A DNA stretch of 40,924 bases from Erysipelotrichaceae bacterium (GTDB lineage: Bacteria > Bacillota_I > Bacilli_A > Erysipelotrichales > Erysipelotrichaceae): positions 1 through 40,924 of the forward strand of contig JAAXXT010000020.1 in assembly GCA_013334325.1 (NCBI GenBank), written 5' to 3'. Shown here one piece after another: positions 1 through 40,924 of the stretch (positions are counted from its first letter, which is position 1; the number at the start of each line of letters is the position of its first letter). The notes below the pieces were generated by a model, which did no database searches, was not told where the DNA came from, and saw only the letters and a program-made list of their open reading frames with translations. Position numbers and translations under genes: made by a program.

Positions 1-1
1 T

Positions 2-505
2 GCCTCTACAACGCTTGCCATGGCTCTACAAAACAAAGTGGACATCATCGATATCACGATGATCGATGGGGCTGTTACTCAAGGATCCAATGGGAATGGA
101 TGGTTGATGGGGACTCCAGTAGGTCAGTGGCTTAAAGTAGGTTTACGATATTTCTTATTAAATGAAAGTACCTTTAAAAATCTATTGACGGATGTCTATC
201 AAGGACCAGTTCCTCAAGAGGCCATCGATGGATACTTAGCGCCTGTCACCACCAAGGGAACCATCAACGGCTTACTTCAATTCGTAAAAAGCTCTAAAAA
301 TATTCAAATCAGTGAAGTTAAAGATTTGGGATTGAAAATCAATCTTATCTGGGGTGGACAAGATACTTGGGTACCACTTGAAGCGATGGATGAGATCGAA
401 GCTACAGTAAGCATCAATAAGACCTATGTCTTCCCTACAGCGGGTCATACTCCTCACGAGACAGAAGCTGACTTCAATACTATCCTCTTAGGTATGATCG
501 AATAA
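2..505 (+). CDS. alpha/beta hydrolase, C-terminal part (5' truncated by window edge)
   Basis: The reading frame is open from base 2, so the gene begins before the window. An in-frame ATG at 20 is probably internal. The visible 167 or so residues end like an alpha/beta hydrolase: the first residues (ASTTLAMALQNKV) resemble the helix after a nucleophile elbow, followed by a strand ending in MIDG. GGQDTWVP holds the likely catalytic acid and AGHTPHET the likely catalytic histidine. The nucleophile GxSxG would lie upstream and is not seen. The substrate cannot be told; small esterases, peroxidases and lipases of this fold look alike. It is followed directly by a separate promoter and riboswitch, so it ends its own transcription unit, although I see no clear terminator. 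Confidence 0.8.
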   Translation, partial: ASTTLAMALQNKVDIIDITMIDGAVTQGSNGNGWLMGTPVGQWLKVGLRYFLLNESTFKNLLTDVYQGPVPQEAIDGYLAPVTTKGTINGLLQFVKSSKNIQISEVKDLGLKINLIWGGQDTWVPLEAMDEIEATVSINKTYVFPTAGHTPHETEADFNTILLGMIE

Positions 506-518
506 AACTCATTTTAAT

Positions 519-547
519 TTGACATGAGAACTCATTTTCGTTAAAAT
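519..547 (+). promoter_or_regulatory. sigma-A promoter of the cation efflux gene
   Basis: TTGACA at 519-524 and TAAAAT at 542-547 are separated by 17 bases. This near-consensus promoter would start the transcript at about 554, just before the riboswitch aptamer. Confidence 0.8.
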
Positions 548-556
548 AGACGCATA

Positions 557-627
557 CTGAGCAGGCGATAAACCGAAAGGTTTGTGGGGCTGGGCCAATA
601 TGGCAGTGGAAATACTCCACGGGACAG
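557..627 (+). ncRNA. NiCo (czcD) riboswitch aptamer
   Basis: The leader carries TGAGCAGG, a short stem AAACC-GAAA-GGTTT, then GGGGCTGGGCC-AATAT-GGCAG, a stem GTGG-AAATACT-CCAC and the closing GGGACAG. These conserved GCAGG, GGGCTGGGC, GGCAG and GGGACAG blocks around a four-way junction are those of the NiCo riboswitch, known to bind cobalt and nickel (and reported to respond to other transition metals) and to sit before CDF exporters. It lies between a strong promoter and a cation diffusion facilitator gene, as expected. Recognition is from memory of the consensus, not from a covariance search. Confidence 0.85.
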
Positions 628-649
628 AATTTTGTTTCGTGGATTTTTT
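616..649 (+). terminator. riboswitch-controlled intrinsic terminator
   Basis: TCCACGGGACAG (616-627) can pair along its full length with TTGTTTCGTGGA (632-643) around an AATT loop, using some G-U pairs, and is followed by six T. The 5' half of this stem is the last helix strand plus the conserved GGGACAG of the aptamer. Metal-bound aptamer and terminator therefore exclude each other, which predicts gene ON when metal is high. Confidence 0.85.
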
Positions 650-668
650 ATACCCTAGGGAGAAATAA

Positions 669-1565
669 ATGAAAAACGCATACAAATCGATCAAACGAAT
701 ACTATGGATTATCTTATTTGCGAATCTAGCCGTTGCGATGGCGAAGATCGGCTTAGGTTATGCGATCGATTCTGCTTCCGTTTTAGCGGATGGGTTTCAT
801 TCATTAACGGATGGATCCAGTAACATCATAGGTTTAGTGGGGATGTCTTTCGCCAGTAAACCAGTCGATGATGAACATCCTTATGGACATGGGAAGTATG
901 AGACCTTAAGTTCACTTATGATCGTAGGGATGCTGTTCTTCTTAAGCTTTCAGATCATAGGAGAAGCTTTCAATAAATTCGCAAATCCTGTAGTACCTAC
1001 AATTGATATGTGGACCTTTATCATTATGGCGGGGACCTTGGTTATCAATCTCTTCGTTACTGTATATGAATACAACGAAGGCAAGAAACTTCATTCTACG
1101 CTTTTGATGAGTGATGCGATGCATACCCGTAGTGATGTCTTTGTGACCTTAGGTGTCATCTTGTCTTTGGTTTTGGTTAAAATAGGTCTACCAGTATGGA
1201 TCGATCCACTGGTTTCGTTGATTGTTGCAGGGGTCATCATCTATGCGGCCTATGAGATCTTTAAGATGGCCAGTGCTATCCTTCTAGATTCTAGAGTCGT
1301 TGATCCTAAGATCATAGCGGATGTGGTTACTCATTTACCTGAAGTAAAAGGGGTCCATCATATACGTTCAAGAGGTACCTTAGCGAATCTGTTTATCGAT
1401 TTAGATGTCTTGGCTGATCCTAGTGTATCTCTCATTGATGCGCATTATCTAGCCCATACGATCGAAAGGGTACTTCAAGATCATTTTAAAGATTCTTTGG
1501 TTCAAGTCATTGCGCACTTAGAACCATTCAATCCAGATCACGTTTCTAAACACGCATCTAAATAG
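669..1565 (+). CDS. cation diffusion facilitator (Co/Ni/Zn-type efflux)
   Basis: A 298-residue membrane exporter of the CDF family, moving divalent metal out of the cell in exchange for protons. It shows the N-terminal helical bundle with HxxxD at H44-D48 in TM2 and a second HxxxD at H152-D156 in TM5, the paired tetrahedral metal site of the family. The HPYGHGKYE loop after TM2 (residues 70-78) is the usual histidine-bearing cytoplasmic loop. The last 90 or so residues form the soluble dimerisation domain. The Shine-Dalgarno AGGGAGA lies six bases before ATG 669. The upstream NiCo riboswitch argues that cobalt or nickel is the physiological inducer, and probably the substrate; the HxxxD pair alone would not separate these from zinc. 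Confidence 0.93.
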   Translation: MKNAYKSIKRILWIILFANLAVAMAKIGLGYAIDSASVLADGFHSLTDGSSNIIGLVGMSFASKPVDDEHPYGHGKYETLSSLMIVGMLFFLSFQIIGEAFNKFANPVVPTIDMWTFIIMAGTLVINLFVTVYEYNEGKKLHSTLLMSDAMHTRSDVFVTLGVILSLVLVKIGLPVWIDPLVSLIVAGVIIYAAYEIFKMASAILLDSRVVDPKIIADVVTHLPEVKGVHHIRSRGTLANLFIDLDVLADPSVSLIDAHYLAHTIERVLQDHFKDSLVQVIAHLEPFNPDHVSKHASK

Positions 1566-1570
1566 TTCTA

Positions 1571-1596
1571 AGACAGCTTAATCGCTGTCTTTTTTT
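1571..1596 (+). terminator. terminator of the cation efflux gene
   Basis: AGACAGC (1571-1577) pairs with GCTGTCT (1584-1590) around TTAATC, followed by six T. Confidence 0.85.
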
Positions 1597-1622
1597 AACT
1601 TTCGTAAATTTCTTAACAATAT

Positions 1623-1654
1623 ATGTTGTAATGCTACATAGATAGTGATATATT
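1623..1654 (+). promoter_or_regulatory. padR promoter with overlapping inverted-repeat operator
   Basis: A -35 TTGTAA (1626-1631) and -10 TATATT (1649-1654) are 17 bases apart. ATGT (1623-1626) and ACAT (1636-1639) form an inverted repeat over the -35 box. PadR proteins typically bind ATGT-N8-ACAT; here the gap is nine bases, so the match is close but not exact. Autorepression is inferred. Confidence 0.6.
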
Positions 1655-1675
1655 AAAGACACAAGGAGGAACATT

Positions 1676-1981
1676 ATGAATGCACAATTTAAAAAAGGCG
1701 TTTTAGAGCTCTGTGTATTGGCTCAATTGGCCAAAGGTGATAAATACGGATATGAACTGACAGAAACCATCTCTGAAGAAATGAGTGTTGCCAGTGGTAC
1801 CCTTTATCTCTTATTACGTCGATTGAAAGATGAGAATTATTTTGAGACTTATTTGGTTGAAACAGCAGGAGGTCCTGCACGTAAGTATTATAAGTTGACT
1901 GATAAAGGCATGTCTTATACCCAAGAACTTAAATCTGGTTGGTTAGAGTTCGTTGGGCAAGTGGATCGATTGATCCAATAG
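1676..1981 (+). CDS. PadR-family transcriptional regulator
   Basis: A 101-residue PadR_s1-type winged-helix protein: an N-terminal helix (MNAQFKKGVLELCVLAQL), the conserved GYELTETI and SGTLYLLLRRL recognition region, and the wing GGPARKYYKLTDKG. A strong AAGGAGG lies six bases before ATG 1676. Short PadR proteins of this subgroup regulate the gene next to them, here the DUF1700/DUF4097 protein 12 bases downstream, and usually their own promoter. The effector is unknown. Related pairs in other Bacillota are often linked to envelope stress or antimicrobial response, but nothing here shows this directly. Confidence 0.9.
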   Translation: MNAQFKKGVLELCVLAQLAKGDKYGYELTETISEEMSVASGTLYLLLRRLKDENYFETYLVETAGGPARKYYKLTDKGMSYTQELKSGWLEFVGQVDRLIQ

Positions 1982-1993
1982 AAAGGTGAAACC

Positions 1994-3025
1994 ATGAACC
2001 AAAAAGAATATCTAAAAACTTTGGAAGAAGCCTTAAACGGAATCGATCCAAAAGACAAAGAAGAATTAATGGCTGATTTTAAGGAACATTTCGATATTGG
2101 CTTATCTGAAGGACAAACTGAAGAAGCCATTATAGCCCATTTAGGATCAGTAGAAGACTTGATTGAGTCTTTAGATCTTAAGCGTTTAGAATCGCCTCAC
2201 GTATATGAATCTAAATCTGATCGTATCTATAGTGAAGATGTGGAGAAGGTCATCATCGATGGTCTACATGCGGATGTGACGATCAATGTCTCTGATGACA
2301 ATCAAGCTCATGTGGATTATGAGATCTCAAAGAAGCTGCTAGGGAAGCTTTCCACAGAAGTTACTTCTAGACAAGAAGGCAAGACTCTGTATGTGACAGT
2401 CTCTTCGATCAATAAGATCTTTAAAAGCAGTCTTGATCCGGTAGATCTACATTTAGAGTTACCAAATTCACTTAAAGAATTGAAATGTAAGACAGCCAGT
2501 GGAGACATCAAGATCGATGAATTGAACTTCGAAACACTTGAAATCCATAGTGTTAGTGGAGACATAGGCTTAGATGACATCGATGCGGATCTCATTTTGA
2601 TCAATGGGGTCTCAAGCGATATAAACTGTTCAACGATCGGTGGTCAACTTCAACTGAGAAGTGTCAGTGGAGATATCGAAGTCGATTCTCATACTGGTAA
2701 GATCTTATCGATCGAAAGCGTCAGTGGAGACATCAATTATGAAGGTACAGCTGAAGACATCAGAATCAATACGACCTCTGGTGATGCTTGTTTAGAAGCC
2801 AAATCGATCAAGTCCTTAAGTGCCAATACGATCAGTGGTGATGTCCAATTAGAAATGGATGTAGATCAAAAAGGATTGACCGTCTCATTCATCTCAAACA
2901 GTGGAGAATTACGTATCGGTGATGAAGACTACGATACACCTCGTCACAATAAATCCATCGTCATAGGTGATGGATCAATCAAGTTAAATCATAAGTCTAT
3001 TAGTGGAGATTTTGAGATAGAATAA
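1994..3025 (+). CDS. DUF1700 (HAAS) plus DUF4097 beta-repeat protein
   Basis: A 343-residue protein co-transcribed with padR. Residues 1 to about 70 match the DUF1700/HAAS helical domain, beginning with MNQKEYLKTLEEAL and holding an acidic helix with DKEELMADFKEHF. From about residue 160 to the end there are roughly nine short beta repeats built on xSGDIxxD (VSGDIGLD, VSGDIEVD, ISGDVQLE and others), the pattern of DUF4097, a predicted right-handed beta-helix or adhesin-like fold. I see no membrane segment or signal peptide, so it is probably cytoplasmic or loosely membrane-bound. PadR-HAAS-DUF4097 is a recurring Bacillota cassette of unknown molecular function. The repeats are protein-level; the DNA repeats (AGTGGAGACATC-like) only reflect them. 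Confidence 0.85.
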   Translation: MNQKEYLKTLEEALNGIDPKDKEELMADFKEHFDIGLSEGQTEEAIIAHLGSVEDLIESLDLKRLESPHVYESKSDRIYSEDVEKVIIDGLHADVTINVSDDNQAHVDYEISKKLLGKLSTEVTSRQEGKTLYVTVSSINKIFKSSLDPVDLHLELPNSLKELKCKTASGDIKIDELNFETLEIHSVSGDIGLDDIDADLILINGVSSDINCSTIGGQLQLRSVSGDIEVDSHTGKILSIESVSGDINYEGTAEDIRINTTSGDACLEAKSIKSLSANTISGDVQLEMDVDQKGLTVSFISNSGELRIGDEDYDTPRHNKSIVIGDGSIKLNHKSISGDFEIE

Positions 3026-3029
3026 AAAC

Positions 3030-3060
3030 AGCGTCCTTGAGTAATCAAGGACGCTTTTCT
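3030..3060. terminator. bidirectional terminator between DUF4097 gene and arsC
   Basis: AGCGTCCTTGA (3030-3040) pairs perfectly with TCAAGGACGCT (3045-3055) around GTAA. It is followed by TTTTCTT on the plus strand and by GTTTTTATT on the minus strand, so it can end both convergent operons. Confidence 0.85.
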
Positions 3061-3497
3061 TAGAGTTGTTCACTACTTATAGGATCTTTAATAAATGCTT
3101 TTACTTTTTCTAAGACAAGATCACGTATTTGGCGTGTTCTCTTGAGTTTATCCTCATGAGATCCACTCGCTGCGGAAGGATCTTCTAGGTTCCAGCTTAA
3201 GGTATTGAGGGCACCTGGGAAGATAGGGCAACGTTGCCCGTTCATCGCATCACAAACTTTGACCACATAGGTATATCGTTTACCAGCTTTATAGAAATCA
3301 AAGACAGACTTGGTTTCATTTTGAGAGATATCATAACCGATCTCTTTCATGACTTCGACCACATAAGGATTTAGTGTGCCTGGTTCTAGACCTGCACTTT
3401 CCGCAGTGTATTCTCCTTGACCTAATCGATTAAGAAATGCTTCTGCCATTTGACTACGAGCTGAATTATGGATACAGATAAACAAGACAGTTTTCAT
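3060..3497 (-). CDS. arsC: arsenate reductase, LMW-phosphatase fold (thioredoxin-coupled ArsC)
   Basis: A 145-residue cytoplasmic enzyme reducing arsenate to arsenite for export. The P-loop CIHNSARS starts at C8 (CxxNSxRS, anion-binding loop of the phosphatase fold). A second redox pair is C82 and C90 in KVCDAMNGQRCPIFPG, giving the three-cysteine relay of thioredoxin-dependent ArsC. ESAGLEPG (33-40) is the typical substrate-side loop. The Shine-Dalgarno GGAG lies about six bases before the start. It is the last gene of the arsR-acr3-arsC operon. The spacing between the second and third cysteine is one residue wider than in the staphylococcal plasmid protein as I recall it, a common variation. 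Confidence 0.93.
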   Translation of the reverse strand: MKTVLFICIHNSARSQMAEAFLNRLGQGEYTAESAGLEPGTLNPYVVEVMKEIGYDISQNETKSVFDFYKAGKRYTYVVKVCDAMNGQRCPIFPGALNTLSWNLEDPSAASGSHEDKLKRTRQIRDLVLEKVKAFIKDPISSEQL

Positions 3498-3523
3498 GGG
3501 GTTCTCCTTGTCCGATGGACTTT

Positions 3524-4624
3524 TTAAGCTTCGTTGGGTTGATCACTTAAGATCGTAGATGAGACAACTGAGGATGATTTAGGTTCAAACCAATGGGTAG
3601 TCGAATTAGAGATCTTAACTAAGATCAACATCACAGGGACTTCAGTCAAGACGCCTACGACAGTCGCAAGTACAGCTGGGGAAGTCGTCCCAAACAAGGC
3701 AATGGCGACAGCCACAGACAATTCAAAGAAATTAGACGCCCCAATCATTCCTGCAGGGGCTGCGATATCATGAGGTAGTTTTAAGGCCTTACTTCCGAAA
3801 TATGCGATGAAGAAAATCAAGAAGGTCTGTATCGTAAGAGGAATCGCGATCAGTAGGATATGGAAAGGATTGTTTAGGATGGTGTCTCCTTGAAAGGAGA
3901 AGAGTAAGATCAGAGTCAAGAGTAAACCAAAGATGGTTAAGTTATCAAATTTAGGTAAGAACTTTGATTCAAAATAATCGAGTCCTTTTCGTTTAACGAC
4001 CACAAATCTCGTTAAGATACCTGCGCTTAATGGGATCACTACAAACAAGATCACTGAATAGATTAAGGTATCCCAAGGTACACTTACATTACTGACTCCT
4101 AATAGAAACTTTACGATGGGGACAAAAGCGACCAAGATGATCAAATCGTTGGTGGCGACTTGGACAACCGTATACGCGGGATTGCCTTTGGTTAAGGTGC
4201 TCCATACAAAGACCATCGCTGTACAAGGTGCCGCTCCTAATAGAATGGCGCCTGCGAGGTATTGTTGAGCGAGTTCAGCACTCATAAATGATCTAAATAC
4301 CACAAAGAAGAAGAAAGCAGCGATCCCAAACATCGTAAATGGCTTGATGATCCAGTTGGTGATCCATGTGACATAGAGTCCTTGAGGGTTCTTTCTAACG
4401 TTCTTGATGCTTTGGAAATCCACTTTCATCATCATAGGATAAATCATGACCCATATGAGAATTGCGACAGGGATGGATACTTTCGCCACTTCAAACTGAT
4501 TGAAGAAGATCGGAAAAGCTGGGATGAATTTCCCAATCAAGACCCCTAAAGCCATACATAAGGCAACCCATAAAGTTAAATATTTCTGAAAGAAATTAAT
4601 ACCTTCTAATTTTTGTTTCTTCAT
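3524..4624 (-). CDS. acr3: ACR3-family arsenite efflux permease
   Basis: A membrane protein of about 366 residues with ten hydrophobic segments that expels arsenite. GAAPCTAMVFVW holds the conserved cysteine of TM4 required in ACR3 proteins, and NPAYTVVQVATND and SNFFELSVAVAIALFG are family signature stretches, distinguishing it from the unrelated ArsB. I prefer ATG 4624, one base after the arsR stop; an in-frame GTG at 4633 would overlap arsR by eight bases. There is no strong Shine-Dalgarno at either start, so translation is probably coupled to arsR. It sits between the sensor and the reductase, so arsenate made into arsenite by ArsC is the likely cargo. Confidence 0.93.
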   Translation of the reverse strand: MKKQKLEGINFFQKYLTLWVALCMALGVLIGKFIPAFPIFFNQFEVAKVSIPVAILIWVMIYPMMMKVDFQSIKNVRKNPQGLYVTWITNWIIKPFTMFGIAAFFFFVVFRSFMSAELAQQYLAGAILLGAAPCTAMVFVWSTLTKGNPAYTVVQVATNDLIILVAFVPIVKFLLGVSNVSVPWDTLIYSVILFVVIPLSAGILTRFVVVKRKGLDYFESKFLPKFDNLTIFGLLLTLILLFSFQGDTILNNPFHILLIAIPLTIQTFLIFFIAYFGSKALKLPHDIAAPAGMIGASNFFELSVAVAIALFGTTSPAVLATVVGVLTEVPVMLILVKISNSTTHWFEPKSSSVVSSTILSDQPNEA

Positions 4625-4625
4625 C

Positions 4626-4934
4626 TCACTCACACACGCAAGAACTTGCGGTACTTTCTTTAGGACTTACGATCTTTCTTAACTCATCGACTGCGGATAA
4701 ACAACCTAAGGGATTAAGCGAATAATAAGTCCATTTACCCACTTTACGAGCACTTACGATACCACTTTCAAGTAAGATCCCCATATGATGAGACAAGGTG
4801 GATTGACTAATACTTACCTTTTCTAAAAGATCACAGGCACATCTTTCTCCTAAAGAAAGCTGATTGATGATCAATAAACGATTCTCATCACAGAATGCTT
4901 TATACACTAAAGCGTTTTGAGTATGATCTCCCAT
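4626..4934 (-). CDS. arsR: ArsR/SmtB-family arsenite-responsive repressor
   Basis: A 102-residue winged-helix repressor. ERCACDLLEK carries the CxC arsenite site at the start of the DNA-binding helix, followed by SQSTLSHHMGILLESGIV (recognition helix) and the wing GKWTYYSLNP. The start is ATG 4934, because GAGGAG lies just upstream on the minus strand; an open frame reaching 4997 would run through the promoter and is not used. A second cysteine cluster, CVC, lies at the extreme C-terminus. It heads the operon arsR-acr3-arsC and is expected to repress it by binding the palindrome at 4944-4965 until arsenite or antimonite binds. Confidence 0.93.
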   Translation of the reverse strand: MGDHTQNALVYKAFCDENRLLIINQLSLGERCACDLLEKVSISQSTLSHHMGILLESGIVSARKVGKWTYYSLNPLGCLSAVDELRKIVSPKESTASSCVCE

Positions 4935-4943
4935 AAGGCTCCT

Positions 4944-4997
4944 CATATCGATAAAGTTCGATATGACTATTGTATAGGACACATCGATTATTATCAA
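4944..4997 (-). promoter_or_regulatory. ars operon promoter and palindromic operator
   Basis: On the minus strand TTGATA (4992-4997) and TACAAT (4969-4974) are 17 bases apart. Immediately downstream CATATCGA and TCGATATG (4944-4951 and 4958-4965) form a perfect 8-base inverted repeat with a six-base gap over the predicted start site, the expected place for an ArsR dimer. Confidence 0.8.
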
Positions 4998-5020
4998 TTT
5001 GAATTTGGTTAAGATTCCGT

Positions 5021-5046
5021 TAAGAAAAGAAACCCTAAGGTTTCTT
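5021..5046 (-). terminator. terminator of rarA
   Basis: AAGAAACC (5027-5034) pairs with GGTTTCTT (5039-5046) around CTAA. On the minus strand it continues into TTCTTAA. The rarA stop codon (5045-5047) overlaps the stem. Confidence 0.7.
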
Positions 5047-6298
5047 ACTTCAATGATTTGATGTCTTTGGTACGTTTGATCTTATTCAATTCATCAAGAT
5101 TATGTTTAAGTGTATTCTCATAAGGTGAGCTTTCATTAGGGACATAGAAAGGTAGATCCTTTACCCCATCAGGAAGATACTGGATCTTAGCCCAAATATC
5201 AGGTCTTCCATAATCGTACTTATCATCATCTTTCATATTGACTGGAGTCAATCTTAGATATGGTGGTACAGGTAAAGGATGATTCTTAACTTCTTGGATG
5301 GCCTTGGCGATCGCATTGACTCCGCTTTTAGATTTAGGGGATAAAGTAAGGTCGATGACGATGTCTCCTAAAGGAATGATCGCTTCAGGAAAACCTACTC
5401 GTCGAGCGGTATCGATGGCGGCTATCGTTCTTCCGACTAAGGCAGGATTCGCTAAACCGATGTCTTCATAAGCCGTCACCAAGAGTCGTCTTTCGATCGA
5501 ATCAAGATCCTCTGCGATGATCAGTCTCGCCAGATAATACAGAGCCCCATCGACATCTGATCCTCTTATTGATTTTTGAAAAGCACTTAAGGCATCATAA
5601 TAACCATCATCTGAGGAATCAAAATTCTGATTCGCAGAGAGATGTAGGGTCGATAATTCGTCAGTGGTAATGGTTTGAGAAGGATAAACGATACTTAAGA
5701 CTTCTAAGGTATTCAATGCGATACGGACATCCCCATTGCTCATCTTGACTAAGGCATCTTTTACCCCATCTTCTAAGATGATCTCTTTGAGATCTGCTTT
5801 AGGATGATTTAATGCTTGAGTGATGGCGAGTCTCATCTCTTCATCACTAAGGGCCTTGAATTCAACCAAGAGACAACGAGATCTTATCGCTGGATTGATC
5901 GAGAAATAAGGATTGGTGGTAGTTAAACCAATCATGATGACTTTCCCATCTTCTACATAAGGCAATAATAGATCTTGTTTATCTTTGTTTAAACGATGGA
6001 CTTCATCGACCACTAAAACCAATTGTCCTGCGATCTTGGCTTCAGAGAAGATCTCATCGAGATCTTTCTTATTCCCTGTAACTGCGTTGAATTCCTTTAA
6101 AGGAAGATCAACACCTTTCGCTAAGATCGAAGCGACTGTTGTCTTACCTGAACCAGGAGGCCCAAAGAAGATCATCGAAAAAAGACGTTTCTCGTTGATA
6201 CAACGCTTTAAGAGGCCTTTGTCTTGTAGGATATGAGTTTGGCCTAGTACTTCATCTAAAGATTGGGGACGTAAACGATAGGCTAAAGGTTCTTTCAT
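5045..6298 (-). CDS. rarA: RarA/MgsA family replication-associated AAA ATPase
   Basis: A 417-residue AAA+ clamp-loader-like ATPase acting at stalled replication forks. Walker A GPPGSGKT is at 46-53, Walker B LVLVVDEVH at 93-101, then the sensor TTNP and the arginine-finger stretch AIRSRC. The C-terminal half (AFQKSIRGSDVDGALYYLAR, then EDIGLANP) is the tetramerisation region typical of MgsA/RarA/WRNIP1. I chose the ATG at 6298 because TTGAGGAG lies before it on the minus strand and MKEPLAYRLRP is the family N-terminus. The longer open frame to 6367 would overlap dtd. It is divergent from dtd across a 51-base shared promoter region. Confidence 0.95.
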   Translation of the reverse strand: MKEPLAYRLRPQSLDEVLGQTHILQDKGLLKRCINEKRLFSMIFFGPPGSGKTTVASILAKGVDLPLKEFNAVTGNKKDLDEIFSEAKIAGQLVLVVDEVHRLNKDKQDLLLPYVEDGKVIMIGLTTTNPYFSINPAIRSRCLLVEFKALSDEEMRLAITQALNHPKADLKEIILEDGVKDALVKMSNGDVRIALNTLEVLSIVYPSQTITTDELSTLHLSANQNFDSSDDGYYDALSAFQKSIRGSDVDGALYYLARLIIAEDLDSIERRLLVTAYEDIGLANPALVGRTIAAIDTARRVGFPEAIIPLGDIVIDLTLSPKSKSGVNAIAKAIQEVKNHPLPVPPYLRLTPVNMKDDDKYDYGRPDIWAKIQYLPDGVKDLPFYVPNESSPYENTLKHNLDELNKIKRTKDIKSLK

Positions 6299-6314
6299 AA
6301 AACTCCTCAATCTT

Positions 6315-6343
6315 ATTCTAACAAATCTTAGAGGTGTTAAAAT
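6315..6343. promoter_or_regulatory. symmetric bidirectional promoter for rarA and dtd
   Basis: Plus strand: TG-T-TAAAAT, an extended -10 with the hexamer at 6338-6343. Minus strand: TG-T-TAGAAT, hexamer at 6315-6320. The two hexamers are exactly 17 bases apart, so each lies where the other's -35 box would be. Neither side has a good -35. Confidence 0.65.
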
Positions 6344-6349
6344 AGAGAT

Positions 6350-6784
6350 ATGAAAGTTCTTGTTCAAAAAGTGAAAGAAGCCTCTGTCTTAGTCAATGGG
6401 ACTGTTGTTGGACAGATTGGGTTAGGTTGTGTATTATATGTGGGGTTTTCATCGACTGATACTCTAAAAGATGTAGAAAAGATGGCTCATCGATTACCCT
6501 TGGCTCGTCTCTTCGAAGATAAAGAAGGTAAAATGAATCTGTCTTTGATTGACGTTAAAGGAAGCTTCTTATCTATCTCTCAGTTTACTTTGATGGCAGA
6601 TACTTCAAAAGGTCATAGACCATCCTTTACCCAAGCGATGGATCCTTCTCAAGCCATCATCTTCTATGAAGCATTTAATCAACTCTTAAGAAAAGAAGTA
6701 CCTGTAGAAACAGGGATCTTTAAAGAAAATATGGTCATCCATCAAATCAATGATGGACCCCTTAGTATCCTCTATGAAAGTTAG
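6350..6784 (+). CDS. dtd: D-aminoacyl-tRNA deacylase
   Basis: A 144-residue enzyme that removes D-amino acids mis-attached to tRNA. The SQxT-type motif is SISQFTLMADTSKGHRPSFT (about residues 75-94) and the C-terminal Gly-cisPro motif is in NDGPLSI. Length is normal. The ATG at 6350 is the first residue of the family's MKVLVQKV start. No Shine-Dalgarno is present, and the -10 box ends six bases before the ATG, so the mRNA is probably leaderless. It is the first gene of a run with folD, a DUF951 gene and ychF, the next start being eight bases away. Confidence 0.95.
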   Translation: MKVLVQKVKEASVLVNGTVVGQIGLGCVLYVGFSSTDTLKDVEKMAHRLPLARLFEDKEGKMNLSLIDVKGSFLSISQFTLMADTSKGHRPSFTQAMDPSQAIIFYEAFNQLLRKEVPVETGIFKENMVIHQINDGPLSILYES

Positions 6785-6792
6785 GTAACCTT

Positions 6793-7650
6793 ATGTCCAT
6801 TCTATTAGACGGTAAACAATGCGCATTAGACATTGAAAGCACACTAAAATTAGACATTGAAAAGCTCCAAGCTTTAGGAAAGAGACTTCCTAAACTGGTG
6901 GTCCTTTTAGTAGGAGATAATCCTGCTTCTGTATCTTATGTGACCAATAAAGATAAAGCTTGTCATAGAGTAGGCATCTTATCTGAGATCATAAGATTAT
7001 CTGAAACAAGCACAGAAGCCATGATCATCGATGAGGTTATTAAGTTAAACAAAGATGATTCAGTCGATGGGATCTTAGTTCAATTGCCCTTGCCTAATCG
7101 TATGCCTTCTAAGAAGATCATAGAAAGCATCGATCCGAATAAAGACGTGGATGGTTTACATTCTGTCAACGTTACGAAATTGGTGATGAATGAGAAAGGC
7201 TTTGTGCCATGTACAGCCAAAGGCGTGGTTACTTTACTTAAGACTTATCATATTCCTCTACAAGGAGCCCATGCGGTAGTCTTAGGACGCTCTCAATTGG
7301 TAGGACGACCCTTAGCTCAACTCTTGACCAACGAGAACTGTACAGTCACTGTATGTCACTCCAAGACGATCGATATACCTCAATATACACGAATGGCCGA
7401 TATCGTGATCGCAGCCATTGGTCAAGCTAAGATGGTTACCAAAGATTATCTAAGCTCAAAAGCAGCTGTCGTTGATGTTGGGATCAATAAGGTCGATGAT
7501 AAACTTGTAGGAGATGTAGATTTTGAGAATGTGGTGGATCTGGTAAGAGCGATCTCACCTGTCCCTAAAGGCGTAGGTCCTATGACCATCGTTACTTTAC
7601 TTCAAAATACGATGGAAGCTTATACCTTAAGAGAGGCTCATCATGGCTGA
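6793..7650 (+). CDS. folD: bifunctional methylenetetrahydrofolate dehydrogenase/cyclohydrolase
   Basis: A 285-residue cytoplasmic enzyme interconverting 5,10-methylene- and 10-formyl-tetrahydrofolate with NADP. SVSYVTNKDKACHRVGI contains the catalytic YxxxK (about 49-53), VQLPLPNRMP and DPNKDVDGLH are folate-side signatures, and GRSQLVGRPLAQLL is the nucleotide-binding loop. PKGVGPMTIVTLL is the C-terminal signature. It lies eight bases after dtd and overlaps the next gene by eight bases, so translation is probably coupled. Only a weak AGGT precedes the start. One-carbon units from GlyA (34 kb) feed this step. Confidence 0.96.
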   Translation: MSILLDGKQCALDIESTLKLDIEKLQALGKRLPKLVVLLVGDNPASVSYVTNKDKACHRVGILSEIIRLSETSTEAMIIDEVIKLNKDDSVDGILVQLPLPNRMPSKKIIESIDPNKDVDGLHSVNVTKLVMNEKGFVPCTAKGVVTLLKTYHIPLQGAHAVVLGRSQLVGRPLAQLLTNENCTVTVCHSKTIDIPQYTRMADIVIAAIGQAKMVTKDYLSSKAAVVDVGINKVDDKLVGDVDFENVVDLVRAISPVPKGVGPMTIVTLLQNTMEAYTLREAHHG

Positions 7651-7849
7651 GTATGATCTCAATGACATCGTCGAGATGAAGAAGGAACATCCTTGTCACA
7701 AATCAAAGACATGGAAGATTATTCGTATGGGAGCTGATATTAAGATAAAATGTCAAGGCTGTGGTGCCGCAGTTATGTTGGACCGCAGTGATTTTGAAAA
7801 GAAGTTAAAAAGAATCGTAGTAAAAGCAGAAAGCGAGATCAGTAAATAA
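7643..7849 (+). CDS. DUF951 family small protein
   Basis: A 68-residue protein of the DUF951 family, which in Bacillota is regularly next to ychF. It begins MAEYDLNDIVEMKKEHPCH and holds cysteines at C18, C37 and C40 (CQGCG), suggesting a small zinc ribbon, with a short beta-barrel-like middle (WKIIRMGADIKIKC). The LDRSDFEKKLKRIV end is typical. It overlaps folD by eight bases and ychF by one base. The function is unknown; association with a ribosome-linked GTPase-fold ATPase suggests a translation role, which is inference. Confidence 0.85.
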   Translation: MAEYDLNDIVEMKKEHPCHKSKTWKIIRMGADIKIKCQGCGAAVMLDRSDFEKKLKRIVVKAESEISK

Positions 7850-8949
7850 TGCCTCTAACCGCCGGAATCGTCGGATTACCTAATGTAGGTAAGTCCACCC
7901 TCTTCAATGCGATCACCCACTCTTCAGTGGAAGCCGCCAATTATCCCTTCGCCACGATCAATCCTAATGTGGGTGTCGTCGAAGTCAAGGATCATCGTGT
8001 TGATGATCTGGTCAAGATCTTCAACCCTAAGAAGACCATTTATACGACCTTTGAATTTACAGATATCGCAGGTTTGGTTAAAGGAGCTTCTAAAGGTGAA
8101 GGCCTCGGTAATCAATTTTTATCTCATATTAGAGAAGTCGATGCGATCTGTCATGTGGTTCGCTGTTTCGATGATCCTAATATTACCCATGTTCATTCTA
8201 AGATCGATCCTCTTAACGATATCGAAGTCATCAATCTAGAGCTCATCATCGCTGATCAACAATCCATTGAGAAATCAATCAATAAAGTTGAACGTAAAGC
8301 CAAGACAAAAGATAAAGATGGGATCTTTGAGTTTGCCTTATTGACCAAAATCAATGAAACCTTACTCGCAGGTAAATCCGTGAGATCACTTGATTTAAGT
8401 AAAGATGAACTTGAAGTACTAAAGAGTTATCATCTATTGACTGCGAAACCTGTCATCTATATCGCCAATATGTCTGAAGAAGAAGTGAAACATCCTGAAG
8501 ACAATGCCTATTTTAAGACCGTTAAAGCTTTCGCAGAATCCGAAAACAGTGATGTGATTGCGATCTGTGCGAAGATCGAAGAAGAACTATCTGTTTTAGA
8601 TGATGAAGAAAAAGCCTTCTTCTTAGAAGAATTAGGCTATACAGAAAGTGGTTTAGATAAGATCATCAAAGCTACCTATCATTTATTGGGTCTATGGTCA
8701 TTCTTAACCGCAGGTACTGATGAATGTCGCGCGTGGACCTTTAAGAAAGGGATGAAGGCTCCTGAATGTGCAGCCGTCATCCATACAGATTTCCAAAAAG
8801 GATTTATTAAAGTTGAAGCGTATCTATATGAAGACATCATGAAGTATAAGACGGAACAAGCCGTTAAAGACGCAGGTAAATTACGTATCGAAGGTAAGGA
8901 ATATCTCGTTCAAGACGGAGATGTCTTACACTTCCGTTTCAACAATTAG
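7849..8949 (+). CDS. ychF: redox-regulated ATPase YchF (OLA1 family)
   Basis: A 366-residue Obg-like ATPase that associates with ribosomes. G1 is GLPNVGKST near residues 9-17, G3 is DIAGLVKGASKGEGLGNQFL, and the G4 position reads NMSEE rather than NKxD, the known reason why this family prefers ATP to GTP. A coiled-coil insertion follows (SIEKSINKVERKAKTKD), and the C-terminal TGS domain contains MKAPECAAVIHTDFQKGFI. Length matches the family. It starts at the overlapping stop of the DUF951 gene (TAATG) and is co-transcribed with it. The darA promoter lies across its end. Confidence 0.97.
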   Translation: MPLTAGIVGLPNVGKSTLFNAITHSSVEAANYPFATINPNVGVVEVKDHRVDDLVKIFNPKKTIYTTFEFTDIAGLVKGASKGEGLGNQFLSHIREVDAICHVVRCFDDPNITHVHSKIDPLNDIEVINLELIIADQQSIEKSINKVERKAKTKDKDGIFEFALLTKINETLLAGKSVRSLDLSKDELEVLKSYHLLTAKPVIYIANMSEEEVKHPEDNAYFKTVKAFAESENSDVIAICAKIEEELSVLDDEEKAFFLEELGYTESGLDKIIKATYHLLGLWSFLTAGTDECRAWTFKKGMKAPECAAVIHTDFQKGFIKVEAYLYEDIMKYKTEQAVKDAGKLRIEGKEYLVQDGDVLHFRFNN

Positions 8950-8961
8950 GGATTGTTGTTG

Positions 8962-8967
8962 TATAAT
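8962..8967 (+). promoter_or_regulatory. darA promoter -10 box
   Basis: TATAAT at 8962-8967, shortly after the ychF stop. The -35 region 17 bases upstream (TCAACA at 8939-8944) is weak and lies in the ychF end. Confidence 0.5.
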
Positions 8968-8986
8968 TGGGATGAAGGAGGCACTT

Positions 8987-9310
8987 ATGAAACTCATCAT
9001 TGCGATCGTATCTAACGAAGATAGCCATACTTTACAAAGCGAGCTTACCAAAGCCAACTATTCTGTAACGAAATTATCCACGACCGGAGGATTTCTAAAG
9101 CTAGGAAATACTACTTTTTTGATTGGGACCGATAATGACAAAGTCGATGAATGTATCGAACTCATCAAAAAAGAAAGCCAAACCAGGACTGAAGTGGTTC
9201 CATCAACCGCATCTTATGATCTTGGCCGATATGCCTCATTCCCTTTAGAGGTGAATGTAGGTGGGGCAACCATCTTCGTGGTGGATGTCGAAAAATTTAT
9301 AAAAGTATAG
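8987..9310 (+). CDS. darA: cyclic-di-AMP receptor DarA (PII-like, YaaQ/PstA)
   Basis: A 107-residue PII-like signal protein that binds c-di-AMP as a trimer. The family start MKLIIAIVSNEDSHTL, the signature STTGGFLKLGNTTFLIG (about 31-47) and the C-terminal VGGATIFVVDVEKF are all present; TGGF and the following glycine-rich turn form the nucleotide pocket. The ATG at 8987 is chosen over an in-frame start at 8921 because AAGGAGG (8975-8981) lies five bases before it and the longer version would overlap ychF. Its downstream partner is unknown in most species. Presence implies c-di-AMP signalling in this organism. Confidence 0.93.
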   Translation: MKLIIAIVSNEDSHTLQSELTKANYSVTKLSTTGGFLKLGNTTFLIGTDNDKVDECIELIKKESQTRTEVVPSTASYDLGRYASFPLEVNVGGATIFVVDVEKFIKV

Positions 9311-9338
9311 AAAACCCTTCAATGGGTTTTCTTTTATT
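9310..9338 (+). terminator. terminator of darA
   Basis: GAAAACCC (9310-9317) pairs with GGGTTTTC (9324-9331) around TTCAAT, followed by TTTTATT. The last base of the stop codon is in the stem. Confidence 0.8.
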
Positions 9339-9388
9339 ATGATAAAAATCAAGCTAGGGGTAGAATCAAAGAGAAAACTAAGTCATAA

Positions 9389-9407
9389 TATAATAAGGAT
9401 ATCCTTT
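9389..9407 (+). promoter_or_regulatory. candidate promoter of the 465-residue membrane protein gene
   Basis: TATAAT (9389-9394) without a good -35. It is followed at once by the palindrome AAGGATATCCTT (9396-9407), which could be an operator or a leader hairpin. Confidence 0.4.
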
Positions 9408-9439
9408 ACACACCTAAGGGATAAGATCTGAATGGAGCC

Positions 9440-10837
9440 ATGATGAGAAAGACATCTGCAGTGTACGAGAGATTCTTTGAAAGAGTCTTTAAGGTTTTTG
9501 AAGTTGAAATGGTTAGATTAGCTCGTATGACCCAAGGGTCCATTATAAAACGTGGACGTTTTTATACGACAGCTACACGAGAAGCTCAAGCATTAACGAA
9601 GATCCAATATCTTATCGATTATGAAGGTTATGGGATCTCACTCACGATGATACCTAATTTAGCGATTGAGAAAGCAGCGTGTTGTATCGTTAAGATGGAC
9701 TTCGTTTTAGATCCTCAAGGTAAAGCTTTGACTGTGTCTTTAGATGAAGTCTTAGATAGAGATGATTTTAGTCCTTTTATCTTTCAAGACATCTTATCAG
9801 AAGAATTGATGCTGGAAGTGGTTGAATGTGAGATGGCTATTTTAAGAAAGAACCAAGCTCATTTTAGAGACTTAGCTCAAGATCCTTCTACGAGAGCCTT
9901 ATTCATCAAAAAGATCCTTAAAGATCATTCTCAATGTATTGAACATCGTGAAACACTCAATGAAGAAGCCATCCAAGCTGTATTAGATTTTAAACTATCT
10001 CACGCACTAACACCTTTCACTAAGAACTTTGTCTTAGGGAATACAGAAGAAGCATTAGAATCTATGAAGAAAATGGATCAAAGATTTAGTGATTATGATT
10101 TAAGAATCATAGATAAACTAAGCAAGGATCTAAAATTAGGTCTAAGACAGTGTTTGGTTCCTGTGCTTACTGAAAAGAATTATAGATATGTCTCTGAAGG
10201 AAGCCGTGATATTAGGACTAAACAAGCTCGTTTAAGCTATGAATTAGCGATAATCTTAAGTTTACTTCCGATGGCGATCATTACTTATTTCGTGATGGGA
10301 CTTACGTTTTGGATTTTTAGCTTTGACAGTTTTTATACAACTGAAGTGAATACACTATTGGCGATACCACCTTTGGTGATTGGAAACTTCTTTGCGGCGA
10401 TATGGGTAAGATCTTTAGCTCATCAAATGGCTTTTCCTTTAGATCATCAAATCTATTTAGGGTATACGATGAGATCTAAACATGATAAATCTGAACGATA
10501 TATAAAGTGGAGTTCTCTTGTGGTGATGGTCATGATGCTGAGTGTAGCTTCTTGGGGAGGGACAAACCTCTTGATCTTTAGCCAAATGAATTTCTCATTG
10601 GCACCTAGGTTTATGTGGTTTCCCCCAACGAAGCTCATTACTTATTATGAAGTTGATCATTTAGAATACCGCTTTGAGCTTGAGAATGCTTCTGGGGATA
10701 AAACCGTTTATCAACACTATGTCTTGATCTTTAAAGACGGGAAAGAAGTAAACCTAAAACCTTATATAAGCATTACTGAATGTGAAGATATACTGATTCC
10801 TTTCTTTGAAAGAAAGAATATTAAAACCATCAACTAA
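9440..10837 (+). CDS. three-helix membrane protein of unknown function
   Basis: A 465-residue protein I do not recognise. Residues 1 to about 265 look soluble, mixed alpha/beta, without a signal peptide. Hydrophobic segments lie at about 268-293, 305-324 and 356-380. The last 70 residues, from FPPTKLITYYEVDHLEYRF to FKDGKEVNLKPYI, have the strand pattern of a small PH-like domain, a weak resemblance only. There are two possible starts, ATG 9440 and ATG 9443; GGAG at 9434-9437 is better spaced for the second. It has its own candidate promoter and a strong terminator, so it is monocistronic. Codon use resembles its neighbours, giving no sign of recent transfer. Confidence 0.8.
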   Translation: MMRKTSAVYERFFERVFKVFEVEMVRLARMTQGSIIKRGRFYTTATREAQALTKIQYLIDYEGYGISLTMIPNLAIEKAACCIVKMDFVLDPQGKALTVSLDEVLDRDDFSPFIFQDILSEELMLEVVECEMAILRKNQAHFRDLAQDPSTRALFIKKILKDHSQCIEHRETLNEEAIQAVLDFKLSHALTPFTKNFVLGNTEEALESMKKMDQRFSDYDLRIIDKLSKDLKLGLRQCLVPVLTEKNYRYVSEGSRDIRTKQARLSYELAIILSLLPMAIITYFVMGLTFWIFSFDSFYTTEVNTLLAIPPLVIGNFFAAIWVRSLAHQMAFPLDHQIYLGYTMRSKHDKSERYIKWSSLVVMVMMLSVASWGGTNLLIFSQMNFSLAPRFMWFPPTKLITYYEVDHLEYRFELENASGDKTVYQHYVLIFKDGKEVNLKPYISITECEDILIPFFERKNIKTIN

Positions 10838-10859
10838 AAAAGTCGAGAAATCGACTTTT
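10838..10859. terminator. bidirectional terminator
   Basis: AAAAGTCGA (10838-10846) and TCGACTTTT (10851-10859) close on a GAAA tetraloop, with a U-tract on either strand. It separates the membrane protein gene from the convergent acetyltransferase gene. Confidence 0.8.
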
Positions 10860-11307
10860 AGTTTTCTATACGATATACTGTCCAATCACTCATAGGTTTA
10901 GCACCTTGTCTAAGATAGAAACTTAAGGCAGGAGAATTCCAATCGAGTACAGACCATTCCATTCTTCCACAGTTTTCCTCTTTAGAGATCTCAAGCAGTT
11001 TCATAAACATTGCCTTACCTACCCCATGTTTACGAAAAGGTTCTATGACGAAGATGTCTTCCATATAGAGCCCTTTTTTACCTAAGAAGGTAGAAAAATT
11101 ATAATGATACAAGGCAAAACCTACCACAGCTTGATCGATCTCAGCCAAGATGACCTTAGCTTCTTCACGATCAAAAAGAGCACTTTTTAAGTCTTCAAGT
11201 TGACAAGTGACATGGTCAGATAGACGTTCAAACATGGCCAATTCTTTGATGAGATAAAGAATGGTTGGACAATCTTCTTTGACTGCTTTTCTAATACTTA
11301 GGTTCAT
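10858..11307 (-). CDS. GNAT N-acetyltransferase, SSAT (spermidine/thialysine) type
   Basis: A 149-residue acetyl-CoA-dependent acetyltransferase. The order of motifs, YHYNFSTFLGKKGLYMEDIFV, then RKHGVGKAMFMKLL (acetyl-CoA pyrophosphate loop, RxxGxG-like), then GRMEWSVLDWNSPALSFY and a C-terminal MSDWTVYRI, closely follows the eukaryotic and bacterial SSAT group, which acts on spermidine/spermine or thialysine. The substrate here is unproven. Its start overlaps the end of the upstream nuclease-fold gene by four bases, so the two are translated from one minus-strand mRNA. Confidence 0.85.
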   Translation of the reverse strand: MNLSIRKAVKEDCPTILYLIKELAMFERLSDHVTCQLEDLKSALFDREEAKVILAEIDQAVVGFALYHYNFSTFLGKKGLYMEDIFVIEPFRKHGVGKAMFMKLLEISKEENCGRMEWSVLDWNSPALSFYLRQGAKPMSDWTVYRIEN

Positions 11308-12053
11308 AGTAGCTCCGCGATGACCGGATAATGGTCAGAAGGATAATGTCCTTCAATAAGTCTTATATCAGTTAATACATTTTTAAAACTAAGCTTATCT
11401 GTATAAATAAAGTCGATGGCTTCTATCCCATTAGGGATCCCAAACGCATGGAAAGTATTGGGTCTATCTACCTTCAACTCTGTATATGCTTCTTTAAATT
11501 TTCTTAATAAACGAGTATGGATAGGATGAGTTATCGGAGAATTAAAGTCTCCCAGTAAGACAAAAGGAATCTTCGTTTTCTTAAACTGTTGGATATAGAG
11601 ATAGAGATATCTACCATTTCTTCGTATCGTAGATTTAGATTGAAAAGCCAAGTGGGCATTGAAGATACGGATCTTTTGGCCTGTCTTTTTATTTTGAACT
11701 AAAGCCATCGTACAGATACGCGCAAAGCCTTCTTTTTTATCCATATCTCCCGCTAAATTGAAGTTCCCATTGAGCCATACGGTCTCAGTTTCTAATAGAT
11801 CATAGTGAGATGCCTTGATTAAGATGGCACATCTTTCCCCACTAAGATCCGCATTTCTTCCATCTCCTACACTGATATAGTCATCGCAATGTGCTTGAAG
11901 ATAATCGAAAATAACTTGTGTACATTCTTGGGTTCCGATCACATCAGCCTTATGATCTTGGATCATTTTCAACATCGCTTCTTTACGTAAAGACCATTGA
12001 TTGTATCCATCAGTGGTATTATCGTAGCGAAGATTAAAGGTCATAACTTTCAT
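11304..12053 (-). CDS. endonuclease/exonuclease/phosphatase-fold metal-dependent hydrolase
   Basis: A 249-residue protein with all elements of the EEP fold: N7 in MTFNLR, E43 in GTQE, FNAHL (132-134 holding N and H), GDFNSP with D169 and N171, the late IDFIY with D214, and the final SDH (239-241). These build a magnesium phosphodiesterase site. There is no signal peptide, so it acts in the cytoplasm. The family includes sugar-phosphate and nucleic-acid enzymes, and the substrate cannot be fixed from sequence. The start lacks a Shine-Dalgarno and lies six bases after a -10 box, predicting a leaderless mRNA. It is the first gene of a two-gene operon with the SSAT-like gene. Confidence 0.88.
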   Translation of the reverse strand: MKVMTFNLRYDNTTDGYNQWSLRKEAMLKMIQDHKADVIGTQECTQVIFDYLQAHCDDYISVGDGRNADLSGERCAILIKASHYDLLETETVWLNGNFNLAGDMDKKEGFARICTMALVQNKKTGQKIRIFNAHLAFQSKSTIRRNGRYLYLYIQQFKKTKIPFVLLGDFNSPITHPIHTRLLRKFKEAYTELKVDRPNTFHAFGIPNGIEAIDFIYTDKLSFKNVLTDIRLIEGHYPSDHYPVIAELL

Positions 12054-12059
12054 GGGTCT

Positions 12060-12068
12060 ATTTTAACA
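12060..12068 (-). promoter_or_regulatory. extended -10 promoter of the EEP hydrolase gene
   Basis: On the minus strand TG-T-TAAAAT, hexamer at 12060-12065, ends six bases before the ATG at 12053. There is no -35 consensus. Confidence 0.65.
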
Positions 12069-12137
12069 CATTCCTAATAGCCTCTAAATAAAGAAAACAA
12101 GCGCTTTATTGAAGATAAGTAAAGTGGTAGAGAATGT

Positions 12138-12143
12138 TATAAT
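12138..12143 (+). promoter_or_regulatory. ispF promoter -10 box
   Basis: A perfect TATAAT at 12138-12143 with a weak -35; it is followed by GAGG (12152-12155) and the ispF ATG at 12161. Confidence 0.55.
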
Positions 12144-12160
12144 AAAGAGGCGAGGACCTT

Positions 12161-12634
12161 ATGAGAATTGGACAATCCACTGATATTCATCCCTTAGTAG
12201 AAGGCCGACCTCTGATTTTAGGAGGAGTTTTGATCGATCATCCTAAAGGCTGTTTAGGTCATTCTGATGCGGATGCCTTGACCCATGTCATCGCTGAAGC
12301 GATCTTAGGAGCTTTAGCTCTAGGTGATTTAGGTAAACATTTTCCTGATACTGATCCAAAATATAAAGGTATCAGTTCTTTATTGATTCTAAAAGAAGTC
12401 GTTAAGATGATGAAAGATAAACATTTTAAAATAGGAAACATAGATGCCTTGATATTGATTGAAAGACCTAAGATGGCGCCTCATATCCCCTTGATGAAAG
12501 AAAGACTATGTGCTGTTTTAGAGTGTGATATGGATCAATTGAATCTTAAAGCTACTCGAGGAGAAGGTTTAGGTTTTATTGGTCATGAGGAAGGGGTCGT
12601 TGCGCAAGCGGTGGTCCTATTAGAAGAACTATGA
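12161..12634 (+). CDS. ispF: 2-C-methyl-D-erythritol 2,4-cyclodiphosphate synthase
   Basis: A 157-residue enzyme of the MEP isoprenoid pathway forming the cyclic diphosphate from its CDP precursor. The zinc ligands D8, H10 and H42 lie in STDIHP and GHSDADALTHVIAEA, and GDLGKHFPDTDPKYKG and ATRGEGLGFIGHEEGV complete the trimeric active site. The length is typical. ispD is not adjacent. Its presence shows the MEP route, not mevalonate, is used for at least some isoprenoids. It overlaps the following HD gene as ATGA and so heads a three-gene operon. Confidence 0.96.
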   Translation: MRIGQSTDIHPLVEGRPLILGGVLIDHPKGCLGHSDADALTHVIAEAILGALALGDLGKHFPDTDPKYKGISSLLILKEVVKMMKDKHFKIGNIDALILIERPKMAPHIPLMKERLCAVLECDMDQLNLKATRGEGLGFIGHEEGVVAQAVVLLEEL

Positions 12635-13839
12635 GAGAAAAAACAAGTGAAATGAAGGTCTTAAGAGACCCTATCCATGAATACATCCACATCGAAGATC
12701 AATTGATTTGGGATCTTTTAGGGACCAGAGAAGTTCAACGTTTAAAACGAATCCATCAACTAGGAACTACCTATCAGGTCTACCATACGGCTGAACATTC
12801 TCGTTTTGCCCATTCATTAGGGGTCTATGAGATCGTTCGTCGAATGGTGATAGAAATCAGTGGGATTGATGAGCTATTGAGTGCTGAAGATAAACTTGCG
12901 GTTATGGCTGCTGCTTTATTACACGACATAGGTCATGGACCATTTAGTCATATCTTTGAGACTATCTCTAAGATCCATCATGAATCCTTTACACAAAAGA
13001 TCATTCTAGAAGACTCTGAGGTTCATCGAGTCTTAGAAAAAGCACAAGCTGGTTTCTCAAAAACCGTGGCGTCTATTCTTGACCATACTCATCCTAAAGC
13101 GATCTTGACTCAATTTGTGTCTGGTCAATTGGATGCGGATCGTATGGATTACTTACTTAGAGATGCTTATTTTACAGGGACATCTTATGGACAATATGAC
13201 ATAGAACGTATCTTAAGGACCTTTAAGATCTCTCATGATAAACTGACCATTAAAGAAAGTGGTATCCATAGTATAGAAGACTACATCATGGCTCGTTATC
13301 ATATGTATTACCAAGTCTATTATCATCCTGTAGGAAGGGCGGTAGAAGCCATCTTGATTGGATTCTTCAAGCGTTTAAAAGACAGGGTCCATAATGATCC
13401 TTCGTTTATCAATAACTATCCTATGTTTAAGATCTTGATTGAGAAACCTGAACTCAATGCCTTCTATCATCTAGATGAAGCGTCTTGTTTCTATGGCTTT
13501 CATCTCGCAAGTGAATCAGATGATATGATCTTAAAAGATCTGGCGAATCGTTTCCTTGATCGAGATCTCTTTGAGTATCAAGATGTAATCACAGATAAGC
13601 AACGCGATGAGATCAAAACTAAGGTCGAGAAAACCTATGACAGTCGTTATTATTTCTATCAAGATGAGATGGTCTCAAGACCTTATACCCCATATAGTGA
13701 AGAAGGATCCTTGATCTATATCAGCTGTGCTGATGGATCCATCAAAGAATTATCTCAAGTTTCAAACATTGTATTGGCCATCGTCAACGCCAAACCAAAA
13801 GATGATAAGAAAGTTTATTTCCCAAAGGAGATCCTATGA
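12631..13839 (+). CDS. HD-domain phosphohydrolase (YwfO/dGTPase-like)
   Basis: A 402-residue HD-superfamily protein. The first histidine lies in HSRFAHSLGVYE (about 56-67), and LLHDIGHGPFSH holds the H98-D99 pair. QLDADRMDYLLRDAYFTGTSYG contains the late aspartate and the conserved DYLLRDA motif of the dGTPase/SAMHD-like branch. Known relatives such as YwfO hydrolyse dNTPs or related nucleotides; the exact substrate is inferred. The ATG at 12631 overlaps the ispF stop (ATGA). MKVLRDPIHEYI from 12652 is the conserved family start, so a slightly shorter protein is possible. It overlaps the next gene by four bases. Confidence 0.9.
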   Translation: MREKTSEMKVLRDPIHEYIHIEDQLIWDLLGTREVQRLKRIHQLGTTYQVYHTAEHSRFAHSLGVYEIVRRMVIEISGIDELLSAEDKLAVMAAALLHDIGHGPFSHIFETISKIHHESFTQKIILEDSEVHRVLEKAQAGFSKTVASILDHTHPKAILTQFVSGQLDADRMDYLLRDAYFTGTSYGQYDIERILRTFKISHDKLTIKESGIHSIEDYIMARYHMYYQVYYHPVGRAVEAILIGFFKRLKDRVHNDPSFINNYPMFKILIEKPELNAFYHLDEASCFYGFHLASESDDMILKDLANRFLDRDLFEYQDVITDKQRDEIKTKVEKTYDSRYYFYQDEMVSRPYTPYSEEGSLIYISCADGSIKELSQVSNIVLAIVNAKPKDDKKVYFPKEIL

Positions 13840-15080
13840 ATCAATATCAATTAAGAAGAGCTGAAGTTTTTAAAGTCATGGAAGCAGGATCGATAGCGAT
13901 CTTGTTTGCGGGAGATCTAATCAAACGCTCAGCCGATGCGACCTATCCTTTTAGTGTCAATCGTAATTTCTTCTACTTAACAGGATGTGATGAAGATAGC
14001 TTGGTTTTGATTCTACTTAAGACAAGTTCTACTCAAAAAGAAATCCTAAACATCAAAGACCAGAATCCTTTGATGGAGAAATGGGTTGGGAAATCACTTA
14101 AGGATCTTGAAGCTAAAACAATCAGTGGGATAAATACGATCACTCCTTTATCCAACTATGAACCTTCTTTAGGTCGCTTAATGGATCGTAATGGGATCAA
14201 TGTGATCTACGTGGATACCGAAAGAGATTCTTTGAATGCGAGAGTTATGGAAGGAGAAGCCTTTGGACGTAAGATCCATAAGCTTTATCCTGGTATGAAA
14301 GTCGTTAATCTCAACCACAATATCAACGCCTTAAGAGTCATCAAACATCCTGATGAGATCTCTGATTTAAAGAAAGCCATCGATATTACTCAACATGGTG
14401 TAGAGAATGCGTTAAGACATTTAAGACCTGGACGAAAAGAATATGAAGTCGTCGCTGATTTCAATCATAGTCTAGCTCTAGATAATAGTGATAATGCGTT
14501 TGAGACGATTGCAGCTTCTGGAGAGAATGCCTGTACCTTACATTATGTATCTAATCAGAAGACCTTGGTTGATGGGGAACTTCTTCTACTGGATCTAGGG
14601 GCGACCTATGGTCATTACTGCGCAGACATCTCGCGTACTTTCCCTATCAATGGGAAATTCTCTGATCGTCAAAAAACCTTCTATTCGATCGTATTACAGG
14701 CTCAACAAAATGTCTTCGACGCGATCAAACCTGGAGTATCCATGGGCGATCTCAACAATATCGTTAAACAAACCTATAGTGTTGCCTGTGTAGAAGCTAA
14801 GATCATAGACGATGCTTCTCAGCTCGATACAGTTTATTATCACGGTGTCTCTCATTTCTTAGGTCTAGATACCCACGATGTTGGTCAGATGGATGGAATG
14901 ATCTTAAAACCTGGGATGGTGATCACCGTTGAACCTGGACTCTATAGTTCAAGTGAAGGCATAGGCATACGTATCGAAGATGATGTCTTGGTGACAGAAA
15001 CAGGTTGTGAGATCTTATCACCTAACATCCTAAAAAGCATCGAAGCCATTGAATCGTTTATGAATCAGTCGAAAGACTGA
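13836..15080 (+). CDS. pepP: M24 family Xaa-Pro aminopeptidase (aminopeptidase P)
   Basis: A 414-residue cytoplasmic peptidase removing N-terminal residues before proline. Residues 1-165 form the AMP_N domain (FYLTGCDEDSLVL). The pita-bread catalytic domain follows, with metal ligands D253 (LDLGATYGHY), D264 (CADISRTFP), H340 (GVSHFLGLDTHD), E366 (VEPGLY) and E381 (IEDDV), all five present, as in the dinuclear manganese enzymes. It overlaps the HD gene as ATGA. The terminator stem contains its stop codon. The exact subfamily (aminopeptidase P versus Xaa-Pro dipeptidase) rests on the AMP_N domain and the length. Confidence 0.92.
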   Translation: MNQYQLRRAEVFKVMEAGSIAILFAGDLIKRSADATYPFSVNRNFFYLTGCDEDSLVLILLKTSSTQKEILNIKDQNPLMEKWVGKSLKDLEAKTISGINTITPLSNYEPSLGRLMDRNGINVIYVDTERDSLNARVMEGEAFGRKIHKLYPGMKVVNLNHNINALRVIKHPDEISDLKKAIDITQHGVENALRHLRPGRKEYEVVADFNHSLALDNSDNAFETIAASGENACTLHYVSNQKTLVDGELLLLDLGATYGHYCADISRTFPINGKFSDRQKTFYSIVLQAQQNVFDAIKPGVSMGDLNNIVKQTYSVACVEAKIIDDASQLDTVYYHGVSHFLGLDTHDVGQMDGMILKPGMVITVEPGLYSSSEGIGIRIEDDVLVTETGCEILSPNILKSIEAIESFMNQSKD

Positions 15081-15085
15081 TTTTT
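15063..15085 (+). terminator. terminator of the ispF-HD-pepP operon
   Basis: AATCAGTC (15063-15070) and GACTGATT (15075-15082) close on a GAAA tetraloop, followed by T residues. The stop codon is inside the stem. Confidence 0.8.
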
Positions 15086-15106
15086 ATACGCTCTTTATAG
15101 GCACAG

Positions 15107-15115
15107 TGCTATACT
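15107..15115 (+). promoter_or_regulatory. extended -10 promoter of the ABC-2 operon
   Basis: TG-C-TATACT, hexamer at 15110-15115, with a poor -35. Confidence 0.5.
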
Positions 15116-15155
15116 GAAATAGTAGTCATCGACTTGAATTCCATAAGGAGGAAAG

Positions 15156-16046
15156 ATGTTTATGGCCGTTATTGAGACAAAAAAGCTGACAAAGTATTAT
15201 GGGAAATCCAGGGGGATAATCGACGTTGATTTAAGTATCGAAGAAGGTGAGATCTTTGGATTCATAGGTCCTAATGGGGCTGGTAAATCCACGACGATAC
15301 GTTTATTATTGGCGCTTATTCATCCTACATCAGGATCCGCAACGATCTTTGGGAAAGACGTCATTACACACGCAAAAGAGATCCATCAAGAGATCGGTTA
15401 CTTACCTTCAGAAGTGTTTTATTACGATAATATGAAAGTCAAAGATCTTCTTAATTATTCGGCGAGCTTCTATAAGAAAGATTGCAGTAAACGAATCAAA
15501 GAATTGGCTGCTCGCTTAGATCTAGATCTTAATAAGAAGATCGACGATCTGTCTTATGGGAATAAGAAGAAAGTAGGCATCGTCCAAGGTCTTCTTCATT
15601 CTCCTAAGCTTATCCTTTTAGATGAACCGACTTCAGGTTTAGATCCACTTATGCAGAATATCTTCTTCGATATCTTAGCGGAAGAAAATAAACGTGGAGC
15701 GACAGTTTTATTCTCCTCTCATATCCTTTCAGAAGTCCAAAAGTTATGTGATCGAGTCGCCATCATCAAAGATGGAAAGATCGTTAAGATCGACTCCGTT
15801 CAAAACATGAAAGAAGAAGCCTATCTTAAAGTAGGTTTTGAGACGAAAGTTCCGTTTGATGTCTCTACTTTAGGTTTAGGTAAATTAAATGAGCTTACTC
15901 AAAATGGGCTAGATGTTTCCTTCATCTATAAAGGAGACATCAACTTACTTATGAAGAAATTAGCTTCCTTGGATCTGATCAGAGTCAATGTCCATGAAGC
16001 AGAACTTGAAGAGATCTTCCTTCACTATTATCAGAAGGAGGCTTAA
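15156..16046 (+). CDS. ABC transporter ATP-binding protein (ABC-2 exporter)
   Basis: A 296-residue ATPase powering the two membrane subunits encoded next. Walker A GPNGAGKST is at 38-46, Walker B LILLDEP at 152-158 followed by the D-loop SGLD, and the H-loop histidine is H189 (SSHI). The signature motif reads LSYGNKKK instead of LSGGQ, common in this exporter subgroup. The last 75 residues form the C-terminal extension of drug/peptide-type ABC-2 ATPases. AAGGAGG (15145-15151) lies four bases before ATG 15156; an ATG two codons later is possible. Bacitracin-, lantibiotic- and sodium-type exporters all share this design, so the cargo is unknown. Confidence 0.93.
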   Translation: MFMAVIETKKLTKYYGKSRGIIDVDLSIEEGEIFGFIGPNGAGKSTTIRLLLALIHPTSGSATIFGKDVITHAKEIHQEIGYLPSEVFYYDNMKVKDLLNYSASFYKKDCSKRIKELAARLDLDLNKKIDDLSYGNKKKVGIVQGLLHSPKLILLDEPTSGLDPLMQNIFFDILAEENKRGATVLFSSHILSEVQKLCDRVAIIKDGKIVKIDSVQNMKEEAYLKVGFETKVPFDVSTLGLGKLNELTQNGLDVSFIYKGDINLLMKKLASLDLIRVNVHEAELEEIFLHYYQKEA

Positions 16047-16047
16047 T

Positions 16048-16845
16048 ATGAATGTTTTTAGATTTGAATTCAAACAACTTTTTAAATCGACTTTAAGTTG
16101 GAGCCTCGCTTTAGCTTTAGTCGTCATTATCTTTATGTCGTTTTATCCTGTGTATTATGAACAGATTGCGATCATGAAGCCTTTGTTTGATAATCTACCT
16201 GAACTCTTATTAAAAAGCTTAGGGGTCAATGTAGATACCTTGTTTACAGGACTAGGATTCTATTCGTTTATCCTGATGTATGTTCAATTGATCGCAGCCA
16301 TGCAGGGAATGATGATTGGATTAGGTATCGTTGGGAAAGAAGTTCGATTGAAGATGAATGACTTTATCTTAACGAAACCGATGACTCGTTCTAGTATCTT
16401 GATCCAAAAAAGCCTGGCGATCTTCTCTCATATCTTGATCACTTGGACTCTATTAAGTATCTTGTCTTATGTGATGCTTACGACAGTTGAAACAACAGAT
16501 TTAAAATTCAATATCTTCTTATTGTTTACCTTTTCGACACTGCTGCTTCAAGTGATGTTTGCGAGTTTAGGAATATTGACGGCTGTGCTTTTACGTAAAC
16601 TAAAATCAGTCGTAGGGGTCAGTATGTCAGTGGTCTTTACACTCTTCGTTATGAATTTGATGCAAGCGATCTTAGATGAACCTTGGTTAAGATACTTTAG
16701 TCCTTTCCAATGGTTTGAGAAATCCTACATCTTCTATAATTCATCCTATGAATGGCCGATGTTGGCGATGTGTGCGCTTGTGACGATTGGATCTTGTGTG
16801 GGTGCTTATGTGGTCTATACCCATAAAGACATCCATGCGGTGTAG
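16048..16845 (+). CDS. ABC-2 transporter permease subunit
   Basis: A 265-residue membrane protein with about six hydrophobic segments and the usual cytosolic N-terminal start MNVFRFEFKQLFKS. A loop after TM2 (GKEVRLKMNDFILTKPMTRS) is the conserved coupling region of ABC-2 permeases, where the phrase LTKPMTR contacts the ATPase. ATG 16048 is chosen because AAGGAGG (16035-16041) precedes it; an upstream in-frame start at 15988 lies inside the ATPase gene. It starts one base after the ATPase stop codon and is paralogous in layout to the next gene, with which it probably forms a heterodimer. Confidence 0.9.
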   Translation: MNVFRFEFKQLFKSTLSWSLALALVVIIFMSFYPVYYEQIAIMKPLFDNLPELLLKSLGVNVDTLFTGLGFYSFILMYVQLIAAMQGMMIGLGIVGKEVRLKMNDFILTKPMTRSSILIQKSLAIFSHILITWTLLSILSYVMLTTVETTDLKFNIFLLFTFSTLLLQVMFASLGILTAVLLRKLKSVVGVSMSVVFTLFVMNLMQAILDEPWLRYFSPFQWFEKSYIFYNSSYEWPMLAMCALVTIGSCVGAYVVYTHKDIHAV

Positions 16846-16853
16846 GAGGTAAT

Positions 16854-17651
16854 ATGAACCTATATCTACAAGAATTGAAATCTTACTTAAAAACAATGAT
16901 GTTTTGGATATTAGGCATCGTCTTTATGGTTGGAGCTGGGATCGGGAAGTATGAAGCCTTATCCTCTGGTGGAAATATGGATCTCGCAACGATCCTAGGC
17001 TCTATGCCTAAAGCCTTTATGGCCATCTTTGGTTTATCAGGTATTCCTATTGATAGTTTTGGTGGTTTCTATGGGATGATCTATGCCTATGTCACCATCA
17101 TGGGGGCAGTATTCGCGATCATGATTGGATCAGGCATCTTAGCTAAAGAAGAACGCGATAAAACAGCGGAATTCTTAATGGTCAAACCTATCAGTCGAAT
17201 GAAGATCCTCTTGCTTAAGTTGGCAGCTGCTTCGACTTTGGTCGTGGTCTTTGTTTTGGTAACTTGGGGTACCTCTGCAGCCATCATCAATAAGGTCTCA
17301 CCTACAGATACGATATCCAATGAATTGGCTTATATGATGATCGCAATGTTTATCATCATGATGTTTTATTTGGCAGTATCTTTCTTCTTAGCGGCTTTCT
17401 TAAAAGACGCCAAGAAATCATCTCAGTTGTCGCTTATAGTCATGCTGACAAGCTATCTCTTATCTGTCATCATGGGCATCATCGATAACACAGACTTCCT
17501 AAGAATCTTGGTTCCGTTTCAATATTTCAAAGTTATTGATCTACTAGATCTTACACTTGATCCTTTCTATCTTGTCTTCTCATTGGTTGCCATCGTTGTG
17601 GCGATCATCGCCAGTGCTTATTTCTATCCAAAAAGAGATTTAATGATTTAA
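16854..17651 (+). CDS. ABC-2 transporter permease subunit, second
   Basis: A 265-residue protein of exactly the same length and topology as its neighbour: MNLYLQELKSYLKTMMFW start, six or so membrane segments, and the coupling loop AKEERDKTAEFLMVKPISR, matching LTKPMTR in the first permease. The two probably arose by duplication and pair as a heterodimer with two copies of the ATPase. GGAGG lies six bases before the ATG. It is the last gene of the operon, followed by a strong terminator. Confidence 0.9.
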   Translation: MNLYLQELKSYLKTMMFWILGIVFMVGAGIGKYEALSSGGNMDLATILGSMPKAFMAIFGLSGIPIDSFGGFYGMIYAYVTIMGAVFAIMIGSGILAKEERDKTAEFLMVKPISRMKILLLKLAAASTLVVVFVLVTWGTSAAIINKVSPTDTISNELAYMMIAMFIIMMFYLAVSFFLAAFLKDAKKSSQLSLIVMLTSYLLSVIMGIIDNTDFLRILVPFQYFKVIDLLDLTLDPFYLVFSLVAIVVAIIASAYFYPKRDLMI

Positions 17652-17655
17652 TCCA

Positions 17656-17680
17656 AGCGCACTAAAAAGTGCGTTTTTTT
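17656..17680 (+). terminator. terminator of the ABC-2 operon
   Basis: CGCACT (17658-17663) and AGTGCG (17668-17673) flank AAAA, followed by seven T. Confidence 0.85.
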
Positions 17681-17742
17681 ATGAATATAAAAAAAAGATT
17701 AAACTACTCTCATCGTGTGTAGTGTTCAAAAGATTAGTACCC

Positions 17743-17748
17743 TATAAT
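17743..17748 (+). promoter_or_regulatory. promoter -10 box of the small secreted/membrane protein gene
   Basis: TATAAT at 17743-17748; no clear -35 at the expected spacing. Confidence 0.45.
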
Positions 17749-17778
17749 AATTGTAATGAGAGTAAGGAAACAAATTTG

Positions 17779-18156
17779 ATGAAAAAATCATTAATTTTAA
17801 AAACTGTTTTAATCCTGTTTAGTGTTGTTCTATTTGGATACCTTACTAATTACATTTTTTTCACGGATAAGTTGGACTATCAAGAAATCACAAGAGTATA
17901 CAACGAGGATCATAATAAGGTTTTAGTTGGATACATTGGGAATTGTGGAGCTCTTTGTTCATGGACAGTTAAAGTTGATCTGGAAGATCTTAATGGAAAA
18001 GTTTTAAGAAGCCGAGTGTTTTATTCAACTCGTTGTGGAGAACTCGCAATAAAGTGGATCGATTCAGAGAAAGCGAAGATAAATAGTGTTCTCATAAATG
18101 TGTATGAAGATCGTTTTGATTCAAGAAGTGATATTGGTTCAGCTTGCCCAAATTAA
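17779..18156 (+). CDS. small membrane-anchored protein, DUF5412-like
   Basis: A 125-residue protein with one N-terminal hydrophobic segment (residues 3-27, MKKSLILKTVLILFSVVLFG) serving as signal anchor, then an extracytoplasmic domain of about 95 residues. The domain holds four cysteines (GNCGALC, TRCGEL, SACPN), suggesting disulfides. The pattern CGAxxSWTV followed by IKWIDSEKAKINSVLINVYEDRFDSRS resembles DUF5412-type lipoprotein-like proteins; this is a tentative match from memory. AAGGA lies 11 bases before ATG 17779. An in-frame start at 17722 would precede the -10 box and is rejected. The region is more AT-rich than its neighbours and may be accessory. Confidence 0.7.
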   Translation: MKKSLILKTVLILFSVVLFGYLTNYIFFTDKLDYQEITRVYNEDHNKVLVGYIGNCGALCSWTVKVDLEDLNGKVLRSRVFYSTRCGELAIKWIDSEKAKINSVLINVYEDRFDSRSDIGSACPN

Positions 18157-18177
18157 TACTTAATAATTATGAGCCTT

Positions 18178-18183
18178 TATAAT
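18178..18183 (+). promoter_or_regulatory. candidate -10 box of the YdeI-family gene
   Basis: TATAAT at 18178-18183, with no convincing -35. No terminator separates it from the preceding gene, so read-through is also possible. Confidence 0.35.
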
Positions 18184-18280
18184 CTTAAGTTCATCTTAGT
18201 AGACAGAACCATAGTTAAGGATGATAATTCAACTGAAGAAATCGCTTTATCAAACGGAAAGAGACAAGAGGCTAAATAAG

Positions 18281-18874
18281 ATGACCAATAGAGTAACCAA
18301 TCCTAAAGTAGATTCATTTCTAAAAAGAAGTGCTCCTTGGGAAAAAGAATTTACAAATTTAAGAGAAATCATCCTTGAGACAGAAATGACTGAAGAATTA
18401 AAATGGGGCCAGCCTTGCTACACCATCAACGATGCTAATGTTGTTTTGATGCATGGATTTAAATCGTACTGTGCTTTATTGTTTATAAAAGGATCCCTAC
18501 TTAAAGATCCTCAAAAGATCTTGATTCAACAAACTGAAAACGTTCAAGCAGGACGTCAGATAAGATTCACCTCACTACAGGATGTTCTTGATCATCAAGA
18601 AGACATCAGAGCTTATCTCAAAGAAGCCATTGAAGTTGAGAAGGCGGGATTAGAAGTACCTTTTAAAAAAGTAAGTGAATTTAGTATGCCTGAAGAGTTA
18701 GAAGCTAAGTTCTATGAGCTTCCAGATTTCAAAGCAGCTTTTTATGCTTTGACTCCAGGTAGACAAAGAGCCTATCTGCTTTATTTTTCGGGATCTAAAC
18801 AGCCAAGTACTAGAAACAATCGAATTGAAAAATATGTAGAACAGATTATGGATGGGAAAGGGATCAACGACTAG
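18281..18874 (+). CDS. YdeI/OmpD-associated family protein (DUF1801-type plus C-terminal OmdA-like helices)
   Basis: A 197-residue cytoplasmic protein. The first 130 residues contain EELKWGQPCYTI and VVLMHGFKSYCALLFIKGSLLKD, the DUF1801 fold signature, and the C-terminal part AFYALTPGRQRAYLLYFSGSKQPSTRNNRIEKY is the YdeI/OmdA tail. Related proteins are annotated as bacteriocin-protection or OmpD-associated, but the biochemical role is not established. ATG 18281 is chosen since AAGAGG lies nine bases upstream; the frame is open back to 18221, where no ribosome site exists. It stands alone before a terminator. Confidence 0.88.
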   Translation: MTNRVTNPKVDSFLKRSAPWEKEFTNLREIILETEMTEELKWGQPCYTINDANVVLMHGFKSYCALLFIKGSLLKDPQKILIQQTENVQAGRQIRFTSLQDVLDHQEDIRAYLKEAIEVEKAGLEVPFKKVSEFSMPEELEAKFYELPDFKAAFYALTPGRQRAYLLYFSGSKQPSTRNNRIEKYVEQIMDGKGIND

Positions 18875-18894
18875 ATTTGAATAACTAAGCTATG

Positions 18895-18940
18895 AAAAGA
18901 AACCAGAGATGATAAGAAATATCCTCCTTGGTTTCTTTTG
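18895..18940 (+). terminator. terminator of the YdeI-family gene
   Basis: AAGAAACCA (18897-18905) pairs perfectly with TGGTTTCTT (18929-18937) across a 23-base partly pairable loop, followed by TT. Confidence 0.6.
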
Positions 18941-18952
18941 TTTATAGAGATC

Positions 18953-18984
18953 TTTATCTACTCTAAGAGAGTGCCAGAGATAAA
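18953..18984. repeat. imperfect inverted repeat, unassigned hairpin
   Basis: TTTATCT (18953-18959) pairs with AGATAAA (18978-18984), and inside it ACTCT (18960-18964) with AGAGT (18968-18972), leaving a one-sided five-base bulge. There is no T-run behind it, so it is not an obvious terminator. Confidence 0.45.
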
Positions 18985-19008
18985 CTTTACACAATGTACG
19001 TGTTTAAC

Positions 19009-19036
19009 TTGACAACTGGTGTGGTTTATTTATAAT
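19009..19036 (+). promoter_or_regulatory. consensus sigma-A promoter of the ywiB-argS-rpoE operon
   Basis: TTGACA (19009-19014) and TATAAT (19031-19036), 16 bases apart, both perfect hexamers. It is the strongest promoter by sequence in the window. Confidence 0.85.
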
Positions 19037-19059
19037 GCTTACAGGTAAAAGGTTATTCA

Positions 19060-19455
19060 ATGAGCAGTCACCCTGTCTTACTTCATATTGAAATCGTTGA
19101 TCATTTGGATCATGATGCATGTCAAACCACTAAACTTTTAGCCCAACAAGATCTTCAACCCCATTCTTTGAGTTATGTCGAAAAGGATGGATCTACTAAA
19201 GTTCAATTGCTTATCTTAGAGAAAAATCTAATTTTAAAAAGAAGTGCTGAGTGGAATACTCAGATCGATTTTAATCTTAATGGGCTAGGCTCTTTCACAG
19301 TTGTCTCTGATCAAGGGACGATGGAGGGTGTCGTTAAGCTCTTAAAACATCGAATTGAATCAAATACCATTGAGCTTACTTATCAATTAATCATAGATGG
19401 GTCAATCGTGACGCATCAAACCATACGCTATACAATCAAGGGGGCACAAGCATGA
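19060..19455 (+). CDS. ywiB: DUF1934 family calycin-like protein (YwiB)
   Basis: A 131-residue protein of the DUF1934 family, predicted from its alternating strands to be a small beta-barrel. It lies directly before argS and overlaps it by four bases, exactly the arrangement of ywiB-argS in Bacillus. The pattern LSYVEKDGSTKVQLLI, then FTVVSDQGTMEGVVKLLKHRI and a C-terminal ELTYQLIIDGS, fits the family. The function is unknown. The ribosome site AAAAGG is modest. A consensus promoter immediately upstream drives ywiB, argS and rpoE. Confidence 0.85.
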   Translation: MSSHPVLLHIEIVDHLDHDACQTTKLLAQQDLQPHSLSYVEKDGSTKVQLLILEKNLILKRSAEWNTQIDFNLNGLGSFTVVSDQGTMEGVVKLLKHRIESNTIELTYQLIIDGSIVTHQTIRYTIKGAQA

Positions 19456-21092
19456 ACATCATTGAACAAGCATTAAAAAATGAACTTCAACATGCGGTCA
19501 AGCAAGCTTTTTCTCTTGAGTTACCTCTAGAAGACATCATCATAGAAGTACCTAAATTAAAAGAACATGGGGATTATTCTTCTAATATCGCCATGAGATT
19601 GGTTAAGATCTTAAAAGGAAATCCAAGAGCTTTAGCTCAGACCTTGATCGATGCGATCGATTTCAAAGCCGCTGGGATCAAATCAGCTGAGATCGCAGGA
19701 GCAGGTTTCATCAATCTTAAGATGGATGAGTTGTTTCTCTCAGCGATGATAGGGACCATTCTAAAAGCGGACAGCTCCTATGGGCAAACCGTTCAAGAAA
19801 ATCCTTTATGGTATAACATCGAATATGTATCCGCTAATCCTACCGGAGATCTTCACCCTGGTCACGCCAGAGGTGCAGCCATAGGCGATTCTTTGACTCG
19901 TATCATGAGTAAAGCTGGCTTTAAAGTAACCCGTGAGTATTATCTCAATGATGCGGGCAATCAAATCAACAATATGGCTCGTTCTCTTCAAGCCCGTTAT
20001 CTTCAATCATGTGGGATCGACATTGAAGTTCCTGAAGATGGCTATCACGGGAAAGATCTGATCGAGATCGCAGCTGATCTTAAAGCTGAAGTCGGAGAAT
20101 CTTATAAAGATTTCGACTTAAAAGAAAGCTTGCCTTTGTTTAGGAAATTTGGCTTATTGGCCGAAACTGATAAATTGAAAGAAGACTTAAAGAAATTCAG
20201 AGTTGAATTCGATGTATGGACTTCTGAACAATCCCTCTATGATTTAGGTTTAGTCAATAAAACACTTGACACACTCATCGCCAACGGCCATACTTACACT
20301 TCGGAAGGGGCTTTATTCTTAAAGACCACCGATTATGAAGATGATAAGGATCGCGTTCTGATCAAATCAGATGGGTCCTATACGTATATTCTTCCTGACA
20401 TTGCGTATCACCTCAATAAAAAACAAAGAGGTTACGATAGATTGGTGAACCTGCTGGGGGCAGATCATCATGGGTATATCCATCGTCTACAAGCCGCTTT
20501 CCAAGCCTTAGGCTATGCGAAAGAAGATCTTAGTGTCGACATCATCCAGATGGCGCGTATGATCAAAGACGGTGAAGAATTCAAGCTAAGTAAACGTACT
20601 GGTAAAGCTGTTGCCCTTAAAGATCTGATCGATGAGGCTGGAGTCGATGCCTTGCGTTATTACTTCGTCTCTCGGGCGAGCGATACGCATATGGATCTTG
20701 ATTTGGATATGGCCGCTAAGCAATCCAGTGAGAATCCTGTCTACTATGCGCAATATGCGCATGCCCGTATGTGTTCTATTCTTCGTCAAGGAGAATGGAC
20801 CATACCTAGCTCATTTGAATGTATCATCCATGAGAAAGAAATCGAATTGATCAAACTCATGGCAGACTTCCCCCAAATGATTATGGATGCGGCAGAAAGC
20901 AGAGCCCCTCATAAAGTATGTCTATACATACAAAAACTGGCCGCAGCTTTCCATGCCTTCTATTCAGAATGTGTCGTCTTAAAGGAAGAAGAACCCTTAA
21001 GATCACAAAGACTGGCCTTGGTTAAGGCCACCCAGATTACGATGAGAAATGCCTTAGAGTGTATTGGAGTCGCAGCTTTAGAAAAAATGTAG
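19452..21092 (+). CDS. argS: arginyl-tRNA synthetase
   Basis: A 546-residue class I synthetase charging tRNA-Arg. An N-terminal Add1-type domain precedes the HIGH motif, here HPGH at 135-138 within NPTGDLHPGHARGA. The KMSK position reads KLSKRTGKA. The C-terminal DALR anticodon-binding domain includes VYYAQYAHARMCSILRQ. All match the family, and length is normal. It overlaps ywiB (ATGA), and rpoE follows after eight bases. No T-box leader is seen upstream; the operon is instead driven by a strong constitutive-looking promoter. Confidence 0.97.
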   Translation: MNIIEQALKNELQHAVKQAFSLELPLEDIIIEVPKLKEHGDYSSNIAMRLVKILKGNPRALAQTLIDAIDFKAAGIKSAEIAGAGFINLKMDELFLSAMIGTILKADSSYGQTVQENPLWYNIEYVSANPTGDLHPGHARGAAIGDSLTRIMSKAGFKVTREYYLNDAGNQINNMARSLQARYLQSCGIDIEVPEDGYHGKDLIEIAADLKAEVGESYKDFDLKESLPLFRKFGLLAETDKLKEDLKKFRVEFDVWTSEQSLYDLGLVNKTLDTLIANGHTYTSEGALFLKTTDYEDDKDRVLIKSDGSYTYILPDIAYHLNKKQRGYDRLVNLLGADHHGYIHRLQAAFQALGYAKEDLSVDIIQMARMIKDGEEFKLSKRTGKAVALKDLIDEAGVDALRYYFVSRASDTHMDLDLDMAAKQSSENPVYYAQYAHARMCSILRQGEWTIPSSFECIIHEKEIELIKLMADFPQMIMDAAESRAPHKVCLYIQKLAAAFHAFYSECVVLKEEEPLRSQRLALVKATQITMRNALECIGVAALEKM

Positions 21093-21100
21093 GAGGGTTC

Positions 21101-21457
21101 ATGACCAGTCGTTCAATGTGTGATGTAGCATTTGAGATCTTATCAACAAAGACAAAAGAAGTGCCTTTTATTGAGTTATGGGATGGGGTAGTTGCCCAAA
21201 TGGGTTTTACACCTTCTCAAGCTGAAAACAAGATCGCTCAGTTTTATTCTGCTTTGATGTTGGATGTTCGGTTTGCGCCTTTAGAAGGCAATGTATGGGA
21301 TCTAAGAACCCGTAGGACCTATCATGAGGTCCACGTCGATACCTCCAAGATCATCATCGAAGAAGAATTTGGGAATGTCGATGACGAAGATGAATATACT
21401 GTAAGTGAAGATGAAGTCGATTTCGACGGCGTCAAAAAAGAAGAAGAAGAAGAATAA
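21101..21457 (+). CDS. rpoE: RNA polymerase delta subunit
   Basis: A 118-residue protein. The N-terminal HARE-HTH domain (SMCDVAFEILSTKTKEVPFIELWDGV, then WDLRTRRTYHEV) is followed from about residue 85 by a disordered, strongly acidic tail rich in Asp and Glu, the hallmark of Gram-positive delta, which speeds recycling of RNA polymerase. ATG 21101 has AGGAGGG four bases upstream; a frame open from 21059 lies inside argS and is not used. The tail is shorter than in Bacillus subtilis. The position before pyrG is conserved in Bacilli. Confidence 0.95.
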   Translation: MTSRSMCDVAFEILSTKTKEVPFIELWDGVVAQMGFTPSQAENKIAQFYSALMLDVRFAPLEGNVWDLRTRRTYHEVHVDTSKIIIEEEFGNVDDEDEYTVSEDEVDFDGVKKEEEEE

Positions 21458-21473
21458 GGGCACTAGCCCTTTT
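21453..21473 (+). terminator. terminator of the argS-rpoE operon
   Basis: AAGGGC (21453-21458) and GCCCTT (21463-21468) flank ACTA, followed by T residues. The rpoE stop codon (21455-21457) is inside the stem region. Confidence 0.75.
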
Positions 21474-21529
21474 TTCTATCTTATTATCTTGATAATCCTG
21501 TTTTTCACCAATCTCACATAATTTTAGGT

Positions 21530-21558
21530 TTGAAGAGAACCCTCCAATAGTGTAGAAT
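21530..21558 (+). promoter_or_regulatory. pyrG promoter with GGGC transcription start
   Basis: TTGAAG (21530-21535) and TAGAAT (21553-21558) are 17 bases apart. The seventh base after the -10 begins GGGC (21565-21568), the initially transcribed sequence required for CTP-sensitive reiterative initiation. Confidence 0.8.
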
Positions 21559-21564
21559 AATAAA

Positions 21565-21606
21565 GGGCAGATGCCCCCACTGATTATGGGGCATCTTTTA
21601 TTTTTA
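21565..21606 (+). terminator. pyrG leader attenuator
   Basis: AGATGCCCC (21569-21577) pairs with GGGGCATCT (21588-21596) and is followed by TTTATTTTT. The five C of its 5' strand could instead pair with extra G residues added at the transcript start when CTP is low, preventing termination, as known for Bacillus subtilis pyrG. Confidence 0.8.
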
Positions 21607-21622
21607 TCCCGAGAGGAGATGA

Positions 21623-23236
<1,614 letters not shown>

Positions 23237-23245
23237 AACAAAAAG

Positions 23246-23277
23246 AATGTAATGTGTGTACACATTACATTTTTAAT
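23246..23277 (+). terminator. terminator of pyrG
   Basis: AATGTAATGTGT (23246-23257) is perfectly complementary to ACACATTACATT (23260-23271), with TTTAATTT behind. The central bases must form the loop. Confidence 0.75.
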
Positions 23278-23299
23278 TTATAATAGGTTTAGAGGATGT

Positions 23300-23878
23300 A
23301 TGAAAAATAAAACGCTCAATCATCTCATTTTCGCCTTATTGGCTGGTTTTGCCAGTATTGGTTTCACTGCTTTATCACTTCTATTAAAGAATATCGATCG
23401 ATATTATCTAGATCTGATTTTTCTTCTTTTAAGTTCGTTGATGGATGTGGCTATCCTATTCTTTATCTATGCTGCCATCAAATCATCCTTCAAGAAACAT
23501 TCAGAATTGGCGATTTGGGTCGCAGGATTAAGTATGGTCGTCTTCAGTATCTTATGGCTAACGTTTAAGCTTTATGTCTTTGAAGGGATATTTGATGTGT
23601 TTGAGGCAATCTATCGACTATATATATCGATATTATATCGATTGAATTATGATGTTTGGGATGTGATCGTGACTTACTTTGGAGTCACCTTGTTTGCGGC
23701 TACTGATGTGATCAATCAAATGGTGATCTTTACTTTGACCATCTCTAGAAATATCATCGCTTCACTTTTTATTCCACTATTTCCTGGGATCATAGTCTTT
23801 AGAGATCTTTTAAACGGAACAGAAGAATACAAATTTACCAAGGAAGAAAAAGAGGATTTCGATGAACTTAAGCTTTGA
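23300..23878 (+). CDS. small multi-spanning membrane protein, unknown
   Basis: A 192-residue hydrophobic protein I do not recognise. Membrane segments are visible at about 8-28, 38-60, 70-92 and 125-165, the last probably two helices. The C-terminus is a charged cytoplasmic tail (EEYKFTKEEKEDFDELKL). GAGG lies six bases before ATG 23300; the frame is open from 23252, inside the pyrG terminator, and is not used. Its end overlaps the next gene by 17 bases, suggesting translational coupling with the SecB-like protein. Confidence 0.75.
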   Translation: MKNKTLNHLIFALLAGFASIGFTALSLLLKNIDRYYLDLIFLLLSSLMDVAILFFIYAAIKSSFKKHSELAIWVAGLSMVVFSILWLTFKLYVFEGIFDVFEAIYRLYISILYRLNYDVWDVIVTYFGVTLFAATDVINQMVIFTLTISRNIIASLFIPLFPGIIVFRDLLNGTEEYKFTKEEKEDFDELKL

Positions 23879-24323
23879 GATGGCAGGATACTACGCTGAA
23901 AACATCAAGTTAAGAAGATCTCAGCATGGTTTTCTAGAAAAGATAGGCTTTAAGATCGCTGCCCTAAATTTAAACGATAAAGACAACGTCTTATCTTTAA
24001 AGATCAGTTTAGCTTTAGAGTTCGATGATATAAAAGACAATCAGATCGATTATATGATGGGCTTCATCTTAAAAGATCCAGCTCTACAACACCATATCTT
24101 AGAAGCCATCCAAAACAAGACCCTTCATGAGGATGAGCTTATCAATACGACAGTCTCTGAGATGGCAGTGATTGCCTTCCCTTTTATAAGAGCTCATCTT
24201 TTTAACCTTACCTTAGATAATCGACATCCTATACAGCTTCCTTTATTTAATCTTTCTCCTCTAACTTTAAAAAGTGGGATCGAGTTTAAACAGAAGAAAC
24301 CAGATTATTCAAAAATAAGTTAA
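23862..24323 (+). CDS. SecB-like protein (possible DUF1149-type)
   Basis: A 153-residue soluble protein. The stretch VSEMAVIAFPFIRAHLFNLTLDNRHPIQLPLFNLSPLTL follows the SecB pattern (xxFPYxR, helix, then a proline-rich PPxxLPPxxF strand). The N-terminal half shows the long beta strands DNVLSLKISLALEF of the SecB fold. In Gram-positive bacteria such SecB-like proteins (for example DUF1149) exist without classical SecB; the role is not established. It overlaps the upstream membrane protein gene by 17 bases. No key residue can be tested from sequence alone, so the fold call is moderate and the function unknown. Confidence 0.6.
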   Translation: MNLSFEMAGYYAENIKLRRSQHGFLEKIGFKIAALNLNDKDNVLSLKISLALEFDDIKDNQIDYMMGFILKDPALQHHILEAIQNKTLHEDELINTTVSEMAVIAFPFIRAHLFNLTLDNRHPIQLPLFNLSPLTLKSGIEFKQKKPDYSKIS

Positions 24324-24364
24324 AAAACACAGATTTGTCATATTTAGGTTTTATAGTGTGTCTC

Positions 24365-24378
24365 GTAAGAACACTTAC
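24365..24378. repeat. short inverted repeat before the SHOCT gene
   Basis: GTAAG (24365-24369) and CTTAC (24374-24378), four bases apart, lie a few bases after a possible -10 TATAGT (24352-24357) and just before the ribosome site AAGGAAG. It may be an operator or a leader hairpin. Confidence 0.35.
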
Positions 24379-24396
24379 AGAAGGAAGTAGTTAACC

Positions 24397-24684
24397 ATGA
24401 TGTTTAATGTATTGCGCGATGGCGCTAGATTTGAAGCCTATTCAGGAGCCATGTGGCTTATGATGATTTTGAAGATTGTATGGGTTATAGCGGTAGTATT
24501 GTTTATCATTTGGATCGTAAGAAGCGTTATGAAGTCGAATCGTGCCAACGGAGGACACTTTCCTCACGAAGGACATTTCAATGGTTCATCCAATGGGGAT
24601 GCGCTAAAGATCGTTAAAGAACGCTATGCTAAAGGTGAAATCACCAAGGAACAATACGATCTCTACCTCTTAGATTTGAAGTAA
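24397..24684 (+). CDS. small membrane protein with C-terminal SHOCT domain
   Basis: A 95-residue protein. One membrane helix (about 18-42, MWLMMILKIVWVIAVVLFIIW) is followed by a polar histidine- and glycine-rich linker (GGHFPHEGHFNGSSNG) and the C-terminal SHOCT motif ALKIVKERYAKGEITKEQYDLYLLDL, a short helical module common at the ends of bacterial membrane proteins and thought to aid oligomerisation. ATG 24397 and ATG 24400 are both possible; AAGGAAG lies about nine bases upstream. The histidine cluster could bind a metal, but this is only a composition remark. Confidence 0.82.
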   Translation: MMFNVLRDGARFEAYSGAMWLMMILKIVWVIAVVLFIIWIVRSVMKSNRANGGHFPHEGHFNGSSNGDALKIVKERYAKGEITKEQYDLYLLDLK

Positions 24685-24692
24685 AAAAATGT

Positions 24693-24720
24693 GAACGCTG
24701 AATCTCAGCGTTCTTTTTTT
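24693..24720 (+). terminator. terminator of the SHOCT gene
   Basis: GAACGCTGA (24693-24701) and TCAGCGTTC (24705-24713) around ATC, followed by seven T. Confidence 0.9.
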
Positions 24721-24728
24721 GTGTTCTT

Positions 24729-24737
24729 TGATATAAT
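24729..24737 (+). promoter_or_regulatory. extended -10 promoter of the AEC transporter gene
   Basis: TG-A-TATAAT with the hexamer at 24732-24737, directly after the preceding terminator; the ATG is 22 bases further on. Confidence 0.65.
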
Positions 24738-24759
24738 AAGACTTTAAAAAGGAGACCCC

Positions 24760-25716
24760 ATGAGTTCAAGTGTTCAGATCGTATTAAACACCTTAAGCTT
24801 AGTTGCCTTATTGATGATGATTGGGTATCTCTCAGTCAAATCAAATTTGATCCAAGATGAACATCTTCCAGGGATCTCTAAGTTCATCGTAATTATTTTA
24901 TTACCAATGGCTATTTTTAATATGGTGGTCAATGGGGAAGCCCAATGGATCGACTATATGAAAGCCTTGCCTTATTTCGGGATGGTTTGTCTTGTATATC
25001 TCGTTCTTTATCTTTTGGGGAAATGGATTTCCAAGCTATTAAAACTCTCAGGTAAAAGAAGTGATGTCTTTAGGATGTTTATGATCTTTGGGAACATAGG
25101 ATTCTTTGGGATACCTTTGATCACAGGACTCTTTCCTGGATCCTTAAGTTATCTTCATTTAACTCAACACAACATCATCGATGCCTTGGTGATGTGGACC
25201 GTAGGGGTCATGATCCTTACCCATCATTTAAATAAACGTTCTTTCTCAGCGACTGTTAAACATATGATCAATCCTACGATGGGAGCTTTGATCCTAGGCT
25301 TGATCATCATGGGTCTAGGGATACAGATGCCTAGCTTACCTAATCTTATCGTTAAAGGTCTTGCGGAGGCTTTAAAAACCATTTCGCTAGTGTATATGGG
25401 GATGCTTCTCGCGACCATCGATGTGAGACCTTTACTCAAAGAGAAAAGTATCTATGTCTTGATCTTGGTGAAGATGTTTCTGATTCCCATCGTGATCTAT
25501 GTCTTTGCTTCATTCTTTCTGGTCGATCAATCCGCTGTGACTATGGCCTTATTGTTTGGGACACCAGGCATGGTCTTAGTCAGTATCTTAGCGGCACTTT
25601 ATGATTCTGATAAGACTTATGCGGCTGGAGTGGTCTTTATGACGACAGTAGCGGCTCTAATAACTCTACCTTTATTGGTCTCGATATTCAGTTATCTTCA
25701 ACCTGTGTTAAAATAA
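24760..25716 (+). CDS. AEC (auxin efflux carrier) family permease
   Basis: A 318-residue permease with about ten membrane segments in two five-helix halves. The N-terminal half has [17 protein letters not shown] and the conserved LPMAIFNMV; the second half contains [14 protein letters not shown] and a late [12 protein letters not shown]. Bacterial members move small organic acids such as malate or malonate; the substrate is unknown here. AAAAAGGAG precedes the ATG by six bases. The murA extended -10 box overlaps its stop codon. Confidence 0.9.
25706..25714 (+). promoter_or_regulatory. extended -10 promoter of murA
   Basis: TG-T-TAAAAT, hexamer 25709-25714, overlapping the end of the AEC gene. 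The expected start near 25721 leaves a leader of about ten bases beginning with AGGA. Confidence 0.55.
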
Positions 25717-25730
25717 GAGAAGGAAAAACT

Positions 25731-26993
25731 ATGCAAGAAGTACTAAAAATAGAAGGCAAACATCTTTTAAAAGGCTCTGTTAAGATCAGTGGCTCAAAAA
25801 ACGCAACCGTAGCGCTTATTCCTGCGGCTATTTTAGCGAGTGGTCCTGTGACGATATGGGGAGTTCCTCATATCTCCGATGTAGGCCATTTAGGTGAGCT
25901 CTTAGAAGCTTTGAATGTCCATTTGACTCAAGTCGGAGATGATCAACTCATCATTGATCCTACAAACATAAAAAACATCGCTTTGGACCATCCTGCGGTC
26001 ACTAAACTAAGGGCCTCATATTACTTCATGGGTGCCTTATTAGGACGCTTCAAAAGCGTATCGATGAAGATGCCGGGGGGATGTTACTTAGGACCTCGTC
26101 CTATCGATCTCCACTTAAAAGGCTTTGAAGCTTTAGGCGCTAAAGTTGAATTTAAACAAGGTGCGTATCATATCACAGCCGATCAATTGATTGGAGCTAA
26201 GATCTATCTAGACATCGCATCAGTTGGTGCCACCATAAACATCATGATGGCAGCCATCCATGCGTTGGGTAGAACTACTATAGAAAACGCCGCCAAAGAA
26301 CCAGAAATCATCGACGTAGCGAATATGCTGAATAAAATGGGGGCTCAAGTTCGTGGAGCAGGAACCAACGTTATTACGATCGATGGGGTCAATAATCTTC
26401 ATGGATGTATCCATGAAATCATTCCTGATCGTATCGAAGCAGGAACCTTCATCATCATGGCTGCTGCAGCAGCTGAAGAAGTCATCGTCGAAAACATCAT
26501 TCCTCAGCATTTAGAATCCTTACTCTCTAAACTTCAAGAAATGGGTGTCAATATGAAAGTTGGCCCAGATCACGTCATTATACGTAAATCCGAAAATCTA
26601 AAACCTGTCGATATCCAAACCTTAAGTTATCCTGGATATGCGACCGATCTTCAACAACCTATGACGCCTTTACTTACCCAAGCTAAAGGAAAATCCATCA
26701 TCAAAGAAACCATCTACGTTGAACGATTCAAGCATTGTCAAGAACTACAAAGAATGGGAGCCGATATCAATCTTATCCCAGCGACAGCCTTCATCAATGG
26801 GCCTAGTGCTTTGTTTGGGGATAAGGTTACCGCTACTGATCTTAGATGTGGCGCTGCCCTTGTCATCGCCGGACTTATCGCTGAAGGTGTAACCGAGATC
26901 CATGATGTTTACCATATCGATCGAGGATACGATAACATCGATCAAAAGCTAAAAAATCTAGGCGCAAACATTTGGCGTGAAACCATTGAATAA
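25731..26993 (+). CDS. murA: UDP-N-acetylglucosamine 1-carboxyvinyltransferase
   Basis: A 420-residue enzyme for the first committed step of peptidoglycan synthesis, transferring enolpyruvyl to UDP-GlcNAc. K23-N24 lies in [12 protein letters not shown], the catalytic and fosfomycin-sensitive cysteine is C118 in [11 protein letters not shown], and late motifs include [16 protein letters not shown] and [17 protein letters not shown]. The cysteine is present, so fosfomycin resistance by Cys-to-Asp change is not indicated. Bacillota often have two paralogues (murA and murAB/murZ), and I cannot tell which this is; the location beside rpmE fits murAB of Bacillus. AAGGA precedes the ATG. Confidence 0.95.
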
Positions 26994-27005
26994 TTAAAAA
27001 GCCTG

Positions 27006-27014
27006 TGGTATTAT
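27006..27014 (+). promoter_or_regulatory. extended -10 promoter of rpmE
   Basis: TG-G-TATTAT, hexamer 27009-27014, predicting a start near 27021 and a leader of about 44 bases. Confidence 0.55.
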
Positions 27015-27027
27015 AAACACGCACTTA

Positions 27028-27050
27028 CTTTGAATCACACCGATTCAAGG
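27028..27050 (+). promoter_or_regulatory. rpmE leader hairpin
   Basis: CTTTGAATC (27028-27036) pairs with GATTCAAGG (27042-27050) around ACACC, ending just before the ribosome site GGAAGGAG. It may bind L31 for feedback control or may simply stabilise the mRNA. There is no T-run, so it is not a terminator. Confidence 0.5.
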
Positions 27051-27064
27051 CGGAAGGAGATTGT

Positions 27065-27283
27065 ATGAAACAAGGAATTCACCCGAAGTTTTTCACGGTT
27101 AAAGTTCATTGCACAGCTTGTGGTAACGAATTCGAATCCGGTTCAACTCTAAAAGATATCAGAGTCGATACCTGTTCAAATTGCCACCCGTTCTATACTG
27201 GACGTCAACGCTTTGCTGCTGCTCAAGGCCGTGTTGAAAAATTCAACCGCAAATACAACATCAAATCAGAAGAACAAAACTAA
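27065..27283 (+). CDS. rpmE: 50S ribosomal protein L31 (zinc-binding type)
   Basis: A 72-residue ribosomal protein. Typical features are the start [16 protein letters not shown], then [14 protein letters not shown]. Four zinc ligands are visible as two CxxC pairs, the first in CTACG (C16 and C19), the second in CSNC. Many L31 proteins have CxC at the first site, so this one is extended by one residue. This is the zinc-containing (C+) form rather than the zinc-free paralogue YtiA. Strong GGAAGGAG precedes the ATG. Confidence 0.96.
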
Positions 27284-27309
27284 GCACTTCAATCGAAGTG
27301 CTTTTTTAT
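27282..27309 (+). terminator. terminator of rpmE
   Basis: AAGCACTTC (27282-27290) and GAAGTGCTT (27295-27303) around AATC, followed by T residues; it overlaps the stop codon. Confidence 0.88.
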
Positions 27310-27354
27310 TCTCGTATTATGTGTCATTAGGCCTTAATTTTTCACAAGGGTTTA

Positions 27355-27363
27355 TGATACAAT
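27355..27363 (+). promoter_or_regulatory. extended -10 promoter of tdk
   Basis: TG-A-TACAAT, hexamer 27358-27363; the start codon follows 25 bases later. Confidence 0.55.
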
Positions 27364-27388
27364 AGAGTCGTTAAAAGAGGGCCAACCC

Positions 27389-27985
27389 ATGATGTATCAA
27401 ATGTATCGACCCGGCTATATCGAGGTCATTTCAGGCTGTATGTTTGCCGGTAAAACGGAAGAATTGATTCGTCGAATCAAGGTTTTGGAATTTGCTAAAA
27501 AGAATGTGCTTGTTTTTAAACCTGCATTGGACAATCGTTATAGCGATACGAAGGTTGTTTCTCATGGAGGATCTTCTGTCGATAGTATCGTCGTTGAGAA
27601 CTCTAGAGCGATTTTAGACTATGTGAATGATGATACAGATGTCGTTGCGATCGATGAAGTCCAATTCTTCGATAAAGAAATCATGTTGGTATGTGATTAC
27701 TTAGCGAAGAAGGGTGTTCGCGTTATGGCAGCTGGATTAGATACTGATTTTAGAGCGGAACCTTTTGGGGTCATGCCTCAGTTGATTACCGACGCTGAAT
27801 TCGTAACGAAATTAACGGCCGTTTGTATGAAATGTGGAGCTCCTGCGACACGTACACAACGCTTAGTCAATGGAAAACCTGCTTCTTATCATGATCCTAT
27901 TATTTTAGTAGGAGCCTCTGAAGCCTATGAAGCTCGTTGCCGTCATTGTCACGAAGTCATCGATAAACCAGAAATCAAACGATAG
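27389..27985 (+). CDS. tdk: thymidine kinase
   Basis: A 198-residue type II thymidine kinase of the dNTP salvage pathway. The P-loop [11 protein letters not shown] holds the Walker A at 16-23; DEVQFFD at 89-95 has the catalytic glutamate E90; the lasso-region zinc is bound by C146, C149, C184 and C187 (CMKC and CRHC). [12 protein letters not shown] is the thymidine-binding lasso. ATG 27389 is followed by an in-frame ATG at 27392. Its ribosome site, GAGGG, is modest. Its position between rpmE and prfA is conserved in Bacilli. Confidence 0.96.
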
Positions 27986-28011
27986 CTAGATTCTTTTACA
28001 GCACACAACTC

Positions 28012-28041
28012 AAGTAACCTATTTTAGGTTGCTTTCTTTTT
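28012..28041 (+). terminator. terminator/attenuator between tdk and prfA
   Basis: AAGTAACCTA (28012-28021) pairs with TAGGTTGCTT (28025-28034), one pair being G-U, around TTT, followed by TCTTTTT. It ends right before the prfA ribosome site at 28043, with no room for a promoter between, so it probably attenuates rather than fully stops read-through. Confidence 0.6.
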
Positions 28042-28057
28042 GAAGGAGGAAAAAAAC

Positions 28058-29140
28058 ATGGAAGCATTTGAAGTCATGATTACACGATTAAAATCACTTA
28101 AACTAAGGTATCACCAGCTAGAACAGGACCTTATGGAACCTGCACTTTTAGCCAATCAACGAGAATACGCTAAGGTCGCCAAAGAACAAGCTGCCTTAAG
28201 ACAAATCGTTGAAGCTTATGAAGATCTTGATAAGATCTTAGCTCATATCGAAGAAACTAAAGAAATGGCCAAAGAAGACGATGAAGAAATCAAGATGATG
28301 GCTGAAGCTGAACTTGAAGTACTCATTGTTAAACGCGACACTTTGATCGAACATCTTCATCTTTTACTTATCCCTAAGGATCCCAATGATGATCATAATG
28401 CGATCGTCGAGATCAGAGGCGCTGCCGGAGGAGATGAAGGCAACATCTTCGCTGGGGATCTGTATCGTATGTATGTGAGATATTGCGAACTCAGTGGATT
28501 TAAAACGGAGATCCTAGAAGCCAGTGAAGCTGAAATGGGAGGCTATACTTTGATCTCATTTTTAGTCAAAGGTAATGAAGCCTATAAACACTTTAAATTT
28601 GAATCAGGAGCTCATCGTGTTCAACGTGTCCCTAAGACAGAAACACAGGGTCGTATCCATACCTCTACCGCAACGGTCTTGTGTATGCCTGACATCGAAG
28701 AAGCAGAATCAGACATCAATCCAGCGGATCTTACAATCGAAACCCATCGTTCAAGTGGGGCTGGTGGTCAGCACGTCAATAAGACCGATTCCGCAGTAAG
28801 AATCACCCATGTCCCAACTGGGATCTCAGTCAACTGTCAAGATGGTCGATCCCAACACGACAATAAAGCCACCGCGATGCGTCTTATAAGAGCTCGTATC
28901 TTCGAATATATGGAAGAAAAAGCTTTAGCTGAAAAAGGTAAATTAAGAATGGAAAAAGTGGGCACAGGAGATCGTTCAGAAAAGATCCGTACCTATAATT
29001 ATCCTCAAAATAGAGTTACAGATCATCGTATCAGTTTAACTCTTCAACAGTTGGATCGTATCGTCGAAGGTAAACTGGATGATGTCATCAATGCCTTACT
29101 CGAAGAAGAACAACGTCAAAAACTCGCAGGTAACGCATGA
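28058..29140 (+). CDS. prfA: peptide chain release factor 1
   Basis: A 360-residue class I release factor reading UAA and UAG. The codon-recognition tripeptide lies in RVPKTETQGR (P192-K193-T194, the PxT type of RF1, not the SPF of RF2), and GGQ at 236-238 in SSGAGGQHVNKTDSAVR triggers peptide release. The start is ATG 28058, nine bases after AAGGAGG; a frame open from TTG 28040 overlaps the ribosome site and is not used. It overlaps prmC as ATGA. PrmC methylates the GGQ glutamine, so substrate and enzyme are made together. Confidence 0.97.
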   Translation: MEAFEVMITRLKSLKLRYHQLEQDLMEPALLANQREYAKVAKEQAALRQIVEAYEDLDKILAHIEETKEMAKEDDEEIKMMAEAELEVLIVKRDTLIEHLHLLLIPKDPNDDHNAIVEIRGAAGGDEGNIFAGDLYRMYVRYCELSGFKTEILEASEAEMGGYTLISFLVKGNEAYKHFKFESGAHRVQRVPKTETQGRIHTSTATVLCMPDIEEAESDINPADLTIETHRSSGAGGQHVNKTDSAVRITHVPTGISVNCQDGRSQHDNKATAMRLIRARIFEYMEEKALAEKGKLRMEKVGTGDRSEKIRTYNYPQNRVTDHRISLTLQQLDRIVEGKLDDVINALLEEEQRQKLAGNA

Positions 29141-29982
29141 TCTCACAGATCATACGAAGTGCTGAAAAAAGACTCCTAGAAGCTGATATCCCCAGTTCAT
29201 ACGCAAAGTATGTCTTGAATGAATTGATGCTGAAGGAAAATAAGAACCTTTATCTTCTTATGGATAAAGAATGTGAACCCAAGATGTTGGAGACTTTTAA
29301 TGCGATGATGGATCGCTTAGTGCTTGATGAACCCCTAGCCTATGTTTTAGGTTATCAAGTTTTTCTAAACTATCAAATCGAAGTCAATCCTTCAGTCTTG
29401 ATTCCTCGTCCTGAAACAGAAGAATTGGTTATGCAAGTGTTGATGGAGATCGATCAAGATTATGCAGATATGGCCCATCCTTCACTCATCGATATTGGTT
29501 GTGGAAGTGGAGCGATCTCAATCGCTTTAAAGAAAGAAGAACCTAAACTAACAGTACTGGCTTCTGATATCTCTGAAGTAGCACTTAATCAAGCCAAACA
29601 TAATGCACAAACCTTAGATGCAGATATTGAATTCATCTTAGGATCTATGGCTGAACCTTTAATAGATACCCATCGAAAAGTAGACATCATCGTATGTAAT
29701 CCTCCTTATATCCCAGAAAAAGAAATCGTTCAAAACAGTGTCATCGCTCATGAACCTCATGTGGCTTTGTTTGGGGGTGAAGATGGCTTGAAGTTCTATC
29801 GTGAAGTATTGAATCAAGCACCTCTCGTATTGAACCATCCAGGAATGATTGCCTTTGAGATAGGTTGGAATCAGAAAGAAGCCTTAACCAATCTAGCGAA
29901 ATCAAGTTTAAAGGATCCTAAAGTGACTTGTTATCAAGACATTCATGGGAAAGATCGGATACTGATTATAAAAGTAAACTAA
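29137..29982 (+). CDS. prmC: release factor glutamine N5-methyltransferase
   Basis: A 281-residue SAM-dependent enzyme. LIPRPETEEL (88-97) is the family signature, the SAM loop is DIGCGSGAISI (119-129), and NPPY at 188-191 positions the glutamine of the release-factor GGQ motif. The N-terminal helical domain (1-80) docks the release factor. It overlaps prfA by four bases and ends in its own terminator. Length and motifs are complete. Confidence 0.96.
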   Translation: MISQIIRSAEKRLLEADIPSSYAKYVLNELMLKENKNLYLLMDKECEPKMLETFNAMMDRLVLDEPLAYVLGYQVFLNYQIEVNPSVLIPRPETEELVMQVLMEIDQDYADMAHPSLIDIGCGSGAISIALKKEEPKLTVLASDISEVALNQAKHNAQTLDADIEFILGSMAEPLIDTHRKVDIIVCNPPYIPEKEIVQNSVIAHEPHVALFGGEDGLKFYREVLNQAPLVLNHPGMIAFEIGWNQKEALTNLAKSSLKDPKVTCYQDIHGKDRILIIKVN

Positions 29983-30008
29983 AACCTATCTAAAAATGGG
30001 TTTTTTTA
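29981..30008 (+). terminator. terminator of prfA-prmC
   Basis: ACCTAT (29984-29989) pairs with ATGGGT (29996-30001), with G-U pairing and flanking A-T pairs, followed by seven T. Confidence 0.65.
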
Positions 30009-30040
30009 TATGGATTAATAATAAAATTAGGGTAAAGGTG

Positions 30041-30046
30041 TAGAAT
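30041..30046 (+). promoter_or_regulatory. -10 box of the LPDTG protein gene
   Basis: TAGAAT at 30041-30046, followed by AAGGAG (30053-30058) and ATG 30065; no clear -35. Confidence 0.45.
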
Positions 30047-30064
30047 AAATTTAAGGAGATAATT

Positions 30065-32074
30065 ATGAAGACAATATTTAAAATAATATCTAGATGTGCT
30101 TTGGTTATTATTATGGCTTTGGCTATTTTGTCGTCTTTACCTGTAAGAAGTGCCTTTGCGCTAGGATTTGCGGGTGGAAGTGGATCAGTAGGAGATCCAT
30201 ATCAGATCAACACAATGAATCAATTGAATATGGTTCGCTATGGATTGGGTTATAGTTATATCTTAACGGCCAATATTGATTTATCTGACGCTACCGCAAG
30301 TGGTGGTCTCTATGATAATGGTGGTAAAGGATGGCAACCTATAGGTGATTCAACGACTCCTTTCACTGGAAACTTTGATGGGGGAAGTTATACCATTAGT
30401 GGACTCTATATCAATCGTGTAGAATCCTCAGATGCTTATACAGGTTTATTCGGATATTTGAGTGGAGGATCCATCACAGATCTCATCTTAGATGGAGAAG
30501 TTCATGGGTTTATGTGGACCGGAGCACTCGTTGGGAAAGTTAGTGGAGGTAAGGTTGAAGGTGTTACAAATAATGCGGATGTTACATCATATAACGCTTA
30601 TGGAGGAGGCATTGCTGGATCTTTGGTTGGAACAAATGGAGTAATCTTAACTTGTATCAATAATGGGAATATTGGATTCGCACCTAGTATCGCAACTGCA
30701 TGGTCAATTGGTGGTATTGTTGGGGCTGTTGATACAGAAGCCCATATATCAGATGCCATAAACAATGGAAGTGTATTAGGGGCTCAATATATAGGAGGTA
30801 TTGCAGGGTCGATCAAAGGAACTGTTGAATTATCAACCAATTATGGACAAGTCGATGGACAATGGGCCATAGGTGGAATCGTTGGTGGAGCTGATGTGGA
30901 TTCACTCACCGCCTTATCGATAAATCATGGAACGATAACTTCTGAATATGATTATGTAGGAGGTATTGTAGGGGGTGGTAGTGGAGTCATCTACCTATCG
31001 ATGAACTATGGAAGCATTAATTCATATTCAAACTATATTGGCGGGATCATTGGCGGTAATGGGATTGGCGGACGAGTCAGCACAGTGATCAATTATGGAA
31101 ATGTGCTATATCTTGGCTCAAGTACAGGATTGATCTATGTAGGTGGTATTGCGGGTGTCAATCAAGACGCTATCACTAACGCTATGAATTTTGGACGAGT
31201 CGATAGTACGGTTGTTTCAGGTGGTGTTGTCGGAGGAAACGATGTAAACGGACTTATCCTTAATGTATCAAATTCCGCAAGCGTAACTGGTGGAGGATAC
31301 TCAGGAGGTATCGTAGGTCGTAATCAAGGCTTAGTTCAAAACGTCTATAGTCTAAATACCAGCGATGGGGCGATGACCCTAGGATCACCATCACTTGGCT
31401 ATATGATAAGTGGGGATGTCTTGGGTTCAATCATTGGTTTCAATAACGGAACACTAAAACAAGCTTATTCATTAGGCAATAGTATAAATAAAGTAGGAGA
31501 AACAGATAGTTCATCTGTGATCGAAGACGCAGATCTCTATTTCAAAGGCAAAAATCTAATTCTATATAATAATAGTGACGACAGTGTTTTAACTCAGAAT
31601 CGCTTATTGGTCAATCGACTAAGTGATAATAGTGAAGCCTATAATGAGCTTGAGGATGAATTGATTATGACCTCATGGAATCTCGGAGTTCTTGAAGAGT
31701 ATGATTTCCCAACGCTTTACACAGAGGCTCGCATTCATTATTTCAGTATCATTTATTTCGCTAATGGATCAACTGGGACAGTACCTTTTGATGAAACGAT
31801 CTATGTGGCTGGAGATAGTGGAACCATCTTAGGAAATATGGATCTTGCGATCACTGATAAGGTATTCAAAGGATGGAATCATCAAGCGGATGGTTTAGGG
31901 ACAGGATATGAACTTGATGATACTTATGAATTCATAGATACTGATCTAAATTTATATGCTCAGTTTGAAGCTCCTCTTCCTGATACAGGTAGATCATCAG
32001 ATGTCGGGGGATTATTCTTAGTTATAGGTGCAGTATTAATGATCATCAGTAGAAAAAGAAACTCACAAGTGTGA
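30065..32074 (+). CDS. sortase-anchored LPDTG surface protein with beta-helix repeats
   Basis: A 669-residue secreted protein. A signal peptide covers about 1-33 (positively charged start, then a hydrophobic core ending in ALG). The segment GSVGDPYQINTMNQLNMVRY opens a beta-helix region (about 40-450) whose repeats end in GGIVG or GGIAG (at least nine copies), GLUG-like. Residues of about 570-635 form one Listeria-Bacteroides (InlB B/Flg_new) repeat, ending VFKGWNHQADGLGTGY and LNLYAQF. LPDTG at 638-642, a hydrophobic helix and the basic tail RKRN are a textbook sortase signal. It is therefore anchored to the wall and probably adhesive. It implies a class A or similar sortase elsewhere in the genome. 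Confidence 0.92.
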   Translation: MKTIFKIISRCALVIIMALAILSSLPVRSAFALGFAGGSGSVGDPYQINTMNQLNMVRYGLGYSYILTANIDLSDATASGGLYDNGGKGWQPIGDSTTPFTGNFDGGSYTISGLYINRVESSDAYTGLFGYLSGGSITDLILDGEVHGFMWTGALVGKVSGGKVEGVTNNADVTSYNAYGGGIAGSLVGTNGVILTCINNGNIGFAPSIATAWSIGGIVGAVDTEAHISDAINNGSVLGAQYIGGIAGSIKGTVELSTNYGQVDGQWAIGGIVGGADVDSLTALSINHGTITSEYDYVGGIVGGGSGVIYLSMNYGSINSYSNYIGGIIGGNGIGGRVSTVINYGNVLYLGSSTGLIYVGGIAGVNQDAITNAMNFGRVDSTVVSGGVVGGNDVNGLILNVSNSASVTGGGYSGGIVGRNQGLVQNVYSLNTSDGAMTLGSPSLGYMISGDVLGSIIGFNNGTLKQAYSLGNSINKVGETDSSSVIEDADLYFKGKNLILYNNSDDSVLTQNRLLVNRLSDNSEAYNELEDELIMTSWNLGVLEEYDFPTLYTEARIHYFSIIYFANGSTGTVPFDETIYVAGDSGTILGNMDLAITDKVFKGWNHQADGLGTGYELDDTYEFIDTDLNLYAQFEAPLPDTGRSSDVGGLFLVIGAVLMIISRKRNSQV

Positions 32075-32088
32075 GTTTCTTTTATTTC
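32055..32088. terminator. bidirectional terminator between LPDTG gene and XRE gene
   Basis: AAAGAAACTCACA (32055-32067) is perfectly complementary to TGTGAGTTTCTTT (32070-32082). T-rich tracts follow on both strands, and both convergent stop codons lie in or next to it. Confidence 0.8.
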
Positions 32089-32459
32089 GATTGATAAGCT
32101 TCTACGATGACTTTGGTGACTTGATAGAGTTGATGACTTAAGGTATTGAGTTGATCTTGAGTTAGGTTAGGATCAATATTGAATAATGAGAGAAAGGTAT
32201 TGGATTGTGTGACTGATGTTAAATAGTCTTCTGGAGTTTGATAAGGTGCTGACTCTTCAGAAACGTTGGATTGTCCTAATAAGACATCCAAAGGGACATT
32301 CAATGCTTTTGCGATCTTGATCAAAGTATCAGGATCAGGAGAAGCGGTTCCTGTTTCCCATTTATGAATGGTCTGTTGAGAGAAACTCAAACTTAAACCA
32401 AGCTCTTTTTGCGTCATGTTGCGCCATTCACGGAGGCGTTTTAACCTTATATTGAACAT
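32082..32459 (-). CDS. XRE-family helix-turn-helix regulator
   Basis: A 125-residue repressor. Residues 1-62 form a complete Cro/C1-type HTH: RLKRLREWRNMTQKELGLSL, then SQQTIHKWETGTASPDPDTL with the recognition helix, and IAKALNVPLDVLLG. The C-terminal 60 residues (TPEDYLTSVTQ to VTKVIVEAYQSK) are helical and probably dimerise the protein; no catalytic motif or phage-type peptidase is seen. GAGGGG precedes the ATG. It is divergent from the small gene at 32573, and two similar 19-base sites lie in the shared region, so it probably represses itself and that gene. Confidence 0.88.
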   Translation of the reverse strand: MFNIRLKRLREWRNMTQKELGLSLSFSQQTIHKWETGTASPDPDTLIKIAKALNVPLDVLLGQSNVSEESAPYQTPEDYLTSVTQSNTFLSLFNIDPNLTQDQLNTLSHQLYQVTKVIVEAYQSK

Positions 32460-32479
32460 AAAACCCCTCTTTCGTTTTG

Positions 32480-32508
32480 ATTATACTACCATGAGTTGTT
32501 TCAAATAA
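32480..32508 (-). promoter_or_regulatory. XRE gene promoter with operator 2
   Basis: On the minus strand the -10 TATAAT is at 32480-32485, with TTATTT 17 bases upstream. The 19-base site ATACTACC-ATG-AGTTGTTT (32483-32501) overlaps the -10 and resembles operator 1 at 32543-32561. Confidence 0.55.
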
Positions 32509-32537
32509 AAGTAAACAACCAAACGGCTTATGTGCCC

Positions 32538-32566
32538 TTGATATACAACCTATGGTTGTATATAAT
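32538..32566 (+). promoter_or_regulatory. promoter of the unknown small gene with palindromic operator 1
   Basis: TTGATA (32538-32543) and TATAAT (32561-32566) are 17 bases apart. The whole spacer is occupied by the perfect palindrome TATACAACC-TAT-GGTTGTATA (32542-32562), an ideal repressor site. The ATG follows six bases after the -10. Confidence 0.8.
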
Positions 32567-32572
32567 TGACCC

Positions 32573-32947
32573 ATGAGACAACAATGGTGGGCACTGTTAA
32601 GGATAATAAGTAGGCGATTAGGCTTTCGTCGAACGGTTTATAAGAAGCTTCGTTTTAAGATAATATCTAAGCTTTTCAAAGGGATTGATATAAGATCTTA
32701 CGATGAGATCCAAGTTAATACCTTGTTTATACGTTTGATCAATTCTTCAGGTGTTCTTGAAATGGATCACACTTATTTTCCATTAAGCGACGCTGAACGT
32801 GAATATCTCAAAGATCTCTTGATTTTACGCTTACCATTAAAAACAATCATCGAAACGCATTATGAAAATAACCTTGATTTAACGCATCAACTTACATATT
32901 GTTTCATAAAACCACCTGTGGCTCTTTATCGTGACCCTCATCTATGA
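32573..32947 (+). CDS. small basic protein of unknown function, repressor-controlled
   Basis: A 124-residue protein I do not recognise. The first 35 residues are strongly basic (RRLGFRRTVYKKLRFK) with tryptophans near the start and could bind nucleic acid or a membrane surface. The remainder is mixed (YFPLSDAEREYLKDLLILRLPLKTII) with no transmembrane segment. There is no Shine-Dalgarno; the perfect -10 box ends six bases before ATG 32573, predicting a leaderless message. The promoter is fully covered by a palindrome and the gene faces an XRE repressor, so it is expected to be silent until that repressor is released. Confidence 0.65.
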   Translation: MRQQWWALLRIISRRLGFRRTVYKKLRFKIISKLFKGIDIRSYDEIQVNTLFIRLINSSGVLEMDHTYFPLSDAEREYLKDLLILRLPLKTIIETHYENNLDLTHQLTYCFIKPPVALYRDPHL

Positions 32948-32953
32948 TAGAAT
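32945..32953 (+). promoter_or_regulatory. extended -10 promoter of the tsaC-rpiB fusion
   Basis: TG-A-TAGAAT, hexamer 32948-32953, followed by AGGAGG (32967-32972) and ATG 32977. Confidence 0.55.
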
Positions 32954-32976
32954 ATTGAGGATAAACAGGAGGAGCC

Positions 32977-34038
32977 ATGGAAACAAGAATTCTGAGACAA
33001 AACCAGATGAACGATGTACTCCAAGATCTTCACCTAGACGGTGTTGTGGCTTTCCCAACTGATACAGTATATGGTTTGGCTGTGAAGCTTTCTTCACCAA
33101 CAGCTATACTAAAATTAACCCAAGCTAAAAACAGACCTTTAGATAAACCTTATCCTGTTTTAGTATCCTCATTAGAACAAATCGAATCATTAGCCCAACT
33201 AACTCACCGGGACCGTCAACTCATTAAACAATGGATGCCGGGTTCGGTGACTTTTGTATTTAAAAAGAACCCACAAATTCAAAGTGGATACTTCGCAGAA
33301 AGTGAAACGATTGCGTTTAGATGTCCTACGGATATATGGATCAAGGAATTACTAGATAAAGTAATGGAACCTCTATTATTGACCAGTGCGAATATTTCTG
33401 GAGATCCTGCTTGTGTGACTTCAGATGAAGTCATAAAACATCTCTCAAGAAAGATTGACTGTGTCATTGAGGGCCATGCGGGTGGGGGTATCCCCTCTAC
33501 CATCATCGATGCATCGCATCTCGATTTACAAGTAATACGAAAAGGAGAAGTAAGTATGAACGACATTCTAAAAACATCCAATACTGTAGCCTTGGCTTGT
33601 GATCATGGGGCTTATCCTCATAAAGAAGCCATTAAAGCCCGTCTATTAGAACTAGGCTATATCGTAGAAGACTTTGGGACCAAGGATGGAGCTGCGGTAG
33701 ATTATCCAGATACTGTTTATCCAGCCGCTAAATCTGTCAGTGAAGGAAAGAATACATGGGGAATCGTTTTATGTGGGACAGGGATAGGCGCCAGTATTAC
33801 CGCCAATAAGGTCAAAGGCATTCGTTGTGCCTTGGTCTTTGATCAAGAGACCGCTAGAATTACTCGTGAACACAATGATTCCAATATCTTAGCTTTAGGA
33901 GGAAGATTGACAGATGTCCAAACCGCGGTAAAGATCGCTGAGATTTGGTTAAGCAGTCCATTCTCAAATGATGAACGTCATATTCGTAGAATCAATAAAG
34001 TTAAAGACATCGAAAACAAGGAGAAAACCGGTGAATGA
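32977..34038 (+). CDS. fusion of threonylcarbamoyl-AMP synthase (TsaC/YwlC) and ribose-5-phosphate isomerase B
   Basis: A 353-residue fusion. Residues 1 to about 193 form a Sua5/YrdC domain: [36 protein letters not shown] and [13 protein letters not shown], the site making threonylcarbamoyl-AMP for the t6A base of tRNA. Residues from about 200 form Rpi[17 protein letters not shown], then [21 protein letters not shown] and [11 protein letters not shown], isomerising ribulose-5-P and ribose-5-P. No stop separates the two, but an ATG at 33556 has AAAGGAG eight bases before it, so free RpiB (160 residues) may also be made. In Bacillus the two lie in the same cluster, ywlC to ywlF, as separate genes. 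glyA overlaps its end. Confidence 0.92.
33541..33558 (+). promoter_or_regulatory. internal ribosome binding site and start for free RpiB
   Basis: AAAGGAG (33541-33547), eight bases, then ATG 33556-33558, in frame at residue 194 of the fusion, just where the RpiB domain begins. It encodes a complete 160-residue RpiB ending at 34038. Confidence 0.6.
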
Positions 34039-35254
34039 TAAAGTACTAGAAGGTTTTATAAACCATGAGATTAAAAGACAATCGAATAATATAGAATTGA
34101 TTGCTTCTGAAAACTATGTCTCAAAAGACATCTTAGAAGCAGTAGGCTCAGTCTTAACCAATAAATACGCTGAAGGTTATCCTCATAAAAGATACTATGG
34201 GGGCTGTGAGGCGGTCGATGAAGTAGAAGACTTAGCTCGTGATCGTGCTTTAGAGTTGTTTCAAGCAGAGCACGTCAACGTTCAACCTCATTCAGGTTCT
34301 CAAGCCAATATGGGTGTATATTTTGCGGTTTTAAAACCAGGCGATACGATCTTAGGGATGGATCTTAGTGCAGGGGGTCATTTGACTCATGGACATCCAA
34401 TGAATTTCTCTGGTCTATTGTTTAATATCGTACCTTATGGGGTAGATCCAGTAAGCTGCAGGATTGATTATGAGAAGTTAAGAGAGATCGCATTAGCGTG
34501 TAAGCCTAAGTTGATCGTCGCAGGGGCCAGTGCTTATCCTTTCATTCTAGACTTCCCTCGTTTTAGAGAGATCGCGGATGAAGTAGGAGCTTTATTGATG
34601 GTGGATATGGCCCATATCGCAGGTTTGGTTGCGGGTGGGGTTCATCCTTCACCACTGCCTTACGCAGATTTCGTTACGACCACGACTCATAAGACTTTAA
34701 GAGGACCTCGTGGAGGTATGATCTTCTGTAAGAAAGAACATGCGGAATTACTAGATAAGCGTATCTTTCCAGGCATCCAAGGTGGACCTTTGATGCATGT
34801 GGTCGCAGGTAAAGCAGCTTGTTTCTATGAAGCTCTACAACCTTCATTTAAAATCTATACTCAACAAGTCTTAGACAATATGCAGGTCTTAGTTAAAACT
34901 TTGATCGAAGATGGATTCAGTGTCGTAGGTGGAGGATCTGAAAATCACCTCTGTTTGGTCAATGTCAAAGTTTCTGTTGGTTTAACAGGTAAAGTCGCAG
35001 AGAAGATTTTAGATAAAGTAGGGATCACTTGTAATAAGAATACTGTTCCTTTTGATACTGAAAAACCGTTTACCACATCAGGTCTTCGTTTAGGTTCCGC
35101 TGCGATGACAACACGAGGCTTTAAAGAAGCTGAATTTAAACAAGTTGCCAAATGGATCGTTGAAGCTTTAAGAAACAGTGAAGATGAGCTAATATTAAAT
35201 CGAATCAATTCGGAAGTCAGCGCGCTTACGGCTCGCTTTCCCATAAACTTTTAA
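34031..35254 (+). CDS. glyA: serine hydroxymethyltransferase
   Basis: A 407-residue PLP enzyme converting serine and THF to glycine and methylene-THF. [10 protein letters not shown] is near the start, with [13 protein letters not shown] following; the Schiff-base lysine lies in [27 protein letters not shown] contains the PLP-binding aspartate and histidine. The start is GTG 34031, seven bases after AAGGAG (34018-34023), overlapping the RpiB stop by eight bases; the open frame from 33968 lies inside RpiB and is not used. The products link to FolD and, through the operon, to nucleotide salvage by upp. Confidence 0.96.
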
Positions 35255-35267
35255 AGGAGAAAACACA

Positions 35268-35888
35268 ATGTTGAAAGTTCTTAATCATCCCCTGATTACC
35301 CACAAGCTGACACAGATGCGTAAAGTGTCAACGGGAACCAAAGATTTCAGAGAAAATCTTGATGAGATTGCTGGTCTAATGGCTTATGAGATCACACGTG
35401 ATCTTCCTGTTCATACTGTCGACATCGTTACCCCAGTTTCTCCTACCAAAGCTCAAGAATTGGCCAAAGACATCGTCCTGGTCCCAATCTTAAGAGCGGG
35501 TCTAGGTATGGTCAATGGGATTCGCGATTTGATCCCTACCGCAAAAGTAGGTCATATTGGACTTTATCGTGATGAGAAGACTTTAGAACCGCATGAATAT
35601 TTCGCTAAGTTCCCATCCAATATGCCTGATTCTATCGTCATGGTTTTAGATCCTATGTTGGCGACAGGTGGTAGTGCTTCTGCAGCTGTAACGATGCTAA
35701 AGAAACGTAATGCCAAATTAATTAAATTGGTATGTTTAGTAGGGGCTCCAGAAGGTGTTAAACGTATGCAAGAAGATCATCCTGATGTGGATATCTATTT
35801 GGCAGCTTTAGATGAAAAACTAAATGAACACGGCTATATCGTCCCTGGTTTAGGGGATGCTGGAGATCGTATCTTCGGAACCAAATAA
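35268..35888 (+). CDS. upp: uracil phosphoribosyltransferase
   Basis: A 206-residue salvage enzyme converting uracil and PRPP to [12 protein letters not shown] and [12 protein letters not shown] (PRPP loop) are both present, with the C-terminal uracil-binding [14 protein letters not shown]. The start [18 protein letters not shown] is typical of the family. AAAGGAG lies before the ATG, 13 bases after the glyA stop; the two are co-transcribed as in Bacillus (glyA-upp). A strong terminator follows and the ATP synthase operon begins right behind it. Confidence 0.97.
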
Positions 35889-35925
35889 TTCCGTTTGTGA
35901 ATTAAAAATCATAAAGATAAAAACT

Positions 35926-35953
35926 GTAAACCCTTTCGGGTTTACTTTTTTTT
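35926..35953 (+). terminator. terminator of the tsaC/rpiB-glyA-upp operon
   Basis: GTAAACCC (35926-35933) and GGGTTTAC (35938-35945) around TTTC, followed by eight T. Confidence 0.9.
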
Positions 35954-35954
35954 G

Positions 35955-35963
35955 TGATAAAAT
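35955..35963 (+). promoter_or_regulatory. extended -10 promoter of the ATP synthase operon
   Basis: TG-A-TAAAAT, hexamer 35958-35963, directly after the terminator T-run. The -35 position falls in the upp terminator stem and has no consensus. The leader to atpI would be only about nine bases. Confidence 0.55.
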
Positions 35964-35967
35964 AATG

Positions 35968-35982
35968 ATGCCGAACTTATGA
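35968..35982 (+). other. possible four-codon leader ORF overlapping atpI
   Basis: ATG CCG AAC TTA TGA: the stop overlaps the atpI start as ATGA. No Shine-Dalgarno precedes either ATG. The mini-ORF may be chance; if real it would be read leaderless and would couple to atpI. Confidence 0.25.
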
Positions 35983-36335
35983 AAATACTCTTTGGAGACA
36001 AGAAAAACTATGTCCTACTTTTTGGGGCTCTGATTACACTGACCCTGCTTCTTATCAACAAAGCGTATGGACTTGGTTTTTTATCGGGATTGGTCATTTC
36101 GATCTTCAATACTTGGTTGATAGAAGGCTATAGCTATCGCATCTTAGCTTCAAGAGAATATCGTTCATTTCCTGGATTTCTGTTTTATATGTTTAGAAGT
36201 TTTCTCTTAGTCATACCGTTTATTCTTACTCTAGTTTGGCCAGAATTGATCAATATCTTTGCGGCAGTGTTTGGAATCTTATACTTTAAGATACTCCTAT
36301 TTGCTTCAGTCTTGATCCAGAAAAAGGAAGCTTAA
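35979..36335 (+). CDS. atpI: ATP synthase subunit I
   Basis: A 118-residue membrane protein with four hydrophobic segments, the accessory AtpI protein that helps assemble the c ring or supplies magnesium in other species. Its identity rests on its position as first gene of the atp operon, length and topology; the sequence itself is poorly conserved in this family. FLSGLVISIFNTWLI resembles the GxxxSxxN pattern of subunit I. It lacks a Shine-Dalgarno. It overlaps atpB by one base (TAATG). Confidence 0.82.
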   Translation: MKILFGDKKNYVLLFGALITLTLLLINKAYGLGFLSGLVISIFNTWLIEGYSYRILASREYRSFPGFLFYMFRSFLLVIPFILTLVWPELINIFAAVFGILYFKILLFASVLIQKKEA

Positions 36336-37033
36336 TGTTCAATTTCTTTGGAATTCAATTACAGATCGAACTTATCAGTATGCTCATCGTTTTGAGCGTT
36401 ATTTTTACTTTTCTCTATTTCATCAATAAGGAAATAAAAAAAGCTGATCCTCTTGCTAAACCTACACCTTTTTTAACGGTAGGTATGGTCTACTATAAAC
36501 TCTTCAAGGGTTTGGTTAGAGACAATATGGGTAAGAAAGCCAATAAGAACTATGAACCTTATATCGCTGCTTTGGCTATGTATTTGTTTATAAGCAACAT
36601 TCTTGGTTTATTTGCCTTGCCTTCACCTACAGCGAATTATAGTGTTACTTTAACCTTAGCTCTAATTACCTTTGTATTGATCCAATATACAAAAATCAAA
36701 ACCAATTCATTTAAAGGATATCTATTAGGCTTCTTTCAACCTTTCCCACCTTTTGTGATTATGAATGTTTTTGGGTTGATTGCCCCGTTGATTTCTATGT
36801 CCTTGCGTTTATTTGGAAACATTACCAGTGGATCTGTATTGATGTTGTTGTTCTATACCTTTACCCAATGGGTATCAAAACTGATCTTGCCTTTTGTAGA
36901 TTTCAATTTCATTGGGATCGCAACGGCACCTTTCTTACACTTATACTTTGACCTATTCGCTGGATTCATCCAGACCTACATATTTATTAGTTTAACTACG
37001 ATCTTCATTGGGATAGAATTACCCCAAGAATGA
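36335..37033 (+). CDS. atpB: ATP synthase F0 subunit a
   Basis: A 232-residue membrane subunit forming the ion half-channels. The essential arginine is R158 in SMSLRLFGNITSG, followed by the conserved asparagine N162. ISNILGLFALPSPTANYSVTLTLAL is the typical TM3-4 region. It starts at the overlapping stop of atpI and is followed by atpE after 25 bases with a good ribosome site. It partners with the c ring, whose sequence points to sodium coupling. Confidence 0.96.
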   Translation: MFNFFGIQLQIELISMLIVLSVIFTFLYFINKEIKKADPLAKPTPFLTVGMVYYKLFKGLVRDNMGKKANKNYEPYIAALAMYLFISNILGLFALPSPTANYSVTLTLALITFVLIQYTKIKTNSFKGYLLGFFQPFPPFVIMNVFGLIAPLISMSLRLFGNITSGSVLMLLFYTFTQWVSKLILPFVDFNFIGIATAPFLHLYFDLFAGFIQTYIFISLTTIFIGIELPQE

Positions 37034-37046
37034 TAAAGAACCATAA

Positions 37047-37292
<246 letters not shown>

Positions 37293-37317
37293 GAATTAAA
37301 GAGAAGGCGGTGATGGC

Positions 37318-37827
37318 ATGGATTTAAACATCGACATACTAACGAAACTTTTTCCTGATCTCATTACGATGGTTGCCCAATTAGGCGCAACTGGTCTTTT
37401 GCTGTTTGGATTTAAGAAATATTTGTGGAAACCGATGACCGCGTATTTAGAAAAACGCGCAGAAGCTGAAGACAGTGCTTTACGCATGGCAGATGAAGCC
37501 AATAAACTGGCTCAAGTCAATTTAGCCCATAGTGAAATGAACTTATCTGAAACTTCGGTTCAAGTGAACACAATGATCGAACAAGGCAAAGAAGAAGCAC
37601 GTCGTATCAAAGAGAAACTTTTAAGTGACGCTAAAGCCGAAGCAGATGGGAAACTAGATGCAGCTCGTCGCGAAATCGAACACGAAAAATTACAACTTAG
37701 AAAAGACATCGAAAAAGAAATCATCGATGTGGCTTTGGTTGCGGCCAAAAGACTTATGGAAGATAAAGTTGACATTGATCATGACCGTCTTCAAGTTCAA
37801 CAGATCATCAAGGATGTACGTAATTAA
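37318..37827 (+). CDS. atpF: ATP synthase F0 subunit b
   Basis: A 169-residue stator subunit. One N-terminal membrane segment (about 12-30) is followed by a KKYLWKPMTAYLEKRAEAE elbow and then a long charged coiled coil (about 45-140, EEARRIKEKLLSDAKAEADGK) reaching up to F1. Its stop overlaps the atpH ATG by one base. The typical single-copy b of Bacillota forms a homodimer. Confidence 0.95.
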   Translation: MDLNIDILTKLFPDLITMVAQLGATGLLLFGFKKYLWKPMTAYLEKRAEAEDSALRMADEANKLAQVNLAHSEMNLSETSVQVNTMIEQGKEEARRIKEKLLSDAKAEADGKLDAARREIEHEKLQLRKDIEKEIIDVALVAAKRLMEDKVDIDHDRLQVQQIIKDVRN

Positions 37828-38366
37828 TGGATAAGATCTCTTCTCGTTATGCTTCAGCCCTACTGGATATAGCGACCCAACTGAATCGCTTGGACGAATA
37901 TAAAGCTCAAGCTAAACTTGTTGGGTCAGCATTTAGGGACAACCCCGCCTTCGCTCAATTGTTCGATAAGACACAGATCTCTGTGAAAGAAAAGAAGAAA
38001 CTTTTGAGTGATGTTTTTGGGTCTCAAGTCGACGAGATGATGATCAATCTACTAAGTTTATTGATTGATAAGAAACGAATACGATTAACTGAAGAAATCA
38101 TGAATGATTTTATTCACTTGGTCAATGTGAGTCGATCAATCGAAGAAGGTATCGTGTATTCAATACGACCTTTATCTGATGAAGATCTAAAACAATTAGA
38201 ATCTCAGCTTTCTAAGAAACATAATGTTTCTGTAGAGCTGATCAATAAGATAGATACCAGTCTTATTTCTGGATTAAAGATCAAGTTTAAAGAAAGTGTG
38301 ATCGATGCGTCTCTGTCGTATCAACTAGAATCCTTAAGAGAGACACTACGTGAAGGAAGGTCGTGA
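37827..38366 (+). CDS. atpH: ATP synthase F1 subunit delta
   Basis: A 179-residue stator protein linking b to the top of F1. An N-terminal helical bundle ([15 protein letters not shown]) and the C-terminal signature [24 protein letters not shown] are family-typical. It overlaps atpF by one base; its TGA stop overlaps a possible GTG start of atpA (GTGA). Confidence 0.95.
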
Positions 38367-38371
38367 CGGCT

Positions 38372-39892
38372 ATGGAATTAAGACCAGAAGAAATTAGTGC
38401 CCTGATTAAAGATAAGATTCTTAATTATAAAGACAGAGTCGAAGAAAAAGACATCGGGGTCGTTATTAAAGTAGGGGATGGGATTGCCCTCATCAACGGA
38501 TTATCCAATGCGATGGCTGGAGAACTTTTAGACTTCGGTTCAGGCGTTTTTGGGATGGTTATGAATCTTGAAGAAGATCACGTAGGTTGTGTTCTTTTAG
38601 GTCAAGATGATCTAATCAAAGAAGGCAATACTGTTACTCGTACTGGTAAGATCGTAGAAGTTCCTGTAGGCGATGCTTTATTAGGCCGTGTCGTTAATGC
38701 CTTAGGTTTACCTATCGATGGATTAGGAGCCATGGTTACCACCAAGACTCGTCCTATTGAACGTGTAGCCCCAGGGGTCATGACTCGTCAATCGGTGTTT
38801 CAACCTGTACAAACAGGGATCAAGATCATCGATTCGATCATTCCTATTGGTCGTGGTCAACGTGAATTGATCATCGGAGATCGTCAAACAGGTAAGACTG
38901 CCCTCGCTGTAGATACCATCATCAATCAAAAAGATCAAAACATGATCTGTATTTATGTCGCTATCGGTCAGAAATCATCGACAGTGGCTCAAATCGTTGA
39001 AAAACTCAGAGTTCATAAAGCCATGGACTATACAGTCGTTGTCTCTGCGACAGCTTCTGAATTGGCTCCTTTACAATTCATAGCCCCTTATGCGGGTTGT
39101 GCTATGGGTGAAGAATGGCTTGAACAAGGCAAAGATGTCCTCATCGTTTATGATGATTTAAGTAAACATGCGGTCGCTTATCGTGCCATGAGTTTATTAC
39201 TTAGAAGACCACCGGGAAGAGAAGCTTATCCTGGGGATGTTTTCTATCTACATTCACGTTTACTCGAAAGAGCTTGTAAATTAAACAAAGACTTTGGGGG
39301 AGGATCCTTAACGGCTCTTCCTATCATTGAGACCCAAGCTGGGGATATCTCAGCCTATATCCCAACCAATGTCATATCGATCACAGATGGTCAGTTGTTT
39401 CTTCAAACTGAGCTCTTTAACTCAGGCATTCGTCCTGCGGTAGATGCGGGTCTATCTGTATCTCGCGTAGGATCTGATGCCCAAACCAAAGCCATTAAAC
39501 AAGTTGCTTCTTCGATCAAGTTCGAATTGGCTCAATATCGAGAACTCCTAAGTTTCGCTCAATTTGGATCAGATCTAGATGCGAATACCAAGGCCGTTAT
39601 TGAACATGGGACTCGTTTAACAGAACTTCTTAAACAAGGACAGTATTCTCCTTTAAGCTTAAGCCAAGAAGTCTTGGTGCTCTTTAGTGCTAAACATCGT
39701 TTTATCAAAGAGATCCCTGTTGAATTGATCTTGCCTTATCAAGATTATCTTCTACGTCAATTCGAAAATGAAGAAGTCGCTTTGATGAATGAGATCGAAG
39801 CTAAGAAAGTTATTAGTCCAGAACTCGAAGAGAAGCTTCATACTGCCTTCGTTAAGATTACCAAATCCTTTCTACAGATGAGAGCTAAATAA
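38372..39892 (+). CDS. atpA: ATP synthase F1 subunit alpha
   Basis: A 506-residue non-catalytic nucleotide-binding subunit. The start [16 protein letters not shown] matches the family, so I favour ATG 38372, 11 bases after AAGGAAGG; GTG 38363, in frame and overlapping atpH, would add three residues. The P-loop GDRQTGKT is at 169-176, and the late signature [17 protein letters not shown], holding the arginine finger that reaches the beta site, is present. atpG starts at the overlapping stop (TAATG). Confidence 0.97.
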
Positions 39893-40731
39893 TGCCTGCG
39901 AATAAACAAGCCCTTAAACGTCGTATTCGTTCCGTAAAAGCCACCAAGAAGATAACTTCGGCGATGGAATTGATTGCGGCCTCTAAACTACAAAGACAAA
40001 AGAATCTGATGGAAGCCAATCGACTCTACGCTTCGACCTTACATGAAACCATAAATAAGGTCTTATCAAGAGCCTCATTGGATGATGTCCATTTTCTTAA
40101 ACAAGGAAAAGGTAAAGCTTTGACCTTGGTTTTTGTATCAGATATGGGTTTGTGTGGGGCATATAACGCCAACATCTTAAGTTACTTGAATACACATCAA
40201 GAAGACCAAGAATATATGATCGTCGGAACTAAAGGTCAAGCCTGGTTCAATAAACGATCAAAAGATATATTGATGCGTTTACCTCAAAGTGATAACCTCA
40301 GCTATAGTCAATTGTCTAAGTTAGGTGATAAGGCCACGGCCTTATTTGAATCAGGAGAAATCGCTAAGTTTCAAGTTCTCTATACGAAATTCGTAAACAG
40401 TATGAGCTTTGAGCCGACGATGATTCAACTCTTACCTTTAAAACCAGAGATCAATCCTCAGGAAGAGCCCATGCATCAAGATCTGATCATGGAACCTAAT
40501 CCGGAAGAATTGATTGGTCAACTGATGCCTATGTATATGAACTCCTTACTTTATAGCTTGTGGTTAGAATCTAAAACCAGTGAACAAGCAGCTCGACGCT
40601 TAGCGATGGACAATGCCACCGACAATGCAGAAGAGATCATAGACGAACTTATTCTTAAATTCAATCAGTCAAGACAGGCTGCAATTACCCAGGAAATCAC
40701 GGAAATCGTATCTGGGGCAGAAGCCCTTTAG
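39892..40731 (+). CDS. atpG: ATP synthase F1 subunit gamma
   Basis: A 279-residue rotor shaft. The N-terminal helix KRRIRSVKATKKITSAMELI and the C-terminal helix SRQAAITQEITEIVSGAEAL pair as the coiled coil within the alpha/beta ring. MGLCGAYNANIL is the conserved central fold signature. The start overlaps the atpA stop by one base. The atpD ribosome site AGGAGG begins in its stop codon. Confidence 0.97.
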   Translation: MPANKQALKRRIRSVKATKKITSAMELIAASKLQRQKNLMEANRLYASTLHETINKVLSRASLDDVHFLKQGKGKALTLVFVSDMGLCGAYNANILSYLNTHQEDQEYMIVGTKGQAWFNKRSKDILMRLPQSDNLSYSQLSKLGDKATALFESGEIAKFQVLYTKFVNSMSFEPTMIQLLPLKPEINPQEEPMHQDLIMEPNPEELIGQLMPMYMNSLLYSLWLESKTSEQAARRLAMDNATDNAEEIIDELILKFNQSRQAAITQEITEIVSGAEAL

Positions 40732-40739
40732 GAGGACCT

Positions 40740-40924
40740 ATGGCACAAAACAGAGGAGCGCTTACTCAAATCATCGGACCAGTACTCGACATTCGTTTCA
40801 ACGAAGGTGAACTGCCCAAATTACACAATGCGATCGAAGTCGACGTAAAAGGTCGCAAGTTGGTTGCGGAAGTAGCCCAACATATCGGTGACGATGTCGT
40901 TCGTTGTATCTCCATGTCCTCTAC
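40740..40924 (+). CDS. atpD: ATP synthase F1 subunit beta, N-terminal part (3' truncated by window edge)
   Basis: The first 61 or so residues of the catalytic beta subunit: MAQNRGALTQIIGPVLDIRF is the family N-terminal beta-barrel start, followed by LPKLHNAIEVDV and VAEVAQHIGDDVVRCIS. The P-loop lies beyond the window. ATG 40740 follows AGGAGG (40730-40735) by four bases. atpC is expected next. Confidence 0.96.
   Translation, partial: MAQNRGALTQIIGPVLDIRFNEGELPKLHNAIEVDVKGRKLVAEVAQHIGDDVVRCISMSS

Follow-up and report, generated by a model that had tools for sequence, protein, structure and literature searches.

The leader of the CTP synthase gene pyrG in an Erysipelotrichaceae bacterium raises the question of whether a GGGC sequence followed at once by a hairpin could sense CTP, in the manner of the CTP-sensitive reiterative-transcription attenuator of B. 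subtilis pyrG reportedly described by Meng, Turnbough and Switzer in 2004. We analysed the whole stretch of DNA containing this gene, 40,924 nucleotides of contig JAAXXT010000020.1 (hereafter the window), from a genome of 1.95 Mb. The genes argS, rpoE and pyrG follow one another in this order, and the product of the last scored 812.8 bits against TIGR00337 (cut-off 462.75), which identifies it as CTP synthase and places the leader directly upstream of a CTP synthase gene. The gap between rpoE and pyrG holds, in order, the rpoE terminator, a promoter, GGGC, a hairpin with its T-tract, AGGAG and the pyrG ATG at 21629:

21101 to 21457, + strand: rpoE, RNA polymerase delta subunit, the upstream neighbour (TIGR04567)
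21456 to 21471: rpoE's own terminator
21530 to 21558, + strand: sigma-70-type promoter, TTGAAG-17-TAGAAT (9/12 matches)
21565 to 21568, + strand: GGGC, presumed start +1 to +4, comprising the putative slippage tract GGG and the putative CTP-sensing first C
21569 to 21596, + strand: intrinsic terminator hairpin, +5 to +32 (predicted fold, -14.8 kcal/mol)
21573 to 21578, + strand: GCCCCC, predicted from folding as the target of a poly-G-extended 5' end
21597 to 21607, + strand: T-rich tract of the terminator (from the sequence)
21614 to 21618, + strand: AGGAG, likely Shine-Dalgarno sequence (by eye)
21629 to 23236, + strand: pyrG, CTP synthase, the regulated gene in the proposed switch (TIGR00337)

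The -35 begins at 21530 and, after a 17-nt spacer, the -10 ends at 21558; six nucleotides (AATAAA) separate it from GGGC, whose first G (21565) is the seventh base past the -10, exactly where the initial annotation had placed it. Because of this spacing GGGC would be the start of the transcript, 64 nt from the pyrG ATG. The terminator stem, formed by AGATGCCCC (21569-21577) and GGGGCATCT (21588-21596) and followed by the T-tract, has a pyrimidine-rich 5' arm, and GCCCCC falls within the predicted stem apart from its final C. The terminator had been described both as following GGGC immediately and as beginning four bases after it: the stem does start directly at +5, but its 5' arm opens with AGAT and GCCCCC comes later, so that there is no gap, the four bases belong to the stem and only the C-run begins beyond them. 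The layout is very short, as had also been claimed, but not the most compact, since in the shortest leaders found among relatives the stem ends at +20 (L155) or +21 (L148), as compared to +32 in the window. In several leaders of the order's other family the stem begins as early as +2 or +3, and the start sequence itself therefore belongs to the terminator. Elsewhere in the window a NiCo riboswitch (547-629, + strand, 48.8 bits) was the sole Rfam match.

With the reported B. subtilis attenuator the window leader shares the gene, the GGGC start after the -10, a leader terminator and, in its 5' arm, a pyrimidine-rich stretch to which added Gs could pair; it differs in that its stem starts at +5, directly after GGGC. 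PMC4448216 reports reiterative starts at pyrG of S. agalactiae, where the start sequence is similar and a terminator lies upstream of the gene; it cites B. subtilis as the model for pyrG reiteration and reports that, more generally, units of two and three nucleotides are reiterated as well (AU, 15%). PMC6431027 reports an added G at the pyrG start of S. pyogenes, and PMC4403831 cites the B. subtilis work. Untemplated G addition at the pyrG start, backed in both streptococci by transcript data, is for the window leader a prediction from sequence.

The proposed switch, of which the start site, the slippage, its dependence on CTP, the order of folding and the read-through are what we infer for the window organism, would operate as follows. 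Transcription would start at GGGC. With ample CTP the polymerase would move on past +4, the position of the first C, only to be stopped before pyrG by the terminator (+5 to +32). With scarce CTP it would wait at +4, slip on GGG and add Gs, and GGGC carrying at least two added Gs would pair with GCCCCC of the 5' arm as this arm emerges. Since the C at +4 can pair with the G at +9 and the Gs with CCCCC, two added Gs would complete six pairs. Once this pairing had been made first, the terminator would be absent and pyrG would be read.

In the strongest rival to such a switch the promoter would be an ordinary one, the terminator would act constitutively, GGGC would be coincidental and CTP would not be sensed. 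Chance does produce GGGC past a -10 frequently, which counts against the switch: TANNNTN6GGGC matched three times in the window (2.31 expected) and 87 times in the genome, as compared to 63 for the same pattern read backwards. By itself the pattern is unremarkable, and its recurrence before pyrG is the part that is not due to chance. In the order, 62 leaders with GGGC and a nearby terminator were collected (50 distinct), and the promoter, the GGGC register and the pyrimidine-rich terminator arm recur across them; the -35 TTGA was present in 15 of 16 compared relatives' leaders, the window included, the exception (L086) reading TTGT. Between close relatives the C-run remains pyrimidine: CCCCC (L001), CCTCC (L180) and TCTCC (L003). 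A MAFFT alignment of 11 leaders, in which the hairpins were badly aligned with one another, served for no count. The survey was then widened from the order to the class and to five of its families, with the start tetramer restricted to G[GA]G[CT] and some genomes included twice. A leader was found in 209 of 310 pyrG upstreams (114 GGGC, 93 GAGC and 2 GGGT; 97, 82 and 1 distinct, respectively), the remaining 101 having none by these criteria. Because this search accepted only G[GA]G[CT], a second count set no limit on the tetramer found at -10+6, as long as a terminator followed. Over 287 distinct pyrG upstreams it gave 274 placements, in which GGGC occurred 93 times and GAGC 75 times, the next being TAAT with 10. 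Coincidence would not readily place either sequence at the exact register in 168 of 274 cases.

Folding bears on the same rival. We calculated the energy of the competing hairpin from the portion of each leader that precedes the 3' arm, extended by extra Gs, and compared the 50 leaders to 166 control terminators, taken from the window and part of the loci, with GGGC and one A placed before the arm. Without added G the two sets were alike (-2.20 for the leaders vs -2.31 for the controls, p 0.59, kinship ignored), whereas three added Gs gave -7.93 vs -3.50 kcal/mol (p 1.8e-15, kinship again ignored). Runs of at least five pyrimidines were found in 41/50 leaders and 40/166 controls; both the pyrimidine runs and the added-G energies count against a constitutive terminator. 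In the window the competing hairpin reached -6.7 as templated, where GGGC can already pair weakly with GCCC, a point against the switch, then -13.9 with three and -14.4 kcal/mol with six added Gs, the terminator itself being at -14.8. GG was the best of 13 alternative two-base units in 80 of the 97 distinct GGGC leaders.

Added Gs thus compete with the terminator when the leader is folded before its 3' arm, and partially at equilibrium. With nine added Gs the equilibrium probability of the terminator was 0.57 in the window and 0.81 on average in the 50 leaders, as compared to 0.97 and 0.95 with nine added As (hand-set hairpins were used for L124 and L161, where the automatic pick had been a more distant T-run downstream). 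That much of the terminator survives fits a constitutive element; for the switch, such persistence implies that the antiterminator would have to form first. As proof of a switch equilibrium folding was too weak, and the energy of the leader portion preceding the 3' arm, given above, took its place. A further control, in which the hairpin was reverse-complemented in place, was uninformative because the Cs move beside the T-tract, where added Gs also disrupt the hairpin. Given the recurrence of GGGC or GAGC, the pyrimidine runs and the added-G energies, the constitutive terminator is very unlikely.

Less probable again is a control in which CTP or GTP shifts the choice of start site, without slippage, as nucleotides do at some E. 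coli pyrimidine promoters. The A that precedes the tetramer in most leaders does offer alternative purine starts, and start-site switching at upp and codBA figures among the titles cited in PMC5730371; however, a shift by one or two bases would add A and not G and could not pair with CCCCC, and GGG is shared by all 97 GGGC leaders, the set having been defined by it, and by the 93 GGGC placements of the open count. Attenuation governed by a protein, for instance PyrR, or by a ligand, as in a riboswitch, is the least probable of all. PyrR does serve other pyrimidine genes of Gram-positive bacteria (PMC13328217), but 21530-21606 matched no Rfam family, whether PyrR-binding attenuator or other cis-regulator, and the leader spans only 32 nt to the end of the stem.

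The anatomy of the window leader, the conservation of its type and the folding energies of such leaders support the initial proposal, and on this comparison and modelling we hold it highly likely that the leader belongs with the B. subtilis pyrG attenuator and senses CTP in the same way. It is an ordinary, well-supported member of a known mechanism.

In other families the same survey uncovered GAGC in the GGGC register, in 82 distinct leaders (for example L189, L292, L271, L302, L018 and L022). GAGC was found in 8/8 genomes of family f13, in 26/26 readable genomes of f22 (which has a further gene, L257, without its start), in 14 of the 22 genomes of f17 with a match, in two of f4, in one of f12 (L221) and, from genus g106, in two of f11, whose other readable leaders are GGGC; it also occurred at 34 loci of genome_contigs. 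These leaders resemble the window in the gene, the -10+6 register, the first C at +4 and the terminator just downstream, and differ in having GAG for GGG and a target, [CT]TCTC, that fits an added GA unit. This motif lies within 75/82 GAGC leaders vs 17/97 GGGC leaders, and can therefore precede the change of start; L292 carries a long target, ACTCTCTC. An A stands at -1 in 82/82 distinct GAGC leaders vs 88/97 GGGC leaders, which fits the need of a two-base slip for it. The start would read (A)GAGC, the polymerase delayed at +4 by low CTP would add GA units, and GAGAGC would find its pairing partner, G[CT]TCTC, in the terminator region.

One GA unit gained a mean of 3.75 kcal/mol (median 4.10) in the 82 GAGC leaders vs 0.56 (median 0.00) in the controls, 266 terminators drawn from 88 loci, and a gain of at least 2.5 was seen in 68/82 vs 22/266. 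On GAGC targets GA was ahead of GG with one unit only (-3.75 vs -3.10), GG being better on average with three (-5.93 vs -4.63), and GA was the best non-GG unit in 56/82 leaders. AG units placed before GAGC (AGGAGC) are in the wrong register and gave no advantage; GA units are the register that was used. Nine GAGC leaders leave the motif's final C unpaired in the terminator and have a base other than G at -2; a G brought in by slippage would then be the sole partner for this C, which is suggestive, not strong. As an alternative to slippage, a transcript begun one base earlier, at the A of -1, would already pair with most of the motif. In a tree of 167 PyrG proteins the start type changed at least six times; the four independent pairs on supported branches, in which the motif follows in one to three and never goes the opposite way, gave no significant correlated change of start and motif, significance being beyond the reach of this test. 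One MAG (G340) carries both types. In the papers that could be searched, few of them subscription titles, neither a GAGC nor a dinucleotide attenuator of pyrG was found. From the leader comparison and the modelled energies we favour, with considerably less assurance than for the window, a sister class using AG-dinucleotide slippage, in which start and target would have changed together, a natural exchange between one-letter and two-letter stuttering.

Further pyrG leaders were seen along the way. In four GAGC leaders (L022, L032, L037 and L042) the 3' arm of the predicted terminator holds GGAGG just before the ATG, so that the ribosome-binding site, too, may be masked by the hairpin. In family f4, L214 and L291 have GAGGGT in place of GGGC or GAGC, with a CTCTCTC arm and no early C. 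Six pyrG copies from the window's own family (L090, L110, L167, L169, L171 and L172) lack GGGC and share another leader: roughly eight As, then CGRC and a hairpin enclosed in a terminator-like stem; those of L167, L169, L171 and L172 had no Rfam match. Yet another common leader, TTTTAAAACCC...GACATC...GATGTT with a T-tract, is found at L088, L096, L097, L157 and L164, without an Rfam match for the last two. At L094, L099, L103, L104, L107 and L173-L178, the frame before pyrG ends in what we take to resemble an ANTAR domain, possibly another mode of control. Finally, L331-L350 showed no leader in the 18 readable pyrG upstreams out of 20; most of these families have TGA codons inside pyrG, and they are probably Mollicutes, in which the attenuator before pyrG has been lost.

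Through the window element the range of a known CTP sensor takes in an uncultured relative of Erysipelotrichaceae, where the layout is very short, and the interest of the element comes mainly from the GAGC class reached through it. The sensing principle is a stutter-prone repeat closed by the scarce letter, and the survey suggests that a change of the repeat unit is tolerated if the terminator target follows. If true, the GAGC class would show directly what the slippage mechanism needs, and CTP control of pyrG would become readable from sequence in many uncultured bacteria.

Follow-up and report, generated by a model that had tools for sequence, protein, structure and literature searches.

Two divergent genes, separated by 113 bp, lie within the window, by which we mean the whole 40.9-kb stretch of DNA that was analysed (contig 38 of the 1.95-Mb genome G000). 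One encodes an XRE-family repressor and the other, which we call the partner, is its putative target. The features of the locus, in window coordinates, are the following.

32054..32083, plus strand: terminator-like hairpin with T/A flanks on either side, lying between the gene for a 669-aa LPDTG protein and the XRE gene's end.
32082..32459, minus strand: XRE-family repressor gene, 125 aa, with an N-terminal 434-like HTH (about residues 4–63) and a C-terminal tail of about 60 residues, without a peptidase domain.
32464..32469, minus strand: ribosome-binding site of the XRE gene, GAGGGG, read from the sequence.
32480..32485, minus strand: -10 element of the XRE promoter, TATAAT on that strand, read from the sequence.
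32485..32499, no strand assigned: weak operator (predicted), ACTACCATGAGTTGT, overlapping the XRE -10; in the relatives G007, G216 and G217 a site lies on this -10 with an unchanged register.
32515..32529, no strand assigned: tentative third operator, a possible degenerate copy, ACAACCAAACGGCTT, at the exact midpoint between the strong and the weak one.
32538..32566, plus strand: partner promoter, TTGATA (32538–32543), 17-bp spacer and TATAAT (32561–32566), from which transcription is predicted to begin at 32573, the A of the ATG.
32541..32563, no strand assigned: strong operator (predicted), a perfect inverted repeat ATATACAACC-TAT-GGTTGTATAT with arms of 10 and a loop of 3; its 15-bp core, ACAACCTATGGTTGT, is at 32545–32559.
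32573..32947, plus strand: target (partner) gene of 124 codons, matching no known family, called from the ORF, family searches and dN/dS.

The pair is bordered on one side by prmC and an LPDTG surface protein, and on the other by a sua5-rpiB fusion and two genes that we take, from their own sequence, to be glyA and upp. No phage or mobile genes were found among these neighbours in the ORFs of the window, and the initial annotation was right to describe phage-repressor logic without other phage genes beside the pair. Only 29 bp, without a terminator, separate the partner ORF from sua5. An Rfam scan gave no match at the locus; elsewhere in the window a NiCo riboswitch (RF02683) lies at 547–629, scoring 48.8 bits against a gathering threshold of 37.

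Some of the surrounding genes are of interest in their own right. The 669-aa protein (30065–32074) is a repeat protein with a C-terminal LPDTG sorting-like signal, and its gene evolves faster than its neighbours (dN 0.051 vs 0.005–0.015 for prmC, sua5-rpiB and upp). Sua5 (threonylcarbamoyladenylate synthase) and RpiB form one fused ORF, at 32977–34038 in the window, in G000, G001 and G002 and are separate in G004, G005 and G007. Further along (window 35979–37033 vs L005:7704–8764), G000 and G001 share only 39% identity in atpI and 57% in atpB, with about 81% in atpE and 76% in atpF, against 94% in the DNA upstream as far as upp; either recombination has replaced this stretch or the bin contig is chimeric.

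By comparison with its closest relative, the small partner gene is real. It is conserved at full length and 93% identity in the sister species G001, as the initial annotation's reading of the ORF called for, with dN 0.043 and dS 0.210, a dN/dS of about 0.20 that indicates a translated ORF; the corresponding values for the XRE gene are dN 0.010 and dS 0.284. The changes between G000 and G001 are clustered, mostly at 32714–32788 in the partner and 32127–32331 in the XRE gene, so that recombination may have made a mosaic of the pair, and these ratios are approximate. The protein has 20 K+R and 13 D+E (pI 9.7), and its first 37 residues hold 12 K+R and no D+E. It had been described as an Arg/Lys-rich protein of 124 residues: the length stands, but the richness is confined to residues 1–37 and does not hold for the whole. 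An amphipathic N-terminus was considered and rejected (P=0.84).

Family searches bear out the claim that the partner belongs to no known family. Nothing in Pfam rose above the cut-off (best E 0.13), NCBIfam, PHROGs and PADLOC gave no match, and neither did the PDB when searched by profile. No HTH family matched at E<=1 in Pfam, NCBIfam or PHROGs, which argues against a Cro protein. The structure model is poor (pLDDT 47), and a distant fold could remain unrecognised behind it. Weak matches were judged to be chance in 19 genomes besides G000 and G001 (E 0.004–0.1), in 25 besides G007 in a second partner search, in nine besides the five that carry the pair in a profile search, and in four further genomes, where the best (E 8.7e-6) fell in what we take from its sequence to be an SbcC-like coiled coil. 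Matches of 14 residues in Verrucomicrobia (L006/L007) were likewise dropped as partner relatives.

The partner promoter scores 11/12 and is the best of four promoter-like matches in 31900–33100, a region whose shuffles give 4.5 such matches of any score. Its spacer is exactly TACAACCTATGGTTGTA, held within an inverted repeat that is one of only five perfect ones in the window (arm >=9, loop <=3); a perfect palindrome filling the gap between the -35 and -10 of the gene at 32573 had been noted previously, and with arms of 10, a loop of 3 and a 17-bp spacer it is indeed there. Searching for the 17-mer TACAACNTATGGTTGTA at up to three mismatches returns three matches in the window, namely the strong site on both strands and a weak site at 32484–32500, which is the degenerate copy reported to overlap the repressor's own -10. 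The same pattern has a mean of 0.35 matches in the shuffled window, and 0 of 100 shuffles reach three. The operators had been called as paired 19-base sites; the pairing stands, while the length is better given as a 15-mer, ACWACC-N3-GGTWGT.

The initial annotation also placed a perfect -10 six bases before the ATG with no ribosome site, and both points hold: TATAAT ends at 32566, and the 18 bases upstream of ATG 32573 contain no Shine-Dalgarno sequence. The next in-frame ATG, GTG or TTG is codon 51, and 32573 is the only sensible start codon of the partner. Given where the -10 ends, promoter geometry suggests an mRNA that begins with the A of the ATG.

The XRE protein is a clear member of HTH_3 (E=6.8e-18, 64.9 bits vs a gathering cut-off of 23), as are the proteins of its relatives (62.4 and 59 bits), and identity across the three lineages has drifted to about 35%. 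Residues S27, Q28, Q29, I31, K33, W34 and E35 of the recognition helix are invariant in five of five XREs, and their common helix, S-Q-Q-[TS]-I-[HA]-K-W-E, aligns to TQQSIEQLE of the 434 repressor. Gln28 and Gln29 of the 434 repressor make their contacts to the half-site at its ACA end. The half-sites here start with ACA or ACT, and the Gln-Gln helix start fits a 434-like reading of ACA-type half-sites, as judged from sequence. Elsewhere in the family, SQQ-type helices are also present in XREs such as those of L113 and L114, where the only sites have two or three mismatches and do not lie between the XRE and a divergent gene; the helix by itself is therefore not enough to specify the site. The closest sequence matches in the PDB are ICEBs1 ImmR, CylR2, P22 c2 and the 434 repressor; a PDB fold search with the XRE structure model (pLDDT 64) returned nothing at E<=0.001 (best 0.45). 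Neither an S24 domain (Pfam) nor an adjacent metalloprotease gene (window ORFs) was found.

The same cassette occupies the same place, after prmC and before sua5/rpiB, in five of the 90 genomes checked, belonging to two genera (G000, G001, G007, G216 and G217); comparison of these genomes thus gives it a fixed genomic place. The 90 comprise 30 loci and 60 stretches downstream of prmC, some of them ended by contig ends, and among the 30 loci those of G000 and G001 stop before the XRE gene, the pair there being known from separate sequence. In G007, of the same genus, an XRE gene (35% identical overall, 41% over residues 6–102) follows prmC and diverges from a 168-aa ORF, after which comes rpiB. 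In G217 and G216, of the genus g61, XRE genes (36% and 34% identical) follow prmC and diverge from a 101-aa ORF. A profile search of 266 genomes of the family places these five XREs at the top; G217 and G216 were outside the profile, which contained the other three. As to whether XRE genes always accompany partner homologues, the two occur together in five of five loci, the partner profile being built from these same five; a weak XRE match at L193 (E 2.4e-9) has no partner by profile. Nothing occupies the pair's place in G004 and G005, and the incomplete genomes G003 and G006 gave no prmC match. G002 carries there a 111-aa ORF (L010:1017–1352) that looks DsrE-like by eye. Gain and repeated loss would explain this distribution equally well.

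The control region shows the same layout in all three lineages: two 15-bp copies of ACWACC-N3-GGTWGT at intergenic positions 26/86 (G000), 18/76 (G007) and 28/86 (G217), with spacings of 60, 58 and 58 bp. Using a motif derived from G000 alone, ACAACCNNNGGTTGT, two sites were found in the G007 intergenic region at up to two mismatches (0 of 3000 shuffles give two) and two in that of G217 at up to three mismatches (0.27% of shuffles). On the strand of the XRE gene, the site keeps a single register relative to the -10 throughout, ACAACTCATGGTAGTATAAT in G000, ACAACCTAAGGGCGTATAAT in G007 and ACTATCGTGGGTAGTATAAT in G217, which is consistent with the proposed autoregulation. The second site lies within the 17-bp spacer of the partner promoter in G000 (TTGATA-17-TATAAT) and in G217/G216 (TTGACA-17-TAGGAT, where the spacer holds ACAACCCACAGTGGT). 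The strong site of G007, with one mismatch to the 15-mer and none to the 17-mer, is farther from the partner ATG, and a candidate promoter TTGTAA-17-TACGAT, read by eye, ends six bases before that ATG. Retention of the operators in three lineages argues for the pairing of repressor and operator, and a layout shared by such distant relatives looks like a real genetic off-switch. The near-identity of the intergenic region between G000 and G001 (2 of 113 bp differ) is not usable as evidence, because the prmC-LPDTG spacer is equally conserved (1 of 82).

The initial annotation had called the target leaderless. This is plausible for G000 and G001 and possibly for G007. The partner in g61, however, does have a leader, and in G217 a GGAGGG ribosome site stands before its ATG, so leaderless translation is not a defining feature. 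Between the two sites, the best additional match falls midway in all three lineages (starts 56, 48 and 57; mismatches 4, 5 and 4; joint P 0.0002 on shuffled spacers); the midpoint idea was formed after seeing the data, and a third operator is therefore a lead only.

The 17-mer TACAACNTATGGTTGTA occurs without mismatch in three of the 266 family genomes (G000, G001 and G007), only before this XRE gene. Another 22 one-mismatch matches in the family are mostly intragenic, none lies beside an XRE relative, and they were set aside. L131 has a 17-mer site with three mismatches about 200 bp before an XRE gene. The 15-mer at up to one mismatch is found at 5–15 places per genome in the eight genomes tested (15 in G000), too often to define a regulon. 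An exact ACAACCTTGGGTTGT at L262:1953–1967 (G000:C46:31752–31766) precedes another XRE gene by about 50 bp; the helix encoded by that gene is SEQAVSKWE, its frame is open to the contig end, and the gene is absent there in G001. The site may mark a second target, in which case it would not be private to this regulator, or it may be chance.

The partner is hypervariable. Relative to G000, full-length identity in a forced alignment is 93% in G001, 15–20% in g61 and 25% in G007, and the G007 protein has three to four TM-like segments (maximum KD 2.2), with none in the other two types. In pairwise and leave-one-out HMM searches the other types rank 8–494 of 973 ORFs, under unrelated ORFs, in a set that is biased since some of its loci were fetched as weak matches; these tests do not support common descent. 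A three-way ungapped block of 28–34 residues, FPLSDAEREYLKDLLILRLPLKTIIETH / FRLKQSEIHYIKKRILKSGGSRWKCETR / FELMEKEIIWLSRQVVLRSKLLKKIEMK, first picked by eye, scores above all of 2000 shuffles and all of 2000 real-protein triples when 28 or 34 residues wide; at width 20 its score is reached by 11 and 7 of 2000, and at width 24 by 5 of 2000 shuffles. An earlier real-protein control, in which 10 of 300 reached the block score, still held homologous genes and was replaced. On balance, we lean towards common descent of the three types.

Among known systems, ICEBs1 ImmR and CylR2 are, like the present protein, stand-alone XRE repressors. ImmR acts together with the protease ImmA, and CylR2 has CylR1 as its companion in the same operon; neither type of companion was found here. 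The likeness to lambdoid and phi11 cI-cro regions lies in the divergent genes, the 15-bp operators overlapping both promoters and the XRE repressor with a 434-like helix; in phi11, three operators of 15 bp lie between the divergent genes cI and cro (PMC3991615). The differences are that no phage surrounds the pair, the partner is not a recognisable Cro or HTH protein and the repressor has no S24 domain. PaaR2-YdaS of the cryptic prophage CP-933P shares a cI analogue, a divergent intergenic region (97 bp) and a leaderless mRNA (PMC8630535); there, however, it is the regulator that is leaderless, in a prophage with a TA operon, whereas at the present locus the leaderless gene would be the target, which stands alone. 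The 933W repressor has been modelled on 434 (PMC3317979). A title search of the open-licence PMC literature found no comparable repressor-target pair. The locus had been put forward as an undescribed system. That holds for the target only: the regulatory half follows ordinary cI-type logic, and the novelty lies in the target, in how variable it is and in the fixed site outside any prophage.

The cI-like domain and the operators could also mark a decayed prophage or ICE immunity region, with the XRE as a former cI and the partner as a leftover early-gene product. Phages do carry related repressors: the best matches, in Listeria phages, are 41% identical over 70%, and some XRE relative occurs in 409 of 50,697 phage records. 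However, the neighbours include no phage or mobile genes, the partner was not found in phages, viral contigs or plasmids, and none of the 51 viral contigs with the exact operator (17-mer) carries such an XRE gene. With the same chromosomal place kept in two genera and both genes under purifying selection, we consider a decayed element improbable.

A toxin-antitoxin-like pair, in which the XRE protein both represses and neutralises a partner that is toxic when free, strikes us as equally hard to credit. XRE proteins are often antitoxins, ours has weak NCBIfam matches to antitoxin models (all under cut-off), and the partner is basic, small and fast-evolving. Against this, type II pairs normally form one operon and these genes are divergent with separate promoters, the partner matches no TA, toxin or defence family (Pfam, NCBIfam, PADLOC), and there is no sign of contact between the two proteins. 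That the XRE protein chiefly regulates sua5-rpiB-glyA-upp, the small ORF being a leader passenger, would suit the short terminator-free gap before sua5 but is very improbable, as the dN/dS marks the ORF as translated, a hairpin followed by a T-run separates the partner from the next gene in G217 (by eye), and G002, without the pair, keeps a similar TTTATCG...TGATAGAATATTG before sua5 (by eye), as if sua5 had its own promoter.

We therefore favour, as the probable reading, a free-standing, autoregulated 434-like repressor with a stand-alone target outside any prophage. An XRE dimer would read the ACWACC half-sites through its 434-type recognition helix; bound at the 17-bp spacer of the partner promoter it would block RNA polymerase and keep the 124-aa gene off, perhaps as tightly as predicted earlier, and at the weaker site on its own -10 it would limit its own level. 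Loss or inactivation of the XRE protein would lift repression. As the repressor lacks an S24 autoprotease domain and has no metalloprotease gene alongside, the trigger is probably not RecA-driven cleavage but something that binds the helical tail at its C-terminus. The derepressed mRNA would begin at or next to the ATG and could continue into sua5-rpiB, because no terminator lies between. The partner would be the output of the cassette, a fast-evolving small effector, possibly at the membrane in view of the TM-like segments in G007, although a membrane-linked role is doubtful.

A bolder and rather unlikely reading is a fixed-site chromosomal switch, in which a constant control end (the XRE gene and a three-site array in steps of about 29–30 bp) is kept across genera while the output is exchangeable, the silenced gene being replaced or remodelled nearly beyond recognition; the versions seen are a soluble 101-aa, a soluble basic 124-aa and a membrane 168-aa protein with TM-like segments. 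Such exchange, if true, would be expected of an arms-race locus, for example in competition or phage defence.

The three diverged XREs with their matching operators provide a compact, testable repressor-operator set in uncultured bacteria, and the locus points to a small, putatively silenced and fast-evolving protein family that is absent from the libraries searched. If the output is not a defence or competition factor, the pair would simply add to the free-living relatives of phage repressor circuits; if it is, the operator would allow such genes to be found and switched on.
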